Of a DNA stretch of 64,000 nucleotides, positions 1 through 64,000 are shown piece after piece; positions within the stretch are counted from its first letter, which is position 1; the number at the start of each line of letters is the position of its first letter. The DNA is from Cellulomonas alba (GTDB lineage: Bacteria > Actinomycetota > Actinomycetes > Actinomycetales > Cellulomonadaceae). The notes under the pieces are model-generated. The model worked only from the letters and a program-made list of their open reading frames with translations, searched no databases and was not told the origin of the DNA. Made by a program: the position numbers and the translations under genes. Where the stretch lies: contig NZ_JAUCGQ010000001.1 of NCBI RefSeq assembly GCF_030362835.1, forward strand, positions 1,963,461 through 2,027,460. Direction: 5' to 3'.

Positions 1-1062
1 GCCGCCGTTGGCGATCGCCGCCGAGACCATCGCCATCTCCATGGGCGTCGCGCGCACGTCGCGCTGGCCGATCGCCGACTGCGCGGTCGACGGCTGGTCG
101 AGGTCCGGCGGGAACACGCTCTTGACGACGTTCATCGGGATCGCGAGCGGCGTGTTGAAGCCGAACTTCTCCGCCTGGGCGCGCAGCGCGTCGTCGCCGA
201 GGTCCATGCCGAGGTTGGCGAATGCCGTGTTGCACGAGACGACGAGCGCCTGCGTCAGCGTCACCTGGTCGCCGCCGCAGCTCTCGCCGCCGAAGTTCTG
301 CAGGGTCGCGCTGCTCTGCGGCAGCTGCAGGACGCGCGGCGAGTCGATCTTCGTGTCGGGCGTGTACTGCCCCGACTCGACCGCCGCGGCGGTGGTGACG
401 AGCTTGAACGTCGAGCCGGGCGGGAAGATCTCCTGGGTCGCGTTGCTGCGCAGCGGGTTGCCCTCGGTGTTGGCGAGCTTCGTGTACGCCGCACCGGCCT
501 TGGCCAGGTCGTGCGTCGCGAGCTTGTTGGGGTCGAAGCCGGGCGTCGACACGAGCGCGAGGATCTTGCCCGTCGACGGCTCGATGGCGACGACGGCGCC
601 CTGCTGGTCTCCGAGCCCCCGGTAGGCCGCCTTCTGCGCCGCGGGCAGGATCGTCGTCTCGACCGCGGCGCCCTCGGGCCGCCTGCCCGTGAGCAGGTCG
701 CGGATGCGTGTGAAGAACAGCTGGTCGCCCCGGCCCGTCAGCGCGTCGTTCTCGGCCTGCTCGAGCTGCGTCCGTCCGTTGACCACCGAGTAGAAGCCGG
801 TGACGGCCGAGTACAGCGACCCGTCGCTGTAGGTGCGCTGGTAGCCGAACGCGTCGTCGACCTTGACGGACGACGCGACCGCCTTGCCGGCGACGACGAT
901 GGGTCCGCGCGCGTTGCCGTACTCGCGGTACAGCGTGCGGACGTTGCGCGGGTCGCTGTCGAGCGACGACGCCTGCAGGTACTGCACCCACGTGACGGCG
1001 CCGAGCAGCACCACGAACATGACGAGCACGACGTTGGCGAGGCGACGCAGGGGCGTGTTCAC
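1..1062 (-). CDS. pbpA: Penicillin-binding protein PbpA, C-terminus cut by window start
   Basis: Class B penicillin-binding protein, a membrane-anchored transpeptidase that cross-links septal or polar peptidoglycan. It begins with a GTG whose last bases overlap the rodA stop (GTGA). An N-terminal membrane segment lies around residues 8-26, followed by the dimerisation region and the start of the transpeptidase domain. The catalytic STFK motif is at about residues 217-220 and SCN at about 276-278. The KTG motif lies beyond the window edge; 354 codons are visible. It is the last visible gene of the fhaA-fhaB-pstP-rodA-pbpA operon, where PbpA normally partners the upstream SEDS polymerase. Confidence 0.95.
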   Translation of the reverse strand, partial: MNTPLRRLANVVLVMFVVLLGAVTWVQYLQASSLDSDPRNVRTLYREYGNARGPIVVAGKAVASSVKVDDAFGYQRTYSDGSLYSAVTGFYSVVNGRTQLEQAENDALTGRGDQLFFTRIRDLLTGRRPEGAAVETTILPAAQKAAYRGLGDQQGAVVAIEPSTGKILALVSTPGFDPNKLATHDLAKAGAAYTKLANTEGNPLRSNATQEIFPPGSTFKLVTTAAAVESGQYTPDTKIDSPRVLQLPQSSATLQNFGGESCGGDQVTLTQALVVSCNTAFANLGMDLGDDALRAQAEKFGFNTPLAIPMNVVKSVFPPDLDQPSTAQSAIGQRDVRATPMEMAMVSAAIANGG

Positions 1063-2495
1063 GAGACGCCCTCGATCCGCTCGGTCGGCTGCGAGTCCGA
1101 CGGGCCGGAGCCGACGACGACCGGCGTGCCGATGCCCGGCGTGGTGGCGCGGATCGCCGGGGCGGGCCGGCGGGCCTCGTCGGAGATGCGCAGCAGCAGG
1201 GCGACGATGATCCAGTTCGCGAGCAGCGACGACCCGCCGTACGCGAGGAACGGCGTCGTCAGGCCGGTCAGCGGGATGAGCCGGGTGACGCCGCCGACGA
1301 CGACGAACGTCTGGAACGCGACGACGAACGCGAGGCCGCCCGCGAGCAGCTTGCCGAACCCGTCACGGACCCCGATCGCGGTCCGCAGGCCGCGCTGCGC
1401 GAGGATCAGGTAGCACATGAGCAGCGCGAACAGGCCGGTGAGCCCGAGCTCCTCGCCGATCGACGCGACGATGAAGTCCGACTCGGCGTAGGGCACGAGG
1501 TCCGGGCGCCCCTGGCCCCAGCCGGTGCCGAAGAGGCCGCCGGACGCGAGCCCGAACAGCCCGCGCACCAGCTGGCCCGACCCGCCGACGGCCTTGTCGA
1601 AGACGGCGGGGTCGAACGCGTGCAGCCACGCGTCGAACCGCGCGCCGACGTGCGCGAACGTGCTCGCGACGAACCACGCACCGGCCAGGAACAGCAGCAG
1701 GCCGATGACGACCCAGCTGAGCCGCTCCGTCGCGAGGTACAGCATCGCGACGAACAGGCCGAAGAACAGCAGCGAGGTGCCGAGGTCGCGCTCGAGGACG
1801 AGCACCGCGAGCGACGCGCCCCAGACGATGAGGATCGGCCCGAGGTCACGCGCGCGTGGCAGCTGCAGACCCGCGAGCCTCGGGCCGGCCAGTGCGAGCG
1901 TGTCGCGGTGCGTCACGAGGTAGCCCGCGAAGAACACGGCCAGCACGATCTTGGCGAGCTCGGCGGGTTGCAGGCCGACGCTGCCGAACCGGATCCAGAT
2001 GCGCGCGCCGTTGATCGAGACGCCGAGCCCGGGAACGAGCGGCAGCGCGACGAGAGCGAGGCCGAGGACCATCGCGGTGTACGTGTACCGGCGCAGCGTG
2101 CGGTGGTCGCGCAGCAGGATGATCACCGCGGCGGCCAGCGCCATCGACAGCGCCGTCCAGACCAGCTGCTTCTCCGCGAACCCGCCGACGCGGCCCTTCG
2201 CGCGGTACGCATAGTCGAGGCGGTAGATCATCGCCAGGCCGACGCCGTTGAGCGCGACCGCGATCGGCAGGATGACGGGGTCGGCGTACGGCGCGCGCCA
2301 GCGCAGCGCGAGGTGCAGGCCGAACGCGAGCCCCGCAAGGCCCAGCCCGTACCCGAGCACGTCCGACGGGACGCTGTCCTGCGTGCCGATGCCGACGAGC
2401 ACGTAGCCGCCGATGCCGATCGCGAGGGCGAGGACCAGCAGACCCAGCTCGGTGCCGCGGCCGGCCCGGACCCGGTGCGGCTGGACGGTCGCCAT
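1059..2495 (-). CDS. rodA: SEDS-family peptidoglycan polymerase RodA/FtsW
   Basis: Polytopic SEDS glycosyltransferase of 478 residues that polymerises lipid II and works with a class B PBP, here the coupled pbpA. The sequence is mostly hydrophobic, with about ten membrane helices. A conserved stretch INGARIWI, the motif PAELAKI and a C-terminal LTTPFLAYGGSS segment are typical of the family. The ATG start shares one base with the pstP stop (TGATG), so translation is probably coupled. By position in the FHA/phosphatase operon it is the RodA-type paralogue rather than the division-specific FtsW, which is an inference from context. Confidence 0.95.
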   Translation of the reverse strand: MATVQPHRVRAGRGTELGLLVLALAIGIGGYVLVGIGTQDSVPSDVLGYGLGLAGLAFGLHLALRWRAPYADPVILPIAVALNGVGLAMIYRLDYAYRAKGRVGGFAEKQLVWTALSMALAAAVIILLRDHRTLRRYTYTAMVLGLALVALPLVPGLGVSINGARIWIRFGSVGLQPAELAKIVLAVFFAGYLVTHRDTLALAGPRLAGLQLPRARDLGPILIVWGASLAVLVLERDLGTSLLFFGLFVAMLYLATERLSWVVIGLLLFLAGAWFVASTFAHVGARFDAWLHAFDPAVFDKAVGGSGQLVRGLFGLASGGLFGTGWGQGRPDLVPYAESDFIVASIGEELGLTGLFALLMCYLILAQRGLRTAIGVRDGFGKLLAGGLAFVVAFQTFVVVGGVTRLIPLTGLTTPFLAYGGSSLLANWIIVALLLRISDEARRPAPAIRATTPGIGTPVVVGSGPSDSQPTERIEGVS

Positions 2496-3817
2496 CACGG
2501 CGTCACGGCGGGTGTCGGTGCGGAGGTGGTCGGGGCCGGTGCGGACGTGGCGGGCGTGGGCTCGGGCGTCGCCGTGGGGGTCGGCTCCTGGGACGCCGCG
2601 TCCGCCACGAGGTTCGCGACGATCGCGTGCGCCTGCGCGAGCGAGTCGGCGCGGATCGTCTGGTCGACGCGCTCGCGCAAGTAGTCCGAGCCGAGGTCGT
2701 CGAGCGTCGTGCCCGTGCGCTGGACGGGCGTCGAGAGGTCGAACGGCCCGAGCTCCTGCGGGATGCCGCGGTAGATCGTGACCTCGCCGTTCTCGGCGCC
2801 GACGTAGTACTGCGTCTGCGTCCAGCGGTAGCCCGCGAACCCGGACAGGAGCAGCACGGCGAGCAGCGCACCGACGACGATCCAGACGCGCCCGACGTGC
2901 CGACGCGGCGCGTCGTCCTCGTCGTCCGCCGCGTCTCCCGTCCCCGCGCCGGTGGCGGCGGCCGCGTGCGAGAGCGCCGCCGCGCGAGCGGCCGGGCCGT
3001 CCGCCGCCGACGTCGGGTCGTGCCGGTTCACCGCGGCGGCGCCGACGACCGTCGCTGCCGTCGACGGACCCTCGCCGTCCGCGACCTGGTCGAGCTCGAC
3101 GACGTCCGCGACGACGACCGTCACGTTGTCGCCGCCGCCCGCGCGCAGCGCGAGCTGCACCAGCCGGTCCGCGCACGCGTCGACGTCCTTGACCGTGGCG
3201 AGCGTCTTCTCGATCGTGTCCGCGCTGACGAAGCCCGACAGCCCGTCCGAGCAGAGCAGCCACCGGTCGCCGGTGCGCGCCTCGCGCACCGACAGGTCCG
3301 GCGTGATCTCCGAGTCGAAGTCGCCCAGCACGCGCATGACGACCGAGCGCTGCGGGTGGTGCTCGGCCTCCTCGGGCGTGATCCGGCCGATGTCGACGAG
3401 GTGCTGGACGAACGTGTGGTCCGTCGTCACCTGCGTCAGGACGCCGTCGCGCAGCAGGTAGCCGCGGCTGTCGCCGAGGTGCACCATCGCGAGCTTGTTC
3501 CCGGCGCGCAGGATCGCGATGACGGTCGTGCCCATGCCCGTCAGGTCGGGGTCGGCCTCCGAGCGCGCGATGATCTCGTCGCGCGCGTCCTCGAGGGCCG
3601 CCTCGAGCCGGTCCAGCGCGTCGTCCGGGCCGTGCGACTCGCCGTCGAGCGGCGCGAACGCCGCGACCGCAACCGAGCTCGCGACGTCGCCGCCGGCATG
3701 GCCGCCCATGCCGTCCGCGACCATGAGCAGGTGCGGCCCGGCGTAGGCCGAGTCCTGGTTGTTCGAGCGGACCAGACCGACGTCGGACCGAGCCGCGTAC
3801 CTGAGTGCGACGGACAC
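2495..3817 (-). CDS. pstP: PP2C-family serine/threonine phosphatase PstP
   Basis: Metal-dependent Ser/Thr protein phosphatase that reverses PknA/PknB-type phosphorylation at the cell envelope. The 440 residues comprise an N-terminal PP2C domain (about 1-240) with the metal-binding motifs ADGMGGH (D35), CSDGLSGF (D191) and GGGDNVT (D230), a charged linker, one membrane helix at about 308-330 and a C-terminal extracytoplasmic Pro/Thr-rich tail. GTG start with AGAGG about 8 nt upstream, inside the end of fhaB. The gene order fhaB-pstP-rodA is the classic actinobacterial arrangement; the kinases would be expected beyond the window start. Confidence 0.96.
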   Translation of the reverse strand: MSVALRYAARSDVGLVRSNNQDSAYAGPHLLMVADGMGGHAGGDVASSVAVAAFAPLDGESHGPDDALDRLEAALEDARDEIIARSEADPDLTGMGTTVIAILRAGNKLAMVHLGDSRGYLLRDGVLTQVTTDHTFVQHLVDIGRITPEEAEHHPQRSVVMRVLGDFDSEITPDLSVREARTGDRWLLCSDGLSGFVSADTIEKTLATVKDVDACADRLVQLALRAGGGDNVTVVVADVVELDQVADGEGPSTAATVVGAAAVNRHDPTSAADGPAARAAALSHAAAATGAGTGDAADDEDDAPRRHVGRVWIVVGALLAVLLLSGFAGYRWTQTQYYVGAENGEVTIYRGIPQELGPFDLSTPVQRTGTTLDDLGSDYLRERVDQTIRADSLAQAHAIVANLVADAASQEPTPTATPEPTPATSAPAPTTSAPTPAVTP

Positions 3818-3820
3818 GGA

Positions 3821-4354
3821 TTACCTCTGGAGCTCGAGAACGCTGCGACCCACGCGGACGGGTGTACCGGTCGGGACGGGCGTCGGGCCCTCGACGCGCT
3901 GGTCCGCCACGAATGTCCCGTTCGTGGAGCCGAGGTCCTCGACGAACCACTGGCCGTCCTGCTGGAACACGCGCGCGTGGCGGGAGGACGAGTAGTCGTC
4001 GTCGAGCACCAGCGTGCAGCCGGGCGCGCGCCCGACCAGCACCGCGGCGGGGCCCAGCGGCACGATCGTGCCGCGCAGCGGGCCCTCGGTGACGACGAGC
4101 TTCGTCGGGCCCGAGCCCGACCGGGCCGAGCGCGACACGCGCTGCGGCGGTGCGGCGGGGGGCGTGCCGTTCGCCGCGGGCGCGGGTGCCGCCGGCGCGG
4201 GGGCCGCGCTGCGCTGCGCGCGGTTCGCCCGGCGGCGGTCCACGATCCGCGTGCCGTACAGGTCGCGGCGCAGCACGGCGATCGCCGACAGCACGAGCAC
4301 CCACAGCAGTGCCAGATAGCCCAGCCGCAGCAGGGTGACGGTGACCTCACTCAT
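3821..4354 (-). CDS. fhaB: FHA-domain protein FhaB (FipA-like)
   Basis: A 177-residue protein with an N-terminal membrane helix (about residues 8-26), a Pro/Ala-rich linker and a C-terminal FHA domain (about 90-175) that binds phosphothreonine. The FHA core motifs GRAPGC, SSSRHARV and DLGSTNGTF are present. In actinobacteria FhaB recruits phosphorylated partners to the division and wall-synthesis machinery. It ends 3 nt before pstP and starts 9 nt after fhaA, consistent with one operon. Confidence 0.94.
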   Translation of the reverse strand: MSEVTVTLLRLGYLALLWVLVLSAIAVLRRDLYGTRIVDRRRANRAQRSAAPAPAAPAPAANGTPPAAPPQRVSRSARSGSGPTKLVVTEGPLRGTIVPLGPAAVLVGRAPGCTLVLDDDYSSSRHARVFQQDGQWFVEDLGSTNGTFVADQRVEGPTPVPTGTPVRVGRSVLELQR

Positions 4355-4363
4355 GCGGGCGGG

Positions 4364-5071
4364 TCACTCGTCGGCGTCGGGCTCGCCGCCCGTCCAGAAC
4401 AGGATGCGCGTGCGGCCGATCGTCAGCGTGTTGCCGTCGAGCAGCGTCGCCGCCGGCACCTGGTGGCCCTCGACGAACAGGCCGTTCGTCGACCCGAGGT
4501 CCGTGGCGACCACGCCGTCGGGCGTCACGCGGATCTCGAGGTGGCGGCGGCTCACGCCCGGGTCGTCGACGATGATGTCGGCGTCCGAGCCGCGGCCGAT
4601 CACCGTGGCGGCGCCGGTCAGGATGTAGCGCTGGCCGTCGATGTCGATCAACGGGTGGCGCGCGGTCGGGCCGACGCTGGTCGCGGGCGCCACGGCACCG
4701 CGCACCGTCGCGCTGTGCACGCGGAACTGACCCGTGTCCTGGTCGACGTCCTCCGCGAAGCTCACCGTCACCGGGCCGACGAACGCATAGCGCTGGCTCG
4801 CCGCGTAGTCGGTGACGTTGGCGGCGAACTCGTCGGCGAGCGCCTCCGCGCCCCAGGACTCCACCTGGTCGTAATCGGCCGTTGCGAGCTCGATCGTGAA
4901 CTCGTTCGGCACGACGGTCCGGTCGCGCCCGACGATCGCCGCCTTGTCGTCGACCTCGCGGCGCAGGCGCTGCACGAGGTCGACGGGCTTGAGGTCGGAG
5001 TGGAACGCCTTGGCGAACGCGGAGTTCACGGCGCGCTCGACCTTGCTCTCGAACCGGTCGAGGATGCCCAC
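4364..5071 (-). CDS. fhaA: FHA-domain protein FhaA (DUF3662 + FHA), short form
   Basis: First gene of the operon. The 235 residues hold an N-terminal DUF3662 domain (about 1-115; it opens MGILDRFESKVERAV) and a C-terminal FHA domain (about 145-230) with GRGSDADI, GVSRRHLEI and DLGSTNGLF. The Gly/Gln/Pro-rich linker of several hundred residues seen in the mycobacterial protein is almost absent. The start is a GTG preceded by GGAGGGAGG. FhaA is a scaffold that recognises phosphorylated MviN and links Ser/Thr kinases to peptidoglycan synthesis; that role is family knowledge. Confidence 0.95.
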   Translation of the reverse strand: MGILDRFESKVERAVNSAFAKAFHSDLKPVDLVQRLRREVDDKAAIVGRDRTVVPNEFTIELATADYDQVESWGAEALADEFAANVTDYAASQRYAFVGPVTVSFAEDVDQDTGQFRVHSATVRGAVAPATSVGPTARHPLIDIDGQRYILTGAATVIGRGSDADIIVDDPGVSRRHLEIRVTPDGVVATDLGSTNGLFVEGHQVPAATLLDGNTLTIGRTRILFWTGGEPDADE

Positions 5072-5314
5072 CCCGTGCCTCCCTCCGCGCTGTCAGGCGC
5101 GCCCGAATCCCGGGCGCACGGCGACGATCCGCCTCGATCGTAACTGTGACCTGCGGTGAACGACCGGACGGCGGCCCAGGATCGCCCCAGGGGTGGACGT
5201 ACCGGGCACGCGCGTCCACCCGACGACGGGCGTCGCGCCGTCCTCCGGGGGCGATCCGGGCACCCTGCCCGGGCGTCCAGGGGCGCCGCGCCACCGTGCT
5301 AATCTTTGCGGCGC

Positions 5315-5397
5315 GCGCGAGTGGCGGAACGGCAGACGCGCTGGCTTCAGGTGCCAGTGTCCGAAAGGGCGTGCGGGTTCAAATCCCGCCTCGCGCA
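5315..5397 (+). tRNA. tRNA-Leu, anticodon CAG
   Basis: An 83-nt class II tRNA fold. Acceptor strands GCGCGAG (5315-5321) and CTCGCGC (5390-5396) pair perfectly and the discriminator is A. The anticodon arm CTGGC/GCCAG encloses TTCAGGT with anticodon CAG at 5348-5350, reading CUG, the most used leucine codon in GC-rich genomes. A variable arm and the T-arm GCGGG-TTCAAAT-CCCGC follow. The 3' CCA is not encoded. Confidence 0.96.
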
Positions 5398-5404
5398 CAC
5401 ATTC

Positions 5405-5436
5405 GAAGGGCCCCTGGTCGACGACCGGGGCCCTTC
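5405..5436 (+). terminator. Rho-independent-type hairpin after tRNA-Leu
   Basis: Perfect 10-bp inverted repeat GAAGGGCCCC / GGGGCCCTTC with a 12-nt loop, starting 8 nt after the tRNA. Followed by a short CGCCTTG run rather than a long T tract, as is common in GC-rich actinobacteria. Confidence 0.85.
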
Positions 5437-5485
5437 GCCTTGCTGGCCGCGGGTCCTGTGCCGCGGGGCGCGGCACGATGGGCGC

Positions 5486-5959
5486 ATGGCCGACGACGAC
5501 ATCACCGCCCGCATCGCGCAGATCGAGCACGACGAGCGCGAGCTCGTCTTCCCGAGCTTCACCCACGACGACGCGTGGCGGCTCGGCTGCCTGCTGCGGG
5601 AGATCGCGGACGAGCGCGACCTGCCCGTCGCGATCGCGATCCGGCGCGGCGGTCAGCGGCTGTTCCACACCGCACGTGCGGGCACGACGCCGGACAACGA
5701 CACGTGGATCGACCGCAAGTCGCGCGTGGTCGAGCGGTTCGGCGCGTCGTCGCTGCTCGTCGGGCTGCGGGCGCAGGCGCGCGGCACCACGTTCGCCGAG
5801 CAGCACGAGCTGCCGCTGCAGGAGTACGCCGCCCACGGGGGCGCGTTCCCGATCCGGGTCCCGTCCGTCGGGCTGGTCGGGGTCGTCGTGGTCACGGGCC
5901 TGCCGCAGGTCGACGACCACGCGCTGGCCGTCGAGGGCGTGCGCGCGTTCCTCGCCTGA
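5486..5959 (+). CDS. UPF0303 / HbpS-like (GlcG family) protein
   Basis: A 157-residue cytosolic protein of the UPF0303 branch of the GlcG/HbpS fold, whose better-studied relatives bind haem or small cofactors; the substrate of this branch is not established. The family pattern shows in DLPVAIAIRRGGQRLFH, the NDTWIDRKSRVV segment and GGAFPIRV near the C-terminus. I chose the ATG at 5486 because the longer frame runs into the tRNA. It stands alone between the tRNA terminator and a strong convergent terminator, so it is probably monocistronic. Confidence 0.85.
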   Translation: MADDDITARIAQIEHDERELVFPSFTHDDAWRLGCLLREIADERDLPVAIAIRRGGQRLFHTARAGTTPDNDTWIDRKSRVVERFGASSLLVGLRAQARGTTFAEQHELPLQEYAAHGGAFPIRVPSVGLVGVVVVTGLPQVDDHALAVEGVRAFLA

Positions 5960-6004
5960 CCCCTGTGGCCGGGGCCCGCGGGGGCGCCCGACGTGCCCCG
6001 ACGT

Positions 6005-6045
6005 GACGAGGCTCCCGGCCGGACCGTCCGACCGGGAGCCTCGTC
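6005..6045. terminator. Bidirectional terminator between convergent genes
   Basis: Perfect 14-bp inverted repeat GACGAGGCTCCCGG / CCGGGAGCCTCGTC with a 13-nt loop, placed between the stop of the plus-strand UPF0303 gene and the stop of the minus-strand subtilase gene. It can serve both transcripts. Confidence 0.9.
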
Positions 6046-6052
6046 CCGTGCG

Positions 6053-9000
6053 TCAGCTCGCCGCGTGCACCGTCAGCGTCGCCGTGGCCTGCGAGCCGGC
6101 CACGTCGGCCGAGCCGGCGTAGACGGCCGTCAGCCGGTGCGAGCCCGGCTTGAGCGTCCGCGGCAGGTCGATCGTCGCCGTGCCGGTCAGGCCGGACACG
6201 GTGAGCGTCCCGGTGCCGAGCACGGTCGAGCCCTCACGCAGCTGGACGGTGCCGCTCGGTGCGACCGTCCACCCGCGCACCGGCACCGTCGCCGCGACCG
6301 CCGCACCCGCCGGCACGGACGACCGGGAGAGGTGCACCGAGGTCGCCGACGCCGACTTGGCGACCTTGACCGTCACGGTCCGCGACGTCGAGCCGGCGTA
6401 GGCGGGGTCGGACGGCGTGAAGACCGCCGAGACCGCGTGCCTGCCGGCGCCGAGCCGGACCGTCGCGTCGGCCCGGCCGTGGTTGACGGCCGTGGTGGCG
6501 AGCGTGGTCGACCCGTCGAGGAACGTGACGCTGCCCGCGACGGAGGGCGCGACCGTGGCTCGGAGGTGGACCGGCGAGCCGGCCGTGCCGCCGCCGCTGA
6601 CGGCGAGCGTGGTGCTCGTCGGCTTGGCCGCGGGCACAGTGACGCGCACGACCTGGGCCCGCGACCGCGCGTCGGCGTTGCCGTGCTGGAGCACGAGCAG
6701 CCGGCCCGTCGTGGCGCCCGTGCCGCGGTGCACCGGGATGACCGTGCCGCCGTCGCCCAGCGTGGAGAACGTGCCCTCGATGTCGTTCTCGAACCAGAAC
6801 GGCGGGTCGTACGGGTCGACCGTGAACGGCCGGGCCGAGTCGAGCAGGCCCGTGTCGTTCTGCGCGTAGCCCGAGTAGGTCGACACCGTGATCCGCGGCG
6901 TCGAGCCGGCCGGGATCGCCGACAGCGGGATCGGCGCGACGAGCACGTTGTTGTCGAAGATGCCCGACTCGACGTCGCCGGCGAACTCGTTGACGAGCTC
7001 GACCCCGACCACGTCGCCGGTCGCGTCGTCGAACGTGGCGGCCACGGTGACGTCGGCCTCGTCGGCGAGCTTCTGCACGACGGTCTCGAGGTCGTCGGTG
7101 CCGTCGCCGTCCACGTCGATGTCGATCACCGGCTGGAACGTCGACGCCGTCGCGCCGCCCGACACGAGGTCGGCCCAGTCGCCGTCGGTCGCGATCCCGA
7201 TGCCGAGCAGGCCGTCCGCCGCGTCGCCGCCGGCCGCCTCGACCGCGGGTGCGGTCGACGCCCAGCCGACGTACCGGATGTCGGCCGACCGTCGCACGGA
7301 CGGGGACGTCACCAGGGACGGGTCGTCCTCGAGCCGCGGGCTGGTCGCGCCGAGCACCAGCGGCGTGGTGAGCGAGTACCACCCGCCCGACGCGACGCCC
7401 CGACCCGTGAGGGCCAGGCCGGCGGTCGCCGCCGCGCGGCTCGCGAACGTCACCGGCTTCGCGGACAGCGAGCTGACCAGCCGCGGCGCTGCCTCGACCG
7501 GCACGCGGAGCTGCTGCGACGACGACGTGAGCACGAGCCGGCCGGCCGTCTCCGCGACGTACTCGCGCGGCACGCCGTCCTGCACGTCGGCGGACGTCGG
7601 GTCGTTCTGCCGGACGAGCTTCGCCGGGTCCGCCGTGAACGTCAGCGTGACGATCGTCGAGCGGCCGGCCGCCAGCGTGAACGAGGCCGGCGAGACGGAG
7701 ACCGACGCGCCCGACGTCTGCGACGCGACGAACGACGTCGAGTACCGCGCGCTCGTCGTGCCGAGGTTCTTCACCGTGACGGTCTTCTTCCTGGTCACGG
7801 TCGTGGCGCCGACGTCGACGACGCCGAACGACACCGAGGTGGCCTCGGGCGTCTGCGTGTCGTACGCGAGCACGCTCGTGCCGACCGCGTCGCGCGCATC
7901 GACGCGGCCGGACCCGACGCGCTGCGGCCCGTACGCCGTGCCGGTCTGGTGCGGGCCGGTCCACACGTCGTGCGTGGCCGTGTTGACGATCGCCGCCTTG
8001 ACCTGCGTCGGCTCCCATGACGGGTGGGCCGCGCGGACCAGGGCCGCGATCCCGGCGACGTGCGGGGCCGCCATGGACGTGCCGCTCAGCGTCTCGGACT
8101 GGTTGCCCGTACCCGAGCCGGCCGACTGGATGTCGGTGCCGGGGGCGGCGACGTCCGGCTTGCCCAGGCCGAGCGAGCCGTGCACACCGCGCGACGAACT
8201 CGGGTTGAGCGCGTCACCCACGACCGACTCGGTGACCGCGCCCGCGAGCGAGGGACCGATCTTGACGCTCAGCGTGCCGGCCTCGATCTCGGGCAGCAGC
8301 GCCTCCGTGGTGGGTCGCGTCATCTGGGCGCCCGGGATGCCGGTGTTGCCGAGGATGCCCGCGGAGAACACCGTGACGCTCGACGGCAGCAGCACCCCCA
8401 CCGCACCCGCGGCCTGTGCGTTGTTGAACCGGGCGGCGGATCCGCACACGCGCGTCGTGTCGTCGTCGTCCCACCAGAGGTACGCGATCTTGCCCTTGAC
8501 GGTGGCGGCTTGGTCGGCCGTGAACTTCGCGCAGCCGTCGAAGCGCGCGCCGACGTACGCGACCGGCGCGGTGACGTCCGGGCCGGTGTAGCTGGTCGAG
8601 TTCTGCGCTGCGTGCAGGCCGAGCAGCGACGAGTCGGACGCCGCGGTGACGTCGATGCCGTCGTGCGTCTGGGGGTCGCCGACCGAGTTCGCGACGGTGA
8701 TCGCGCTGGGCGAGTTGCCCGGCGAGCCGCCGATGTCGGTGACGTCACCCGAGTTGCCGGACGAGATCGTGACGACCGTGCCGAGCTGGGTCAGCTGGTC
8801 GACCAGCAGGTTGTCGGGGTCGTCCGCGGGCGACCCGCTGCTGCCGAGCGACATGTTGAGCACGTCGAAGCGGTCCGACAGGTCGCCGTCGCCGTTCGGG
8901 TCGGCGGCGCGGTCCAGAGCCAGCGTCACGAGGTTCGTCACGCCGCCGATGTCGCCGAACACCTTGAGCGAGTACAGCTCCGCGCTGGGCGCCGCGCCCG

Positions 9001-9934
9001 GTCCGACGACCCACGTCGAGAGGTCGGTCAGCGACGAGTAGTCGCCGCGGAACGTGGTGCCGTCCGGCTGCACCCCGTACCCGGCGGCGATGCCGGCGAC
9101 GTGCGTGCCGTGGCCCACGTTGTCCGACGTGGTCGGAGCGTCGATCGGGTTGGGGTCCGGCGTGGGGACCGTGGTGGCGCCCGGCAGCTGGGAGCTGGGG
9201 TCGGCGTCGTAGTTCGGGCCCGCGAAGTCGTAGCCGCCGGCGAACTTGGCGGGGTCGAAGGAGCCCGCGGGGATCGGCTGCGTGCCGTCCTTGCCGTACG
9301 CCGCCTGGTACGCCGCGACCGTGCCTGCGCCGCCGAAGTCGGCGTGCGTGTAGTCGAGGCCGGTGTCGATGATGCCGATCCGGACGCCCTTGCCCGTGAC
9401 GCCCGTGTCCTGCCAGGTCTGCAGGGCGCGCGTGAAGGTGTCGGTGTTCTTGGTCGCGGCCTCCTTGGGGACCACGCGGTAGACGGCCACCACGTCAGGC
9501 GACGCGGCGAGCTCGCTGACCTGCGCGGCGTCGCCCGTGACGAGCGTTCCGGCGACGAGGTTCGTGGTGGTGCCGAGGCGCTTCGGCGTGGCGGAGCGCG
9601 CGTTCGCACGGGTCGCCTTCGTCGGGACGACGTCGGCGGCGACGTCCTGGGTCGTCGCGGCAGCCGCCTTGACGGCCTTCGGGCTGCCTCCGGCGGCGGC
9701 GACCTGCGCGCCCGACCTGGTGTCGAGCTGGACGAACGCCGTGACGTGGCCCTTCGCGGTGAGCAGGCCGTCGTGCACCTTCGCCACCGCGGCCCGGTCG
9801 AGCTTCGCCGAGTCGCCCGCGTGCGGTGGTGGCGGTGTCGGAGGGGCGGCGGACGCGGCCTGCGCGCCGAGCACGGCGGTGCCGAGGGCGACGGACAGTG
9901 CGGTGGCGGAGGCGATCAGACGGCGACGTGGCAT
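6053..9934 (-). CDS. Large secreted subtilisin-like serine protease (S8) with Ig-like C-terminus
   Basis: A 1293-residue secreted protease. It has a Sec signal peptide (about 1-30, cleavage near ASAA), an I9-like propeptide, then an S8 catalytic domain with Asp190 (IIDTGLD), His275 (GHGTHVAG), oxyanion Asn (SSGNSGD) and Ser620 (SGTSMAAPHV). A protease-associated (PA) insertion sits between His and Ser (about 440-560). After the catalytic domain come a fibronectin-like segment, an Asp-rich DVDGDGTDD stretch that may bind calcium, and two or three Ig-like repeats (about 1090-1293). AGGGGAA precedes the ATG. The architecture resembles lactocepin/C5a-peptidase-type subtilases. The only gene in its transcription unit; no LPXTG anchor is seen. 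Confidence 0.93.
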   Translation of the reverse strand: MPRRRLIASATALSVALGTAVLGAQAASAAPPTPPPPHAGDSAKLDRAAVAKVHDGLLTAKGHVTAFVQLDTRSGAQVAAAGGSPKAVKAAAATTQDVAADVVPTKATRANARSATPKRLGTTTNLVAGTLVTGDAAQVSELAASPDVVAVYRVVPKEAATKNTDTFTRALQTWQDTGVTGKGVRIGIIDTGLDYTHADFGGAGTVAAYQAAYGKDGTQPIPAGSFDPAKFAGGYDFAGPNYDADPSSQLPGATTVPTPDPNPIDAPTTSDNVGHGTHVAGIAAGYGVQPDGTTFRGDYSSLTDLSTWVVGPGAAPSAELYSLKVFGDIGGVTNLVTLALDRAADPNGDGDLSDRFDVLNMSLGSSGSPADDPDNLLVDQLTQLGTVVTISSGNSGDVTDIGGSPGNSPSAITVANSVGDPQTHDGIDVTAASDSSLLGLHAAQNSTSYTGPDVTAPVAYVGARFDGCAKFTADQAATVKGKIAYLWWDDDDTTRVCGSAARFNNAQAAGAVGVLLPSSVTVFSAGILGNTGIPGAQMTRPTTEALLPEIEAGTLSVKIGPSLAGAVTESVVGDALNPSSSRGVHGSLGLGKPDVAAPGTDIQSAGSGTGNQSETLSGTSMAAPHVAGIAALVRAAHPSWEPTQVKAAIVNTATHDVWTGPHQTGTAYGPQRVGSGRVDARDAVGTSVLAYDTQTPEATSVSFGVVDVGATTVTRKKTVTVKNLGTTSARYSTSFVASQTSGASVSVSPASFTLAAGRSTIVTLTFTADPAKLVRQNDPTSADVQDGVPREYVAETAGRLVLTSSSQQLRVPVEAAPRLVSSLSAKPVTFASRAAATAGLALTGRGVASGGWYSLTTPLVLGATSPRLEDDPSLVTSPSVRRSADIRYVGWASTAPAVEAAGGDAADGLLGIGIATDGDWADLVSGGATASTFQPVIDIDVDGDGTDDLETVVQKLADEADVTVAATFDDATGDVVGVELVNEFAGDVESGIFDNNVLVAPIPLSAIPAGSTPRITVSTYSGYAQNDTGLLDSARPFTVDPYDPPFWFENDIEGTFSTLGDGGTVIPVHRGTGATTGRLLVLQHGNADARSRAQVVRVTVPAAKPTSTTLAVSGGGTAGSPVHLRATVAPSVAGSVTFLDGSTTLATTAVNHGRADATVRLGAGRHAVSAVFTPSDPAYAGSTSRTVTVKVAKSASATSVHLSRSSVPAGAAVAATVPVRGWTVAPSGTVQLREGSTVLGTGTLTVSGLTGTATIDLPRTLKPGSHRLTAVYAGSADVAGSQATATLTVHAAS

Positions 9935-9964
9935 GAACTTCCCCTGGCTCGTGCGAATCGACTA

Positions 9965-9996
9965 GCGCGCCGAGTCACGACGTCGTGACGGCGCGC
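9965..9996. promoter_or_regulatory. Long palindrome upstream of the subtilase gene
   Basis: GCGCGCCG-AG-TCACGA / TCGTGA-CGGCGCGC, an inverted repeat broken by a 2-nt bulge, 31 nt upstream of the subtilase ATG. Just beyond it (about 10009-10020) lies the near-palindrome TACTGACCAGTTA. Either could be an operator for the protease; the first could also terminate the merR transcript, which reads into it. Confidence 0.5.
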
Positions 9997-10099
9997 CCGG
10001 TGCACGTTACTGACCAGTTACCCCATTTGCCAGATCCCGGCCGGAATGGGCGGTGCGTCGGATCTCGGGCAGTCCTGCCGGGTCGCTGCGTCGGCGACC

Positions 10100-10498
10100 T
10101 CAGACGCGCGCGGGCACGGGTGTCGGCTCGAGGTCGGCCGCGGCGGCCTCGGCGCGCTCGAGGAACGAGCACAGCGTCGCGCGGCTGCGCGACAGGCAGG
10201 CGATCCGCTCGTCGAGGCCCTCGAGCTCGGTGTGCAGCAGCTCGGCGACGGATCGCGGGCAGGCGGCGACGAGCTCGTCGTCGGGCACGTTCTCGAGGTC
10301 GAGCAGCACCTTGACGAGCCGGGTGGGGACGCCCGCGCGGACGAGGCCCGCCACGCGGACGGCGCGCTCGGCGTCGGCCTCGTCGTACGTCCGGTACGCG
10401 TTGGCCGCACGGCCCGGCGCCAGCAGCCCCTGCGCCTCGTAGTGCCGCAGCATGCGGGTCGAGACACCGGTCCTGCTCGCGAGCTCACCGATCTTCAT
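10100..10498 (-). CDS. MerR-family transcriptional regulator
   Basis: A 132-residue MerR-type regulator: winged HTH at the N-terminus (MKIGELASRTGVSTRMLRHYE, then the NAYRTYDE wing), a dimerisation helix and a short C-terminal effector region without the Cys cluster of metal sensors, so the ligand is probably an organic compound. I took the ATG at 10498, preceded by AAGGGGA, rather than the longer frame that runs through the divergent MFS gene. Divergently oriented to that MFS gene across a 49-bp region carrying a MerR-style promoter, so it very likely controls it. Confidence 0.92.
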   Translation of the reverse strand: MKIGELASRTGVSTRMLRHYEAQGLLAPGRAANAYRTYDEADAERAVRVAGLVRAGVPTRLVKVLLDLENVPDDELVAACPRSVAELLHTELEGLDERIACLSRSRATLCSFLERAEAAAADLEPTPVPARV

Positions 10499-10508
10499 CG
10501 CGTTCCCC

Positions 10509-10540
10509 TTGACCTTGACACTGATGTCAATCCCTAGCGT
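10509..10540 (+). promoter_or_regulatory. MerR-type promoter/operator for the MFS gene
   Basis: -35 TTGACC (10509-10514) and -10 TAGCGT (10535-10540) are separated by 20 bp, the over-long spacer expected for MerR-activated promoters. An inverted repeat TTGACA-CTGA-TGTCAA (10515-10530) fills the spacer. Transcription would start within 1-2 nt of the MFS ATG at 10548, giving a leaderless mRNA. Confidence 0.7.
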
Positions 10541-10547
10541 CGACGGC

Positions 10548-11807
10548 ATGCCCCTTCTTCCCTGGCCGAGCCTGCTGGTCCTCGGCGGCGCGACGTTCGC
10601 GATGGTGAGCGCCGAGATGCTGCCGACCGCCGTCCTGACACCCATGAGCACCGACCTCGGCGTCAGCACGGCGCGCGGCGGCGCGCTCGTGGCGGTGTGG
10701 GCCGCGACGGTCGTCGTCACGACGTTCCCGCTGGCGCGCCTCACGCGGCGCCACGAGCGCCGGGCCGTGATCGCTGCGGCACTGCTGGCGCTCGGTGCGT
10801 CCGCGGTGCTGACCGCGCTCGCGCCGGGCTACGACGTCGCGCTGGTCAGCCGGGTGCTCGGCGCGGCGGCGTGCGGGCTGCTCTGGTCCGCGGTCAACGC
10901 GCACGTCGCGGACCTCGTCGACGAGCGGCTGCTCGCGCGGGCGGTCGCGGTGGTGCTCGGTGGGGCCACGCTCGGCATGGTGCTCGGCGCTCCCGTCGCG
11001 AGCCTCGTGGCGCGGGTCGCGTCGTGGCGGGTGGCCTTCGGGCTGCTGGCCGGGGCGACGGTCGTGGCGGCGGTGCTGGTCCGGGCCGTGGTCCAGGGGA
11101 CGGCGGGCGCCGCGGGCAGCCGCGCCGGGGGCGCGGACGACGACTCGGCCGCACCTGCCGCCCTCGACGCACCGGCGGCGGGGGCCGGTCGCGGTCTACG
11201 GACCGTGGTGGCGGTGTCGGCACTCGTCGGGCTCGTGCTCGTCGGCCACTTCGCGGCGTACACGTTCATCACGCGGCTCGTCGCGCCGACCGCCGACGCG
11301 CTCCCGGGGGGTGTCAGCGGGCTGCTGCTCCTGTTCGGCGGCACCTCCGCGCTCGCGGTCGTGCTCGTCGGCCGGTTCGGGGACCGCCGCCTGCACGCGG
11401 CCCTCGTGGGGGCGGGCGTGGCCGTGGGCCTCGCGCTCGCGAGCCTCCTGGTCGTCGGCGCGCACCCCGTGGTGACCGTGCTGCTCGTCGCGGCCTGGGG
11501 GCTCGCGTCGGGCGCGCTCCCGCCGCTCGCGCAGCCGACGATCCTGCGCGTGGCCGGCCCGGCGCACCGCGCGACCGCCGGGACCGTCATCCCGGTCGTG
11601 TTCAACCTCGGGATCGCGGTCGGGGCGGCGGCGGGCAGCGCGCTCGTGGCCGGCGCCGGCCCGGACGCCGTGCCGGTGCCCGCCGCGGCAGTCGCGATCG
11701 TGGCGAGCCTCGGTCTCGTCCGCGTGCTGCGACCCGCGCCACGTCGCTCCGCGTCGGTCACCCGGGCGCGCGGCGCGGCGAGCGTGCCGGCCGCGTGCCC
11801 GGGGTGA
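10548..11807 (+). CDS. MFS efflux transporter, DHA1 type
   Basis: A 419-residue, 12-helix major facilitator protein of the drug:H+ antiporter-1 group (resembling Cmx/AraJ-like exporters). The N-terminal half has SAEMLPTAVLTPMSTDLGVS and ARLTRRHERR at the first cytoplasmic loop. A central Ala/Gly-rich cytoplasmic loop (about 185-220) separates the two six-helix halves. The gene has no Shine-Dalgarno sequence; the ATG lies at the predicted transcription start, so translation is probably leaderless. Control by the divergent MerR protein suggests export of the compound that MerR senses; the substrate cannot be read from sequence. Confidence 0.9.
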   Translation: MPLLPWPSLLVLGGATFAMVSAEMLPTAVLTPMSTDLGVSTARGGALVAVWAATVVVTTFPLARLTRRHERRAVIAAALLALGASAVLTALAPGYDVALVSRVLGAAACGLLWSAVNAHVADLVDERLLARAVAVVLGGATLGMVLGAPVASLVARVASWRVAFGLLAGATVVAAVLVRAVVQGTAGAAGSRAGGADDDSAAPAALDAPAAGAGRGLRTVVAVSALVGLVLVGHFAAYTFITRLVAPTADALPGGVSGLLLLFGGTSALAVVLVGRFGDRRLHAALVGAGVAVGLALASLLVVGAHPVVTVLLVAAWGLASGALPPLAQPTILRVAGPAHRATAGTVIPVVFNLGIAVGAAAGSALVAGAGPDAVPVPAAAVAIVASLGLVRVLRPAPRRSASVTRARGAASVPAACPG

Positions 11808-11814
11808 GCCCGCG

Positions 11815-14136
11815 TCAGGCCGGGACCGTCTCCCCGTCCGGCGCGGCCGGCGTCGCCTCGGCGTGCACGACGTACGGACGCGGCAGCTTCTCGCCCTCCA
11901 CGTCGACGTCCGGCAGCACCCGGTCGAGCCAGCGCGGCAGCCACCACGCCTTGTCGCCCATCAGGTAGAGCAGCGCCGGGATGAGCGCCATCCGCACGAC
12001 GAACGCGTCGAGCACGACGGCCGCGGCCAGCGCGAAGCCCATCGACTTGATGATCGGCTCGTCCATCAGGATGAAGGCCGCGAACACCGCCGTCATGATC
12101 GTGGCCGCCGCCGCGACGACGCGCGCCGACTGGCGGAACCCGTCGACCACCGCGTCGCGCATCGCCATGCCGTGCACGTGCGCCTCGCGGACGCGCGTCA
12201 CGAGGAACACCTGGTAGTCCATCGCGAGGCCGAACACGATGCCGATGAGGAACACCGGCATGAAGCTGATGATCGGCGCGCCCTCGACCAGGCCGCCGGT
12301 GCCCTTCTGGAACGCCTGCACGGTGACGCCGAGCGTCGCGAGGATCGACAGCAGGAACCCGAGCGTCGCGGTGAGCGGCACGAGGATCGACCGGAACACG
12401 AGCACGAGCAGCACGAACGCGAGGCCGATGACGATGGCGAGGTACACGGGCAGCGCCGCACCGAGCTTGTCGGAGACGTCGGTCTGGATCGCGGTCAGGC
12501 CGGTGACGCCGATCGTCGTGCCGGTCTTCTGCTCGATCGACGCCTGCTGGTCGCGCAGCTTGCCGAGCAGGGTCGACGTCGCGGTGTCGTCCGGGCCGGT
12601 GGTCGGCTGGATGAGCACCTGGGCGCCCGTGCCGTCGGCGTTCTGGCCGACGACCTGCGCGTTCGCCACACCCGGCTGGCCAGAGGCCCACGCGACGACG
12701 CCGCCGAACGCGGCCGGCCGGTCCGCGGCGTCGACCGAGCGCGCGTCGACGACCACGAGCAGCGGGCCCTCGCGGCCCGGGCCGAACGCCTCGCTCATCA
12801 GGTCGGACGCCCGGCGCGCCGAGGTGTCGGACGACGCGGTCGAGTCGCTCGGCAGAGCCAGGTGCAGGTCGCGGGCCGGCAGCGCGAGCGCCCCGAGGAG
12901 CACCACCGCGAGCAGCGCGACGGGGATGGGCCAGCGCCGGACGAACCGCGCCCAGCGCGTGCCGTTGTTGATGACGCGGCCGTCGGCCTCGCGCTTCGGC
13001 TCGTCCTTGCGCACCCGCCCGGCGAACGCCTTCGACTTGAGCATGCCGAGGATCGCCGGCAGCAGGGTCAGCGCGACGAGGACCGCGACGAGCACGGTGG
13101 CCGCCGCGGCGATGCCCATCGCGCCGAGGAAGGGGATGCCGACCACCGAGAGGAACGCGAGCGCGATCAGCACCGTGAGGCCCGCGAACACGACCGCCGT
13201 CCCCGCCGTGCCGACCGCGATGCCGATGGCCTCCTGCCGGTCGCCGTTCGTGCGCTCCAGCTCGGAGCGGTACCGCGCGAGGATGAACAGCGTGTAGTCG
13301 ATGCCGACCGCCAGGCCGATCATCGTCGCGAGCAGCGGCGTCGTCGCCGTGATGTCCATGAACCGCGTGAGGATCTCGATGCCGCCCACGCCGACGCCCA
13401 CGCCGACGAGGGCCGTGAGGATGGGCAGGCCCGCGGCGACGAGCGAGCCGAAGGTGAGGAGCAGCACGCCGAGCGCGATCGCGACGCCGACGACCTCGGC
13501 CGAGCCGCCCGCCTCGAAGCCGGCCTGCGCACCGGTGCCGTTCGCCTCGGCCGTCAGGCCCGCCGCGCGCGTCTTCGCGAGGGCGTCGTCGAGGGCCACG
13601 TGCGTCGCGTCCGCGACGTCGGCCTGCGTCTCGACGGCGAAGTCGAACGAGATCGTGCCGGTGCGGCCGTCCTGCGAGAGCGGTGACAGCGCCTGCGCGT
13701 TGGCCTCCGCCTGCTGCTGGGTCATGCCCGCCGCGACCGATGCCTGGACGAGCTGCTGCGCCTGCGCGGCCGAGGCCTCGACGGGGCCCGCGATCCGGTC
13801 CGCGGACGCGAGCTGCGGCAGCGCCCGCAGGTCACCGACGAGCGCGGCGACCGCGCCCGCGTACGGCGCGTCGGCGAGGCTCTTGCCCTGAGGCGCCGCG
13901 ACGACGACGTTGACGTTGACCTCGTTCGCGGCGTCGACGGCGTGCGGGAACAGCTCCTTCTGCAGGTCGGCCGCCCGCTCCGAGGGGATGCCCGGGATCG
14001 ACAGCGTGTTCGTCATCGGCTTGTGCAGCGCGCCGGCGAGACCACCGACGGCGACGAGGAGCACGAGCCACCCCACGACGAAGGCGGGCCAGCGCCGGTA
14101 GGCGGTGCGGCCGAGGCGGTGCAGCAGGGTGGCCAT
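11815..14136 (-). CDS. MmpL-family RND transporter
   Basis: A 773-residue RND permease of the MmpL type, with twelve predicted membrane helices in two halves and two large extracytoplasmic loops (about residues 35-195 and 410-550). Hallmarks are GIPSERAADLQKELFP early in loop 1, the GLAVGIDYTLFILARYR helix-4 motif with the proton-relay Asp-Tyr pair, and GLAMDYQVFLVTRVRE in the second half. MmpL proteins export lipids, siderophores or drugs. GGAG precedes the ATG by 7 nt. It follows the tetR gene by 88 nt on the same strand, probably one regulated operon. Confidence 0.94.
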   Translation of the reverse strand: MATLLHRLGRTAYRRWPAFVVGWLVLLVAVGGLAGALHKPMTNTLSIPGIPSERAADLQKELFPHAVDAANEVNVNVVVAAPQGKSLADAPYAGAVAALVGDLRALPQLASADRIAGPVEASAAQAQQLVQASVAAGMTQQQAEANAQALSPLSQDGRTGTISFDFAVETQADVADATHVALDDALAKTRAAGLTAEANGTGAQAGFEAGGSAEVVGVAIALGVLLLTFGSLVAAGLPILTALVGVGVGVGGIEILTRFMDITATTPLLATMIGLAVGIDYTLFILARYRSELERTNGDRQEAIGIAVGTAGTAVVFAGLTVLIALAFLSVVGIPFLGAMGIAAAATVLVAVLVALTLLPAILGMLKSKAFAGRVRKDEPKREADGRVINNGTRWARFVRRWPIPVALLAVVLLGALALPARDLHLALPSDSTASSDTSARRASDLMSEAFGPGREGPLLVVVDARSVDAADRPAAFGGVVAWASGQPGVANAQVVGQNADGTGAQVLIQPTTGPDDTATSTLLGKLRDQQASIEQKTGTTIGVTGLTAIQTDVSDKLGAALPVYLAIVIGLAFVLLVLVFRSILVPLTATLGFLLSILATLGVTVQAFQKGTGGLVEGAPIISFMPVFLIGIVFGLAMDYQVFLVTRVREAHVHGMAMRDAVVDGFRQSARVVAAAATIMTAVFAAFILMDEPIIKSMGFALAAAVVLDAFVVRMALIPALLYLMGDKAWWLPRWLDRVLPDVDVEGEKLPRPYVVHAEATPAAPDGETVPA

Positions 14137-14224
14137 GAGGAGCTCCGGGGGTTCTCGTCGCGTGGTGCGTCGTGGGGTGAAGGGTGGGTCGGGTGTCGCC
14201 GCGAGCGTGGCGAGCCGGTGGGCG

Positions 14225-14824
14225 TCAGGCGAAGAGCTCGGCGGCCGCGTGCAGCGTCGCGTCGAAGAGCTCGGCGAGCGTGCGGCTCTCCTCCGGCGCG
14301 AGGAACTGGTCGATCGAGGCGTCGAAGACCGTGACGAGGAGCTTGACCGCGAGCCGGGCGCGCTCCGCGCCGAAGCCGTCGCCCTCGCGTTCGAGGATCA
14401 GTGCGACGAGGTCCTCCGACGCCTGGTGGAACCGCGCGTGCTCGGCCTGCGCGGCGCGCGGTTCGTGCGCCAGGACGGCGCGTGTCGTGCGCAGCAGGTC
14501 CGGGTCGATCTCGTCCGGGAACGCCGTGAGGGCGCTCCCCAGGTGGACGACGTCGTCGAGGAGCCGGCCCGTCGGCCCCCCCGCGCGGAACGCGTCGACG
14601 GCGGCTCGCGTGCGCGGGTCGTCCTCGTCGGGGCGGCACGGCACCGCCAGGACGGCCTCGAGCTTGCTCGGGACGTGGTTGAACACGGTGCGGCGGGACA
14701 GCCCGACGGTCGCGGCGAGCTCGTCCATGGTCCAGCCGTCGAGGCCGCGCTCGAGGGTCAGGCGTTGGGCGCCGGCGACGACCCGACGGGCCGTCACGGC
14801 GCGACGGTCGGTGGGTGCGGGCAC
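14225..14824 (-). CDS. TetR-family repressor of the mmpL operon
   Basis: A 199-residue TetR regulator: N-terminal HTH (about residues 8-55, with TMDELAATVGLSRRTVFNHV) and a helical ligand domain. I chose the GTG at 14824 because a promoter with -10 CATACG ends 8 nt upstream, giving a nearly leaderless message, and because the homology starts there. The promoter is overlapped by a perfect 8-bp inverted repeat (14837-14859), so the protein probably represses itself and the downstream mmpL. Confidence 0.9.
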   Translation of the reverse strand: MPAPTDRRAVTARRVVAGAQRLTLERGLDGWTMDELAATVGLSRRTVFNHVPSKLEAVLAVPCRPDEDDPRTRAAVDAFRAGGPTGRLLDDVVHLGSALTAFPDEIDPDLLRTTRAVLAHEPRAAQAEHARFHQASEDLVALILEREGDGFGAERARLAVKLLVTVFDASIDQFLAPEESRTLAELFDATLHAAAELFA

Positions 14825-14831
14825 CGGGCGA

Positions 14832-14861
14832 CCGTATGCACTCTGGGTCCGAGAGTGCAAA
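14832..14861 (-). promoter_or_regulatory. Promoter with TetR operator for tetR-mmpL
   Basis: Perfect inverted repeat TGCACTCT-N7-AGAGTGCA at 14837-14859. On the minus strand the -35 TTGCAC and -10 CATACG (16-bp spacer) lie on its two arms. Occupancy would block RNA polymerase. Confidence 0.75.
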
Positions 14862-14891
14862 CGCGGGCCCACGGGCCGGGTGCGTGCGCGG

Positions 14892-16769
14892 TCACCCGAA
14901 CGTGAACGAGTAGAGCTCCACACCCGGGTCGGCGGTCAGCTCGACCGTCCCGCGCCTGGGGCCGCCCGCGTCGACCACGGGGTAGGACCTGGGCTCGCCG
15001 TCGACCGCGATCGTCCGCGACGAGGCCACTGCACCCGACGCGTCGCGCACGGTGACGCGGACGTTCCCCGCGCCGCCGAGGACCGACTGCACGAGCGTCG
15101 CGTGGTAGCGCAGCCGTGCCTCCGCGGCGTCGCCCGCGGTCGCGCCCTGCTGGTCGGTCGTCCACGCGCCGCCCAGCGCGACCGTGTCGGGGGGCTGGTC
15201 GGCAGGGAGCGAGTACGTGCCTGCGCCGTCGTGGTACGCGCCCGCGACGTTGCTCCGCTTGCCGATGCCGAGGAACGTCTCGGGAGTCGTGGCCGAGCGC
15301 GGCGTGGTGTCGGCGACGTCGGTCGGCGCGGGGAGCCTGAGGCTCGGGTCAGCCTGCTCCAGGAGGTCGCGGATCAGCTGCTCCGTGGTCGCGTACCCGC
15401 CCTCTCCCTGCGAGATCTGACGCACCGTGCCGCGCGCGTCCACGAGGTAGCTCGCGGGCCAGTACCGGTTCCGGTAGGCGGTCCAGGTCGCGTAGCCGTT
15501 GTCCTGCGCGACGGGGTACGTGATCCCGAGCCGGCGAGCGCCCTCGGTGACGTTGCGGGTCTCACGCTCGAACGCGTACTCCGGGGTGTGCACTCCGACG
15601 ACGACGAGGCCGGCCTTCGCGTACGTCCGGTACCACGCCTCGACGTGCGGCACCGAGCGCTGGCAGTTGATGCATGAGTAGGCCCAGAAGTCGATCAGCA
15701 CGACCTTGCCGCGCAGCTGCGCGAGGTCGACCGGTGGCGAGCCGATCCAGTGGTCGATGCCCTGGAGGGCAGGCGCCGGCCCGCAGTCCTGCAGCGTGGG
15801 CGAGTCGTTGTCGCACCGGCTCAGCCCGGCGTTCTCGCTGGTCACGAGGCCGCCGAGGTTGAGGCTTCGCCGGACCGTGCCGTTCGCGGCGACCTTCGAC
15901 TGGAGCGTGTCGGTGTACCCGGGCAGTGCACGCTGCACCGCGTCGGTGACGTTGAACGCCAGCGCGGCCGCGAGCGCGAGCATGAGCGCGCCGGCGACGA
16001 CCCGCACGGTCCGCTCGTGCGTGCGAAACACGGCGATCCGCTCGGCGGCGCGGCGCCCCGCGAGCGCGAGCAGCAGCAGCGGGATCGCCGCGCCCACGGC
16101 GAACGAGACCGTCAGGACGACGGTCCCGACCCCGACCGATCCCGTGGCGCCGGCGACGGTGATCGCGGCGAGCACGGGGCCGGCGCACGGCACGTAGACC
16201 GCCCCGAGGCCGAGCCCGAGCACGAAACCCCCGCGGCCCGAGCCCGGCGCGCGCCTCGGGGCTAGACGCGCGAACGGGCGCTCGACGACCGCCTCGAGGC
16301 GTGGGACGAGAAGGGCGAGGCCGAGGAGGGCCAGCACCGCGATGCCCGCCCACCGCAGCAGGTCCTCAGGCAGTCCGAGCGCGTGGAGGAGCAACGTCCC
16401 GACGAGCGTGACGAGCGTGAAGCTCGTGACGAGCCCCGCGATGACGAGGTACGGGCGGCCGCCGCGCGGCTTCTCCTGCCGCCCGGTCGTCACGGTCCGC
16501 TGCAGGGCGCTCGGCTGCAGGGCGCTCGGCACGGGCCCCGGAGCCGGGCGCGTCCCCGCGCCGGCCGCTACGTGGTTGCCCGCGAGGAAGGCCGGCTGCG
16601 CCAGCGCGCCCACCGTCACTGCTGCCTCGCCCCGCGACACGGCGGGCGTGCGTGCGCCCTGCACGCCGCCCGCGAGGAACACCACGGGGAGCACGGGGAG
16701 GATGCACGGCGAGATGCCGGTGATCAGGCCTCCGACGACACCGACGATCGCGAGCGTGAGCAGACTCAT
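14892..16769 (-). CDS. dipZ: DipZ: CcdA-thioredoxin fusion, membrane thiol-disulfide oxidoreductase
   Basis: A 625-residue fusion carrying reducing equivalents across the membrane to extracytoplasmic thiols. The N-terminal CcdA domain (about 1-290) has the paired cysteines C22 (GISPCILP) and C195 (YVPCAGP). It is followed by a TlpA-like thioredoxin domain with the DipZ motif SCINCQ (C366/C369) and the [11 protein letters not shown] segment, then a C-terminal carbohydrate-binding-like beta domain (about 490-625). An about 40-residue Ala/Pro-rich insertion follows the first helices. The ATG at 16769 sits at the start of a predicted SigK transcript, with no clear ribosome site, so it is probably leaderless. 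Its partner is the divergent fasciclin lipoprotein. Confidence 0.95.
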
Positions 16770-16776
16770 GCCCCCG

Positions 16777-16803
16777 GTTCGCTGCGGAGCGCCGCGCGGA
16801 TGG
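16777..16803 (-). promoter_or_regulatory. SigK-type promoter for dipZ
   Basis: Minus-strand -35 CCATCC (16803-16798), 15-bp spacer, -10 GCGAAC (16782-16777). This closely matches the mycobacterial SigK pattern CCATCC/CCGAAT. The expected start site is at about 16770, adjoining the dipZ ATG. Confidence 0.75.
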
Positions 16804-16863
16804 GTGCGACCGCCTCGTTGCGAGGCGCCGCCCGGGCATCGCCGGGTCCGCAGGAAGACGCAG

Positions 16864-16890
16864 CCATCCGCGACGGCGCCGGTTCCGAAC
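16864..16890 (+). promoter_or_regulatory. SigK-type promoter for the fasciclin lipoprotein
   Basis: -35 CCATCC (16864-16869), 15-bp spacer, -10 CCGAAC (16885-16890). The expected start at about 16897 leaves a 45-nt leader with GAGGAG before the ATG at 16942. Confidence 0.8.
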
Positions 16891-16941
16891 TCCTCACGAC
16901 GCCCCGGTGGGGCGCGTACCCGAACGGACCGAGGAGTCGAC

Positions 16942-17634
16942 ATGCGCACCAGCACCCGCACACGGATCACCGCAGTCGCCGTCGCCGGGTTCGCGAGCCT
17001 CGGCCTCGCGGCCTGCTCGTCGAACGGCAGCTCGACGGGATCGGGCGCGTCGTCGCCCGCGATGCAGGACACGCCGATGTCGACGCCGATGTCCAGCCCG
17101 ATGTCGACACCCATGAGCACGGACGGCAGCGCGATGGCGGCGGCGGACCTCGTCGGGCCCGGCTGCGCGGCCTACGCCGCGAAGGTGCCGACCGGCGCCG
17201 GCTCGATCACCGGCATGTCGACGGACCCCGTCGCGGTCGCCGCCTCGAACAACCCGATGCTGACGACCCTCACGGCAGCCGTCTCCGGCAAGCTCAACCC
17301 GAAGGTGAACCTGGTCTCCACGCTCGACGGCAGCGAGTTCACGGTGTTCGCGCCGGTCGACGACGCGTTCGCCAAGATCCCGGCCAAGACGATCGACTCG
17401 CTCAAGACCGACGACAAGACCCTGACCACGATCCTCACGTACCACGTCGTGCCCGGTCAGCTCTCGCCCAGCCAGGTCGTGGGTGACCACAAGACGGTCG
17501 AGGGCGGCATGGTCAAGGTCACCGGCTCCGGCGACGACCTCATGGTGAACGGCGCGAAGGTGGTCTGCGGCGGCGTGCACACCGCCAACGCCACGGTGTA
17601 CCTCATCGACTCGGTGCTGATGCCCGCGAAGTGA
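16942..17634 (+). CDS. Fasciclin-domain lipoprotein (MPT83/MPT70-like)
   Basis: A 230-residue surface lipoprotein. It has a lipobox GLAAC near residue 25, a low-complexity Ser/Gly/Met linker containing a short repeated MSTPM/MSSPM unit, and one fasciclin (FAS1) domain (about 95-230) with [13 protein letters not shown] and LTYHVVPG motifs. Two cysteines (GPGCAAY and KVVCGGV) flank the domain as in MPT70/83, where they form a disulfide; such a bond would be a plausible DipZ substrate. GAGGAG lies 5 nt before the ATG. Its SigK-type promoter and the neighbouring sigK-rskA genes place it in a SigK regulon. Confidence 0.93.
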
Positions 17635-17734
17635 CGCCGACGGACGACGACCTCGAGCCGGCGGCGAGCCGGCCGACCTGACTCCCGGTCGCCGCGGCGA
17701 CCGGCTCCGGCCGACGCGCCCGGCGTCCGGCCCG

Positions 17735-17770
17735 CGCAGCCCCCTTGCACAGGACGGCGAGGGGGCTGCG
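17735..17770. terminator. Bidirectional terminator between fasciclin gene and rskA
   Basis: 11-bp inverted repeat CGCAGCCCCCT / AGGGGGCTGCG with a 14-nt loop between two convergent genes. Confidence 0.85.
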
Positions 17771-17859
17771 GCGTGCCCGTGCCGGTTCGGGCGTCCGCGG
17801 GCTCGCCGGGGCGACGCCGAGCCGGGCCCTCGCGCGGGCTGTTCGGAGTGGGACGCGGC

Positions 17860-18609
17860 TCAGGCGGAGAGGACGACGAGCGGCGCAGTGGTCGGCTGGG
17901 GCGACCCTCCCGCCGGCTCGAGCGTCATGGCGAGCGAGTCGCCCGCGCTGAAGCCGTCCGCGACCAGCGCGTGCTGGTCACCACCGTCGGGCATGAGACC
18001 GGCCGACCTTGGCGTGCCGTCGGCGAGCACCCAGAGCTGGTAGACGTGCCCCGGTGCGGGCTCCGGCAGGTCGGTCACCGCGAACAGTGCGCGGTCCCCG
18101 GTGACGACGGCAGTCGCCTGGCCGCCGCCCGACACGTCGCCGTGGACAACCGATGCCGACGGGTCCGAGAGCAGCCCCGCCAGAGCGGCCTGCTGCTGCT
18201 CCACGTGATCGAGCCGGTGCGCCTGCTGCACGGCGATCGCGGTGGGGATCGCCGCGCCGACGACGAACGCGGCCGCGATCGCCACCCACCGCACGGGCGT
18301 CCGTCGCCGCGAGTCGAGCGGCGTGACGGTCGCGGGCCGGGGCGCGCGAGGTTCCGCCTGCGGGGCCTCGGGCTCGACCTGAGGCGTCCGCCGCGCGGCC
18401 GCGAGCACGTCGGCACGCAGCTGCGGCGGCGGGGGCGTCGCGGAGGTCGCCGCCAGCCGGGCGGCGACCTCGCGGAACCCCGCGAGCTCGCGCACCGCGG
18501 TCGGGTCCGTGGCCAGGAGCCGCTCGACCGCACGGCGCTCGTCGTCGTCGACGGCGTCCAGCGCGTACGCCGCCAGCAGGTCGCGGGCCAGCTCGTCGTC
18601 CTCGCTCAT
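17860..18609 (-). CDS. rskA: Anti-sigma-K factor RskA
   Basis: A 249-residue single-pass anti-sigma factor. The cytoplasmic N-terminal sigma-binding region (about 1-100) opens MSEDDELARDLLAAYALDAV and lacks a zinc HxxxCxxC motif, as in the RskA type. One membrane helix lies at about 105-127. The extracytoplasmic RskA C-terminal domain (about 130-249) contains YQLWVLADGTPRSAG and SLAMTLEPAGGSPQP. The ATG overlaps the sigK stop (ATGA), ensuring coupled synthesis. The family holds SigK at the membrane until proteolysis or redox change releases it. Confidence 0.95.
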   Translation of the reverse strand: MSEDDELARDLLAAYALDAVDDDERRAVERLLATDPTAVRELAGFREVAARLAATSATPPPPQLRADVLAAARRTPQVEPEAPQAEPRAPRPATVTPLDSRRRTPVRWVAIAAAFVVGAAIPTAIAVQQAHRLDHVEQQQAALAGLLSDPSASVVHGDVSGGGQATAVVTGDRALFAVTDLPEPAPGHVYQLWVLADGTPRSAGLMPDGGDQHALVADGFSAGDSLAMTLEPAGGSPQPTTAPLVVLSA

Positions 18610-19325
18610 GCCGTCACCCCCAGACAAAGGCGCAGCCGGATGAGCCCGTCGCGGATCCGCGACTTCACGGTCGGGAGCGCGGCTCCCAGCTCGTCCGCGA
18701 CCTCGCGGTACGTGCGACCGCCGTAGTAGGCGAGCAGGACGGCCTCGCGCTGCGTGGCGGTCAGCGAGCCGAGGCAGTCGCGCACCCGCGCTCGTTCGAG
18801 CTCGTCCGCGACACCGTCGGCCACCTCGTCGAAGGGTCGCCGGGGCTCGGCGTCGAGGTCGCGCTGGTCGCGGTCGCGCTGCGCCTGCACGGCACGCACC
18901 CGGTCGACGGCCCGCCGGTGCGCGGTCGTCAGCGCCCAGGCTCGGGCGGACCCGCGCGCGGCGTCGAAGCGCGGTGCGGTGCGCCACACGTCGAGCCACA
19001 CCTCCTGCGCGACCTCGGCCGCGTGGTCGGGGTCGCGCAGCACGCGCAGGCACACGCCGAAGACGGCAGCGCCGAGGCGGTCGTACAGCCGCTCGAACGC
19101 GGCCTCGTCGCCGGCGGCGACGTCACGGAGCAACGCGTCCGCGGTCACCTCCGGCCCGCGCGCGTCGACGGCGGCGGGCACCTGAGGTCGTTGCGGCACG
19201 CCCGCCAGTCTCACGCACCCCGCTCGCGCACGCGCGCGCGGCGCCGACCGCGGGCGCCGTGCCCGGCGCAGCTCGGACGCGCTGCCGTGGCCGGTGACGG
19301 GTCGCATGCGCGCCACGCCGAGCAT
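18606..19325 (-). CDS. sigK: ECF RNA polymerase sigma factor SigK
   Basis: ECF sigma factor with region 2 (FERLYDRLGAAVFGV... DPDHAAEVAQEVWLDVW) and region 4 (LTATQREAVLLAYYGGRTYRE, then helix-turn-helix). I chose the ATG at 19325 because GGAGGT lies 7 nt upstream and it falls 48 nt after the predicted SigK-dependent start. This gives 239 residues with an about 45-residue basic N-terminal extension not usual for SigK; a GTG near 19202 would give a conventional length. Followed by overlapping rskA. Promoters matching its own recognition sequence precede itself, dipZ and the fasciclin gene. Confidence 0.93.
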   Translation of the reverse strand: MLGVARMRPVTGHGSASELRRARRPRSAPRARARAGCVRLAGVPQRPQVPAAVDARGPEVTADALLRDVAAGDEAAFERLYDRLGAAVFGVCLRVLRDPDHAAEVAQEVWLDVWRTAPRFDAARGSARAWALTTAHRRAVDRVRAVQAQRDRDQRDLDAEPRRPFDEVADGVADELERARVRDCLGSLTATQREAVLLAYYGGRTYREVADELGAALPTVKSRIRDGLIRLRLCLGVTA

Positions 19326-19345
19326 CGCCACCACCTCCGGACGAT

Positions 19346-19378
19346 CCCATCGAGCCCGGCGACAACGGGCTCGATGGG
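19346..19378 (-). terminator. 13-bp perfect hairpin between lipoprotein gene and sigK
   Basis: CCCATCGAGCCCG / CGGGCTCGATGGG with a 7-nt loop. On the minus strand it lies 41 nt after the LppX-like gene's stop and is probably its terminator. The predicted sigK start site (about 19373) falls inside its first arm, so a sigK-initiated RNA would have most of one arm and the full second arm. Confidence 0.8.
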
Positions 19379-19379
19379 T

Positions 19380-19406
19380 GTTCGGTGCCGCCGTCCCGAC
19401 GGATGG
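19380..19406 (-). promoter_or_regulatory. SigK-type promoter for sigK-rskA (autoregulation)
   Basis: Minus-strand -35 CCATCC (19406-19401), 15-bp spacer, -10 CCGAAC (19385-19380). Identical in both hexamers and spacer length to the fasciclin promoter. Confidence 0.8.
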
Positions 19407-19418
19407 CTGCGCGAACAC

Positions 19419-20225
19419 TCAGAACGGCGAGTCGGTGATCTCGTCCGCGCTCGGCGCCGTGACGGGGGCGCCCGCGCCCCAGTGGCTGAACGTCATGTCG
19501 ACCGTCGTGCCGAGCACCGACGTCGTCACCTTGCGCAGCCGGTTGTCGGGGCCGACCCAGTAGCGGTAGGTCAGCGTGGCCGGGAGCTTGACGTCCGTCG
19601 AGCCGAGCTGCGACTGCAGCGACGCGATCTTGCTCGTGTCGAGCGTGACGTCATAGGGCTGCGCGGCGACGCCGTCGAGCTGGACCGGCGCGCCGGCCTT
19701 CGCGACGCTGACGACGGCGCCCTGGATCTCCCGGATGCTCTGCGCCGGGTCCGACTGCTGGGTGAGCTGGTCGAACGACGAGGCGAGCGGGTTCGACGTG
19801 TCCTTCGGGTCGATGACGAAGAACTTGCCCTTCGTCAGCTGCGGCATCGACATGTACGCCTTGCCGCCCACGAACCGCATCTCGATCGTGCCCTGGTCCG
19901 CGATGTCCATCGTCATGGCGAGGGTGGGCGTCGCCGCCGACGTCCCGACCTCGGCCGAGCCGCGCGCCGTGACGGCCTGACCCTGCGCCGTCATGTTCAT
20001 GGTGAAGTCGTAGCTCGCGGCCTTCGTCATGGCCGCACCGAGCGTGTCGGCGAAGGTCGCCGCGGTCAGCTCGACCGGAGCGGTCGGCGTCGGCGTGGCC
20101 GAGGCGCCGGCGTGGGCACGCGTGGGGTCGGCGGCCGCATCGTGGCTGCCGGCGTCGCAGGCGCCGAGGAGCGCGACGACGGCGACGCTCGCGGCGACGG
20201 TGAGGACTCGGACGGGACGACGCAC
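19419..20225 (-). CDS. LppX/LprG-like lipoprotein
   Basis: A 268-residue lipoprotein with signal peptide and lipobox LLGAC (Cys about residue 23), an Ala/Thr/Pro-rich linker, and a beta-rich domain typical of the LppX/LprAFG group, which carries lipids or glycolipids between membrane and envelope. Family features include YDFTMNMTAQGQ, EMRFVGGKAYMSMPQ and YRYWVGPDNRLRKV. GTG start with AGGGGG about 7 nt upstream. It ends just before the sigK promoter; a hairpin follows. A role in lipid transport is inferred from family only. Confidence 0.85.
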   Translation of the reverse strand: MRRPVRVLTVAASVAVVALLGACDAGSHDAAADPTRAHAGASATPTPTAPVELTAATFADTLGAAMTKAASYDFTMNMTAQGQAVTARGSAEVGTSAATPTLAMTMDIADQGTIEMRFVGGKAYMSMPQLTKGKFFVIDPKDTSNPLASSFDQLTQQSDPAQSIREIQGAVVSVAKAGAPVQLDGVAAQPYDVTLDTSKIASLQSQLGSTDVKLPATLTYRYWVGPDNRLRKVTTSVLGTTVDMTFSHWGAGAPVTAPSADEITDSPF

Positions 20226-20239
20226 GGGACTACCCCCTG

Positions 20240-20281
20240 GGTGTGCTCGTCCGGCTGAGGCCGCCGGCGGACGAGCACACC
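20240..20281. terminator. Hairpin after the VOC gene, adjoining the lipoprotein start
   Basis: 14-bp perfect inverted repeat GGTGTGCTCGTCCG / CGGACGAGCACACC, 14-nt loop. On the minus strand it follows the VOC gene's stop by 66 nt and ends 15 nt before the lipoprotein GTG, so it could terminate the former or act within the leader of the latter. Confidence 0.75.
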
Positions 20282-20346
20282 GTCGCGGCCGCCAGCAGGA
20301 TGCCATGCGCGCCGGCCCGGCGTCCGCGACTCTGCACCGGCTGGGG

Positions 20347-21153
20347 CTAACCGGCCGCGTCGAAGAAGCAGAACGGGTGACCCGCCGGGTCGATCAGCAC
20401 GCGCACGTGCTCCTGCGGCTGGAAGTCCGCGAGCCGCGAGCCGCACGCGAGCGCGTGCTCGACGCCGCGCGCGAGGTCGTCCACGAGGAAGTCGGGGTGC
20501 AGCTCCATCTGCTGGTGGTCGTCCGTCGCGGGCCACACCGGGGGCCGGTACCGCGGGTCGGACGAGAACGACAGGCCGGAGCCGCCCGCCGGCGGCCGGA
20601 GCTGCGCCCAGTCCTCGTCCTCGGAGACGCGCGTCCAGCCGAGCAGACGCTCGTAGAAGTCGGCGAGCTCGCGCGCGTCGAGGCACTCGAGCACCGTCGA
20701 GACCAGCGTCACCTCGATGTTCGCGTGGCGGGTCGGCGTGGGCAGGCGCGGGGCGGCGTCCCGGCGCGCGTCCGAGACGGTGGCGCCGCTCGTCAGCGGG
20801 CTCTCGTGGTGCGGCTCGTAGAGCCCGAGCGTCGCGCCGCTCGGCAGGGCGATGCTCGTGACGAGCCCGTAGCCCGCCTCGCGCGGCGGCGCCTCGGGCT
20901 CGACGCCGCGACGGGCGAGGTCGGCGAGCGTGCGTTCCAGGTCGTCGCACATCAGGAACAGCGTCGCGCCCTGACCGAGCAGGCCGCTCGCGCCCGGGTG
21001 CACGCCGAGCTCCGCGGGCGGCAGGCCGAAGATCAGCCAGCCGTCGCCCGACGCGGCGTCCTCGACCCACGGCCAGCCGAGCCGGTCGCGCAGGAACTCA
21101 CGGTCCGCGGCGGGGTCGTCGCTGGGCAGCAGCACGTGGAAGCCGGTGATCAC
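20347..21153 (-). CDS. Double VOC (glyoxalase/bleomycin-resistance fold) protein
   Basis: A 268-residue protein with two VOC domains in one chain: the first opens VITGFHVLLPSDDPAADREF (residues 1-135) and the second (about 150-268) contains LDARELADFYERLLGW and ends DPAGHPFCFFDAAG. A charged linker joins them. VOC proteins include dioxygenases, isomerases and antibiotic-binding proteins; the second domain resembles single-domain VOC proteins often found alone in actinobacteria. I prefer the GTG at 21153; a longer frame upstream is low complexity. Enzymatic function cannot be assigned. Confidence 0.85.
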   Translation of the reverse strand: MITGFHVLLPSDDPAADREFLRDRLGWPWVEDAASGDGWLIFGLPPAELGVHPGASGLLGQGATLFLMCDDLERTLADLARRGVEPEAPPREAGYGLVTSIALPSGATLGLYEPHHESPLTSGATVSDARRDAAPRLPTPTRHANIEVTLVSTVLECLDARELADFYERLLGWTRVSEDEDWAQLRPPAGGSGLSFSSDPRYRPPVWPATDDHQQMELHPDFLVDDLARGVEHALACGSRLADFQPQEHVRVLIDPAGHPFCFFDAAG

Positions 21154-21218
21154 CGGACAAGGGTCGGGGCGGTCGCGGGGGGCCGCCACCGGAACGCGAT
21201 CGCGGGCAGCGAAATCGG

Positions 21219-21248
21219 TTGGACCTGGCGCGGGGCCGGACGTACCGT
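21219..21248 (+). promoter_or_regulatory. Candidate promoter for the leader ORF/map region
   Basis: -35 TTGGAC (21219-21224), 18-bp spacer, -10 TACCGT (21243-21248), about 33 nt ahead of the 12-codon ORF. Confidence 0.5.
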
Positions 21249-21280
21249 CGTCGAACACGGGAAAGGAGGTGGTCCGGAAC

Positions 21281-21319
21281 ATGAAGTCTTCCAGGACGCG
21301 TGAGGTGGCTGTCCGCTAG
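21281..21319 (+). CDS. 12-residue leader-type ORF (MKSSRTREVAVR)
   Basis: A complete short ORF: ATG at 21281, stop TAG at 21317-21319. It has one of the best ribosome sites in the window, AAAGGAGGTGG ending 7-8 nt upstream. The peptide is basic and hydrophilic with no run of one amino acid, so simple amino-acid attenuation is not obvious. It is followed directly by a highly structured region (21349-21473) and then map. I do not recognise a named family with confidence; a leader peptide governing downstream expression is the most economical reading. Confidence 0.6.
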   Translation: MKSSRTREVAVR

Positions 21320-21348
21320 TCGCCCCAGTCTCGGGACGGATTGCCGAT

Positions 21349-21473
21349 CCGCCCGCAGGCCCCCGGACCACCGGGAGGGCGGCGAGCGAATCTCCGGCAG
21401 TCACCGAAGCCCGTGGGAGCCGCGACCTCGTCCATCGCGGCAGGGCCCCGTCAGGGGTTCCGGCCCACGGGCT
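21349..21473 (+). ncRNA. Structured leader region between short ORF and map (candidate cis-RNA)
   Basis: Two strong folds. Hairpin A: CCGCCC (21349-21354) with GGGCGG (21377-21382) enclosing CCCGG-ACCA-CCGGG. Fold B: AGCCCGTGGG (21408-21417) with CCCACGGGCT (21464-21473) encloses two local hairpins, CCGCGA/TCGCGG and CCCC-GTCA-GGGG, forming a three-way junction. No coding frame explains this 240-nt gap. It may be an attenuator or regulatory RNA linked to the upstream short ORF. Confidence 0.5.
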
Positions 21474-21560
21474 CTCCCGTGCCCGGCGACGGGTCCGCAG
21501 TGGCGGACCGCGCGAGGGAGCGCGGGCGAGGATGCCCGCCGGCCGTGATTGGCTGGGTCC

Positions 21561-22325
21561 ATGGCTCTCAAGACCGCCGCCGAGATCGACCAGATGCGCC
21601 CGGCCGGGAAGTTCGTCGCCGGGGTGCTCTCCTCGCTGCGCGACGTCGCCCGCACCGGCATGACGCTCGCCGACCTCGACGCGCACGCGCACCGCATGAT
21701 CGACGACGCCGGCGCCCGCTCGGTGTACCTCGGCTACCACCCGTCGTTCGGCGCGATGCCCTACCCCGGCGTGCTCTGCACCTCCGTCAACGACGCGGCG
21801 CTGCACGGGCTGCCCTCGTCGTACGTGCTGCAGGACGGCGACGTCTTGAGCATCGACTTCGCGGCCGAGGTCCAGGGCTGGGTCGCGGACTCGGCGCTGA
21901 CGTTCCAGCTCGGCACCACGACGCCCGAGGCGCAGCGGCTGATCGCCGCGACCGAGCGCGCGCTCGACGCGGGCATCGCCGCTGCGCGGGCGGGCGCGCG
22001 GATGGGCGACGTCTCGGCCGCGATCGGCGCGGTCGGCGCCGCCGCCGGGTACGGCATCAACGGCGACTTCGGCGGGCACGGCGTCGGGCGCACGATGCAC
22101 GAGGAGCCGCACGTGCCGAACCTCGGCCGGCCTCGCTCGGGGCTCAAGCTCAAGCCGGGGCTCGTCATCGCGATCGAGCCGTGGTTCATGGCGGGCGGCG
22201 ACGACTACCTGATCGACCCCGACGGCTGGACGATCCGCACGGCCGACGGCTCGCTGGCCGCCCACGCCGAGCACACCGTGGCGGTGACGAAGGACGGGCC
22301 CGTCGTCCTCACGGCTCGCGACTGA
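21561..22325 (+). CDS. map: Methionine aminopeptidase, type I
   Basis: A 254-residue metallopeptidase that removes the initiator methionine from nascent proteins. The pita-bread fold's five metal ligands are present: Asp in LSIDFAAE, Asp in VADSALTF, His in GHGVGRTMH, Glu in IAIEPWF and Glu in HAEHTVAV. The substrate-binding HPSFGAMPYPGVLCTSVND segment is also clear. ATG at 21561; no convincing ribosome site is visible. It is probably a stand-alone second map copy, because secY-adk neighbours of the housekeeping map are absent. Confidence 0.95.
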   Translation: MALKTAAEIDQMRPAGKFVAGVLSSLRDVARTGMTLADLDAHAHRMIDDAGARSVYLGYHPSFGAMPYPGVLCTSVNDAALHGLPSSYVLQDGDVLSIDFAAEVQGWVADSALTFQLGTTTPEAQRLIAATERALDAGIAAARAGARMGDVSAAIGAVGAAAGYGINGDFGGHGVGRTMHEEPHVPNLGRPRSGLKLKPGLVIAIEPWFMAGGDDYLIDPDGWTIRTADGSLAAHAEHTVAVTKDGPVVLTARD

Positions 22326-22340
22326 CGGTCGCGTACCGGA

Positions 22341-22411
22341 CGTGCGGCCGGGCGCTCGACTCCCGGAGTGTCGTCGGCGTGTCCCCGCAGGGGCGGCGCC
22401 TCGGCCGCACG
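22341..22411. terminator. Convergent terminator between map and ABC permease
   Basis: Inverted repeat CGTGCGGCCG / CGGCCGCACG (22341-22350 with 22402-22411), continued by GGCGC / GCGCC, with an inner CGAC/GTCG hairpin. Lies between two convergent genes. Confidence 0.7.
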
Positions 22412-22427
22412 TTCGGTCCGGCGGGTG

Positions 22428-23258
22428 CTACAGCGACCGCTGGTACGCGTGCATCGCATGGACCGACCACCACGCGACCAGCGCCGCGAGGACCGCGAGC
22501 CACAGGCTGCGCGTGCCCACGAGGCCCCAGTCGACGTCGGTCGACATCGCCGTGCGCGCGGCCTCGGTGGCCCACGTCAGCGGGTTGTAGCGGGCGGCGG
22601 TCTCGACCCAGCTCGGCAGCAGCGCGGGCGGCATGAGCGCAGTCGACACGAACGTCGCGGGCAGCACGATGATCGTCGAGATGCCGATCAGCGCCGTCTG
22701 GTCGCGCGCGAGCAGCGCGACGGCCGCCGACAGCGAGCAGAACGCGGCCGCGAGCAGCAACGACACGCCGAGCGCCACGGCCATGCCGACGAGCCCGCCG
22801 TCGTACCGGGCACCCGCGAGCCAGCCGATCCCGATGACGCACACGCCCTGCACGAGCGAGACCGCGAGCTGCTGGACGAGCTGCCCGGTGACGAGCGCCG
22901 ACCGGTGCACCGGCGAGGACAGGAGCCGGTCCATGACGCCCGAGCGGATGTCGTCGATGAACCCCGTGCCGGCCCACGCGCCCGAGTAGAGGACCGTCAT
23001 CATGACGATCCCGGGCACCAGGAACGTCAGGTAGTCGGCGCCACCGAACCCGGGCAGGTCGCCGACCGCGCTGAACACGTTGCCGAACAGCACGATCCAG
23101 ATGACGGGCTGGACGATCGCGACGCCGAGCCCCCACGGCTGGCGCAGCAGGTTGACGAACCAGCGCCACGAGACGTGCGCGACCTGCGCGGGCCACGAGG
23201 CGTCGCGCGCGGTGGTCGGGGCCGGTGCCGTGGTGCGGTCGAGGGTCGCGGTGCTCAT
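22428..23258 (-). CDS. ABC-2 type exporter permease
   Basis: A 276-residue ABC-2 permease of the DrrB/daunorubicin-resistance type with six membrane helices; the IRSGVMDRLLSSPV segment and the ARYNPLTWATEAAR motif near the last helices are family marks. ATG overlaps the stop of the upstream ATPase gene (ATGA). Forms a two-component exporter with that ATPase, probably for a lipophilic drug. Confidence 0.93.
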   Translation of the reverse strand: MSTATLDRTTAPAPTTARDASWPAQVAHVSWRWFVNLLRQPWGLGVAIVQPVIWIVLFGNVFSAVGDLPGFGGADYLTFLVPGIVMMTVLYSGAWAGTGFIDDIRSGVMDRLLSSPVHRSALVTGQLVQQLAVSLVQGVCVIGIGWLAGARYDGGLVGMAVALGVSLLLAAAFCSLSAAVALLARDQTALIGISTIIVLPATFVSTALMPPALLPSWVETAARYNPLTWATEAARTAMSTDVDWGLVGTRSLWLAVLAALVAWWSVHAMHAYQRSL

Positions 23259-24262
23259 CGCGCGGCCTCCTTCGAGGTGGCGTCGGCTGCGGTCCAGGAG
23301 CGGCCGGCATGACGGAGGTAGACGTCGTCGAGCGTCGGCCGCGAGACCGCGACCGCGCCGTGCCGGACGCCCGCGTCACGCAGCGCCGCGATCACCGCGG
23401 CGACGACGGCCGAGCCGTCCGGGGTGCGGGCCACGAGCCGGCCCGTCGGGCCCTCGACGTGGACGACCGCGTCGTCGAGACCGGCGACCCGCGCGGCCGC
23501 GGAACGGACCGCGTCTGCGTCGGGCTCGACGAGCTCGACCGTCAGCGTGTCGCCCGCGAGCGTCGACTTGAGCTCGTCGGGCGAGCCGGCGACGACCACC
23601 CGGCCCTGGTCGACGATCGACACGGCGTCGGCGAGCCGGTCCGCCTCCTCGAGGTAGTGCGTGGTGAGGACGACGGTGAGCGCGTCCTCGCCGGCGAGGC
23701 GCCGGATCTCCGCCCACATCGACGCGCGCGCCTCCGGGTCGAGGCCAGTGGTGGGCTCGTCGAGGAACAGCACCTGCGGCCGGTCGACGAGCCCGAGCGC
23801 GACGTCCAGCTTGCGGCGGGTGCCGCCCGAGAGGCAGGTGGTGCGACGGTCGGCGGCCTCCCCGAGGCCGAACCGGTCGACGAGCTCGCGCGCCCTCGCG
23901 GTCGCGTCAGCCCGGGACGCCCCGCGAAGCCGGGCGGCCATCGCGAGGTTCTCGCGCGGGGTGAGGAGGCCGTCGGCGCCCGTGCCCTGCGAGACGTACC
24001 CGATCCGGCGGCGCACGGCCGCGGCGTCGCGCGCGACGTCGAACCCGGCGACCCGTGCCGTGCCCTCGGCCGCCCTGGCGAGCGTCGTCAGCACCTTCGT
24101 GGTGGTGGACTTGCCGGCGCCGTTCGGGCCGAGCAGGCCGTGGACCGTGCCCGCGGGCACGGCGAGGTCGAGCCCGTCGAGGGCTCGGACGTCCGGTTGG
24201 CCGCGGCCTCCCGGGTAGGTCTTGACGAGGCCGTGGGCGTCCACGGCGAGGTCGAGCGGCAT
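23255..24262 (-). CDS. ABC exporter ATP-binding protein (DrrA-like)
   Basis: A 335-residue nucleotide-binding subunit. Walker A GPNGAGKST, signature LSGGTRRKLDVA, Walker B VLFLDEPTTG, and the switch His in TTHYLEEADR are all present. The C-terminal about 90 residues are the DrrA-type extension ending with a conserved PTLDDVYL motif. The chosen ATG at 24262 begins MPLDLAVDAHGLVKTYPGG. Translationally coupled to the permease gene; PadR is encoded just upstream on the same strand, and ABC exporters of this type are often PadR-controlled. Confidence 0.94.
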   Translation of the reverse strand: MPLDLAVDAHGLVKTYPGGRGQPDVRALDGLDLAVPAGTVHGLLGPNGAGKSTTTKVLTTLARAAEGTARVAGFDVARDAAAVRRRIGYVSQGTGADGLLTPRENLAMAARLRGASRADATARARELVDRFGLGEAADRRTTCLSGGTRRKLDVALGLVDRPQVLFLDEPTTGLDPEARASMWAEIRRLAGEDALTVVLTTHYLEEADRLADAVSIVDQGRVVVAGSPDELKSTLAGDTLTVELVEPDADAVRSAAARVAGLDDAVVHVEGPTGRLVARTPDGSAVVAAVIAALRDAGVRHGAVAVSRPTLDDVYLRHAGRSWTAADATSKEAAR

Positions 24263-24374
24263 GGTGCTCCCTCTGGTCGGGCCGTCCGGGGGACGGCCGG
24301 TGAGTCCGACCGAGGCGCCACCTATGCTGATTCGTGCGGCGGATCGCGCAGGTGTTCCTGGTCGGTTCGTGGTC

Positions 24375-24408
24375 GGTCGGCCCGGGTGTTCCAGCACCTG
24401 GGCCGACC
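24375..24408. terminator. Terminator after padR
   Basis: GGTCGGCCC / GGGCCGACC with inner GGTG / CACC, 16 nt after the padR stop on the minus strand. It would separate padR from the ABC operon 112 nt further on. Confidence 0.85.
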
Positions 24409-24423
24409 TGTTTCGCCGCCCGG

Positions 24424-25095
24424 CTAGGGGCCGGAGCGCACGGACTGGATGTACGCGGTGACCGCCTCCTCGACGGCCGTCTGGTCGATGCGGCCGTCGG
24501 GGCCCGCGTCGGCGTGGAAGCGGCGCCACAGGTCGACGCCGGGGTAGGTGCCGTCACCGAGCCGCGTGACGAGGTCGGTGACGAAGTCCAGCTCGGCGCG
24601 CAGCAGCGCGCCTTCGAACTCGGACTCGACGGTGAACAGCGGCGGGAGCCCGGTGGCGACGGCCTCGTCGAGCGAGCCGCGCAGCGCGGCCTGCCGGCGC
24701 TCGAGCGCGACCACGCGCAGGCGGAGCAGGCGCACCGCGTCGTCGGGCGGCAGCAGCGGCAGGAACGAGAGCGCGGCCTCGAACTGCGGGAACTCCTTGG
24801 TCGGCGTCCGCAGCAGGTCGCTCAACCAGTCGACGACCTCGCGCGAGCCCTCGTCCGTGATGCGGTACACGGTCCGCTGCGGGCGGTTGCCCTCGCGCTC
24901 GGTCGACGCGGCCGCGACGAGGCCGTGCTTCTCGAGCGAGTCGACCACCGAGTAGAGCGAGCCGAAGTTGAGGCGTACCGACTCGTCCTTGCCGCGCTCG
25001 CGGAGCGTCATCGACATCTCGTACGGGTGCATCGGGCGCTCCCAGAGCAGCGCCAGCACGGCGAGCGCAAGCGGGTTGCTGCGGCTGCGGGCCAC
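24424..25095 (-). CDS. PadR-family transcriptional regulator
   Basis: A 223-residue PadR regulator: winged HTH (about residues 5-85; LAVLALLWERPMHPYEM, LNFGSLYSVVDSLEKHGLV and the wing PQRTVYRITDEG), then a helical PadR C-terminal dimerisation domain. GTG start, AGGAGG 7 nt upstream. Its promoter contains a direct repeat TATCGCG spaced by one helical turn, a possible autoregulatory site. A terminator separates it from the downstream ABC exporter, so if it controls that exporter it must act at a separate promoter near 24300. Confidence 0.92.
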   Translation of the reverse strand: MARSRSNPLALAVLALLWERPMHPYEMSMTLRERGKDESVRLNFGSLYSVVDSLEKHGLVAAASTEREGNRPQRTVYRITDEGSREVVDWLSDLLRTPTKEFPQFEAALSFLPLLPPDDAVRLLRLRVVALERRQAALRGSLDEAVATGLPPLFTVESEFEGALLRAELDFVTDLVTRLGDGTYPGVDLWRRFHADAGPDGRIDQTAVEEAVTAYIQSVRSGP

Positions 25096-25131
25096 GTCTG
25101 CGCCTCCTGTCCGATGTCGAATGCTCTAACC

Positions 25132-25159
25132 AGAATATATCGCGTTTGTATCGCGTCAA
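25132..25159 (-). promoter_or_regulatory. padR promoter with direct-repeat operator candidate
   Basis: Minus-strand -35 TTGACG (25159-25154), 16-bp spacer, -10 TATTCT (25137-25132). The spacer carries TATCGCG twice in plus orientation (25138-25144 and 25149-25155), 11 bp apart. The only AT-rich patch in this neighbourhood. Confidence 0.65.
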
Positions 25160-25239
25160 GCCCCGTCGGCGATCGGCTCGGGGACACGGTGCGCCCGCTG
25201 CGCACCGACCCGCGCCGGTCGTCCGGGAGGATGGGCGCC

Positions 25240-25755
25240 GTGCCGTACCGCGTCATGACCGTCTGCACCGGGAACATCTGCCGCTCGCCCATGGCCGAGG
25301 TGGTGCTGCGCGAGCGCCTTGCGGCCGCCGGCCTCGACGGCGAGGTGGTCGTCGACTCGTCCGGCGTGAGCGACGAGGAGGAGGGCAACCCGATCGACCG
25401 GCGCGCGCGTGCCGTGCTGCGGGAGCACGGGTACCCGACCGCCGACCTGCACCGCGCCCACCAGGTGACAAGCGCCGAGCTCGAGTCGCGCGACCTGGTC
25501 CTGGCGATGACGGCGACGCACGCGCGGGCACTCCGGCGCCTGGCCCCCACGCCGGAGGCCGCGGAGCGCGTCGTCCTCTACCGCTCGTTCGACCCGGCGG
25601 CGCCCGAGGTCGCGCCTGGCGGCCCCGAGTACCTGCTCGACATCGACGACCCCTGGTACGGCGGACAGCGCGAGTTCGAGGCGTGCCTCGCGCAGGTCGA
25701 GGCCGCCGCCGACGGCATCGTCGACCACGTCCGCGCGGCGCTCGGCGCGGACTGA
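25240..25755 (+). CDS. Low-molecular-weight protein-tyrosine phosphatase
   Basis: A 171-residue LMW-PTP that dephosphorylates protein phosphotyrosine. The P-loop CTGNICRSP (C-x5-R) is near the N-terminus and the general-acid Asp lies in DDPWYGG near residue 143. I prefer GTG 25240, 9 nt after GGGAGG, over the ATG 9 nt upstream that abuts the ribosome site. It is divergent from padR with 144 bp between them and looks monocistronic. Resembles actinobacterial PtpA-type enzymes. Confidence 0.93.
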   Translation: MPYRVMTVCTGNICRSPMAEVVLRERLAAAGLDGEVVVDSSGVSDEEEGNPIDRRARAVLREHGYPTADLHRAHQVTSAELESRDLVLAMTATHARALRRLAPTPEAAERVVLYRSFDPAAPEVAPGGPEYLLDIDDPWYGGQREFEACLAQVEAAADGIVDHVRAALGAD

Positions 25756-25877
25756 CGGCCACCGCGCTCGCCGCGCGGCGCTCGGCACTGACCGCCCCGC
25801 CGCCACCGGTTCGACGATCGGCGCCACCCGCTGCGCGGCCTGGCCTCCTCCCCGGGCGCCCGCGGCCGGAGCCCAGT

Positions 25878-25935
25878 CCGTGAGTCTCGCCGGTTTCCGC
25901 GAATCGCGACTCGCGGAAACCGGCGGGACTCACGG
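25878..25935. repeat. 58-bp near-perfect palindrome in a 308-bp intergenic gap
   Basis: Arms of 25 bp (25878-25902 and 25911-25935) with a single T/C difference and an 8-bp centre. The sequence CTCACGGCGCCG occurs again 19 bp downstream as a direct repeat (about 25930-25941 and 25949-25960). The gap 25756-26063 has no gene; besides this palindrome it holds only the terminator at 26007. Confidence 0.8.
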
Positions 25936-26006
25936 CGCCGACCGGAACTCACGGCGCCGGACCGGTGGCAGTAGGGATCGGCGCCGCGCCGTCAGCGAGC
26001 ACGACT

Positions 26007-26044
26007 GAGGCCCGGGCCGCGTCCCTCCACGCGTCCCGGGCCTC
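26007..26044. terminator. Convergent terminator between LMW-PTP and DHA2 pump
   Basis: Perfect 10-bp inverted repeat GAGGCCCGGG / CCCGGGCCTC with an 18-nt loop, 20 nt from the MFS stop. Confidence 0.85.
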
Positions 26045-26063
26045 CGCCTGGTGTGTCGTCCGG

Positions 26064-27587
26064 TCAGTCGACCGTGACGGCCTCCGCGAGCTCGAGCTCC
26101 GCCTCGAGCTCCTCGTCGATCGCGCGGGCCAGCCGGCGCACGCGCTCCTGGCGCAGCGACGGGGTCGCCACCGCGAGCAGCACCACGGTCGCCGCGAGGA
26201 GCAGCGCCGAGACGAGGAACGCCCGGTCGGCCCCGGCGACGAACGCGTGCTGCGCGACCTCCGCCGGCGTCGAGCCCGTCGGGTGGGCGTGCCGCGCGCC
26301 TGCGGCGCCGACCGTCACGAGGACCGCGAGCCCGACGGACCCGCCGACCTGCTGCGCCACGTTCACCAGGCCCGACGCGGCACCCGCGTCACGCGGCTCG
26401 ACCCCGACCAGACCGGCCGCCGTGAGCGGCACGAACGCGAGCCCGTTGCCGGTGCCGAACAGCAGCAGCGGGACGAGCACGGCGACGTAGCTGCTGTCGA
26501 CCGTCAGCCGGGTGAGCAGCAGGATGCCGACCGTCGAGATCGTCAGGCCACCGACCATGAGGGTCCGCATGCCGACGCGCTCCATGAGCCCGGCGGAGAT
26601 CCGGGACATCACGAACAGCATCACCGTGAGCGGCAGGAACGCGAGGCCCGTCACGAGCGGGGTGTACCCGTAGACGTCCTGCAGGATCTGCGTCAGGTAG
26701 AAGAACATGCCGAACATCGCGGCGACGAGCAGCACCCGGCCGGCCAGCGCCGAGGCGCGGGTGCGGTCGGCGAACAGGCGCAGCGGCGTGATGGGCGCCG
26801 AGACGCGCAGCTCGATCGCGATGAACGCGGCGAGCAGCACGGTGGCCGTGACGAACGCGGTGACCGCCTCGGTGTCGGACCAGCCCTCGGTCGCCGCACG
26901 GACGAAGCCGTAGACGAGCGACGTCATGCCGACGGTCGCCGTGGCGGCGCCCGCGATGTCGAACCGGCCGGGGTGACGCGGCGTCTCGGTGAGCGCCATG
27001 CGCGCCACGAAGATCAGCGCGATGCCGATCGGCACGTTGACGAACAGCACCCAGCGCCACGAGACGTACTCGGTGAGGATGCCGCCCGCGATGAGGCCGA
27101 CGGCCGCGCCGCCGACCGAGACGGCCGAGAAGTAGCCGAGCGCGCGGGCGCGCTCGCGGCCCTCGGGGAACCGGCCGATCAGGAGGGCCAGGCCGGACGG
27201 CGCAGCGAGTGCCGCGCCGATTCCCTGGACGGTGCGCGCGGTGAGGAGTTGGCCGGGCGACTGCGCGAACCCGCCGACGAACGAGGCGAGCACGAACAGG
27301 CCGACACCGACGAGCAGCATGCGACGACGACCGAGCAGGTCGCCCGCGCGCGCTCCGAGGAGCAGGAGCCCGCCGAACGCGAGCGTGTAGGCGTTGAGCA
27401 CCCAGGACAGGCCGGTCGGCGTGAAGCCGAGGGCGCGCTGGATGTCGGGGAGCGCGACGTTCACGATCGTCGCGTCGAGCACGATCATGAGCTGCGTGGT
27501 GAGGATGGCGATGAGGACGAGAGCCGGCGAGGCGGTACGAGACCGGGTCGTGGGATTCGTCGAAGGCACAAGAGCTGGGGCAGACAC
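26064..27587 (-). CDS. DHA2-family MFS multidrug transporter (EmrB/QacA type)
   Basis: A 507-residue, 14-helix MFS exporter. The DHA2 marks are LDATIVNVALPDIQ in helix 1, WVLNAYTLAFGGLLLLGARAG, the motif-A loop DLLGRRRM and the motif-C-like helix 5. GTG start with GGAGG 5 nt upstream. Divergent from a TetR gene, with overlapping promoters and an operator array between them, the usual layout of a drug-inducible pump. Substrate unknown. Confidence 0.93.
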   Translation of the reverse strand: MSAPALVPSTNPTTRSRTASPALVLIAILTTQLMIVLDATIVNVALPDIQRALGFTPTGLSWVLNAYTLAFGGLLLLGARAGDLLGRRRMLLVGVGLFVLASFVGGFAQSPGQLLTARTVQGIGAALAAPSGLALLIGRFPEGRERARALGYFSAVSVGGAAVGLIAGGILTEYVSWRWVLFVNVPIGIALIFVARMALTETPRHPGRFDIAGAATATVGMTSLVYGFVRAATEGWSDTEAVTAFVTATVLLAAFIAIELRVSAPITPLRLFADRTRASALAGRVLLVAAMFGMFFYLTQILQDVYGYTPLVTGLAFLPLTVMLFVMSRISAGLMERVGMRTLMVGGLTISTVGILLLTRLTVDSSYVAVLVPLLLFGTGNGLAFVPLTAAGLVGVEPRDAGAASGLVNVAQQVGGSVGLAVLVTVGAAGARHAHPTGSTPAEVAQHAFVAGADRAFLVSALLLAATVVLLAVATPSLRQERVRRLARAIDEELEAELELAEAVTVD

Positions 27588-27627
27588 GCGGACCTCCGCG
27601 TCGTAGGATTGTCTGAAGTGGAGAGAG

Positions 27628-27683
27628 CCTCCGGATACGAAGGACTATACGGAGGCATCCTCCGGTTACGCAACCGTTCTGTC
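27628..27683. promoter_or_regulatory. Operator array and divergent promoters, MFS/tetR
   Basis: Three copies of one motif: CCTCCGGATACG (27628-27639), inverted TATACGGAGG (27646-27655) and CCTCCGGTTACG (27659-27670). The minus-strand pump promoter has -35 TTGCGT (27673-27668), 18-bp spacer and -10 TATAGT, so motif copies cover both hexamers. Confidence 0.7.
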
Positions 27684-27734
27684 GACCTGTTTTCCTGACG
27701 GGGTTCCGACGGGTCGAGGGAGAGGTGGAGGAAC

Positions 27735-28331
27735 GTGAGCCAGGGCACGACGACGGCGACGCCGTCGGCCAGCCGGCCGCTGCGGGCCGACGCTGCACGC
27801 AACCGCCAGCGCCTGCTGGAGGTCGCGGCCGACGCGTTCGCCGAGCACGGCACCGAGGCGTCCCTCGAGGACATCGCGCGGACCGCCGGCGTCGGCGTCG
27901 GCACGCTCTACCGGCACTTCCCGACGCGCGCCGACCTCATCGCCGAGGTCTACCGCGCGAGCGCCGACGAGCTGTGCGCCGATGCCGACCGCCTGGCCGC
28001 GGAGCTCCCGGCGCGGGACGCGCTCGACGCGTGGCTGCTCGGCTTCGTCGGCTACGTGGCGCGTAAGCGCGGCATGGCGTCCGCGCTCAAGGCGGCGCTC
28101 GGTCCGGAGTCCGCGGCGGTGTTCCACACCGCGCGCGGCAAGTTCGAGGCGACGGCCGGTCGGCTCATCGAAGCCGCGCAGGTCGACGGCTCGATCCGCC
28201 GCGACGTCGAGCCGTCGGACGTCATGCGTGCCGTGTCGGGCGTCTGCATGGCGCAGGCCGAGGCGCAGGACCCCGAGCGCGCGCGCCGCGTCATCCGGCT
28301 GATCCTCGACGGGCTCCGCTACCAGGGCTGA
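27735..28331 (+). CDS. TetR-family repressor of the DHA2 pump
   Basis: A 198-residue TetR regulator. HTH at about residues 25-70 (SLEDIARTAGVGVGTLYRHFPTR), then a ligand-binding helical domain (SBP-type C-terminus with VARKRGMASALKAALG). GTG start; GAGGTGGAGG lies 4 nt before it. Divergent to the DHA2 transporter with 147 bp between starts that contain three copies of an operator-like motif. Confidence 0.92.
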   Translation: MSQGTTTATPSASRPLRADAARNRQRLLEVAADAFAEHGTEASLEDIARTAGVGVGTLYRHFPTRADLIAEVYRASADELCADADRLAAELPARDALDAWLLGFVGYVARKRGMASALKAALGPESAAVFHTARGKFEATAGRLIEAAQVDGSIRRDVEPSDVMRAVSGVCMAQAEAQDPERARRVIRLILDGLRYQG

Positions 28332-28482
28332 GAGCCCGTTCCTCGCGCGCATCCGGCCGTCCTTCGCGGTGGGGTGTCGTCACCCGTATGACGAGCGGGG
28401 CGTGCCGATTTCGACAGCGCGGGGGCCGACGGCGGCGGACCCCGCCCGGCGTCGCCCCGGCGAGGTCCGGCAGGATGACGGC

Positions 28483-29661
28483 ATGAAGGTCTCGTCGCGC
28501 TCGCACGTGCCGCCGTTCGCCGTGATGGAGATCCTGGCCGCGGCCAACGCACGCCGGGCCGCGGGCGAGCACGTCATCAACCTCTGCGCGGGCGAGCCGT
28601 CGACCGGCGCGTCGGACGTGGTCCGGCAGCGCGCGGTCGAGCTGCTGACCGCCGGCGACCTGGGGTACACCGAGGCGCTCGGGGCGCCCGGGCTGCGCGC
28701 CGCGATCGCCGACCACTACCGCCGCTGGTACGACGTCCACGTCGACCCGGCACGCATCGCGGTGACGACGGGCTCGTCGGGCGGGTTCCTGCTGGCGTTC
28801 CTCGCGGCGTTCGACGTGGGCGACCGCGTGGCGCTCGCCGTGCCCGGGTACCCCGCGTACGCGAACATCCTCGCGGCGCTCGGGTGCGAGGTCGTCACCC
28901 TGCCGTGCGGGCCCGAGACCCGGTACCAGCCGACGGTCGCGCAGCTCGCGGCGCTCGACCGGCCCGTCGACGGCCTCGTGGTCGCGAGCCCGGCCAACCC
29001 GACGGGCACGATGATCGCCCCCGACGAGCTCGCGGACCTCGCGGCGTGGTGCGGGGACAACGGCGTGCGGCTCGTCAGCGACGAGATCTACCACGGCATC
29101 ACGTACGGCTCGGCGCCCGAGACGGCGACCGCGGCGCACCACCTCGGCAGCGGCGCGATCGTCGTGAACTCGTTCTCCAAGTACTGGGCGATGACGGGGT
29201 GGCGGCTCGGCTGGTTGGTGCTGCCGGACGACCTCGTGGCGCCCGTCGACGCGCTCGCCGGCAACGTGGCGCTGTGCCCGCCGGCGCTCGCGCAGCACGC
29301 GGGCGTCGCGGCGTTCAGCGAGGACGGGCTGGCCGCGGCGCGCGCCAACGTCTCGCGATACGCGTTGTCGCGCGCGCTGCTGCTCGACCGGCTGCCCGAG
29401 CTCGGCTGGTCGCGGGTCGCGCCGGCCGACGGGGCGTTCTACCTGTACGCGGACGTGTCGTCGTCGGGGCTCGACTCGCGCGTCTGGTGCGCGCGGCTGC
29501 TCGACGAGGCCGGTGTGGCGCTGACGCCGGGCACCGACTTCGACCCCGTGGACGGGCACCGGTGGGTGCGGCTGTCGTTCGCGACGTCGGTCGACGTGGT
29601 CGGCGAGGCGGTCGACCGGATCGTGGCGTGGCAGGCGACGCTGGGGGCCGGGCGGGGCTGA
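28483..29661 (+). CDS. PLP-dependent class I/II aminotransferase
   Basis: A 392-residue fold-type I aminotransferase. The PLP lysine lies in NSFSKYWAMTGWRLGW; Asn in ANPTGT and Asp/Tyr in SDEIYHG contact the cofactor, and the C-terminal Arg in HRWVRLSFATS binds the substrate carboxylate. Resembles the AspC/AlaT-like group; the amino donor and acceptor cannot be told. ATG 28483 with AGGA 7 nt upstream. No operon partner; the 278-bp gap after it has no clear feature apart from a -10 for moeZ. Confidence 0.92.
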   Translation: MKVSSRSHVPPFAVMEILAAANARRAAGEHVINLCAGEPSTGASDVVRQRAVELLTAGDLGYTEALGAPGLRAAIADHYRRWYDVHVDPARIAVTTGSSGGFLLAFLAAFDVGDRVALAVPGYPAYANILAALGCEVVTLPCGPETRYQPTVAQLAALDRPVDGLVVASPANPTGTMIAPDELADLAAWCGDNGVRLVSDEIYHGITYGSAPETATAAHHLGSGAIVVNSFSKYWAMTGWRLGWLVLPDDLVAPVDALAGNVALCPPALAQHAGVAAFSEDGLAAARANVSRYALSRALLLDRLPELGWSRVAPADGAFYLYADVSSSGLDSRVWCARLLDEAGVALTPGTDFDPVDGHRWVRLSFATSVDVVGEAVDRIVAWQATLGAGRG

Positions 29662-29927
29662 CGCCGGGACGCGGCCGCGCCGCGATGCCGGTGCGGGCCC
29701 GGGTGGGCGGAAGGTACAGGCGAGCGCCGCGGGTGCGGGTGTGCCAGTGGTGCGGGCGAGAGCGCCGCGAACGACGTGTCGGACCCGCGACGCGCGGCGA
29801 GCCGACGCTCGGCCACACCCTTCGTACGCGCCGATGGGTTGTCCGTGCGCTGGGCGCGCGAGTATCGCGCCGCCCGACTGGCGGCACGGGGCCGTGCGCG
29901 GGCGTCCGGGACCGGTCGGGGCGGGGT

Positions 29928-29933
29928 TACCGT
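29928..29933 (+). promoter_or_regulatory. -10 element for leaderless moeZ
   Basis: TACCGT ends 6 nt before the GTG at 29940, so the first transcribed base would be the start codon. No ribosome site is present. No clear -35. Confidence 0.5.
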
Positions 29934-29939
29934 GGCCGG

Positions 29940-31046
29940 GTGGAGCCCCTGGTCGAGCCCGGACCGCCGCTGACCGCCGAGCAGGTCGAGCGCTCGTCGC
30001 GGCACCTGCTGCTGCCGGGCGTCGGCGACGCGGGGCAGCGACGGCTGCGCAACGCGCGGGTGTGCGTGGTCGGCGCGGGCGGCCTCGGCGCCCCCGTGCT
30101 CCAGTACCTCGCGGCGGCAGGGGTCGGCGCGCTGACAGTGGTCGACGACGACGTCGTCGACGCGTCCAACCTGCAACGCCAGGTGATCCACGGTGTCGCG
30201 GACGTCGGCCGGCCCAAGGTCGACTCCGCGCGGGACGCGATCGCACGGATCGACCCCTCGATCGAGGTCCGGGCCGTCCGCACGCGCCTGACCAGCGCCG
30301 ACGTCGACACGGTGCTCGCCGGCCACGACCTCGTCGTCGACGGCACGGACAACTTCCCGACGCGCTACCTGGTCGACGAGGCGTGCGAGCGGCTCGGCGT
30401 GCCCCTCGTGTGGGGGTCGGTGCTGCGGTTCGACGCGCAGGTGTCGGTGTCGTGGGCGGCCGCGGGCGTCACGATGCGCGACCTGTTCCCCTCGGCGCCC
30501 GAGGACGGGCTCTCGTGCGCGGAGGCCGGTGTGCTCGGCGCGCTGTGCGGGCAGGTCGGCTCCGTGATGGCGACCGAGGTGGTCAAGCTCGTCACCGGGA
30601 TCGGTGAGCCGCTGCTCGGACGGGTGCTCGTTGTGGACGCGCTGCGCGCGCGGTGGTCCGAGGTGCCGGTGCGCGTGCGGCCCGCGGCTACGCGCCCGTC
30701 GGTGCGGAGCGCGCCGGAATCGCCCGCGGCCGCCCGTTCGATCGACGCCGCGACGCTCGCGGATCGGCTCGCCCTCCGCACCGACGGTCGCGACCGGTTC
30801 GAGCTCATCGACGTCCGCGAGCCTGCGGAGGCCGCGCTCGCGTCGATCCCCGGCGCCCGCCTCGTGCCGCTCGCGCGCGTGCTGGACGGCTCGGCTCTCG
30901 ACGAGCTGCCGCGGGACCAGGAGATCGTCGTGCACTGCGCGGTCGGTGCGCGGTCCGCCGCGGCGGTCGAGGTGCTGCGCGCCGCGGGGTTCGAGGCGAC
31001 GAACCTCGAGGGCGGGATCCGCGCCTGGCAGGCGACCGGTCGCTGA
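29940..31046 (+). CDS. moeZ: MoeZ/MoeB-type adenylyltransferase-sulfurtransferase
   Basis: A 368-residue fusion that adenylates and thiolates the C-terminal Gly of sulfur carriers such as MoaD (and possibly CysO/ThiS). The N-terminal ThiF/MoeB domain (about 1-250) has GAGGLGAPVLQYLAAAG and DDDVVDASNLQRQV. The zinc CxxC pairs of E. coli MoeB are not seen; GLSCAEAGVLG is present. The C-terminal rhodanese domain (about 265-368) has the active-site loop HCAVGAR. GTG start at the predicted transcription start. It is followed by moeA and lies beside moaD, its likely substrate. Confidence 0.93.
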   Translation: MEPLVEPGPPLTAEQVERSSRHLLLPGVGDAGQRRLRNARVCVVGAGGLGAPVLQYLAAAGVGALTVVDDDVVDASNLQRQVIHGVADVGRPKVDSARDAIARIDPSIEVRAVRTRLTSADVDTVLAGHDLVVDGTDNFPTRYLVDEACERLGVPLVWGSVLRFDAQVSVSWAAAGVTMRDLFPSAPEDGLSCAEAGVLGALCGQVGSVMATEVVKLVTGIGEPLLGRVLVVDALRARWSEVPVRVRPAATRPSVRSAPESPAAARSIDAATLADRLALRTDGRDRFELIDVREPAEAALASIPGARLVPLARVLDGSALDELPRDQEIVVHCAVGARSAAAVEVLRAAGFEATNLEGGIRAWQATGR

Positions 31047-31054
31047 CGCCTGAC

Positions 31055-31088
31055 CCACGCGCGGTCCGGGCGCGCCGGCCGCGCGTGG
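31055..31088 (+). terminator. Hairpin between moeZ and moeA
   Basis: Perfect 10-bp repeat CCACGCGCGG / CCGCGCGTGG, 14-nt loop, within the 54-nt gap. May end moeZ transcription or attenuate read-through into moeA. Confidence 0.65.
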
Positions 31089-31100
31089 AAGGATCGAGGC

Positions 31101-32330
31101 GTGCGGACGCTGACCGAGCACCAGGACGCCGCGCTCGCGCTGGCCGCCCCGCTGCCGCCGGTCGAGGTCGGCCTCGCTGACGCGCTCGGACTGGTCGCGG
31201 CGCAGGACGTCGTGGCCGACGCGCCGCTGCCGCGGTGGGACAACTCGGCGATGGACGGCTTCGCGGTGCGCGCCGCGGACGTGGAGCCCGCGAGCCCCGA
31301 CACCCCCGTCACGCTCCGGGTCCTGGACGACGCGCCGGCCGGTGCGCCGTCCAGCGCGACCGTCGAGCCGGGCACGGCGATCCGGATCATGACGGGCGCC
31401 CCGCTGCCCGCGGGTGCCGACGCCGTGGTGCCCGTCGAGCAGACCGACGCGGTGTTCCCGCAGGTCACGCCCACCGTGCGGATCCGGGCGGGCGTCCCGC
31501 GCGCCATGCACGTGCGTCGCGCCGGCGAGGACGCGCGGCCCGGTGACGTCGTCGTCGCCCGCGGCACCCTGATCGGCGCGCCTCAGGTGGGCGCGGTGGC
31601 GTCGGTCGGCCGCGACCGGCTGTCCGTCCACCGGCGGCCACGCGTCGCGGTGGTGGCGACGGGTGACGAGCTCGTCGCCCCGGGCGAGCCGCCGGCGCAC
31701 GGTCAGCTGCCCGACTCGAACTCGTGGCTGCTCGCCGCGGCCGTGCGCGAGGCCGGCGCGGACCCCGTGCGGCTCGGCCCGCTGCCCGACGACCCGGACG
31801 CGCTGCTCGGCGCGCTCGCGCGGCTCGACGACGACCCGACGATCGACGCCGTCGTGACGAGCGGTGGCGTGTCCGCCGGTGCGTTCGACGTGGTCAAGGC
31901 GGCGCTCGCGGGGACCGGCGTCGAGTTCGTCGCCGTCGCGGTGCAGCCCGGCAAGCCGCAGGGGCTGGGCCGCCTGCCCGCCGGAACGCCGTTGTTCGCG
32001 CTGCCGGGCAACCCGGTGAGCGTCTACACGTCGTTCGAGGTGTTCGTGCGGCCGGCGCTGCTGCGCATGCGCGGCGTGGACGTCGCGGACGTGCGGCGCA
32101 CCGAGGTCGTCGCGACCACGGACGACGGCTGGCGGTCGCCCGCGGGTCGCGCGCAGCTGATGCCCGTGCGGTTCGTCGCGCCGGACCGCGTGCGGCGTGC
32201 GACGGACGGCGGGTCGGGGTCGCACCTGGCGACTCGGCTCGCGCTGGTGGAAGGGCTGGCCGTCGTGCCGGCCGACGTGGACGAGGTCGCGGCCGGCGAC
32301 GTGCTGCGCGTGCTGAGGGTGAGGACATGA
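31101..32330 (+). CDS. moeA: Molybdopterin molybdenumtransferase MoeA
   Basis: A 409-residue enzyme that inserts molybdate into adenylylated molybdopterin. The MoeA domains are evident: RWDNSAMDGFAVRA, IMTGAPLPAGADAVV and MHVRRAGEDARPGD in the N-terminal part, then the MoCF core with VATGDELV, LPDSNSWLL and TSGGVSAGAFDVVK, and GNPVSVYTSFEVFVRP near domain IV. GTG start; GGAAGG is 8 nt upstream. Its stop overlaps the moaC start (ATGA). Confidence 0.96.
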   Translation: MRTLTEHQDAALALAAPLPPVEVGLADALGLVAAQDVVADAPLPRWDNSAMDGFAVRAADVEPASPDTPVTLRVLDDAPAGAPSSATVEPGTAIRIMTGAPLPAGADAVVPVEQTDAVFPQVTPTVRIRAGVPRAMHVRRAGEDARPGDVVVARGTLIGAPQVGAVASVGRDRLSVHRRPRVAVVATGDELVAPGEPPAHGQLPDSNSWLLAAAVREAGADPVRLGPLPDDPDALLGALARLDDDPTIDAVVTSGGVSAGAFDVVKAALAGTGVEFVAVAVQPGKPQGLGRLPAGTPLFALPGNPVSVYTSFEVFVRPALLRMRGVDVADVRRTEVVATTDDGWRSPAGRAQLMPVRFVAPDRVRRATDGGSGSHLATRLALVEGLAVVPADVDEVAAGDVLRVLRVRT

Positions 32331-32800
32331 GCGGGTTCACGCATCTGGACGACGCGGGCCACGCGCGGATGGTCGACGTGACGGCCAAGCAGCCGACCGT
32401 CCGGTCGGCGACCGCGTCGGGGCGCGTGCTCTGCGCGCCGGACGTCGTGGCGGCGCTGCGTTCCGGGGACGTGCCCAAGGGCGACGTGCTCGCGGTGGCG
32501 CGGGTCGCGGGCATCGCGGCCGCGAAGCGCACACCGGAGCTGCTGCCGCTCGCGCACGTGATCGGCGTGCACGGCGTCGTCGTCGACCTCACCGTGCAGG
32601 ACGACGGGGTCGCGATCACCGCGACCGTGCGGACCGCGGACCGTACGGGCGTCGAGATGGAGGCGCTGACGGCCGTGTCGGTCGCGGCGCTCGCGGTCGT
32701 CGACATGGTCAAGGGCCTCGACCGCTCGGTGCGGATCGCCGACGTGCGGCTCGAGGCCAAGTCCGGTGGGCGGTCGGGCGAGTGGCGGCGCGAGGGGTGA
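32327..32800 (+). CDS. moaC: Cyclic pyranopterin monophosphate synthase MoaC
   Basis: A 157-residue enzyme that converts the MoaA product to cyclic pyranopterin monophosphate. Family motifs: FTHLDDAGHARMVDV, PKGDVLAVARVAGI, the TPELLPLAHVI loop, TGVEMEALTAVSVAALAVVDM and KGLDRSVRI. ATG start coupled to moeA with AGGGTGAGG just upstream; its own stop overlaps the mobA GTG. Confidence 0.96.
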   Translation: MSGFTHLDDAGHARMVDVTAKQPTVRSATASGRVLCAPDVVAALRSGDVPKGDVLAVARVAGIAAAKRTPELLPLAHVIGVHGVVVDLTVQDDGVAITATVRTADRTGVEMEALTAVSVAALAVVDMVKGLDRSVRIADVRLEAKSGGRSGEWRREG

Positions 32801-33657
32801 CGCCGCCGCCGGACCCCGGCAGGACCGGCGCGTCGATCCCGTACGACGCCGTGGTGCTCGCCGGCGGGCGCGGGTCACGGCTCGGGGGCCCCAGCAAGCC
32901 CGAGGTGCTGGTCGCCGGGCGTGCGCTGGTCGACCACGTGCTCGACGGCGTGCGGGACGCGAGGCGGGTGGTCCTCGTCGCACCCGCGTCGGTGGCGCGA
33001 GCAGGCGTGCCGACGGTGCTCGAGGACCCACCGGGCGGCGGCCCGGTCGCAGGGCTCGCCGCGGGGCTGGCCGCGCTCACCGACGACGGCCTCGCGACCC
33101 CCACCGCTGCGGTCGCGGCCGACGTCGCCGGGCTGACCCCCGCTCGGGCCGCGACCGCAGGTGACCTCGCGCCCGACGTGGTGGTCGTGCTCGCCTGCGA
33201 CGTGCCGCGTGCCGGGAGCGCGGTGCCTGCGCTGGTGGCCGCCGCCGCGGCGGGCGGCGTCGACGGCGCTCGGCTCGTCGCCGCCGACGGGTCGGTGCAG
33301 CCGCTCGTCGCCGCCTATCGGCGTGGTCCGCTGACGGCGGCGCTCGAGGCGTTGGCCTCGACCCACGGCGTCTCGATGCGCCGCGCGCTCGCGGGCCTCC
33401 GGCTCGTCGACGTGCCCGACCTCGACGACGCCTCACTGGACGCGGACACCTGGGACGACGTCGCCCGGCTGCGTCGCGCGCCGTGGTGGCACGATCAGGA
33501 GGACGGACCGCCCCCGGCCGCGCGCTCCGGTGCGGGTCCCGCCGGGTCTCCGGCGGCCCAGCCGGCCGACGAACCCGCGCAGGCCGCCCCGACCGGCCAG
33601 GCCGGGCGACCCGACCATGCCGACCATGCAGCCCCGACGGATGGAGCCCGACGATGA
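32797..33657 (+). CDS. mobA: Molybdenum cofactor guanylyltransferase MobA-like
   Basis: NTP-transferase of 286 residues that attaches GMP to molybdopterin. The nucleotide-binding LAGGRGSRLGGPSKPE motif is close to the canonical one, with Lys after SRLGG, and VVVLACDVPR contains the metal-binding Asp. From about residue 235 the protein ends in an unusual Pro/Ala/Gly-rich tail of about 50 residues with no visible domain. I chose the GTG at 32797 overlapping the moaC stop; one at 32782 is possible. Coupled to the next gene by ATGA. Confidence 0.88.
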   Translation: MTPPPDPGRTGASIPYDAVVLAGGRGSRLGGPSKPEVLVAGRALVDHVLDGVRDARRVVLVAPASVARAGVPTVLEDPPGGGPVAGLAAGLAALTDDGLATPTAAVAADVAGLTPARAATAGDLAPDVVVVLACDVPRAGSAVPALVAAAAAGGVDGARLVAADGSVQPLVAAYRRGPLTAALEALASTHGVSMRRALAGLRLVDVPDLDDASLDADTWDDVARLRRAPWWHDQEDGPPPAARSGAGPAGSPAAQPADEPAQAAPTGQAGRPDHADHAAPTDGARR

Positions 33658-33920
33658 GCGACGACCCCCGCCGCGCCCCCGGCGCCGACCTGCCCGACTG
33701 GGTGGCGAGCCTGACGAGCGCGCTCGGCGTCGACGCGGCGCTGGTCGACGTGGACCGGATCCTCGACCTGGCCAGCGACGTCGCGCACGGCGTGGCACGC
33801 CCGGCCGTGCCGGTGTCGCTCTTCGTCGCGGGCTTGGCGGCCGCCGGCGGGTCGGACCCCGCGCCGATCCTCGACCGCGTCGCCGACCTCGCTACCGCAT
33901 GGGGTGACGAGGCCGAGTGA
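33654..33920 (+). CDS. DUF6457 small protein, Moco-cluster associated
   Basis: An 88-residue protein resembling the DUF6457 family found beside mobA in actinobacteria; conserved features are PDWVASLTSALGVD, ILDLASDVAHGVARPAVPVSLFVAG and the C-terminal acidic end. Its start overlaps the mobA stop and its stop overlaps the moaD GTG, so all three are coupled. In related genomes it occurs fused to MobA-like proteins. The function is unknown; a helper of guanylyl transfer or chaperoning of the nucleotide cofactor is a guess from context. Confidence 0.82.
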   Translation: MSDDPRRAPGADLPDWVASLTSALGVDAALVDVDRILDLASDVAHGVARPAVPVSLFVAGLAAAGGSDPAPILDRVADLATAWGDEAE

Positions 33921-34150
33921 TCCGCGTCCGGTACTTCGCCGCCGCCGCCGAGGCCGCGGGGCTCGACGAGGAGGCCCTGCCGTCGGGCACGTTCGCCGAG
34001 GTCAGGGCCGCGATCCTGGCGCGTCACGACGCGCTGCAGGCCGTGCTGCCCCGATGCGCGCTGCTGGCCGACGGCGAGCGCCCGGCCGACGACGAGCACG
34101 TGGCCGACGGCGTGACGCTCGACGTGCTGCCACCGTTCGCCGGCGGCTGA
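33917..34150 (+). CDS. moaD: Molybdopterin synthase small subunit MoaD
   Basis: A 77-residue beta-grasp sulfur carrier ending in the required Gly-Gly (PPFAGG), which is thiocarboxylated by the MoeZ enzyme encoded nearby and donates sulfur in molybdopterin synthase with MoaE. VRYFAAAAEAAG at the N-terminus and the DGVTLDVLPP segment are family-typical. GTG start overlaps the preceding stop. Last gene of the plus-strand Moco run; 37 bp separate it from the convergent moaA. Confidence 0.95.
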   Translation: MIRVRYFAAAAEAAGLDEEALPSGTFAEVRAAILARHDALQAVLPRCALLADGERPADDEHVADGVTLDVLPPFAGG

Positions 34151-34187
34151 CGGGAGCGCCGCGACACGGCGCCGCGAGGGCGGTGCG

Positions 34188-35174
34188 TCAGCCGCCGATC
34201 GCGCTCATCGGCCGGTCCGGCTGCACGAACGTCGGCTCGCCGATGTCGTGCCCCGCCTTCTTGCCCGCGAGGCAGCGACGGTAGGCGTCGGCGATCGCGT
34301 CGTCGTCCGCACCCTCGCGTATCAGGTCTCGCACGTCGGTCTCGGTGCGCGCGAACAGGCAGGCGCGGAGCTGGCCGTCGGCCGTCAGGCGCAACCGGTC
34401 GCACGCGGAGCAGAACGGCGCCGACACCGACGCGATGACGCCGACGGTCGCCGGGCCTCCGTCGACGTACCAGAGCTCGGCGGGCGCGGCGCCACGGCCC
34501 GGCACCTCGGTCAGCGTGAACGCCGACGACAGCCGGTCGAGGATCTCGGCCTGCGTCACCATCGCGTGCCGGTCCCACGTGTGGCCGCCGTCGAGCGGCA
34601 TCTGCTCGATGAACCGCATCTGGTAGCCGTGCTCGACGGCGAACCGGGTCAGGGCGACGATCTCGTCGTCGTTGACGCCGCGCATCGCGACCGCGTTGAG
34701 CTTGATCGGCGCGAGGCCCGCGGCATCCGCGGCGGCGAGGCCCGCGAGCGTCTCGACGAGCTTGTCGCGGCGCGTCAGCTCGCGGAACTTCGTGCGGTCG
34801 AGCGTGTCGAGGCTGACGTTGACGCGCGCGAGCCCCGCATCTCGCAGAGGCGCGGCGAGCGACGGCAGGCGGAGCGCGTTCGTCGTCAGCGAGAGCTCGA
34901 CCGGCAGCGCCGCGAGGCGCCGCACCACGTCGATCACGTCGACCCGCAGCAGCGGCTCGCCGCCGGTGAGGCGGATCTCGTCGATGCCGAGCCCGACGCC
35001 GACCCGCGCGACCCGGACCAGCTCGTCGGTGCTCAGCATCGTGTCGCGCGCCAGCCACGGCACGCCCTCCGCGGGCATGCAGTACGTGCACCGCAGCGAG
35101 CAGCGGTCGGTCAGCGAGATGCGCAGGTCGCGGTGCCGCCGGCCGAACCGGTCGACCAGCTCGCCGGCCGTCAC
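34188..35174 (-). CDS. moaA: GTP 3',8-cyclase MoaA
   Basis: A 328-residue radical-SAM enzyme catalysing the first Moco step on GTP. N-terminal cluster motif CSLRCTYCM (Cx3Cx2C), SAM-binding LTGGEPLLR, the C-terminal second-cluster cysteines in FCSACDRLRL and LRACLF, and the catalytically needed C-terminal Gly-Gly are all present. GTG start overlaps the moaE stop (GTGA). Part of the mog-moaE-moaA minus-strand operon. Confidence 0.97.
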   Translation of the reverse strand: MTAGELVDRFGRRHRDLRISLTDRCSLRCTYCMPAEGVPWLARDTMLSTDELVRVARVGVGLGIDEIRLTGGEPLLRVDVIDVVRRLAALPVELSLTTNALRLPSLAAPLRDAGLARVNVSLDTLDRTKFRELTRRDKLVETLAGLAAADAAGLAPIKLNAVAMRGVNDDEIVALTRFAVEHGYQMRFIEQMPLDGGHTWDRHAMVTQAEILDRLSSAFTLTEVPGRGAAPAELWYVDGGPATVGVIASVSAPFCSACDRLRLTADGQLRACLFARTETDVRDLIREGADDDAIADAYRRCLAGKKAGHDIGEPTFVQPDRPMSAIGG

Positions 35175-35596
35175 AGCCCGACCCAGTGGTGCGTGCCGTC
35201 CGCGAGGATCTCGCGCTTCCAGACGGGCAGCTCCGCCTTGACGCTCTCGACCAGGGCGCGGCAGACGTCGAACGCCTCGGCCCGGTGCGAGGTCGCGACC
35301 GCCGCGACGATCGCCGCCTCCCCCACCGCGAGCCGGCCGACGCGGTGCGACACCGCGAGCCCGAGGACGTCCGCCTCGGCGCCCGCCTTCTGTGCGAGGC
35401 GCCGCAGCACGTCGGCGGCGTCCGGGTGCGCGCTGTACTCGAGCGCGACGACGCGTCCCGTCACCGACGGGTCGTGGTCCCGCACCTGACCCACGAACGT
35501 CGCCACGGCGCCGGCCGACCCGTCCGCGGCCCGGCTCGCGTGTTCCACGTGAAACAGCAGGTCGAGCGGCTGGTCGGAGATCGTGCTCCAGATCAT
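35171..35596 (-). CDS. moaE: Molybdopterin synthase catalytic subunit MoaE
   Basis: A 141-residue subunit that binds two MoaD to build the dithiolene. Key features: [47 protein letters not shown] and the active-site lysines in [15 protein letters not shown] overlaps the stop of mog; stop overlaps moaA. Confidence 0.96.
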
Positions 35597-36084
35597 GCGT
35601 GGTCACCTCCGACGAGCTGGTCGAGCACGTGCGGCAGCAGCGGCAGGAGTGCGTCGAGCCCCTCGGCCACGCCGTTCGGCGATCCTGGCAGGTTGACGAC
35701 GAACGAGCCGTCGCCCGTGACCCCGACCAGGCCGCGCGAGAGAGCCGCTGTCGGCACGGCCGACGACCGGCGCAGCAGCTCGGCCACGCCGGGCAGCTCC
35801 TTCACCAGCAGGTGGCGCGTGCCCTCGGGGGTCTCGTCGCGCGGACCGACACCGGTGCCACCGGACGTCACCACCACGCGGGCGCCCTCGGCGACGGCGT
35901 CCCGGATCGCGCGCGACACCTCGGGCGCGCCGTCCGGGACCACGCGGGCGGCGCCCACGGCGTAGCCGGCCGCCGTCAGCCGCTCGACGGCCACCGGGCC
36001 GCTGCGGTCCTCCCGCTGACCGGCGGCCGACCGGTCGGACACGACGACCACCGCCGCGCGCACCGCCGGACCCGTTGCTGGCAT
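35593..36084 (-). CDS. mog: Molybdopterin adenylyltransferase MogA/MoaB
   Basis: A 163-residue MoCF-domain protein that adenylates molybdopterin before MoeA-dependent metal insertion. [17 protein letters not shown] and the C-terminal [21 protein letters not shown] are characteristic. First gene of the minus-strand Moco operon. A minus-strand -10 TAGGCT (36096-36091) ends 6 nt before the ATG, so it is probably leaderless. Confidence 0.94.
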
Positions 36085-36090
36085 CTGTCC

Positions 36091-36096
36091 AGCCTA
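36091..36096 (-). promoter_or_regulatory. -10 element for leaderless mog-moaE-moaA
   Basis: TAGGCT on the minus strand, followed by 6 nt and the ATG. No ribosome site is seen. Confidence 0.45.
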
Positions 36097-36221
36097 CGAG
36101 GCGCGTCCGGTGCCCGGCTCGCCAGTCCCGTGGAAACCGGGTCCGCCGCGCGTTCACTCGGACGCCGGGCCCGCGACGTCGCCGACCTGGCTACCCTCCC
36201 TCGGGACGAAGGGGACGACGG

Positions 36222-39200
36222 GTGCGCACACGGGTCACGCTCCGCAGAACGGGCGGCGTCACGGCCGACCTCACCATCACCACCGACGCGGGTGCCACGA
36301 TCGGCGACGTCGCCGAGGCGATCGCACGGTCCGAGGGGCTCCCCCGGACCGAGGGCGTCACGATGCTGGTCGAGCCGCCCGAGGGCGGTGAGGCGCGCAC
36401 GGCCGTGACCCGGTCGAGCCTGGCCGACGCGGGGCTCCGTGCCGGTTCGACCATCGCGGTCGTGCCGGCGTCCGACCGGTACGCCGAGCCGGGCCTCGAT
36501 CCGCGGCTCGCGTTCGCGCGGCTGTCCGTCGTCACCGGGCCCGCCGCCGGCCTGCACGTCGACCTGCCGCAGGGCGTCACGACGATCGGGCGCGGCGAGG
36601 CCAACGACGTGCGGCTCGCCGACCAGATGGTCTCGAAGCTCCACGCGCGCCTCGTGGTCGGCGAGACCGTCGAGGTCGTCGACGCCGGCTCGGCGAACGG
36701 CGTCGTGATCGGCGGGAGCCGCGTCGAGCGCGCGGTGCTCAGCGCGTCGGACTACGTGCTGCTGGGCGAGAGCGTGGTGCGCGTCGAGCGCCTGCGACCC
36801 GCGGACACCCGGGGTGGCGACGGTGCCACGCTGCGGTTCAACCGCTCGCCCCGCGTCGTCCCGACGTACGAGGAGCGGACGGTCGAGGCGCCGGCCGTGC
36901 CCGACCCGGCGTCACCGGGCCGGTTCCCCCTCGTCGCGCTGGCGGCGCCCCTCGCGATGGGAGCCGTGCTGTACGCGACGACGCGCAGCACCCTGTCGCT
37001 CGTGTTCGTGGCGCTGAGCCCGCTGATCATGGTCGGCACGTGGCTCGACAAGCGGATCACGGACCGCAAGCGGCTCGCGCAGCTCACGGCGGACTTCCAC
37101 GACGGACTGACCCGGCTCGAGTCGGAGCTGACCACCGGCCAGGAACGCGAGCGCGAGGTCCGGCTCACGGAGATGCCCTCGACGGCCGACGTCGTGGCGT
37201 CCGCGGTCGAGCTGGGCTCCCTGCTCTGGTCGCGCCGACCGGAGCACGCGGGGTTCCTGCGCGTGCGCGTCGGCCTCGGCGCCGCGCCGTCGCGCACCGC
37301 GCTGAAGCTCCCGCCACGCGGCAAGGCCGTCGCCGAGCTGCGCGCCGAGCTCGAGCAGCTCGCCGAACGGTTCGAGCAGGTCGACGGCGTGCCCCTGGTC
37401 GTGGACCTGCGCGAGTCCGGCGCGGTGGGGGTGGCCGGCCCGCGCGAGATCGCCGACTCGGTGGCCCGGTCGCTGGTCGCGCAGCTCGCGTGCCTGCACT
37501 CGCCCGCGGAGCTCGTCGTCACCGGCATCGCGTCGGCGGCGAGCTTCGCGCGGTGGGACTGGCTGAAGTGGATGCCGCACGTCGACTCGCCGCACAGCCC
37601 GATCGGCGGCATGCACCTCGCGTCGAGCCCGGGTGCCGCGGCCACCCTCGTCACCCGGCTCGAGGAGCTGGTCGCGGCGCGCGCGGCGGGAGGCGCGCGG
37701 ACCGGCACGATCCCGGCGGTGCTCGTCGTGGTCGAGGACGACGCGCAGGCGGACCGGGGCCGCCTCGTCCGGCTCGCGGAGGACGGCCCGGCGGTCGGCG
37801 TGCACGTGCTCTGGTGCGCCGCCGAGCCCGAGCGCCTGCCCGCGGTGTGCCGCGCGTTCGTCGCGGTCGAGACGGACGGCTCGATGCGGCTCGGCGCGGT
37901 CGGGACGGGGCGGTGGACGCCGGTCGGCTGCGAGCTGCTCGACGTCCCGACGGCGACGGACCTCGGCCGCCGGCTCGCGTCCGTGGTGGACGCCGGCGCG
38001 CCGGTGATCGACGAGTCCGACCTGCCGCGGAGCGTCGGCTACCTCGCGCTCGCGGGCTCGGAGATCGCGCAGGACCCGACCGCGGTGGTCGAGCGGTGGC
38101 GGGAGACCGGGTCGCTGGTCGACCGTTCGGGCGCGCCGCCGGTGCGACGGCGGCAGGACGCCGGGCTGCGCGCGCTCGTCGGGCTCGGCGCCTCGGGCGA
38201 GTTCGTCCTCGACCTGCGCAGCCAGGGCCCGCACGCGCTGGTCGGCGGCACGACCGGAGCGGGCAAGAGCGAGTTCCTCCAGTCGTGGGTGCTCGGCCTC
38301 GCCGCGGCGCACAGCCCCGACCGGATCTCGTTCCTGTTCGTCGACTACAAGGGCGGCGCGGCCTTCGCCGACTGCGTCGACCTGCCGCACACGGTCGGGC
38401 TCGTCACGGACCTGTCGCCCCACCTCGTGCGCCGCGCGCTCACGAGCCTGCGGGCCGAGCTGCGCCACCGCGAGCACCTGCTCAACCGCAAGAAGGCCAA
38501 GGACCTGCTGGCGCTCGAGCGGCTGGGCGACCCCGAGACGCCGCCCGCGCTCGTGATCGTGGTCGACGAGTTCGCGGCGCTCGTGTCCGAGGTGCCGGAG
38601 TTCGTCGACGGGGTCGTCGACGTCGCGCAGCGCGGTCGCTCGCTCGGGCTGCACCTGATCCTCGCGACGCAGCGGCCGGCGGGAGTCATCCGCGACAACC
38701 TCCGCGCGAACACGAACCTGCGCGTGGCCCTGCGCATGGCGGACGAGCACGACTCGGTCGACGTGCTGGGCTCGCCGCTCGCCGGCCAGTTCGACCCCGC
38801 CGTGCCGGGTCGCGGCGCGGTCCGCACCGGTCCCGGCCGCATCGCGCTGTTCCAGGCCGGCTACGCCGGCGGCCGCACGTCGGCCGTCGCGCGGCGCGCG
38901 GCGGTCGGCATCGAGTCGCTCACGTTCGGCGCTGGCGAGACGTGGGACGTCCCCGCCGCCCCCGCGGCCGTCGAGGTCGACGACGCGGGGCCGACCGACA
39001 TCGCGCGGGTCGTCCGCACCGTGCGGGCGGCGGCGCAGGCCCAGCGCGTCCCGGCGCCCCGCAAGCCGTGGCTGCCCGAGCTGCCGGGGCTCATCGACGT
39101 GGCGGAGCTCGGCCGGTCGACGGACGAGGCGTTGACCCTCGGCGTCGCCGACGTCCCGTCCGAGCAGGCGCAGCGCGTGCTGCACTACCGGCCCGACGTC

Positions 39201-40604
39201 GACGGCAGCGTGGTGGTGCTCGGCACGAGCGGCTCGGGCAAGTCCACCGTGCTGCGGACGATGGCGGCCGCGGCGGGTGCGGCGAGCGGCGGCCCGGTGC
39301 ACGTGTACGGGCTCGACCTCGGCGCCGGCGGGCTCGCCATGATCGACGTCCTGCCGCACGTCGGGTCCGTGGTCGACGGATCCGACACCGAGCGGGTCAC
39401 GCGCCTGCTGCGGCGGCTGCGCGACGACCTCGACGAGCGGGCCGCGCGCTACGCGCAGGTGCATGCGGGGACGATCACCGAGTACCGAGCGCTCGCCCGC
39501 CGGCCCGACGAGCCGCGCATCCTGCTGCTGCTCGACGGCCTCTCCGCGTTCCGCGACGCGTACGAGGCCGACGCCGGCCGGACGCTCGTCTGGAGCGCGT
39601 TCCAGCGGGTCGTCGCCGAAGGCCGGCCGCTCGGCGTGCACGTCGTCATGGCGGGCGAGCGCCCGGGTGCGCTGCCGACCTCGCTCGCCGGGTCGGTGCA
39701 GCGCCGGCTCGTGCTCCGCCAGGCCGACGAGGCGACGTACGGCGTGCTCGACGTGCCCAAGGACGTGCTCGGGCCGTCGTCGGCACCGGGGCGCGGGGTG
39801 TTCGCGGGCGAGCACGACGAGCTGCAGGTCGCGGTTCCGGGTGGCGCCGCCGCCCCCGCCGAGCAGGCGCAGGCGCTCGAGCGTCTCGCGGAGCGGATGC
39901 GCGCCGACGGCGTCGTGCCCGCGCCGCCGGTCCGCCGGCTCGCGAGCTGGGTCGACCTGGCGGCGCTGCCCGAGAGCGTCGACGGGCTGCCGGTCCTCGG
40001 CGTCGCGGACGACACCCTCGAGCCGATCGGGTTCGAGCCGCACGGCACGTTCGTGCTCGCCGGCATGCCCGGCAGCGGCCGCACCACGGTGCTGCGCACG
40101 CTCGCGACGTCCATGCGGCGGGCGATGCCCGACGCGCGGCTGTACTACGTCGGCAACCGCCGCTCGCCCGTGCATGCGGCGGGCGTCTGGGACGACGTGG
40201 CGCTCGACCCCGAGCAGGCCGCGGCGCTCGCCCGCGCGATCCTGCCCGACCTCGGCGAGCTCGCGGCACCCGACAAGCCCGTCGTGGTGGTGGTCGAGAC
40301 GCTGTCCGAGTTCCTCGGCGGCCCGGCCGAGCAGGTGCTCGCCGAGGTCGTGAAGACCGCGCGACGCAACGACCACTTCGTGCTCGCCGAGGGCGAGACG
40401 GGCGCGTGGGGGTCCTCCTGGCCGCTCGTCGCCGACGTGCGGGGCGGCCGTCGGGGCCTCGTCCTCCAGCCGGACCACCTCGACGGCGACACGCTGTTCC
40501 GGACGCCCTTCCCGCGCATGGGTCGGGCCGAGTTCCCGCCGGGCCGCGGTGTGTACGTCGAGCAGGGACGGCTCCGGCGGGTCCAGGTGCCCGTGGCGGA
40601 GTGA
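36222..40604 (+). CDS. Type VII secretion FtsK/SpoIIIE ATPase with ubiquitin-like and FHA N-terminus (EssC/EccC-like)
   Basis: A 1460-residue membrane ATPase. Residues about 1-88 look like a ubiquitin-like fold (YukD/EsaB-type; ends GLRAGSTIAVVP). An FHA domain follows at about 98-190 (TTIGRGEANDVRLAD, SKLHARLVV, GSANGVV), then two membrane helices at about 234-275. Three FtsK-like ATPase modules follow: Walker A GTTGAGKS (about 675) with Walker B VIVVDEFAAL, GTSGSGKST (about 1001), and a degenerate GMPGSGRTT (about 1281) where Arg replaces Lys. The architecture is closer to Firmicute EssC than to mycobacterial EccC. GTG start, AAGGGGA 7 nt upstream. Followed by WXG100-type genes, its probable substrates. 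Confidence 0.92.
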   Translation: MRTRVTLRRTGGVTADLTITTDAGATIGDVAEAIARSEGLPRTEGVTMLVEPPEGGEARTAVTRSSLADAGLRAGSTIAVVPASDRYAEPGLDPRLAFARLSVVTGPAAGLHVDLPQGVTTIGRGEANDVRLADQMVSKLHARLVVGETVEVVDAGSANGVVIGGSRVERAVLSASDYVLLGESVVRVERLRPADTRGGDGATLRFNRSPRVVPTYEERTVEAPAVPDPASPGRFPLVALAAPLAMGAVLYATTRSTLSLVFVALSPLIMVGTWLDKRITDRKRLAQLTADFHDGLTRLESELTTGQEREREVRLTEMPSTADVVASAVELGSLLWSRRPEHAGFLRVRVGLGAAPSRTALKLPPRGKAVAELRAELEQLAERFEQVDGVPLVVDLRESGAVGVAGPREIADSVARSLVAQLACLHSPAELVVTGIASAASFARWDWLKWMPHVDSPHSPIGGMHLASSPGAAATLVTRLEELVAARAAGGARTGTIPAVLVVVEDDAQADRGRLVRLAEDGPAVGVHVLWCAAEPERLPAVCRAFVAVETDGSMRLGAVGTGRWTPVGCELLDVPTATDLGRRLASVVDAGAPVIDESDLPRSVGYLALAGSEIAQDPTAVVERWRETGSLVDRSGAPPVRRRQDAGLRALVGLGASGEFVLDLRSQGPHALVGGTTGAGKSEFLQSWVLGLAAAHSPDRISFLFVDYKGGAAFADCVDLPHTVGLVTDLSPHLVRRALTSLRAELRHREHLLNRKKAKDLLALERLGDPETPPALVIVVDEFAALVSEVPEFVDGVVDVAQRGRSLGLHLILATQRPAGVIRDNLRANTNLRVALRMADEHDSVDVLGSPLAGQFDPAVPGRGAVRTGPGRIALFQAGYAGGRTSAVARRAAVGIESLTFGAGETWDVPAAPAAVEVDDAGPTDIARVVRTVRAAAQAQRVPAPRKPWLPELPGLIDVAELGRSTDEALTLGVADVPSEQAQRVLHYRPDVDGSVVVLGTSGSGKSTVLRTMAAAAGAASGGPVHVYGLDLGAGGLAMIDVLPHVGSVVDGSDTERVTRLLRRLRDDLDERAARYAQVHAGTITEYRALARRPDEPRILLLLDGLSAFRDAYEADAGRTLVWSAFQRVVAEGRPLGVHVVMAGERPGALPTSLAGSVQRRLVLRQADEATYGVLDVPKDVLGPSSAPGRGVFAGEHDELQVAVPGGAAAPAEQAQALERLAERMRADGVVPAPPVRRLASWVDLAALPESVDGLPVLGVADDTLEPIGFEPHGTFVLAGMPGSGRTTVLRTLATSMRRAMPDARLYYVGNRRSPVHAAGVWDDVALDPEQAAALARAILPDLGELAAPDKPVVVVVETLSEFLGGPAEQVLAEVVKTARRNDHFVLAEGETGAWGSSWPLVADVRGGRRGLVLQPDHLDGDTLFRTPFPRMGRAEFPPGRGVYVEQGRLRRVQVPVAE

Positions 40605-40708
40605 GCGCCGCGGCTCTCGTCGCGCCCGGCTGCCGCTCTCGCGGGCCTCGAGCAACCGAACGGGTGACAGGCGGTGGACATCGCGGGCGTTTCGTCCGTT
40701 CGGCCCGC

Positions 40709-40714
40709 TACGGT
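40709..40714 (+). promoter_or_regulatory. Candidate -10 for the WXG100 operon
   Basis: TACGGT in the 178-nt gap between the ATPase gene and the first WXG100 gene, matching the TACxxT -10 style seen elsewhere in the window. Suggests separate, stronger expression of the small secreted proteins. No confident -35. Confidence 0.4.
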
Positions 40715-40782
40715 GCTACCCGGCGGGTGGGCCGCCGGTGCTTGTCGCGGTCGCGGGGGCACGACTCGACGTGGAGGTTGTG

Positions 40783-41079
40783 ATGGCGAACCTGAATGTC
40801 TCGTACCAGGAGATGCGCGACGCGGCGTCGCGGCTGACGACCGGTCAGGACGAGATCACCTCGAAGCTCAACGAGCTGAAGTCGTTCATCGAGTCGCTGA
40901 TCAGCTCGGGCTTCGTCACCGACCAGGCGTCCGTGGCGTTCGGCGAGTCCTACCAGCAGTTCACGCAGGGCGCGACGAGCACGGTGGCCGCGCTGACCAA
41001 CCTGGGCGACTACCTGCGCAAGGCGGCGCAGACCCTCGAGGACGCGGACACGCAGCTGGCCTCCGGCCTGCGCGGCTGA
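40783..41079 (+). CDS. WXG100-family (ESAT-6-like) secreted protein
   Basis: A 98-residue helical hairpin protein of the WXG100 type. Two long amphipathic helices (about 5-42 and 48-95) flank a turn at about 43-48. The canonical W-x-G turn is replaced by SSGF. Length, low cysteine content and heptad pattern (MRDAASRLTTGQDEI; YLRKAAQTLEDADTQL) fit the family. ATG with GTGGAGG 5 nt upstream. Immediately downstream of the FtsK-type secretion ATPase. A 12-bp hairpin after it would favour higher yield of this protein than of the downstream genes. Confidence 0.88.
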   Translation: MANLNVSYQEMRDAASRLTTGQDEITSKLNELKSFIESLISSGFVTDQASVAFGESYQQFTQGATSTVAALTNLGDYLRKAAQTLEDADTQLASGLRG

Positions 41080-41097
41080 TCCGACTGGACACCTGGC

Positions 41098-41134
41098 CGG
41101 CGGGCCGCGCGGACGACTGTCCCGCGGCCCGCCG
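41098..41134 (+). terminator. Hairpin between the two WXG100-type genes
   Basis: 12-bp repeat CGGCGGGCCGCG / CGCGGCCCGCCG with a 13-nt loop, 19 nt after the first gene's stop and 28 nt before the next ATG. Probably a partial terminator or 3'-end stabiliser. Confidence 0.65.
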
Positions 41135-41161
41135 CCGTCCCGCCCGGCGAAGGAAAGCGCG

Positions 41162-41449
41162 ATGACCGACCTTCAGCTCGACACCGCCCAGCTCCAGGAA
41201 GCCGGCCGCACGCTCCGCACGGTCGCGACGGAGTTCCACGACGCGAACGCCCGCAGCGACTCGGTCGCGGGTGCCGTGGGCCACGACGGCCTGCGCGACG
41301 CGATCCACGACTTCGCGCACGGCTGGGACGACACGCGCGCCGACATGGTCGACGCGATCGCGGGCCTCGCCGACGCGTGCCAGGGCATCGGCGACGGCTT
41401 CGAGAAGATCGACACCGACTTCGCCGCCGCGCTGCGGGGTGACGCGTGA
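41162..41449 (+). CDS. WXG100-like ESX-associated helical protein
   Basis: A 95-residue predicted helical hairpin. The turn region has HGWDD, a W-x-D variant of the WXG turn, with helices TAQLQEAGRTLRTVATEFHD and ADMVDAIAGLADACQGIGDG. It resembles small ESX-associated proteins that act as heterodimer partners or targeting factors for larger effectors. ATG with GAAGGAAAG upstream; the stop overlaps the GTG of the effector-like gene, suggesting a stoichiometric complex with that protein. Confidence 0.82.
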   Translation: MTDLQLDTAQLQEAGRTLRTVATEFHDANARSDSVAGAVGHDGLRDAIHDFAHGWDDTRADMVDAIAGLADACQGIGDGFEKIDTDFAAALRGDA

Positions 41450-42960
41450 GCCGGCCGGCGCACTGGTACCCGCTCGCGGGAAGCGACCCCGTCCCGGGCG
41501 ACCCGAGCGTCGTCGCGCAGGCGGCGTCCGACTACGCGAGCGTCGCGGACGCGATCAAGACGGCGGCCGACCGGCTCCGAGCGATCGCCGACCTGCGCGC
41601 GAACACGTCGAAGGCCGTCGCCGCGGTGGCGGACAAGGCGTCCGACGTGGCAGGCAAGATCGACCGGGCGCACGGCCGGTACGTCGCCGTCGGGCAGGCG
41701 CTGGGCACGTACGCGTCCGCACTGTCGCGGGCGCAGTCGGACTCCCTCCAGGCGTACTACGACGCGCAGGCGGCGCAGTCGGACCTCGACTCGGCGGCGG
41801 CCCGCGTCACGCGCGCGTCGACCGCCGCCGACTCGGCGCCGGACACGGCGACCGACGACGACCTGGCACGGCTCGACCGTACGTTGACCTCGGCCCGGCA
41901 CGACCGCGACGACGCCGACGCGGCGCTCGCCGCGGCCCGGCGCAAGCTCGACGCGGCGACCGACGACCGCGACCGCGCGGCACGCCAGGCCACCGAGACG
42001 ATCCGCGACGCGGTCAAGGCCGACGGCCTCAAGGACTCGTGGTGGAAGAACTTCACCGCGACCATCGCGCCCTACTGCGCCGTCATCTCGAAGATCGCGG
42101 GCATCATCGCGTCGGTCGCCGGCGTGCTCGCCCTGGTGCTGTGCTGGGTGCCCGTGCTCGGCGAGGTGCTGGCCGCCGTCGCCGCGATCGCCACGGCCGT
42201 CAAGCTGCTCGCGGACCTCGGGCTCGTCGCGGACGGCAAGGGCTCGTGGGGCGACGTCGGCTGGGACGTGTTCGCGCTCGCGACGTTCGGTGCGGGTCGC
42301 GTGCTGGGCGTCGCTGCCCGCAGCGTCGGGACCGGCAGCCGCGCGGTCGCGCGGATCGAGGGCACCGCGCTCATGCGGTCGATGTCGCGCCTCCAGCGCG
42401 TCAACGCGGGGCTGCCGCGGCAGGCGGGTCCGAGCGCGTTCCGCTCGCTGCTGGGCGAGGGCGCGCCAGCGTCGCGGCTCGTGGCGCGGACGCAGCTGCG
42501 CACGTCGGCCACGACGTTCCTCGGCGCGCTCCGCCAGGGCAGCACGTGGGAGACGCTGCACCCGAAGGAGATCTTCGGCCTCTTCACGCGGCTCGACGAG
42601 ATCAGCTTCGGCCAGGGGGCGCAGAACCTCGGTGCGGGTCTGCGCGACTGGCGCGCGATGGCGGGCGCGCTCCAGGGCGACACCGCGCTGACGAACCTCG
42701 GCACCGGCGTCGGCCAGACGTCCGCCGTGATCCTCGAGCACTCGACCGGCGCGCGGGCGGCGATGACGAACGCGAACGTGGCGTTCACGGCGCTGTCGGG
42801 CTTCACGACCCTGGGGAGCGTCGACACCACCGTCGGGATCCGCGGGATGGTCGACGCCGTGCACGACGGCACGCCGCTGTCCGTCTCGATCCTGTCGCCG
42901 TTCACGGACGTGCCGTCGCTGTGGGCGCCCAGCCCCGTGGACCGCCTGCACCTGCCGTGA
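41446..42960 (+). CDS. Putative type VII secreted effector/polymorphic toxin-like protein
   Basis: A 504-residue protein. Residues about 1-200 are a long helical, WXG/LXG-like targeting region with a coiled coil (LDRTLTSARHDRDDADAAL). A strongly hydrophobic segment follows (about 205-260: several contiguous helices) with the GWDVFALATFGAGR motif common in actinobacterial type VII toxin-like proteins. The C-terminal about 200 residues have no recognisable catalytic domain. GTG start coupled to the preceding small WXG-like gene. It may be a pore-former, a secreted structural protein or a toxin with an unknown domain; no obvious dedicated immunity protein, though the next gene is a candidate. 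Confidence 0.75.
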   Translation: MSRPAHWYPLAGSDPVPGDPSVVAQAASDYASVADAIKTAADRLRAIADLRANTSKAVAAVADKASDVAGKIDRAHGRYVAVGQALGTYASALSRAQSDSLQAYYDAQAAQSDLDSAAARVTRASTAADSAPDTATDDDLARLDRTLTSARHDRDDADAALAAARRKLDAATDDRDRAARQATETIRDAVKADGLKDSWWKNFTATIAPYCAVISKIAGIIASVAGVLALVLCWVPVLGEVLAAVAAIATAVKLLADLGLVADGKGSWGDVGWDVFALATFGAGRVLGVAARSVGTGSRAVARIEGTALMRSMSRLQRVNAGLPRQAGPSAFRSLLGEGAPASRLVARTQLRTSATTFLGALRQGSTWETLHPKEIFGLFTRLDEISFGQGAQNLGAGLRDWRAMAGALQGDTALTNLGTGVGQTSAVILEHSTGARAAMTNANVAFTALSGFTTLGSVDTTVGIRGMVDAVHDGTPLSVSILSPFTDVPSLWAPSPVDRLHLP

Positions 42961-43024
42961 CACCCTCGCGCCAGCGGCGCCGGGTTCCGCACCGCCGCAC
43001 GACCAGGACGAGGAGCATCACCGC

Positions 43025-43600
43025 GTGACGATCATCGAGGGCTACACGCTCACCCTGCCGGACCGCTGGCAGAGCTGGCGCCCGGGTGAGGGCGCCGCGC
43101 GGGCGGACGAGATCGCCGCAGCGCTCGGTGAGGGCGAGCAGGCGCAGGCGCGCGTCCGCGAGGCGGTCCTCGCGTTCGACGGCGCCCAGGAGGGCATGGT
43201 CGTCGAGAACGGCATCTGGGTGCCGGACCCGAGCTCGGGCGAGGCCCTCGGCCGGTTCTCGATCGAGGTGCTCGTGGCCCCTCCGGGTCAGTACGTCACG
43301 GCGGAGGAGTACCTGCGCTCGGCGCAGCGCAAGCCCCGTCAGCGCGGCGTCAAGGTGTTCCACTACGAGGCCGTCGGCGGCGAGACCCCCGCGGGCCCCG
43401 CGGTGCTCGTCACGCACACGATCGCGCCGCGTCGCGGCGGTCAGGTGGTGATCTCCGCCGAGTGGACGGTGTTCCCTCCCGGGGCCGACGAGTCGCTCCA
43501 GCTGCTGTTCACCACGCCGATCTCCGCCGTGGCCGACGCGCTCGGCGAGCAGAGCGTGCTCGTGGTCAACGGCCTGGACGTGACGGTCGGCGCCGGATGA
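43025..43600 (+). CDS. Conserved hypothetical of the type VII locus, Mog1/PsbP-like fold suspected
   Basis: A 191-residue soluble protein without signal peptide or membrane segment. It opens with GYTLTLPDRWQSW and contains the pattern of an alpha-beta protein ending ISAVADALGEQSVLVVNG, which to my eye resembles Mog1/PsbP/DcrB-like domains. I cannot assign a function. GTG start with GAGGAG upstream; the stop overlaps the next ATG. As the gene directly after the effector-like protein it could be an immunity protein or accessory factor. Confidence 0.7.
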   Translation: MTIIEGYTLTLPDRWQSWRPGEGAARADEIAAALGEGEQAQARVREAVLAFDGAQEGMVVENGIWVPDPSSGEALGRFSIEVLVAPPGQYVTAEEYLRSAQRKPRQRGVKVFHYEAVGGETPAGPAVLVTHTIAPRRGGQVVISAEWTVFPPGADESLQLLFTTPISAVADALGEQSVLVVNGLDVTVGAG

Positions 43601-44394
43601 CGGACAGCGCCGCGGGCGACGCCGGGACCGCGCTCGGCGAGGTCGGGCTCCTGCTGCCCAGCGCCTGGTGGACCATCCGGCTCGCCGACGTCGAGGCGCG
43701 CAGGCGCTCGATCGCGCAGCTGGTCGAACGGCAGGTCGGGCGCGCGGACGAGCACGCGGCGCTGCGCGGCGAGCTGCGGCGCGAGCTCGAGCTGACCGCC
43801 GAGCGCACGGCGACCGCGGGCGGCGTGCTGCTCGCGATCTCCACCATGACCGCGGGCGATCTGCCGATCCCCGCGAGCCTCGCGGTGTACCGCGTGGGCC
43901 GGCACGCGATGACGGACGCCGACGCCGGCGAGCTCGCGGCGCTCCTCGAGGGCGAGCTCGCGGCGGACGACCGCTCTGGTGACGCGAGCTCGGCGGGCTC
44001 CGACGAGCCGTCCTCCGCCGCAGGCGACGAGCCGTCCACCGCCGGCGACGACCCCGCGGCGCTCCCGCAGGTCGAGGTCCGGGCGGGTCAGCACGGCCCG
44101 GTCGTCCGCCGCCTGCGGCTCGCGCCGGGCCCGGAGGAGCTCGAGGCGCAGGACCAGACGCTGTTCGTCGCGGACTACTGGCTCGACGCCGGCGACGGCA
44201 CGCTGACGAACCTCACCTTCAGCTCGCCGCTCGTCGCGCTGGCGGCGCCGCTGCTCGACCTGTTCGAGACGGTGGTCGCGACGCTGGCGGTCGCACCCGT
44301 GGACGACGAGGTCGGGGTGGACGACGGCCCCGGCGCCGCGGCCGAGGACCGACCGGGCGCGACCGACGCCCGCACCCGCGGCGCCGCGGGCTGA
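43597..44394 (+). CDS. Hypothetical protein of the type VII locus
   Basis: A 265-residue soluble protein. The N-terminal part (about 1-125) is alpha-beta with EVGLLLPSAWWTIRLADVEARRR; then an acidic Ser/Asp/Ala-rich linker (about 125-155); then a beta-rich part (about 155-240) with LFVADYWLDAGDGTLTNLTFSSPLV; and a second acidic tail. No family recognised. Coupled to both neighbours by overlaps. The pairing of 'TFSSPL' here and 'LFTTPI' in the preceding gene suggests the two share a related beta-alpha end. Confidence 0.68.
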   Translation: MTDSAAGDAGTALGEVGLLLPSAWWTIRLADVEARRRSIAQLVERQVGRADEHAALRGELRRELELTAERTATAGGVLLAISTMTAGDLPIPASLAVYRVGRHAMTDADAGELAALLEGELAADDRSGDASSAGSDEPSSAAGDEPSTAGDDPAALPQVEVRAGQHGPVVRRLRLAPGPEELEAQDQTLFVADYWLDAGDGTLTNLTFSSPLVALAAPLLDLFETVVATLAVAPVDDEVGVDDGPGAAAEDRPGATDARTRGAAG

Positions 44395-44981
44395 TGCGCG
44401 CCCGCACGGTCGGCCTCGCGCTCGCGGCTCTGGGCGTGGTGGCGGTCGCCCTCAGCACCTGGCGCTCGCTCGCGCGCCCCGGCGCGCTCGGGCCCGCCCT
44501 GGTCGGCGCGGCAGTCGTGCTGCTCCTCCTCGGCGCCGTGCTCACCGTCGTGCTCCGGTGGGGCCTGCGCCGCACGCGCGCGCGGCACCACGCCCTCGAG
44601 GCGCGCCTCGCCGACTGGTCGCTGCACGAGGTGTGGGCCGACCGCACGCTGCGCGCCGAGCTCGCACGCGGCGGCCGGTGGGTGCGGCGGCTCCGCGGGG
44701 GGACGCGACTGACGCTCGGGTGGTCGCTGCAGGGCGTCGCGCTGTGGCGCGGCGGCGACGCGGACCCGCTCGTCGTCGTGCCCTGGGGCGGTCTCGGGTC
44801 CGTGACGGCCGGCCGCGGCGCCGCAGCGTCGAGCCCGCGCCCCGCCGTCGTCCTCGACACGGTCGACGACGCACGCCTGGTCGTCGTGCCGTGCGCGCGC
44901 GTCGACGGCGGGCTGCTGCCCGCGTCCGAGCCCGACGTCGCGGCCCTCGTCGCGACGATCCGTGCGGTGCGACCAGCCTGA
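44394..44981 (+). CDS. Two-helix membrane protein of the type VII locus
   Basis: A 195-residue protein with two N-terminal membrane helices (about 5-22 and 32-55) and a cytoplasmic domain (about 60-195) containing WSLHEVWADRTLRAELARGG and a PH-like beta pattern (GVALWRGGDADPLVVVPWGGL). ATG overlaps the preceding stop by one base. Topologically similar to small membrane components of type VII systems, but sequence similarity to EccE or EssA/EssB is not evident. Confidence 0.68.
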   Translation: MRARTVGLALAALGVVAVALSTWRSLARPGALGPALVGAAVVLLLLGAVLTVVLRWGLRRTRARHHALEARLADWSLHEVWADRTLRAELARGGRWVRRLRGGTRLTLGWSLQGVALWRGGDADPLVVVPWGGLGSVTAGRGAAASSPRPAVVLDTVDDARLVVVPCARVDGGLLPASEPDVAALVATIRAVRPA

Positions 44982-45057
44982 GCGCCCGGGCACGGCTCGC
45001 GCCGGCCACGGAGGCGACCGGCCATGGACGCGCGCGCGGGCGGCGGGGCGCGGCAGG

Positions 45058-45063
45058 TACCCT
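45058..45063 (+). promoter_or_regulatory. -10 candidate for the gcv operon
   Basis: TACCCT, with a start expected near 45070, about 26 nt before the first glycine aptamer. Confidence 0.4.
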
Positions 45064-45095
45064 GGCGGCACAACTCAAGACGCTGCTCGAACCGC

Positions 45096-45294
45096 GGCGG
45101 GAGAGCTCCCGCAGGCCCGACCACCGGGTCGCGGGGCGCCGAAGGAGCAACCCTCCCCGGGAATCTCTCAGGCCCCTGTACCGCCGAGGCGAGGCAACTC
45201 TGGAAAGCGGGCGCCCGAGGGCGCCCCACCGACGGTGCAAGCCGGCGCGCCCCGACGGGCGGACCGGCAAAACTCTCAGGTACGGATGACAGAG
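45096..45294 (+). promoter_or_regulatory. Tandem glycine riboswitch upstream of gcvP
   Basis: Two consecutive glycine aptamers. The first (about 45096-45180) shows CGGGAGAG, GCCGAAGGAGCAA and ATCTCTCAGGC; the second (about 45198-45294) shows ACTCTGGAAAG, CCGACGGTGCAAG, AACTCTCAGGTA and ends GGATGACAGAG. Short linker between. In actinobacteria this class normally turns on glycine cleavage genes when glycine is abundant. The 57-nt stretch to the gcvP GTG is GC-rich and could hold the expression platform. Confidence 0.95.
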
Positions 45295-45350
45295 CGGGGA
45301 GCCCCCATCGGCCCCGGCGTCCCCGCCGGGCGAGCACAGCGGAGCAGCCC

Positions 45351-48347
45351 GTGAGCGAGATCCACCTCGGCGACATCCCCGGCGCCGGCCACCCGGCCAT
45401 CCCCCCGGTCGAGACGGCGCCCTCCGTCGCGGTGACGGCGGTCGAGCACACCCCCGCCGCGCGCGACTTCGCCGACCGCCACATCGGCCCGCGCGGCTCC
45501 GAGACGTTGCGGATGCTCGAGACGGTCGGCTACCCGAGCCTCGACGCGCTGATCGACGCCGCGGTGCCCGCAGCGATCCGCACCGACCGCGCCCTCGACC
45601 TCCCGGCGGCGCGCGACGAGCGCCGCGTGCAGCGCGACCTGCGCGCGATCGCGGCGAAGAACCGCGTGCTCACGCCGATGATCGGCCAGGGCTACTACGG
45701 CACGATCACGCCGCCCGTCATCCGCCGCAACGTGCTCGAGGACCCCGCCTGGTACACGGCCTACACGCCGTACCAGCCGGAGATCAGCCAGGGCCGGCTC
45801 GAGGCGCTGCTCAACTTCCAGACCGTCGTCGCCGACCTGACGGGCCTGGCGGTCGCGAACGCCTCGCTGCTCGACGAGGCCACCGCGGTCGCCGAGGCCG
45901 TCGCGCTCATGTGGCGCGCGCAGCGCAACAAGCCGGGCACCGTGGTGCTCGACGCCGACCTGTTCGGCCAGTCGCTGGCCGTCACGCTCGGCCGCGCGAA
46001 GGCGATCGGGCTGCCCGTCGTCGTCGCGGACCTGTCCGGCGGCCTGCCCGAGGTCGAGGGCGACCTGCTCGGCGTCGTCGTGCAGCAGGTCGGCGCGTCG
46101 GGTGCGGTGCGCGACCTGCGGCCGGTCGTCGCGGCGGCGAAGGAGAAGGGCGCGCTCGTCACGGTGGCGGCCGACCTGCTCGCGCTGACGCTGCTGGTCA
46201 GCCCGGGCGAGCTCGGCGCGGACGTGTCGGTCGGCTCGGCGCAGCGGTTCGGCGTCCCGTTGTTCGGCGGCGGTCCGCACGCGGCGTTCATGGCGGTGCG
46301 CTCCGGGCTCGAGCGCACGCTGCCGGGCCGGCTCGTCGGGGTGTCCGTCGACGCCGACGGCGCCGCGGCCTACCGCCTCGCGCTGCAGACGCGGGAGCAG
46401 CACATCCGACGCGAGAAGGCGACGAGCAACATCTGCACCGCGCAGGCGCTGCTCGCGATCGTCGCGTCGATGTACGCCGTCTACCACGGCCCCGACGGCC
46501 TGCGGGCGATCGCGCAGCGGGTGCACGCGCAGGCCGCGGCCCTCGCGCACCGGCTGGGCCAGCACGGCGTGACGGTCGAGCACGACGTCTTCTTCGACAC
46601 CGTCCGCGCCGTCGTCCCAGGTCGTGCGCGCGCCGTGGTGGCCGCCGGCGTCGAGCAGGGCATCAACCTCTGGGCGACCGACGACGACCACGTCCAGGTC
46701 ACGTGCGACGAGACGACGACGGTCGACGAGGTCGGCGCGGTCCTGCTCGCCTTCGTGGCGGCCGGCGTCACCGACGTGCCGGTCCAGGGTGACGGCTTCG
46801 CGTCCGTCCTGACGCTCACGCTCGACGACACCGCCGCCATGCTCCCCGACTGGGCGACCCGCACCACGGGCTACCTCACGCACCCCGTCTTCCACCTGCA
46901 CCGCAGCGAGACCGCGATGCTGCGCTACCTGCGTCGCCTGTCCGACAAGGACCTCGCGCTCGACCGGACGATGATCCCGCTCGGCTCGTGCACCATGAAG
47001 CTCAACGCGACGGCCGAGATGGAGCCCATCAGCTGGCCCGAGTTCGCGGACATCCACCCGTACGCGCCCGCCGACCAGACACAGGGCTACGCGGAGCTCG
47101 TCACGCAGCTGCAGGACTGGCTCGCCGAGATCACGGGCTACGCCGCGGTGAGCGTCCAGCCCAACGGCGGCAGCCAGGGCGAGTTCGCCGGCCTCCTGGC
47201 GATCCACGCGTACCACGCGTCGCGCGGCGAGTCCGACCGCGACATCTGCCTGATCCCCGCGTCGGCGCACGGCACGAACGCGGCGTCGGCGGCGCTCGCG
47301 GGCCTGCGCGTCGTCGTGGTCGCGACGGCCGACGACGGCTCCATCGACCTCGACGACCTCCGAGCCAAGCTGGACGCCCACGGCCGCCAGGTCGCGGCGA
47401 TCATGATCACATACCCCTCGACGCACGGGGTCTACGAGGCCGAGGTGCGCGAGGTGTGCGACCTCGTGCACGCCGCGGGCGGCCAGGTGTACATCGACGG
47501 CGCCAACCTCAACGCGCTGGTCGGCCTGGCGCGGCCGGGCGAGCTCGGCGGCGACGTCAGCCACCTCAACCTGCACAAGACGTTCTGCATCCCGCACGGC
47601 GGTGGCGGCCCGGGCGTGGGCCCGGTCGCCGTCGCGGCGCACCTCGCGCCGTTCCTGCCGGGCGACCCGACGCCGGGCGCGGTTGCGGCCGTCACGCCGG
47701 GCGCGGTGGCCCCGGTCTCGGCGGCTCCGTGGGGGTCGGCCGGCATCCTGCCGATCAGCTGGGCGTACGTCGCGCTGATGGGCCCCGACGGCCTGACCGA
47801 CGCGACCACGACGGCCGTCCTCGCGGCGAACTACCTGGCCACGCGCCTGCGCGACCACTTCCCGGTGCTGTACGCGGGCCCCGGCGGGCTCGTCGCGCAC
47901 GAGTGCATCCTCGACCTGCGCGACATCACCAAGGCCACGGGCGTCACGGCCGAGGACGTCGCGAAGCGGCTCATGGACTACGGATTCCACGCGCCGACGC
48001 TGAGCTTCCCGGTCGCGGGCACGCTCATGGTCGAGCCGACGGAGAGCGAGGACCTCGGCGAGCTCGACCGCTTCGTCGAGGCGATGATCGCGATCCGCGG
48101 CGAGATCGACGCCGTCGCCGCGGGCACCTGGCCGCTCGAGGACTCGCCGTTGCGCAACGCCCCCCACACCGCGGCCAGCGTCACGCGCGACGAGTGGACC
48201 CACCCGTACGGCCGCGAGCTCGCCGCGTTCCCCGCGCCGGCGCTGCGGGACGGCAAGTACTGGCCGCCCGTGCGCCGCATCGACGGCGCGCGCGGCGACC
48301 GGAACCTCATCTGCTCGTGCCCGCCCGTCGAGGCGTTCGCCGAGTGA
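45351..48347 (+). CDS. gcvP: Glycine dehydrogenase (decarboxylating) GcvP, P protein
   Basis: A 998-residue PLP enzyme, the homodimeric long form, which decarboxylates glycine and passes the aminomethyl group to lipoyl-GcvH. The N-terminal half opens [13 protein letters not shown]; the C-terminal half has the PLP lysine in [18 protein letters not shown]. An in-frame opening upstream lies inside the riboswitch; I use the GTG at 45351, with GGAG 6 nt upstream. It is followed by gcvT and gcvH, completing the P, T and H proteins; the L protein is usually encoded elsewhere. Confidence 0.97.
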
Positions 48348-48415
48348 CCGTCGACCCGACCGCAGACCCGACCGCCCACCCGACCCCCCACCCGACCAGC
48401 GCCCAGGAGGCCGCC

Positions 48416-49597
<1,182 letters not shown>

Positions 49598-49655
49598 CCC
49601 GCGCAGCGACCACCCGATCCCGACCCGCGCACCGCCGACCGACCAGGAGCCACCG

Positions 49656-50024
49656 ATGTCGCTGCCCACCGATCTCCACTACACCGTCGAGCACGAGTGG
49701 CTCCGCGACGGCAGCCCGTCGACCGTCGGGATCACGAACGTCGCCGCCGACGCGCTGGGCGACATCGTCTACCTCGAGCTCCCCGCGGTCGGCGAGAGCG
49801 TCACGGCGGGCGCCGTGGTCGGCGAGATCGAGTCGACGAAGTCCGTCTCCGAGCTGTTCTCCCCCGTCACCGGGACCGTGGTCGAGGTCAACGACGCCGC
49901 GGTCGACGACCCGTCGCTCGTGAACTCCGACCCGTACGGCGCCGGATGGCTGCTGAAGGTCGACGTGACGGAGGCCGGTCCTGTGCTCACCGCCGACGAG
50001 TACGCGGCGCGTTCGGCCGGATGA
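49656..50024 (+). CDS. gcvH: Glycine cleavage system H protein
   Basis: A 122-residue lipoyl-carrier protein. The lipoylated Lys lies in [14 protein letters not shown]; other family features are HEWL near the N-terminus, [15 protein letters not shown] and the [14 protein letters not shown]-terminal part. ATG with AGGAGC upstream, 58 nt after gcvT. Last gene of the riboswitch-controlled operon. Confidence 0.97.
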
Positions 50025-50280
50025 GGGACGTGGCGGGTGCCAGCACCTGCGACGTGCTTCATGCGTTCGGGTGAAACTCTCACCCGACCACCCGGTGGGC
50101 GTATCACCCGCAGGCGGCGGCGTTCATTGTGGACACCAGCCAGTTCGGCGGATCGGGGGGTTCGCCGGTGATGAAGGTCTCGAAAACCGCGTCATAGACG
50201 CGAATCTGGACCCTCTCACCCGGTACGCAGCCCAGCTCGGCCGGCCCGGCCCGGCGGCCAGCAGCAAACCGGAGGACATC
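50025..50280 (+). promoter_or_regulatory. 256-bp regulatory gap with repeated TCACCCG motif upstream of the LuxR-type gene
   Basis: TCACCCG occurs at 50080-50086, 50104-50110 and 50216-50222, and its inverse CGGGTGA at 50068-50074, where it pairs with the first copy over a 5-nt centre. No gene is seen. The inverted pair could also end the gcv transcript. The later copies lie near possible promoter elements of the downstream regulator. Confidence 0.5.
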
Positions 50281-50508
50281 ATGAGCACGATGCAGAGCAG
50301 CGGGACGATCGCCACCGAGGCGCTCACCCGCCGGGAGCGAGTGGTTCTCGCGGAGCTCGCCGAGGACGTCACCCTCGAGGAGATCGCGACCCGTTTGTTC
50401 GTCACCCGCAACACCGTGAAGTCGCAGGTGCGCAGCGTCTACCGCAAGATCGGCGTCTCCACGCGCTCCGAGGCGGTCGCGTGGGCGGAGGCGCACGGCA
50501 TCCGCTGA
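50281..50508 (+). CDS. Minimal LuxR-type HTH regulator (75 residues)
   Basis: A stand-alone GerE/LuxR DNA-binding domain. LTRRERVVLAELAEDVTLEEIA, then the recognition helix in FVTRNTVKSQVRSVYRKIGVSTRSEAVAWA. There is no receiver, autoinducer or kinase domain; only about 15 residues precede the HTH. ATG with GGAGG 5 nt upstream. Short LuxR proteins of this type are common in actinobacteria with mostly unknown signals. A terminator follows, so it is monocistronic. Confidence 0.9.
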   Translation: MSTMQSSGTIATEALTRRERVVLAELAEDVTLEEIATRLFVTRNTVKSQVRSVYRKIGVSTRSEAVAWAEAHGIR

Positions 50509-50585
50509 CGCCGCTGCGGGAGGCCCACCCGCGCGTGTCGGCGAGGAGTCCCTCGTCCTTCGTGGAGCAACGTCGCTCCGCTCAG

Positions 50586-50614
50586 AGGTGCAGGTCCAGC
50601 AGCGGCCTGCACCT
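50586..50614 (+). terminator. Rho-independent terminator after the LuxR-type gene
   Basis: Perfect 9-bp stem AGGTGCAGG / CCTGCACCT, 11-nt loop, followed by TTTGT. Confidence 0.9.
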
Positions 50615-50687
50615 TTGTCATGTCCGGAACCCGACGCGCCGTCGGCAGCCGACGGGCGGGCCCTCGGCGCTGGCAGACTCGGGTCCC

Positions 50688-51119
50688 ATGGAACCTCGCC
50701 GGCTCGTGGTCGCAGCGGCGATCGTGGACGACCTCGACGAGCCGCGCGTGCTCCTCGCCGCCAGGCGCGCCACGCCCGCGAGCCTCGCCGGCCGGTGGGA
50801 GTTCCCGGGCGGCAAGGTCGACCAGGGCGAGGACCCGGTCGACGCGCTGCACCGCGAGATCCGCGAGGAGCTCGGCGTGCCGATCGCCCTGGGCCCGGAG
50901 CTCGTCGGTCCTGACGACGGCGCCTGGGTGCTGACGGAGCGGTACGCGATGCGGCTCTGGCTCGCGGAGATCGTCGACGGCACCCCGGCACCCCTCGTCG
51001 AGCACGACGCGCTGCGGTGGCTCGGTGCCGGTCGGTGGCGCGAGGTGCCGTGGCTCGACGCCGACGTGCGGATCGTCGACGCGCTGATCGGCCACGTCGG
51101 CCGAGCGTCCGTGGCCTGA
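50688..51119 (+). CDS. Nudix hydrolase, MutT-like
   Basis: A 143-residue Nudix enzyme. The Nudix box reads G-x5-E-x7-REIREELG in the expected spacing (FPGGKVDQGED ... HREIREELGV). Length and the LLAARRA N-terminal strand fit the 8-oxo-dGTP diphosphatase/MutT group that sanitises oxidised nucleotides; substrate specificity is inferred. No ribosome site; a -10-like CAGACT lies 9 nt upstream of the ATG, so it may be leaderless. Confidence 0.92.
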   Translation: MEPRRLVVAAAIVDDLDEPRVLLAARRATPASLAGRWEFPGGKVDQGEDPVDALHREIREELGVPIALGPELVGPDDGAWVLTERYAMRLWLAEIVDGTPAPLVEHDALRWLGAGRWREVPWLDADVRIVDALIGHVGRASVA

Positions 51120-51165
51120 GCCCCTTTCCCGCACCCGACGCCCGCACCCGAAACCCCGCCCGCGG

Positions 51166-51612
51166 TCAGCCCGCGAGCGCGAACGCCGTGATGCCCACGA
51201 CGGCGACGGCGGCGCCCCACCAGGGCAGGCCCGCGACCGCGGCGAGCGCGCCGACCGCGACGAGCAGCGCAGCCTGACCCGCCAGGCGCCGGCCGCGCGC
51301 CCGCACGCGGTGCGCCGACGTCGGCGCGAACCACCGGCCCCAGACCGCGACGACGACCGCGACCAGCACGACCGCGAGGAGCAGGGACGTCCACGGCGGC
51401 GTGCCCAGCCGCCAGCCCGTGACGACGGCGAGGCCGAGCAGGGCGAGCTCCGAGAGGAAGGCGACGACCGCGGCGGGACCGATCGACGCCGCGGCCGCGC
51501 CCGGGCCGCCTCTCGCGGCACCCGGGCCTCGAGGGGGCGGCGCCTCGACCGCGTCGTCGTCGGCCGTCGTCGGCTCGTCCCTGCCGGTGCCCGGCTCCCC
51601 TGGTGACGTCAC
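51166..51612 (-). CDS. YrdB-family (DUF2568) membrane protein
   Basis: A 148-residue integral membrane protein with four predicted helices (about 47-140) after a disordered acidic/Pro-rich N-terminus. WGRWFAPTSAHRV between helices 2 and 3 is the mark of the YrdB/DUF2568 family; function unknown. GTG start at 51612. Convergent with the Nudix gene and divergent from hsp20. Confidence 0.85.
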   Translation of the reverse strand: MTSPGEPGTGRDEPTTADDDAVEAPPPRGPGAARGGPGAAAASIGPAAVVAFLSELALLGLAVVTGWRLGTPPWTSLLLAVVLVAVVVAVWGRWFAPTSAHRVRARGRRLAGQAALLVAVGALAAVAGLPWWGAAVAVVGITAFALAG

Positions 51613-51679
51613 CCCGGCAGCGTGCCACGGGGCCGCGCTCGGGTGCGGTTCGCTCGGCGCGAACGGCCACGACGACCTC

Positions 51680-51708
51680 TTGGCACTCGCGTGTCGAGAG
51701 TGCTAACA
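51680..51708 (+). promoter_or_regulatory. CIRCE operator (HrcA) overlapping the hsp20 promoter
   Basis: TTGGCACTC-N9-GAGTGCTAA (51680-51706), one mismatch from the CIRCE consensus. A -35 TTGGCA and -10 CTAACA with 17-bp spacing coincide with its two arms, so HrcA binding would shut the promoter. Confidence 0.92.
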
Positions 51709-51796
51709 CAGGAGCTGTAGCCGACCTCGCGGGGCTGGTCTCCGCGGGGCGCTGGGGTCCCGGGAGGTCCGGGTCCCGCTGGAGGAGGTGAGCGGC

Positions 51797-52240
51797 GTGG
51801 CTACGCGATTCGACCCGTTCCGCGAGATGGACCGTCTGCTCGGGCAGGTGCTGACGGCCGACAGAAGCGCGGCCGTCATGCCCATGGATCTGTGCCGCGT
51901 GGGCGACCACTACGTGCTCAACGTCGACCTGCCGGGCGTGGACCCCGGCTCGATCGACGTCAACGTCGAGGACCAGGTCCTCACGATCCGCGCGCAGCGG
52001 ACCCCGCACACCGAAGAAGACGTGCAGTGGCTGGCCAAGGAGCGCCCCGCCGGCACGTACGCACGGCAGATCGCCGTCGGCCGCGGGCTCGCGCTCGACG
52101 CGATCCAGGCGACGTACACCGACGGCGTGCTGACGCTGACGATCCCCGTCGCCGAGGAGGCCAAGCCCCGCCGCATCGAGGTGCGCCATGGCGAGGCTGC
52201 GTCGACGCAGATCACCGCGAACGCCGACCAGCCGGCCTGA
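51797..52240 (+). CDS. hsp20: Hsp20/alpha-crystallin small heat-shock protein
   Basis: A 147-residue ATP-independent holdase that binds unfolding proteins. The alpha-crystallin domain (about 38-130) includes LNVDLPGVDPGSIDV, VLTIRAQR and the GVLTLTIPVAEEAKPRRIEV end strand; the N-terminus has the FDPFREMDRLL motif. GTG 51797 is 8 nt after GGAGG; GTG 51788 would overlap the ribosome site. Controlled by a CIRCE element 91-117 nt upstream; a terminator follows. Confidence 0.95.
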   Translation: MATRFDPFREMDRLLGQVLTADRSAAVMPMDLCRVGDHYVLNVDLPGVDPGSIDVNVEDQVLTIRAQRTPHTEEDVQWLAKERPAGTYARQIAVGRGLALDAIQATYTDGVLTLTIPVAEEAKPRRIEVRHGEAASTQITANADQPA

Positions 52241-52342
52241 CGCCCGCGACGAGCACTCCGCGGCCGACGGGCGGCGGGCGCGTCGGGCCGTCTCGGGCGA
52301 GGTGTCGGGTCCGCCCGGCCGGCGAGCTCGCCCGACCAGCGA

Positions 52343-52377
52343 AGAGCCCCGGTCCCCTCTGCGGGGGCCGGGGCTCT
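52343..52377. terminator. Bidirectional terminator between hsp20 and metE
   Basis: AGAGCCCCGG / CCGGGGCTCT, with inner CCCC/GGGG pairs, between two convergent genes. Confidence 0.9.
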
Positions 52378-52403
52378 CGGCGTGGTGCGTCGACGGGAGC
52401 GCG

Positions 52404-54731
52404 TCAGAGCGTGGCGCGGACCGTCCGGGTCGCCGCCAGGATGTGCTCGAGCGAGGGCGAGACCTCCTCGTACCGGCGCGTCTTGAGGCCGCAGTCCGGG
52501 TTGACCCACAGCTGGTCGACCGGGAGCGCCTTGACGGCCTCGGTCAGCAGCTCGGTCACCTCGGACTCGCTCGGCACGCGCGGCGAGTGGATGTCGTACA
52601 CGCCCGGGCCGATGCCGCGCGGGTAGCCCTCGGCGGCGATGTCGCCCAGGATCTCCATCTTCGAGCGCGCCGCCTCGATGGACGTGACGTCGGCGTCGAG
52701 GCCGTCGATCGCGCCCATGATCTGGCCGAACTCCGAGTAGCACAGGTGCGTGTGGATCTGCGTGTCGTCGCGCACGCCGGCCGTCGCCAGGCGGAACGAG
52801 TTCACCGACCACTGCAGGTACGCCTCGTGGTCCTCCGCGCGCAGCGGCAGGAGCTCGCGCAGCGCGGGCTCGTCGACCTGGATGATCGCGATGCCCGCGG
52901 CCTCGAGGTCGTTGATCTCGTCACGCAGCGCGAGGCCGACCTGGTTGGCGGTCTCACCGAGCGGCTGGTCGTCACGCACGAACGACCACGCGAGGATCGT
53001 GACCGGACCCGTCAGCATGCCCTTCATCGGCTTCTCGGTGAGCGACTGCGCGTACTGCGCCCACGCCACCGTGATCGGCGCGGGCCGCGAGACGTCGCCC
53101 CAGAGGATCGACGGGCGCGTGCAGCGCGAGCCGTACGACTGGACCCAGCCGTTCTGCGTCACCGCGAAGCCGTCCAGGTTCTCGGCGAAGTACTGGACCA
53201 TGTCGTTGCGCTCGGGCTCGCCGTGCACCAGCACGTCGAGGCCGATCTGCTCCTGCAGCTCGACGACGCGGCGGATCTCCGCCTTCATCTCGTCCTCGTA
53301 CTGCTCCGCCGTCAGCTCGCCCTTGCCGAACGCCGCGCGGGCCTTGCGGATCTCGGGCGTCTGCGGGAACGAGCCGATGGTGGTCGTCGGCAGCGGCGGG
53401 AGGTCGAGGCGCGCCGCCTGCGACTCCTTGCGCGTGTCCCAGTCGCCGCGGTTGAACGCGTCGGCCGTCAGGGCGGCCGTGCGCTCGCGGACCTCGGGCC
53501 GCACGACGCCCGGCGCCGTGCGGCGCGAGCTGACGGCGTCGGACGCGGCGAGGAGCTGCTCGTGGATCGCCTCGCGCCCCTCGGTGAGGCCCTCGGCGAG
53601 CGTGACGACCTCGGCGACCTTCTGGTCGGCGAACGCGAGCCAGCTCTTCAGCGTCTCGTCCAGCTGCGGCTCGTCGGCCGTGTCGTGCGGGACGTGGAAC
53701 AGCGACGTCGACGTGCCGACCCTGAGGCCGCCCGCGCCGAGGAACTCGAGCTGCTCGAGGATCGCGAGCTTCGCGTCGAGGTCCGCGCGCCAGATGTTGT
53801 GGCCGTCGATCACGCCGCCGACCAGCGTCTTCGTCTCGAGACCGGGCACGAGCTCGGTGGGTGCGCTGCCCTTGACGAGGTCGATCGCGATGGCCTCGAC
53901 ATCCGTCGCGGCGAGCACCGGCAGGGCCGCGCCGAGGTCGCCGTACGGCGCCGCCACGAGGATCGCGGGCCGGTTCGGCACCGCGGTGAGCGTCTTGTAG
54001 GCCTCGACGACCGCCGCGTACAGGCGCTCGGCCGGGACCTCGATCGAGTCGCTGACGAGCGCCGGCTCGTCGAGCTGCACCCACGTCGCACCGGCCTCGG
54101 CGAGGTCGGCGAGGACCTCGGCGTACACCGCGGCGACGTCGGCCAGGCGGTCGATCGGCGAGAAGTCGTCGGGCGCGCCTTCGGTCGCCTTGGCCAGCGC
54201 CAGGAACGTCACCGGGCCGACGAGCACCGGTCGGGTCAGCACGCCGTCGGCGAGCGCCTCGGCGAACTCGCGGACCGGGCGGTCGCTGGCGTAGCGGAAC
54301 GTCGTCTCCGGGCCGATCTCGGGGACGAGGTAGTGGTAGTTCGTGTCGAACCACTTGGTCATCTCGAGCGGCAGGTCGTCGCCGCGGCCGCGCGCGACCG
54401 TCGAGTAGCCCGCGAGGTCGAGGCCGCCGCGCTCGTCCTGCAGGTCGGCGAACCGGGCCGGCACGGCGCCGAGCACGGCGGACGCGTCGAGCACGTGGTC
54501 GTAGAACGAGAACGCGCTGGGGATCGCGGGCACGTCGGTGCGCAGGCCGAGCTCGGCCAGGCGGGTGCGCGTGCGGCGGCGCAGGTCGGCCGCGACGGCC
54601 TCGACCTCGTCGGCGGTGCTGCGGCCGGCCCAGAACGCCTCGAGGGCCTTCTTCAGCTCGCGGCGCGGCCCGATGCGGGGGTACCCGAGGACGGAGCCGG
54701 CAGGAAACTCGACAAGGCGAGCGTGCGTCAT
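52404..54731 (-). CDS. metE: Cobalamin-independent methionine synthase MetE
   Basis: A 775-residue enzyme transferring methyl from 5-methyl-THF(Glu3) to homocysteine. The C-terminal barrel has the zinc ligands in [10 protein letters not shown], the Glu region and NPDCGLKTR near residue 730; the N-terminal barrel opens [21 protein letters not shown] 6 nt after the metF stop; a GAGGGA lies further upstream inside metF. It makes methionine from the folate product of MetF and is thus co-transcribed with it under the SAM riboswitch. Confidence 0.97.
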
Positions 54732-54737
54732 GGTGTA

Positions 54738-55874
54738 TCAGTCCCTCGTGGGTCGGTCGGCCTGCCGGCGGGCTCCGCCGTCGAGGTTCGCGCCCTCGAG
54801 CAGGTCCAGTGCGGGGTGGTGCTGGTTGAACGTGTAGAGGTGGATGCCGGGTGCCCCGCCGTCGAGCACGCCGTTGACGAGGTCGACGCTCGCGCGGATG
54901 CCCCGGCGGTGCCGGTCGAGCTCGTCCTCTGCGGTGCCGAGCAGGTCGAGCAGGTCGCGCGGCACCTCGACGCCCGTGAGCTCCTGCACGCGCAGCAGCC
55001 GGGCGGGGTCGGTGGTGGGGATGATGCCCGGGATGATCGGGATCGTGACGCCGGCCTCGCGGGCCTCCGCGACCAGACCGAGGTACGCGTCGGCGTCGAA
55101 GAACACCTGCGTGATCGCGAAGTCCGCGCCCGCCTCCTGCTTGGCGAGGAGCGCCGCGACGTCCTGCGCGCGCGTGCCGCCGGTGGCCGCGTTGCCGCGC
55201 GGGAAGGCCGCGACCGCGATCGACAGCGGCCGGACGCGGGCGCGCACGGCCTGGGCCGCGCTACCGGCGCAGCGGCGCTGCTCGATCTCGCGGAGCAGCT
55301 CGACGAGGCCGGCGGCGGTGTCGACGCCGTCCGGGTGGGGGCGCCAGTCGGGCTGGTCGGCCGGCGGGTCGCCACGCAGGGCGAGGAACGAGCGCACGCC
55401 CTCGTCGAGGAACTCCTCGACGATCGTCGTGATGTCGTGACGGCTCGTGCCCACGCAGGTCAGGTGCGCGATCGGGTTGAGGCTCGTCTCGCGGAGCAGG
55501 CGGCTGACGAGCGCGCGGCTCGTGGTGCGGGTCCGGCCCGACGCGCCGTACGTGATCGAGACGAAGTCGGGCTGCGCCGCCTCCAGCGCGCGGATCGTCT
55601 CCCACGTGCGGGGCGCGGCCTCGACGTTGCGCGGCGGGAACAGCTCGAACGAGACGGTGGGACGGTCGACCGCGCCGCGCGGGCGCTCGCGCGCGACGGC
55701 CTCGTCGAGGTCGTGCGCGACGTCGGTGCGAACGTCCACCAGGGCAGTCTGCGCGAGCAGCGCGCCCGGGTCGACGGCCGCGGCCTGCCCGGTGGGCGTC
55801 GCGGGGTCGGCGGTGGCGGCGCTCACGGCCGTGCCGTCCGTCGGCGGGGTGCGGGCATCGCGTCTCAACTCCAT
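54738..55874 (-). CDS. metF: Methylenetetrahydrofolate reductase MetF
   Basis: A 378-residue flavoenzyme that reduces methylene-THF to methyl-THF, the donor for MetE. VSFELFPPRN, DFVSITYGA, LTCVGTS, LALRGDPP and GADFAITQVFFD are MetF motifs. It has an extra N-terminal region of about 70 residues (Ala/Thr/Pro-rich) ahead of the barrel, unlike the 300-residue enteric enzyme. I chose the ATG at 55874: AGGA precedes it by 3 nt and it lies at the end of the riboswitch. A GTG at 55892 is possible. Confidence 0.94.
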   Translation of the reverse strand: MELRRDARTPPTDGTAVSAATADPATPTGQAAAVDPGALLAQTALVDVRTDVAHDLDEAVARERPRGAVDRPTVSFELFPPRNVEAAPRTWETIRALEAAQPDFVSITYGASGRTRTTSRALVSRLLRETSLNPIAHLTCVGTSRHDITTIVEEFLDEGVRSFLALRGDPPADQPDWRPHPDGVDTAAGLVELLREIEQRRCAGSAAQAVRARVRPLSIAVAAFPRGNAATGGTRAQDVAALLAKQEAGADFAITQVFFDADAYLGLVAEAREAGVTIPIIPGIIPTTDPARLLRVQELTGVEVPRDLLDLLGTAEDELDRHRRGIRASVDLVNGVLDGGAPGIHLYTFNQHHPALDLLEGANLDGGARRQADRPTRD

Positions 55875-55964
55875 CGGTCCTGGCGGAAGCACCCGACACC
55901 CTCGGTGACGAGGGGGGTTGCTGCGGCGTCGACGAGCCAGGTCTCTCGGCCGCTCTGGATGGTT
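55871..55964 (-). promoter_or_regulatory. SAM riboswitch (S-box/SAM-IV superfamily) controlling metF-metE
   Basis: On the minus strand, from about 55962: AGAGCGGCCGAGAGA, CCTGGC, GCAGCAACC, a CCTCG/CGAGG hairpin and GGTGCTTCC follow the conserved S-box order. The first helix can form between CCATC (55962-55958) and GATGG (55875-55871); the latter contains the metF ATG. The predicted transcription start lies 2 nt before this helix. Confidence 0.82.
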
Positions 55965-55970
55965 GCGGCG

Positions 55971-56000
55971 ATGCTAGACGCCCGACCACATCGTGAGCAA
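55971..56000 (-). promoter_or_regulatory. metF-metE promoter
   Basis: Minus-strand -35 TTGCTC (56000-55995), 18-bp spacer, -10 TAGCAT (55976-55971). The start site at about 55964 is immediately upstream of the riboswitch. The rest of the gap up to 56232 shows no other clear element. Confidence 0.7.
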
Positions 56001-56232
56001 CCGCCTCCGCATGTCGAGACGCCGCCGTTCGCCACGCAGGCACTCGGTCCGATCTGTCCTCCCAGTGTGCGCGAGCGCGCGTGGATGCGGCAGGTATCAA
56101 GGCCCCGGGGGCGGCGACCTCGCGAGAATGGGCGCGCACGCCGTGCCGGTGGGCTGTCGATTCGCGGCGCGCGCGTTCGTGTAGGGCGCGAGACGGTGGC
56201 ACCGAGCCACCGGCAGACGAGGAGGTCCCGAC

Positions 56233-56586
56233 ATGGCCCAGTACCTGCTCAGCGTGATCGAGCCCGACGGACCGATGCCCGCGCCCGAGGTGCTCGACCC
56301 GATCATCCGTGACGTCGTCGAGGTCGACACCCAGATGCGCGACGCCGGCGTGTGGGTGTTCAGCGGCGGCCTGCACGACCCGGCTACCGCGACCGTGCTG
56401 CGCGCGCAGGACGGCAGCGTCGTCGCCACCGACGGGCCGTGGGCCGAGAGCAAGGAGCACCTCGGCGGCTTCACGATCATCGACGTGCCCGACCTCGACG
56501 CCGCGCTCGACTGGGGCGGCCGGCTGGCCCGGGCGACGACCCTGCGCATCGAGGTGCGCCCGTTCCGCGACGGGCCCGGCAGCTGA
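56233..56586 (+). CDS. YCII-related (DGPF-type) protein paired with ECF42 sigma factor
   Basis: A 117-residue YCII-domain protein. [13 protein letters not shown] at the N-terminus, [12 protein letters not shown], and the [25 protein letters not shown] block are the classic DGPF pattern. Such proteins are encoded beside ECF42 sigma factors and are their usual targets. ATG with GAGGAGG 6 nt upstream. Its stop overlaps the presumed start of the sigma gene. Confidence 0.93.
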
Positions 56587-57806
56587 TCGCCACGGCCACC
56601 GCGGCAGACGTCGCGGCCGTGTTCCGCTCCGAGCACGGCCGCGCCGTCGCGGTGCTCACGCGCCGGTTCCGCGACCTCGACGTCGCGGAGGACGCCGTCC
56701 AGGAGGCGTTCGCGGTCGCGCTCGAGCGGTGGCCGCGCGACGGTCTGCCCCCGGCCCCCGCGGGCTGGATCCTGACGACCGCGCACCGCAAGGCCATCGA
56801 CCGCCTGCGGCGCGACGCCGTTCGCGACCACAAGCACACCCAGGCGGCGCTGCTGGCCGCGCCGGACGGCGCCGAGCCCGGCGACGAGGAGGAGGGTCCG
56901 GTGCGCGACGACCGGCTGCGACTCGTGTTCACGTGCTGCCACCCGGCGCTCGCGCAGCCCGCACAGGTGGCGCTGACCCTGAGGCTGCTCGGCGGCCTGA
57001 CCACCCCGGAGATCGCGCACGCCTTCCTGGTGCCCGAGGCCACGCTCGCGCAGCGCATCGTCCGGGCCAAGGCCAAGATCCGCGACGCGCGCATCCCGTA
57101 CCGCGTGCCCCGCGACGCCGACCTGCCCGACCGGCTGCCGGCCGTGCTCGCGGTCGTGTACCTCGTCTTCACCGAGGGGCATACCGCGACCGCCGGCGAC
57201 GACCTGGCGCGCGCCGACCTCGTGGCCGAGGCGATCCGGCTCGCGCGCCTCCTCGCCGAGCTGATGCCCGACGAGCCCGAGGTGCTCGGCCTGCTCGGGC
57301 TGCTGCTGCTCTCCGACTCGCGCCGGGCCGCGCGCCGGGCCGCCGACGGGTCGCTCGTGCTGCTCGCCGACCAGGACCCCGCGCGGTGGGACGCCGCGCT
57401 CGCCGAGGAGGGCCGCGCGCTGGTGCGGCGGTGCCTGCGGATCGGGCGCCCGGGGCCGTACCAGCTGCAGGCTGCGATCCAGGCCGTGCACAGCGAGCCT
57501 CCGACGGACTGGCGGCAGGTCGTCGCGCTCTACGACCAGCTGATGACGGTCGCGCCCGGGCCGGTCGTCGCGCTCAACCGCGCGGTCGCGGTCGCGGAGC
57601 TCGACGGGCCCCAGGTGGGGCTGGCGCTCGTGGACCCGCTGCCGCTCGACGGGTATGTGGCGTTCCACGCGGTGCGCGCCGATCTGCTGCGGCGCTGCGA
57701 CCGGCGGCCCGAGGCGGCCGAGGCGTACGAGCGGGCGATCGCGCTGACGGACAACGGCGCCGAGCGCGCGTTCCTGACGGGCGCGCTCGCCGCCGTCCGG
57801 GGCTGA
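56583..57806 (+). CDS. ECF42-type RNA polymerase sigma factor with C-terminal TPR-like domain
   Basis: A sigma factor of about 407 residues. Region 2 ([17 protein letters not shown]... [14 protein letters not shown]), region 4 ([24 protein letters not shown]) and a long C-terminal helical TPR-like extension (about 190-407; [30 protein letters not shown]) mark the ECF42 group, which needs that extension for activity and has no anti-sigma factor. No ATG, GTG or TTG exists between the YCII stop and region 2 except GTG 56619 inside helix 1. I set the start at CTG 56583, which overlaps the YCII stop as CTGA; this start is uncertain. Confidence 0.88.
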
Positions 57807-57812
57807 CTCGCG

Positions 57813-58028
57813 TCAGTCGGGGCGGCGCGGGGTGAGGTGGCGGTAGTGGCGCGGGCTGCGTTGCGAGGGGACGTCGAACCACGACGTCGGCGAGCCGGCG
57901 GAGACGGACAGCAGCCCGTCCTGGACGGCCTCCAGCAGGTGCGCGTCGGGGTCGGTCGAGCCGAGCAGCGCCTCGCGCGCACCGCGGACCGCGTCGTTGC
58001 GGTCGTGCGCGTCGGGCATCTCGGTCAT
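57813..58028 (-). CDS. Small hypothetical protein (71 residues)
   Basis: A short, acidic-then-basic protein (MTEMPDAHDRNDAV ... HYRHLTPRRPD) with no recognised domain or membrane segment. Support for its reality: a minus-strand -10 TACCGT (58042-58037) ends 8 nt before the ATG, giving an almost leaderless start, and the gene fits between the sigma gene and tag. Its convergent neighbour ends 6 nt away. Confidence 0.55.
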   Translation of the reverse strand: MTEMPDAHDRNDAVRGAREALLGSTDPDAHLLEAVQDGLLSVSAGSPTSWFDVPSQRSPRHYRHLTPRRPD

Positions 58029-58082
58029 GCGAAAGCACGGTAGTCCGGAGCCCGTCCCGAAGCCGAGCAGGGTGAACGAAGG

Positions 58083-58691
58083 TCACCCGATGGGACCAAC
58101 CAGCACCGGGCAGCCAGCGAGATGGTCGTCGACGAGGCCGCAGGCCTGCATCGCGGCGTACGCCGTGGTCGGACCGACGAAGCGGAACCCGAGCGACTTG
58201 AGCTCCTTGGCCAGCGCGCGCGACTCGGGCGTCACGGCCGGAACGTCGGCCCACGTCTCAGGTCGCCGGCGGTCTGTGGCGGCGGGGGCATGCGACCACA
58301 GCACCTCGTCGAGCGTGCGGCCTGCCTCGTGGAGGGCGCGCAGGGCGTGGGCGTTGGCGATCGTCGCCTCGATCTTGGCGCGGTTGCGGACGATGCCGGC
58401 GTCCGCCATCAGCCGGGCGACGTCGGCCTCGCCGTAGGTCGCGACGACCTCGGGGTCGAAACCGGCGAACGCCGAGCGGAACGCCTCGCGCTTGCGCAGC
58501 ACGGTGATCCACGCGAGGCCCGACTGGAACCCCTCGAGCGCGAGCCGCTCGAACAGCGCGTGCTCGTCGTGGACCGGGGTGCCCCACTCGTCGTCGTGGT
58601 ACGCGGCGTAGAGCGGGTCGCCGTCGCCGAAGCAGCGGCCGAGCACGGCGGTCGGGTCGAGGGTGGGACGGGCGGCGGCGAGTCCGGGCAT
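58083..58691 (-). CDS. tag: DNA-3-methyladenine glycosylase I (Tag)
   Basis: A 202-residue base-excision enzyme that removes 3-methyladenine. Family marks: RCFGDGDPLYAAYHDDEWG, FERLALEGFQSGLAWITVL, and SLGFRFVGPTTAYAAMQACGLV. The zinc-binding Cys and His of Tag (C near residue 20, His in HDDEW) are visible; the C-terminal His/Cys pair appears reduced or absent (the protein ends HLAGCPVLVG). No partner gene. ATG at 58691. Confidence 0.94.
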   Translation of the reverse strand: MPGLAAARPTLDPTAVLGRCFGDGDPLYAAYHDDEWGTPVHDEHALFERLALEGFQSGLAWITVLRKREAFRSAFAGFDPEVVATYGEADVARLMADAGIVRNRAKIEATIANAHALRALHEAGRTLDEVLWSHAPAATDRRRPETWADVPAVTPESRALAKELKSLGFRFVGPTTAYAAMQACGLVDDHLAGCPVLVGPIG

Positions 58692-58868
58692 GCGTCGCGT
58701 CGGGCCCCCGGGACCGACACGGTGGCCCGGCGTCGCGCCGCCGGGGAGGGGTGCCTCCGGGCCGGGGCTGTGGGCGGCTCGGCGCGGCAGGGACGGTCGT
58801 CGCTCGGCGCGGTCGCCCCCTCGTCGGCCCGTCGTCCAGCGCTCGGCGCGCCGGGGCCCGCCAGCTCG

Positions 58869-59996
58869 TCAGCCCTCGGCGCCCTCCACCAGCCGGGCGA
58901 TCCCGTCCAGGATCAGCGTCGTCCCGAAGTCGAGCGCCTCGGCCTCCTGCCCGCCGCCCGGCCCCGTGGCGTCGAACACCCCGGCCGCGACGGCGCGCAT
59001 CAGCGCGGGGTGCTCGTCGGGCGTCACGAGCCGCACGATCACGGCGTTCGGGTCGTCCTCGCCGGTCGGCTCGGATCCGCCGCGCGTGCGTGCGAGCGCC
59101 CGCCGCCGGCTCTGGTCCGCCTCGACGAGCCGCGCCCACTCGAGCTGGTGGCTGCTCAGGGCGCCCGCTGCCTGGAGCTTCTGGGTCTCGGTGAGCGGCG
59201 TGCCGTCGAGCGCGTCGACCAGCGCCTCCATCCACGCGAGCCGGTTGGGGCCGACCGCGAACAGCAGGTTCGTCGTCCGGCTCATCCACGGGTGCGACGC
59301 GAGGATCGGCCGCATCTGCTCGAGCAGCACCTCGAGCCGCGCACGCCAGTCGCCGACCTCGGGCCCCGACGGGACGGGCACACCCGCCGCGCGGTCCGAC
59401 ATCAGCATCAGCACGTCGTCCTTCGACGCCACGTACCGGTAGAGCGACATCGTCGTGAAGCCGAGCGACTCGGCGAGCCGCGCCATCGAGACGGCGTCGA
59501 GCCCTTCGTCGTCCGCGAGCTGGATCGCGGCGTCGGCGATCTGCTCGACCGTGAGCCCGGGCCGCGGCCCCCGGCGAGGTGCGGCGGGCCGGCGCCAGAG
59601 GACCGCAAGGTCGGGGGGCAGGTCGGCGCGCAGCTCGGCGCCGTCGTCGGGCCCCTCCGCGCGCCGCGCCTGGGCCAGCGCGCGCTCGGCCTCGCGGTTC
59701 GCGCGCTGCTCCGCGAGCGCCGCGGAGCGCTGCGCCTTCGCGGCCTCACGGTGCGCGCGGCCGGCCTCCTTCGCCGCGTCGCGGGCCGCCTTCTCGCGCT
59801 CCCGCTGCGCGTTCTCGGCGTCGCGCGTGCGCTGGCGCTCGGCCTTCTCGCGCTCGCGGTCGAGCCGAGCGGCCTCCTTCGCCGCAGCGGCGTCGGCCTT
59901 CTCGCGGTCGCGGCGCAGCGCCTCGGCCTCGCGCCGTGCGGCCTCCGCCTCCCGGCGCTCGTCCTCGCTCGCGGCGGCCTCGTCCTGCTGAGCCAT
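58869..59996 (-). CDS. TetR-family regulator with long N-terminal coiled coil
   Basis: A 375-residue regulator about twice the usual TetR length. Residues about 5-110 are an unbroken Arg/Glu/Ala/Lys-rich coiled coil (REREKAERQRTRDAENAQRER is typical). The TetR HTH lies at about 150-195 (LTVEQIADAAIQLADDEGLDAVSM, MSLYRYVASKDDVLML), then a TetR C-terminal ligand domain (about 215-375). ATG with AAGGAGGT 5 nt upstream, so the coiled coil is genuinely translated. It is divergent from a DrrAB-type exporter, with a perfect 9-bp inverted repeat in the 81-bp gap. Confidence 0.92.
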   Translation of the reverse strand: MAQQDEAAASEDERREAEAARREAEALRRDREKADAAAAKEAARLDREREKAERQRTRDAENAQREREKAARDAAKEAGRAHREAAKAQRSAALAEQRANREAERALAQARRAEGPDDGAELRADLPPDLAVLWRRPAAPRRGPRPGLTVEQIADAAIQLADDEGLDAVSMARLAESLGFTTMSLYRYVASKDDVLMLMSDRAAGVPVPSGPEVGDWRARLEVLLEQMRPILASHPWMSRTTNLLFAVGPNRLAWMEALVDALDGTPLTETQKLQAAGALSSHQLEWARLVEADQSRRRALARTRGGSEPTGEDDPNAVIVRLVTPDEHPALMRAVAAGVFDATGPGGGQEAEALDFGTTLILDGIARLVEGAEG

Positions 59997-60006
59997 CGGT
60001 ACCTCC

Positions 60007-60044
60007 TTGACCGCTGATCCTATAAGTGTGTATGACATACACAC
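60007..60044. promoter_or_regulatory. TetR operator and exporter promoter
   Basis: Perfect palindrome GTGTGTATG-A-CATACACAC (60026-60044). The plus-strand promoter -35 TTGACC (60007-60012), 18-bp spacer, -10 TATGAC (60031-60036) overlaps it. On the minus strand TTATAGGAT close by may be the -10 of the regulator gene. Confidence 0.8.
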
Positions 60045-60077
60045 ACAGTTTACGACGTACACAGAACGGAGATCGCG

Positions 60078-61037
60078 ATGACCGAGAACGTCGTCGTCGC
60101 CCGGGGGCTGCGCAAGGCCTACGGCGACCTGACCGTGCTCGACGGGGTCGACCTCGACGTCGGCCGGGGCGAGGTGCTCGCCCTGCTCGGCCCGAACGGC
60201 GCCGGCAAGACCACGACCGTCCGGATCCTGTCGACGCTCCTGCGCCCCGACGGCGGCACCGCGAGCGTCGCGGGGCACGACGTCGTGCACGAGCCGGGCG
60301 CGGTGCGCGCGGCCATCAGCCTCACCGGGCAGTACGCGGCCGTCGACGAGCTGCTGACGGGCGAGGAGAACCTGCGGCTCATGGCGCGGCTCGCACACCT
60401 GCCGCGCACCTCGATCCGCGCGCGGGTCGCCGAGCTGCTCACCCTGTTCGACCTCGAGGACGCCGCGCGCCGCGTCGTCAAGACCTACTCGGGAGGCATG
60501 CGGCGCCGGCTCGACCTCGCGGCGGGACTCCTCGCGCGGCCGCAGGTCGTGTTCCTCGACGAGCCGACCACCGGCCTCGACCCGCGCAGCCGCAACGGGC
60601 TGTGGGACGTGATCCGCGGCGTGGTCGCGGACGGCGCGACCGTGCTGCTGACGACGCAGTACCTCGAGGAGGCCGACCGGCTCGCCGGAACGGTCGCGGT
60701 GATCGACCACGGCCGCGTCATCGCGCGCGGCACGCCCGCCGAGCTCAAGCAGACGGTCGGCTCGGCGCACGTCGAGCTCGCGGTCGCGGGCGGTGGGGTC
60801 GAGCGCATCGCGACCGACGGCTCGGTGCCCGACGTGCGGCGCATCCTCGCGGACGTCGAGCGACGCGGCATCGCCGTCGACCGCTGGGCCGTGCGGACGC
60901 CGACGCTCGACGACGTCTTCCTCGAGCTCACCGGCAGCGCGCCGGACACCCCGGCGGTCGGCCAGACGCGCGACTCGGCGCCCGACGCCGACGTCGACCC
61001 CTCACCCGTCCTCGTCACGACCCGGGAGCCCCGATGA
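60078..61037 (+). CDS. Daunorubicin-resistance-type ABC exporter ATPase (DrrA-like)
   Basis: A 319-residue ATPase. Walker A GPNGAGKTT, signature YSGGMRRRLDLA, Walker B VVFLDEPTTG and the TTQYLEEADRLA switch segment (Gln in place of the usual His, common in DrrA proteins). C-terminal DrrA extension ends with PTLDDVFLELTG. ATG with GGAGATCG upstream. Coupled to its permease by ATGA. The divergent coiled-coil TetR probably controls the pair. Confidence 0.95.
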   Translation: MTENVVVARGLRKAYGDLTVLDGVDLDVGRGEVLALLGPNGAGKTTTVRILSTLLRPDGGTASVAGHDVVHEPGAVRAAISLTGQYAAVDELLTGEENLRLMARLAHLPRTSIRARVAELLTLFDLEDAARRVVKTYSGGMRRRLDLAAGLLARPQVVFLDEPTTGLDPRSRNGLWDVIRGVVADGATVLLTTQYLEEADRLAGTVAVIDHGRVIARGTPAELKQTVGSAHVELAVAGGGVERIATDGSVPDVRRILADVERRGIAVDRWAVRTPTLDDVFLELTGSAPDTPAVGQTRDSAPDADVDPSPVLVTTREPR

Positions 61038-61846
61038 CCGCCACCACGCTCACCACCGGACCACGCGCCACCGCGCCGGTCCCCGCCGCGGCCCGCCCCG
61101 GCGTCGGCGACACGTTCGCGCTGGTCGGACGCTCGCTGCGCCACTCGACGCGGCAGCTCGACACCGTGCTGATCTCGGTGCTGCTGCCCGTGATGCTGCT
61201 GCTGATGTTCGTCTACGTGTTCGGCGGGGCCATCGACTCCACCGGGCGGTACGTCGACTTCGTCGTGCCCGGCATCATCCTGCTGACGTCCGGGTACGGC
61301 GCCGCCGGGACGGCCGTCGACGTCGCGACCGACGCGACCGGCGGCATCGTCGACCGGTTCCGGTCGATGCCGATCCGGCCGACAGGAGTGCTCACCGGCC
61401 ACGTCGCCGCGAGCCTCGCCAAGAACGCGATCTCGACGGCGCTCGTGATCGGCGTCGCCCTGCTCGTCGGGTTCCGCGGTGACGCGTCCGCCGGCGCGTG
61501 GGTCGCGGCCCTCGGGCTCGTCGCGCTGTGGGTGCTCGCCCTGACGTGGGTGGCCGTGGCGATCGGGCTGGTGGCGTCCGGCCCCGAGGCGGCCAGCGGG
61601 TTCACGTTCGCGATCCTGTTCCTGCCGTACGTCTCGAGCGCGTTCGTGGCGCCCGCGACCATGCCGGCGGTGCTCGAGACGATCGCGGGGTACAACCCGG
61701 TGACGCCCGTGACGGACACCGTGCGCGGCCTGCTGCTCGGCATGCCCGTGTCGACCGGCACATGGGTCGCAGCCCTCGCATGGTGCGTCGGGATCCTCGT
61801 GGTCGGCCGGGCCGCGGCGGCGCTGCTGTTCCGGCGCGCCACGTAG
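61034..61846 (+). CDS. ABC-2 exporter permease (DrrB-like)
   Basis: A 270-residue permease with six membrane helices. The family segment GGIVDRFRSMPIRPTGVLTGH after helix 2 and AGYNPVTPVTDTVRGLLLG before the last helix identify the DrrB type. Partner of the upstream ATPase; substrate unknown, probably a hydrophobic drug or natural product. Confidence 0.94.
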   Translation: MTATTLTTGPRATAPVPAAARPGVGDTFALVGRSLRHSTRQLDTVLISVLLPVMLLLMFVYVFGGAIDSTGRYVDFVVPGIILLTSGYGAAGTAVDVATDATGGIVDRFRSMPIRPTGVLTGHVAASLAKNAISTALVIGVALLVGFRGDASAGAWVAALGLVALWVLALTWVAVAIGLVASGPEAASGFTFAILFLPYVSSAFVAPATMPAVLETIAGYNPVTPVTDTVRGLLLGMPVSTGTWVAALAWCVGILVVGRAAAALLFRRAT

Positions 61847-61874
61847 CAGCGGGCGGGCCGCGGGCCGGGTGTGC

Positions 61875-61896
61875 GCCACGCTGAGGACGGCGTGGC
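61875..61896 (+). terminator. Candidate terminator after the DrrAB-type operon
   Basis: GCCACGC / GCGTGGC, 8-nt loop, 29 nt after the permease stop; a second small repeat CGGATC/GATCCG follows. Confidence 0.55.
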
Positions 61897-61963
61897 CCAA
61901 CCGGATCGCGGCCCGATCCGTTGTCTGGAGAGCGACGGTCGCGACGGACTCGAGGGAGGTCCC

Positions 61964-62512
61964 GTGGGCAGGTGGGAGCCGCTGCTCGAGACCCTGGTCA
62001 GGGAGCGGTACGCGCGCCTGCTGGCGCGGGCCGCGCTCGTCGCGGCGACTCCTGCCGAGGCTGAGGACCTCGTGCAGGACGCCCTGGTGGCGACGTTCGG
62101 CGGCCGAGCCCGCTTCGGCTCGGTCGAGCAGGCCGAGCAGTACGTGCGTCGCGCCATCGTCAGCCGCTCGATCGACCGGGCCCGCTCGCGCACCAGCGAG
62201 CGCCGGGCGGTCGAGCGGCTGGCCGGGCGCACCGACGCCGCGGCGGCCGAGCCGGCGCTCGCGGGCGTCGACCGGGACCTGGTCGCGGCGCTGCACCTGC
62301 TCGGCCCGCGCGAGCGCGCCTGCGTCGTGCTGCGGCACCTCGACGACCTGTCCGTCGCGCAGACCGCCGCGGCCCTCCGGCTGAGCGACGGGGCCGTCAA
62401 GCGCTACACCTCCGACGGGCTCGCGCTGCTCGCGGCCCACCTCGGGGCCACCGCCGACGCCGACCGGACGCCCGTCCGCCTCGTGAGAACGGAGAGCACG
62501 CGCGATGCCTGA
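61964..62512 (+). CDS. SigE-family ECF-type sigma factor
   Basis: A 182-residue sigma factor of the actinobacterial 'SigE family' type. Region 2: LARAALVAATPAEAEDLVQDALVATFGG; region 4: LGPRERACVVLRHLDDLSVAQTAAALRLSDGAVKRYTSDG. GTG start with GAGGGAGG 5 nt upstream; a longer frame reaches back to 61871 but has no support. Overlaps the next gene by 8 nt, a strong sign of a sigma/regulator pair. Confidence 0.9.
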   Translation: MGRWEPLLETLVRERYARLLARAALVAATPAEAEDLVQDALVATFGGRARFGSVEQAEQYVRRAIVSRSIDRARSRTSERRAVERLAGRTDAAAAEPALAGVDRDLVAALHLLGPRERACVVLRHLDDLSVAQTAAALRLSDGAVKRYTSDGLALLAAHLGATADADRTPVRLVRTESTRDA

Positions 62513-63467
62513 TCTCGGCGACATGCTCTGGCGCGCGGAGCGCGCACTCGAGAGCGGCTACACCGGACGTGCCGCCGCGCCGGGTGCCGTGGCGCGCGCG
62601 AAGCGTCTCGTCCGCCGACGCCGCACGCTCCGGCACTGGGGCGAGGGTGTCGGTGCGGTCGCGGCGGTCGGCGTCGTCGGCGCGGTCGTGTGGCTCGGCG
62701 CACCCGGGGACCGTGAGCCGCCGCTGCCTGCCGCGACGGGCTCGACCGCGGCGTCGAGCCCGACGCCCACCGGGGAGCCGGAGCCGTCCGCGGACCCGGA
62801 ACCGACGGAGAGCGGCGCCGCGACCCCCACCTTCACCTCCACACCGACCGCGGCGGGCTGCTCGCCCGGTGGCGGGGGCGTGCCGGTCGGAGCCGACGTC
62901 CGGCAGGTCGTGGACGTCGACGGCGACGGCCGGCCGGATCGCGCGTGGCTCGCGACCGAGGACGACGGTCAGCGCCGGTTCGGCATCACGACCGCCTCCG
63001 GAGCGACGTTCTGGATCGACATCGAGAGCGCGTCGCCGATCCAGGCGTCGGCCGTCGTGCAGCTCGTCCAGTCGGACCACGTGCCGATCGCGCTCGTCGA
63101 CTTCAGCCGGTCGGCGCAGGTGTACTCGCTCGCGGGGTGCGCGGTGACGGAGGTGCTGAACGCGCAGGGCCTGCCGTACACCTTCGACCGCGGCATGGGC
63201 GATCAGGGCACGGGTGCCGGGTGCACGCTGGTCGGCGGTGCGCTCCGGCTCGCAGGTCTCGACGCGGTGCGCAACCCGGACGGCACCTACGACGTGTCCC
63301 GCACGTTCATCGACCTCGACGCCGGCGCGCGGCACGCGACGAACGAGAGCCGCGTCGTCGTCGCGCGGGGCGCGAAGGCGGACGCTCCGGTCGTCGTCAC
63401 AGCGTCGGAGGTGTCGTGCGGCGAGCTGGTGGCCGGGCGCGACGGGCCGGTCCAGCCGATGCCGTGA
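62505..63467 (+). CDS. Membrane-anchored protein coupled to the ECF sigma factor (putative anti-sigma or sensor)
   Basis: A 320-residue protein. Cytoplasmic N-terminus (about 1-45; MPDLGDMLWRAERALESG), one membrane helix (about 47-65), a Pro/Thr/Glu linker (about 70-115) and an extracytoplasmic domain (about 118-320) with VDGDGRPDRAWLA, an Asp pattern like FG-GAP/EF-hand calcium loops, and four cysteines. No HxxxCxxC anti-sigma motif. The gene overlap and topology suggest an anti-sigma or signal-sensing partner of the sigma factor; that role is inferred. ACGGAGAG precedes its ATG. Confidence 0.78.
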   Translation: MPDLGDMLWRAERALESGYTGRAAAPGAVARAKRLVRRRRTLRHWGEGVGAVAAVGVVGAVVWLGAPGDREPPLPAATGSTAASSPTPTGEPEPSADPEPTESGAATPTFTSTPTAAGCSPGGGGVPVGADVRQVVDVDGDGRPDRAWLATEDDGQRRFGITTASGATFWIDIESASPIQASAVVQLVQSDHVPIALVDFSRSAQVYSLAGCAVTEVLNAQGLPYTFDRGMGDQGTGAGCTLVGGALRLAGLDAVRNPDGTYDVSRTFIDLDAGARHATNESRVVVARGAKADAPVVVTASEVSCGELVAGRDGPVQPMP

Positions 63468-63474
63468 CGCCGCC

Positions 63475-64000
63475 TCAGCGGGTCGCCGCGGCGAGCGCCT
63501 TGCGGATGCGCTGCGGCGACACCGGCACGGGCGTGCCGAGCTGCTGCGCGAACAGGCTGACGCGGAGCTCCTCGACGAGCCAGCGCAGCTCGGTCAGCGC
63601 GGGGTCGTCGGGCTGCGCGCGGCGCGCGGCGTCGAGCGCGTCCTCGACGTCCCGCACCTGCCACGCGAGGTCGGCGTCGCGCTGCGGGCTCTCCGCGGCC
63701 TTCGTCAGCCGGTGGCGGGCGGCGCGCAGGTAGCGCGGCAGCTGCGCGAGACGGTCGGCGCCGACCTCCGCGACGAAGCCGCCATGGACGAGCCGCTGCT
63801 GCTGGGCGCGCACGTCCTGTGCGGTCGCGAGCAGGGCGAGGCTCGTGGCGCCTCGCAGGTCGGCGTCGAGCTCGCGCCACGCGGTGAGCACCTGGACGAG
63901 CGTGCCGACCAGCGCGTGCACCTCGTCCTCGAGGCGGGCGCGGACGTGCGCGCGCAGCTCGGCGTAGGCCGCTGCGGTCGTGGCCGGCGTCGTGATCAGG
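63475..64000 (-). CDS. hrpA: ATP-dependent RNA helicase HrpA, C-terminal end (cut by window end)
   Basis: The last 174 or so residues of a larger minus-strand protein that continues past 64000. The sequence (LITTPATTAAAYAELRAHV ... VSLFAQQLGTPVPVSPQRIRKALA) matches the DUF3418 C-terminus of HrpA, where LRVSLFAQxLGTxxPVSxxRI is the conserved finish. The helicase motifs lie outside the window. HrpA is a DEAH-box helicase that rescues stalled ribosomes and processes mRNA. Confidence 0.9.
   Translation of the reverse strand, partial: LITTPATTAAAYAELRAHVRARLEDEVHALVGTLVQVLTAWRELDADLRGATSLALLATAQDVRAQQQRLVHGGFVAEVGADRLAQLPRYLRAARHRLTKAAESPQRDADLAWQVRDVEDALDAARRAQPDDPALTELRWLVEELRVSLFAQQLGTPVPVSPQRIRKALAAATR

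Follow-up and report, generated by a model that had tools for sequence, protein, structure and literature searches.

The window analysed here is a 64,000-nt stretch of DNA from Cellulomonas alba (Cellulomonadaceae), in which dipZ, a fasciclin lipoprotein gene and sigK-rskA lie together in one island. The product of dipZ (14892-16769, minus strand) consists of a CcdA-like membrane part, a thioredoxin-like part and a Thioredoxin_10 C-terminal domain. On the plus strand, 16942-17634 encodes a lipoprotein of the MPT70/MPT83 type with a Met-rich linker, identified by the Pfam Fasciclin domain and by a match to MPT70 (1nyo, E 8.2e-65). The sigK gene (18606-19331, minus strand) encodes an ECF sigma factor with regions Sigma70_r2 and r4_2, and its stop codon is overlapped by the start of rskA (17860-18609, minus strand), which encodes a membrane anti-sigma factor (RskA_C, 3e-26; RskA_N, 2.9e-6). 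The closest solved structure and top PDB match of the sigma factor is SigK itself (4nqw, E 1.2e-48; runner-up, E 4.8e-19). Both cysteines are kept, DCLGSLT and LCLGV aligning with ECLKALT and NCLDV of 4nqw; the redox cysteines of M. tuberculosis SigK are residues 133 and 183, according to the part of PMC7509140 consulted. The start codon of sigK is uncertain, likeness to relatives setting in at about residue 58-63 of the frame. A further lipoprotein gene is located at 19419-20228. The N-terminal 160 residues of lipoprotein X had no Pfam match up to E = 0.1.

An earlier note on this DNA had described three sites of the form CCATCC-N15-[CG]CGAAC upstream of dipZ, the fasciclin lipoprotein gene and sigK-rskA, and all three are present. 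The dipZ site occupies 16777-16803 on the minus strand (-35 CCATCC 16803-16798, -10 GCGAAC 16782-16777), the fasciclin site 16864-16890 on the plus strand (-35 CCATCC 16864-16869, -10 CCGAAC 16885-16890) and the sigK-rskA site 19380-19406 on the minus strand (-35 CCATCC 19406-19401, -10 CCGAAC 19385-19380), each with a spacer of 15. They were the sole matches in the window when spacers of 14 to 18 were allowed, and this pattern search gave no exact site for the lipoprotein gene at 19419-20228. Dinucleotide shuffles of the window yielded a mean of 0.06 matches and a maximum of 1, none of the 100 reaching 3. Relative to the mycobacterial SigK consensus, which we take to be CCATCC / CCGAA(T), the last -10 base is C at all window sites and the first is G at dipZ.

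The same pattern was searched for in the whole genome (3.80 Mb). With a spacer of 13 to 19 the pattern occurs 14 times, exactly four times with N15, and these four are the three sites of the island and one at 693 kb from the sigK site. A reading-frame heuristic based on composition scores all four as non-coding, and a gene begins a short way downstream of each. The fourth site precedes an unlinked operon that starts with a gene for a DUF4383 membrane protein. All 14 DUF4383 orthologues that are at least 69% identical have an upstream site matching 11-12 of the 12 positions; among control windows read on one strand, 7 of 582 did. Forty-nine N15 sites with one mismatch exist in this genome; 40 of them were examined, 26 scoring as coding and 14 as non-coding, and four of the latter (L019, L032, L034, L035) are followed by a gene start no more than 120 nt away, none of which we claim as a target. 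The earlier note had spoken of a local regulon made up of the whole island. The regulon stands for dipZ, the fasciclin gene and sigK, but "local" and "whole" do not, given the unlinked DUF4383 site and the lack of an exact site for the 19419-20228 gene. A purely local regulon is ruled out by the DUF4383 site together with an unlinked dipZ-fasciclin pair that carries the same promoters in genome G092.

Across 101 genomes of the family, with complete counts for each, exact N15 sites number 178 in the 58 genomes with SigK (mean 3.07) versus 21 in the 43 without (mean 0.49; p 5e-15), and an N17 control in the same genomes showed no difference (71 versus 56, p 0.54). A recount reproduced the tallies for 72 and for 66 genomes. 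Since 17 of the 43 SigK-less genomes carry one or two exact N15 sites and three of the 58 with SigK (G030, G066, G076) carry zero, the exact string does not suffice by itself and is not retained in every case. Upstream sites were tallied for genes whose match was at least 55% identical and for which 400 nt upstream were available (55 SigK, 42 Fas, 14 DipZ). Sites of 11-12 of 12 precede 42 of 42 fasciclin genes and 46 of 55 sigK genes, and in the remaining nine sigK loci a lipoprotein gene precedes sigK and has an exact N15 site ahead of it; same-size control windows within the genes had no such site (0/111). At E 1e-60, dipZ was detected in 39 genomes of the family, all 39 with SigK (p 6e-14). 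Duplicates occur among the family loci (L165/L071, L168/L072, L175/L074), and of the 29 loci chosen by pattern alone about ten look, in our judgement, like chance matches. As shown by this comparison of sequences, the sites are there with their spacing and placement, their occurrence depends on a SigK gene, and they are kept at orthologous genes. The conservation at the same positions of the dipZ, fasciclin and sigK loci of relatives, which the earlier note had suggested examining, and the way in which site number tracks SigK both support its identification of the hexamers as SigK-type promoters, sigK's own included.

It is thus very probable that the three sites act as promoters for the ECF sigma factor SigK, whose gene lies next to them. 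Hexamers of related ECF sigma factors overlap, and a loose first look at this genome gave 46 ECF candidates, so the sites could belong to another ECF sigma factor with a similar -35 and -10, SigK being merely one regulated gene. This is improbable, because the number of N15 sites follows this particular SigK over the 101 genomes, dipZ is confined to genomes that have it, and M. tuberculosis mpt83, mpt70 and dipZ each possess a SigK-dependent promoter according to the accessible text of PMC9861118. Chance would require a GC-rich genome to yield three look-alike strings close together, and the 14 genome matches at spacers 13-19 and the 21 exact sites in SigK-less genomes speak in its favour. Its probability is nevertheless negligible: no window shuffle reached three sites, and chance is contradicted by the same positions recurring at orthologous genes across the family and in none of the 111 control windows.

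SigK promoters outside mycobacteria had also been supposed to have a shorter spacer and C in place of T at the last -10 base. Of the 105 matches in family neighbourhoods, 97 have N15. Outside the family it is found in 10 of 19 matches, including all 7 that adjoin SigK; 35 of the 45 SigK loci there are without an exact N15 site. The mycobacterial-type genomes L254 and L257 contain exact N15 sites, and L285, L289 and L290 weaker ones (9-10 of 12). A spacer shortened outside mycobacteria is therefore rejected, N15 being general in the sequences examined; the mycobacterial spacing is judged here from those genomes, the literature passages searched having given no published spacer for mycobacterial SigK promoters. 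The -10 hexamer ends in T in 4 of the 105 family matches and in 6 of the 10 N15 matches outside the family, so the last -10 base drifts with lineage, and the C described in the earlier note holds for all four sites of this genome, not as a general rule.

The distance between promoter and start codon is constant for dipZ. Its ATG lies exactly 7 nt past the -10 hexamer in the window and in 49 of 49 family rows (three duplicates among them), and also in L331, where the dipZ-fasciclin pair is 635 kb from its own sigK. A gap of 7 nt is too short to hold a ribosome site. The eighth base past the -10 is a purine in 26/26 DipZ, 26/26 SigK, 9/9 lipoprotein X and 41/43 Fas sites, and a pyrimidine-purine step coincides with the start predicted at this base. 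The start sites and SigK binding at these promoters are inferences. RNA polymerase would initiate at the eighth base past the -10 hexamer, which for dipZ is the A of the ATG (16769), and the dipZ mRNA is predicted to be leaderless. The fasciclin and sigK mRNAs, whose predicted starts (G 16898 and G 19372) were placed by the start-site signature from relatives, would receive leaders, hairpin-led in many relatives.

The fasciclin mRNA may carry a hairpin close to its 5' end (16900-16914, plus strand; CGCCCC-GGT-GGGGCG, 6 bp), beginning at predicted +3; when the first 50 nt are folded, the minimum-energy structure is a different one. At sigK, a 13-bp perfect inverted repeat is found at 19346-19378 on the minus strand (arms 19378-19366 and 19358-19346, loop 7), and its part from the predicted start onwards would fold into a 5'-terminal hairpin of 7 bp in the sigK mRNA. 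Stems were counted in 16 of 28 sigK leader rows (23% in shuffles); 11 of these 16 have a stem that starts exactly at predicted +1, and the stems have several unrelated sequences; fasciclin leader stems are at +5 in 28 of 34. G-U pairs were allowed, shuffles preserved base composition only, and leaders with N, shorter than 34 nt or identical were dropped; group "X" of the leader-fold and stem analyses comprised all sites not assigned to the other three genes (14 rows). Mean folding z-scores were -0.20 for sigK leaders and -1.28 for fasciclin leaders. Rfam gave zero matches up to E = 1 over 14800-20800, so the hairpins belong to no known RNA family in that search. Many fasciclin and some sigK mRNAs are thus predicted to start with a hairpin, which is not universal, and whose role would most likely be protection of the mRNA 5' end. 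The inverted repeat might instead be a DNA operator for a sigK repressor, as 6 bp of it lie ahead of the predicted start, in DNA that would remain untranscribed, and the mean folding z-score of sigK leaders is weak. We find this rather unlikely, because the sigK stems that begin at +1 do so in unrelated sequences and fasciclin leaders also have stems, which an RNA element fits better than one protein site.

In the circuit that we propose, the membrane protein RskA would keep SigK inactive until an envelope or redox signal frees it, and freed SigK would activate its own operon, the fasciclin lipoprotein, DipZ and the unlinked DUF4383-led operon. More tentatively, and with rather less than even confidence, this regulon may have a built-in, conserved post-transcriptional layout, in which a single promoter type with a single start position yields a strictly leaderless dipZ (in mycobacteria too) and 5'-hairpin fasciclin and sigK mRNAs, with the DUF4383 operon as a core unlinked target. 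If true, one sigma factor would set different translation or stability for a redox enzyme and its lipoprotein partner. SigK controls two major antigens of tubercle bacilli. The soil family keeps core SigK, RskA, fasciclin and DipZ with clean promoters, only four exact sites occurring in this genome, which makes Cellulomonadaceae a small, safe system for testing which signal induces SigK, whether the start-site rule holds and what DipZ does; the DUF4383 target and leaderless dipZ are concrete predictions open to checking. The stimuli of SigK are described as obscure in the part of PMC9861118 consulted, which also reports that in M. kansasii light raised two fasciclin genes and not dipZ, so SigK targets need not always move together.

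The SigK circuit itself is already known (PMC7509140), as are the dipZ-fasciclin-sigK content of the regulon in mycobacteria (PMC7509140, PMC9861118) and its conservation outside them (PMC7509140, citing Veyrier 2008), in the portions of these articles at hand. The additions here, all predicted from sequence, are the leaderless dipZ layout, the start-site step, a DUF4383 target and hairpins at the 5' ends of mRNAs. The mycobacterial SigK-RskA regulon (sigK-rskA, mpt83, dipZ, mpt70) resembles that of C. alba in its ECF SigK and RskA, its MPT70/83-type fasciclin and DipZ proteins, their genes each having their own SigK site (PMC9861118, text seen in part), both SigK cysteines, and the spacer of 15 in the mycobacterial-type genomes examined. 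In contrast, C. alba holds dipZ, the fasciclin gene and sigK-rskA in one island, has C as last -10 base and adds the DUF4383 operon in trans. Other genes precede sigK in its M. tuberculosis operon.

Other Actinobacteria and Yersinia have a linked mpt83-sigK-rskA cassette (Veyrier 2008, 2020), which likewise has a conserved SigK site (PMC7509140, in the sections consulted). M. tuberculosis SigK is assigned to ECF18 and Yersinia SigK to ECF19 (PMC7509140). Compared with this cassette as described in PMC7509140, C. alba includes dipZ and adds the predicted leaderless layout, DUF4383 target and 5' hairpins. In Corynebacterium pseudotuberculosis, island PiCp2 likewise groups sigK, an anti-sigma factor and dipZ (PMC3078919); in the available text of that paper the word "fasciclin" is absent and there is no promoter analysis. 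The same text restricts full-length dipZ to pathogenic Actinobacteria, a statement contradicted by dipZ in 39 of the 101 family genomes.

The three SigK-type promoters lie where the earlier note had placed them, upstream of dipZ (minus), of the MPT70/83-type fasciclin lipoprotein gene (fas, plus) and of sigK-rskA (minus), and the sequence check confirmed a 15-bp spacer (N15) between CCATCC and [CG]CGAAC in each. The dipZ product (14892-16769) carries DsbD_TM, AhpC-TSA/Redoxin and Thioredoxin_10 domains, and RskA (17860-18609) carries RskA_C and RskA_N. In sequence searches, the nearest solved structure for the ECF sigma factor (18606-19331) was SigK (4nqw, E 1.2e-48; next 4.8e-19), with both SigK cysteines aligned, and that for the fasciclin-domain protein (16942-17634, plus), called a lipoprotein from its signal sequence, was MPT70 (1nyo, E 8.2e-65). 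On the minus strand after dipZ (11815-14923), TetR-like and MmpL-like frames were recognized by reading of the sequence, the TetR-like one overlapping the end of dipZ; both might be reached by read-through from dipZ's SigK promoter. Directly upstream of the sigK promoter and on the same strand, a lipoprotein-like gene (19419-20228, minus) lacks an exact SigK site; its family search gave a DUF7537 match under the cut-off.

The pattern CCATCC-N14-18-[CG]CGAA[CT] was found 3 times in the window, whereas 100 shuffles averaged 0.06 matches and never exceeded 1. In the complete genome (3,795,804 bases, 7 contigs), spacers of 13-19 gave 14 matches, only four of them N15: the three window sites and G000:C1:2675797-2675823 (minus), 693 kb away from the sigK site. 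By a reading-frame heuristic none of the four scored as coding, and a gene starts a short way downstream. Several of the ten matches with other spacers lie within long frames.

Among 58 SigK neighbourhoods (L071-L128) from 57 other Cellulomonadaceae genomes, an upstream site with at most one mismatch was present at 42/42 fas and 46/55 sigK genes, and equally sized control windows within these genes reached 11 of 12 hexamer bases in 0/111 cases. The nine sigK loci without a directly upstream site (L076, L079, L080, L081, L083, L090, L119, L120 and L125, from four genera) have an exact N15 site before the lipoprotein gene preceding sigK (lipoprotein X, about 430 residues, frame readable in 8/9); sigK presumably belongs to the same operon, further downstream. 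A Pfam search with the first 160 residues of one lipoprotein X gave no match, and neither fas nor dipZ was found in these nine neighbourhoods. The sites also follow the sigma factor. SigK (E 1e-25 or better, G022 and G066 at only ~50% identity) is encoded in 58 of 101 family genomes, which contain 178 exact CCATCC-N15-CCGAAC sites (3.07 each) versus 21 in the 43 others (0.49 each; p 5e-15, one-sided Mann-Whitney); the N17 control gave 71 versus 56 (1.22 versus 1.30 per genome, p 0.54). The relation is not absolute, with 1-2 N15 sites in 17/43 genomes without SigK and none in 3/58 genomes with it. All 39 genomes with dipZ (E 1e-60) have SigK (hypergeometric p 6e-14). The SigK regulon is real and well conserved.

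The proposal that the spacer is shorter outside mycobacteria fails on the loci examined, and the replacement of T by C at the end of the -10 is only partly right. The wide pattern gave 105 matches in the 58 neighbourhoods, 97 N15, 7 N16 (all at fas) and 1 N14, away from the genes. A survey took in 45 SigK loci outside the family, together with 21 named loci from within it; N15 accounted for 10 of 19 outside matches, spread over 10/45 loci (the other 35 have no exact N15 site), and for 7/7 of those placed beside SigK. C prevails in the family, but T occurs there in 4/105 matches and in 6/10 N15 matches outside, and the difference is therefore gradual.

A pyrimidine-purine step is the usual initiator signature. 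Base 8 after the -10 is a purine at 26/26 dipZ, 26/26 sigK, 9/9 lipoprotein X and 41/43 fas sites, preceded by a pyrimidine at 26/26, 24/26, 9/9 and 41/43, respectively, the signature falling at one same place for four gene types. At dipZ the A of the ATG occupies this position, in the window as in 49/49 family rows (three duplicates; L170 has N16 and L098 scores only 10 of 12), which predicts a leaderless transcript. L127 has a second ATG 5 nt earlier, and the layout recurs in the dipZ-fas pair of G092, 635 kb from its sigK. Outside the family, dipZ was matched in five genomes of one mycobacterial-type genus. L285, L289 and L290 show GTG or ATG 7 nt after an (A/C)CGAAT -10 with spacer 15 and a weak -35; the totals are 10 of 12 in L285 and 9 of 12 in both L289 and L290, where another candidate scores equally. 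L285 DipZ is close to the DipZ of M. tuberculosis that has a solved structure (E 1e-185). In the mycobacterial-type genus, L299 dipZ has no start codon 7 nt after such a -10, and the DipZ N-terminus was not found in L298. The layout is not universal, since the dipZ site is further upstream or weaker in four genomes of another family of the same order (L280-L283).

With base 8 as +1, uninterrupted stems of 6 or more pairs, G-U included, within the first 34 nt were found in 34/47 distinct fas leaders (composition shuffles 11%; 28 start at +5) and 16/28 sigK leaders (shuffles 23%; 11 start exactly at +1), in several different sequences. No excess was seen in dipZ leaders (4/28 versus 27%) or at unplaced sites, mostly lipoprotein X (1/14 versus 5%). 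In the window, the putative hairpins are a 6-bp fas stem (16900-16914), from which the best fold differs, and a 7-bp sigK stem (19352-19372) inside a 13-bp palindrome (19346-19378) that extends over bases untranscribed from the predicted start. Mean folding z-scores of the first 45 nt (fas -1.28, sigK only -0.20) count against hairpins, and Rfam gave no match for them.

The SigK regulon idea is already known. Veyrier et al. 2020 (PMC7509140, citing Veyrier 2008) describe high conservation of SigK sites across Actinobacteria and, even in Yersinia, an mpt83-sigK-rskA cassette with a SigK site; M. tuberculosis mpt83, mpt70 and dipZ have one SigK-dependent promoter each, and light raised both fasciclin genes of M. 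kansasii, not dipZ (PMC9861118); sigK lies together with dipZ in C. pseudotuberculosis, and full-length dipZ is said to be confined to pathogens (PMC3078919), which its presence in 39/101 family genomes contradicts. Among the papers listed by searches of an open-access library, no title or abstract opening described SigK with Cellulomonas or fasciclin, leaderless dipZ or SigK transcripts, or DUF4383 with sigma factors. The additions made here are the family-wide definition, the constant predicted leaderless dipZ layout, the putative 5' hairpins and an unlinked DUF4383 target.

This target, a DUF4383 membrane protein gene (PF14325, 2.1e-19), follows the fourth N15 site. Among 48 copies in 38 genomes, 30 of them with loci, orthologues sharing 69% identity or more carry an upstream site matching 11-12 of the 12 bases in 14/14 cases (13 N15, 1 N16), all in genomes with SigK; more distant copies have one in 3/16 examined, and one-strand control windows of equal width reached 11 in 7/582. 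The frame after it (G000:C1 ~2674735-2675305, minus; L129 ~4735-5305) reads as a membrane-type protein whose end, MPGMGGMPGMSGTGHH, is rich in Met and His. The linker of the fasciclin lipoprotein is Met-rich, and the SigK targets may be connected through methionine oxidation or copper binding. About 10 of 29 loci chosen by pattern alone look like chance matches. Others precede CHRD-like proteins (L135, L146, L157, L332; Pfam CHRD in L146, 2.8e-5), which, with LuxR- and GtrA-like genes of two relatives, are leads for further SigK targets. The LuxR-like gene of L334 (from ~993) and the GtrA-like gene of L333 (from ~981), so named by sequence reading, have an ATG exactly 7 nt past an exact N15 site, like dipZ.
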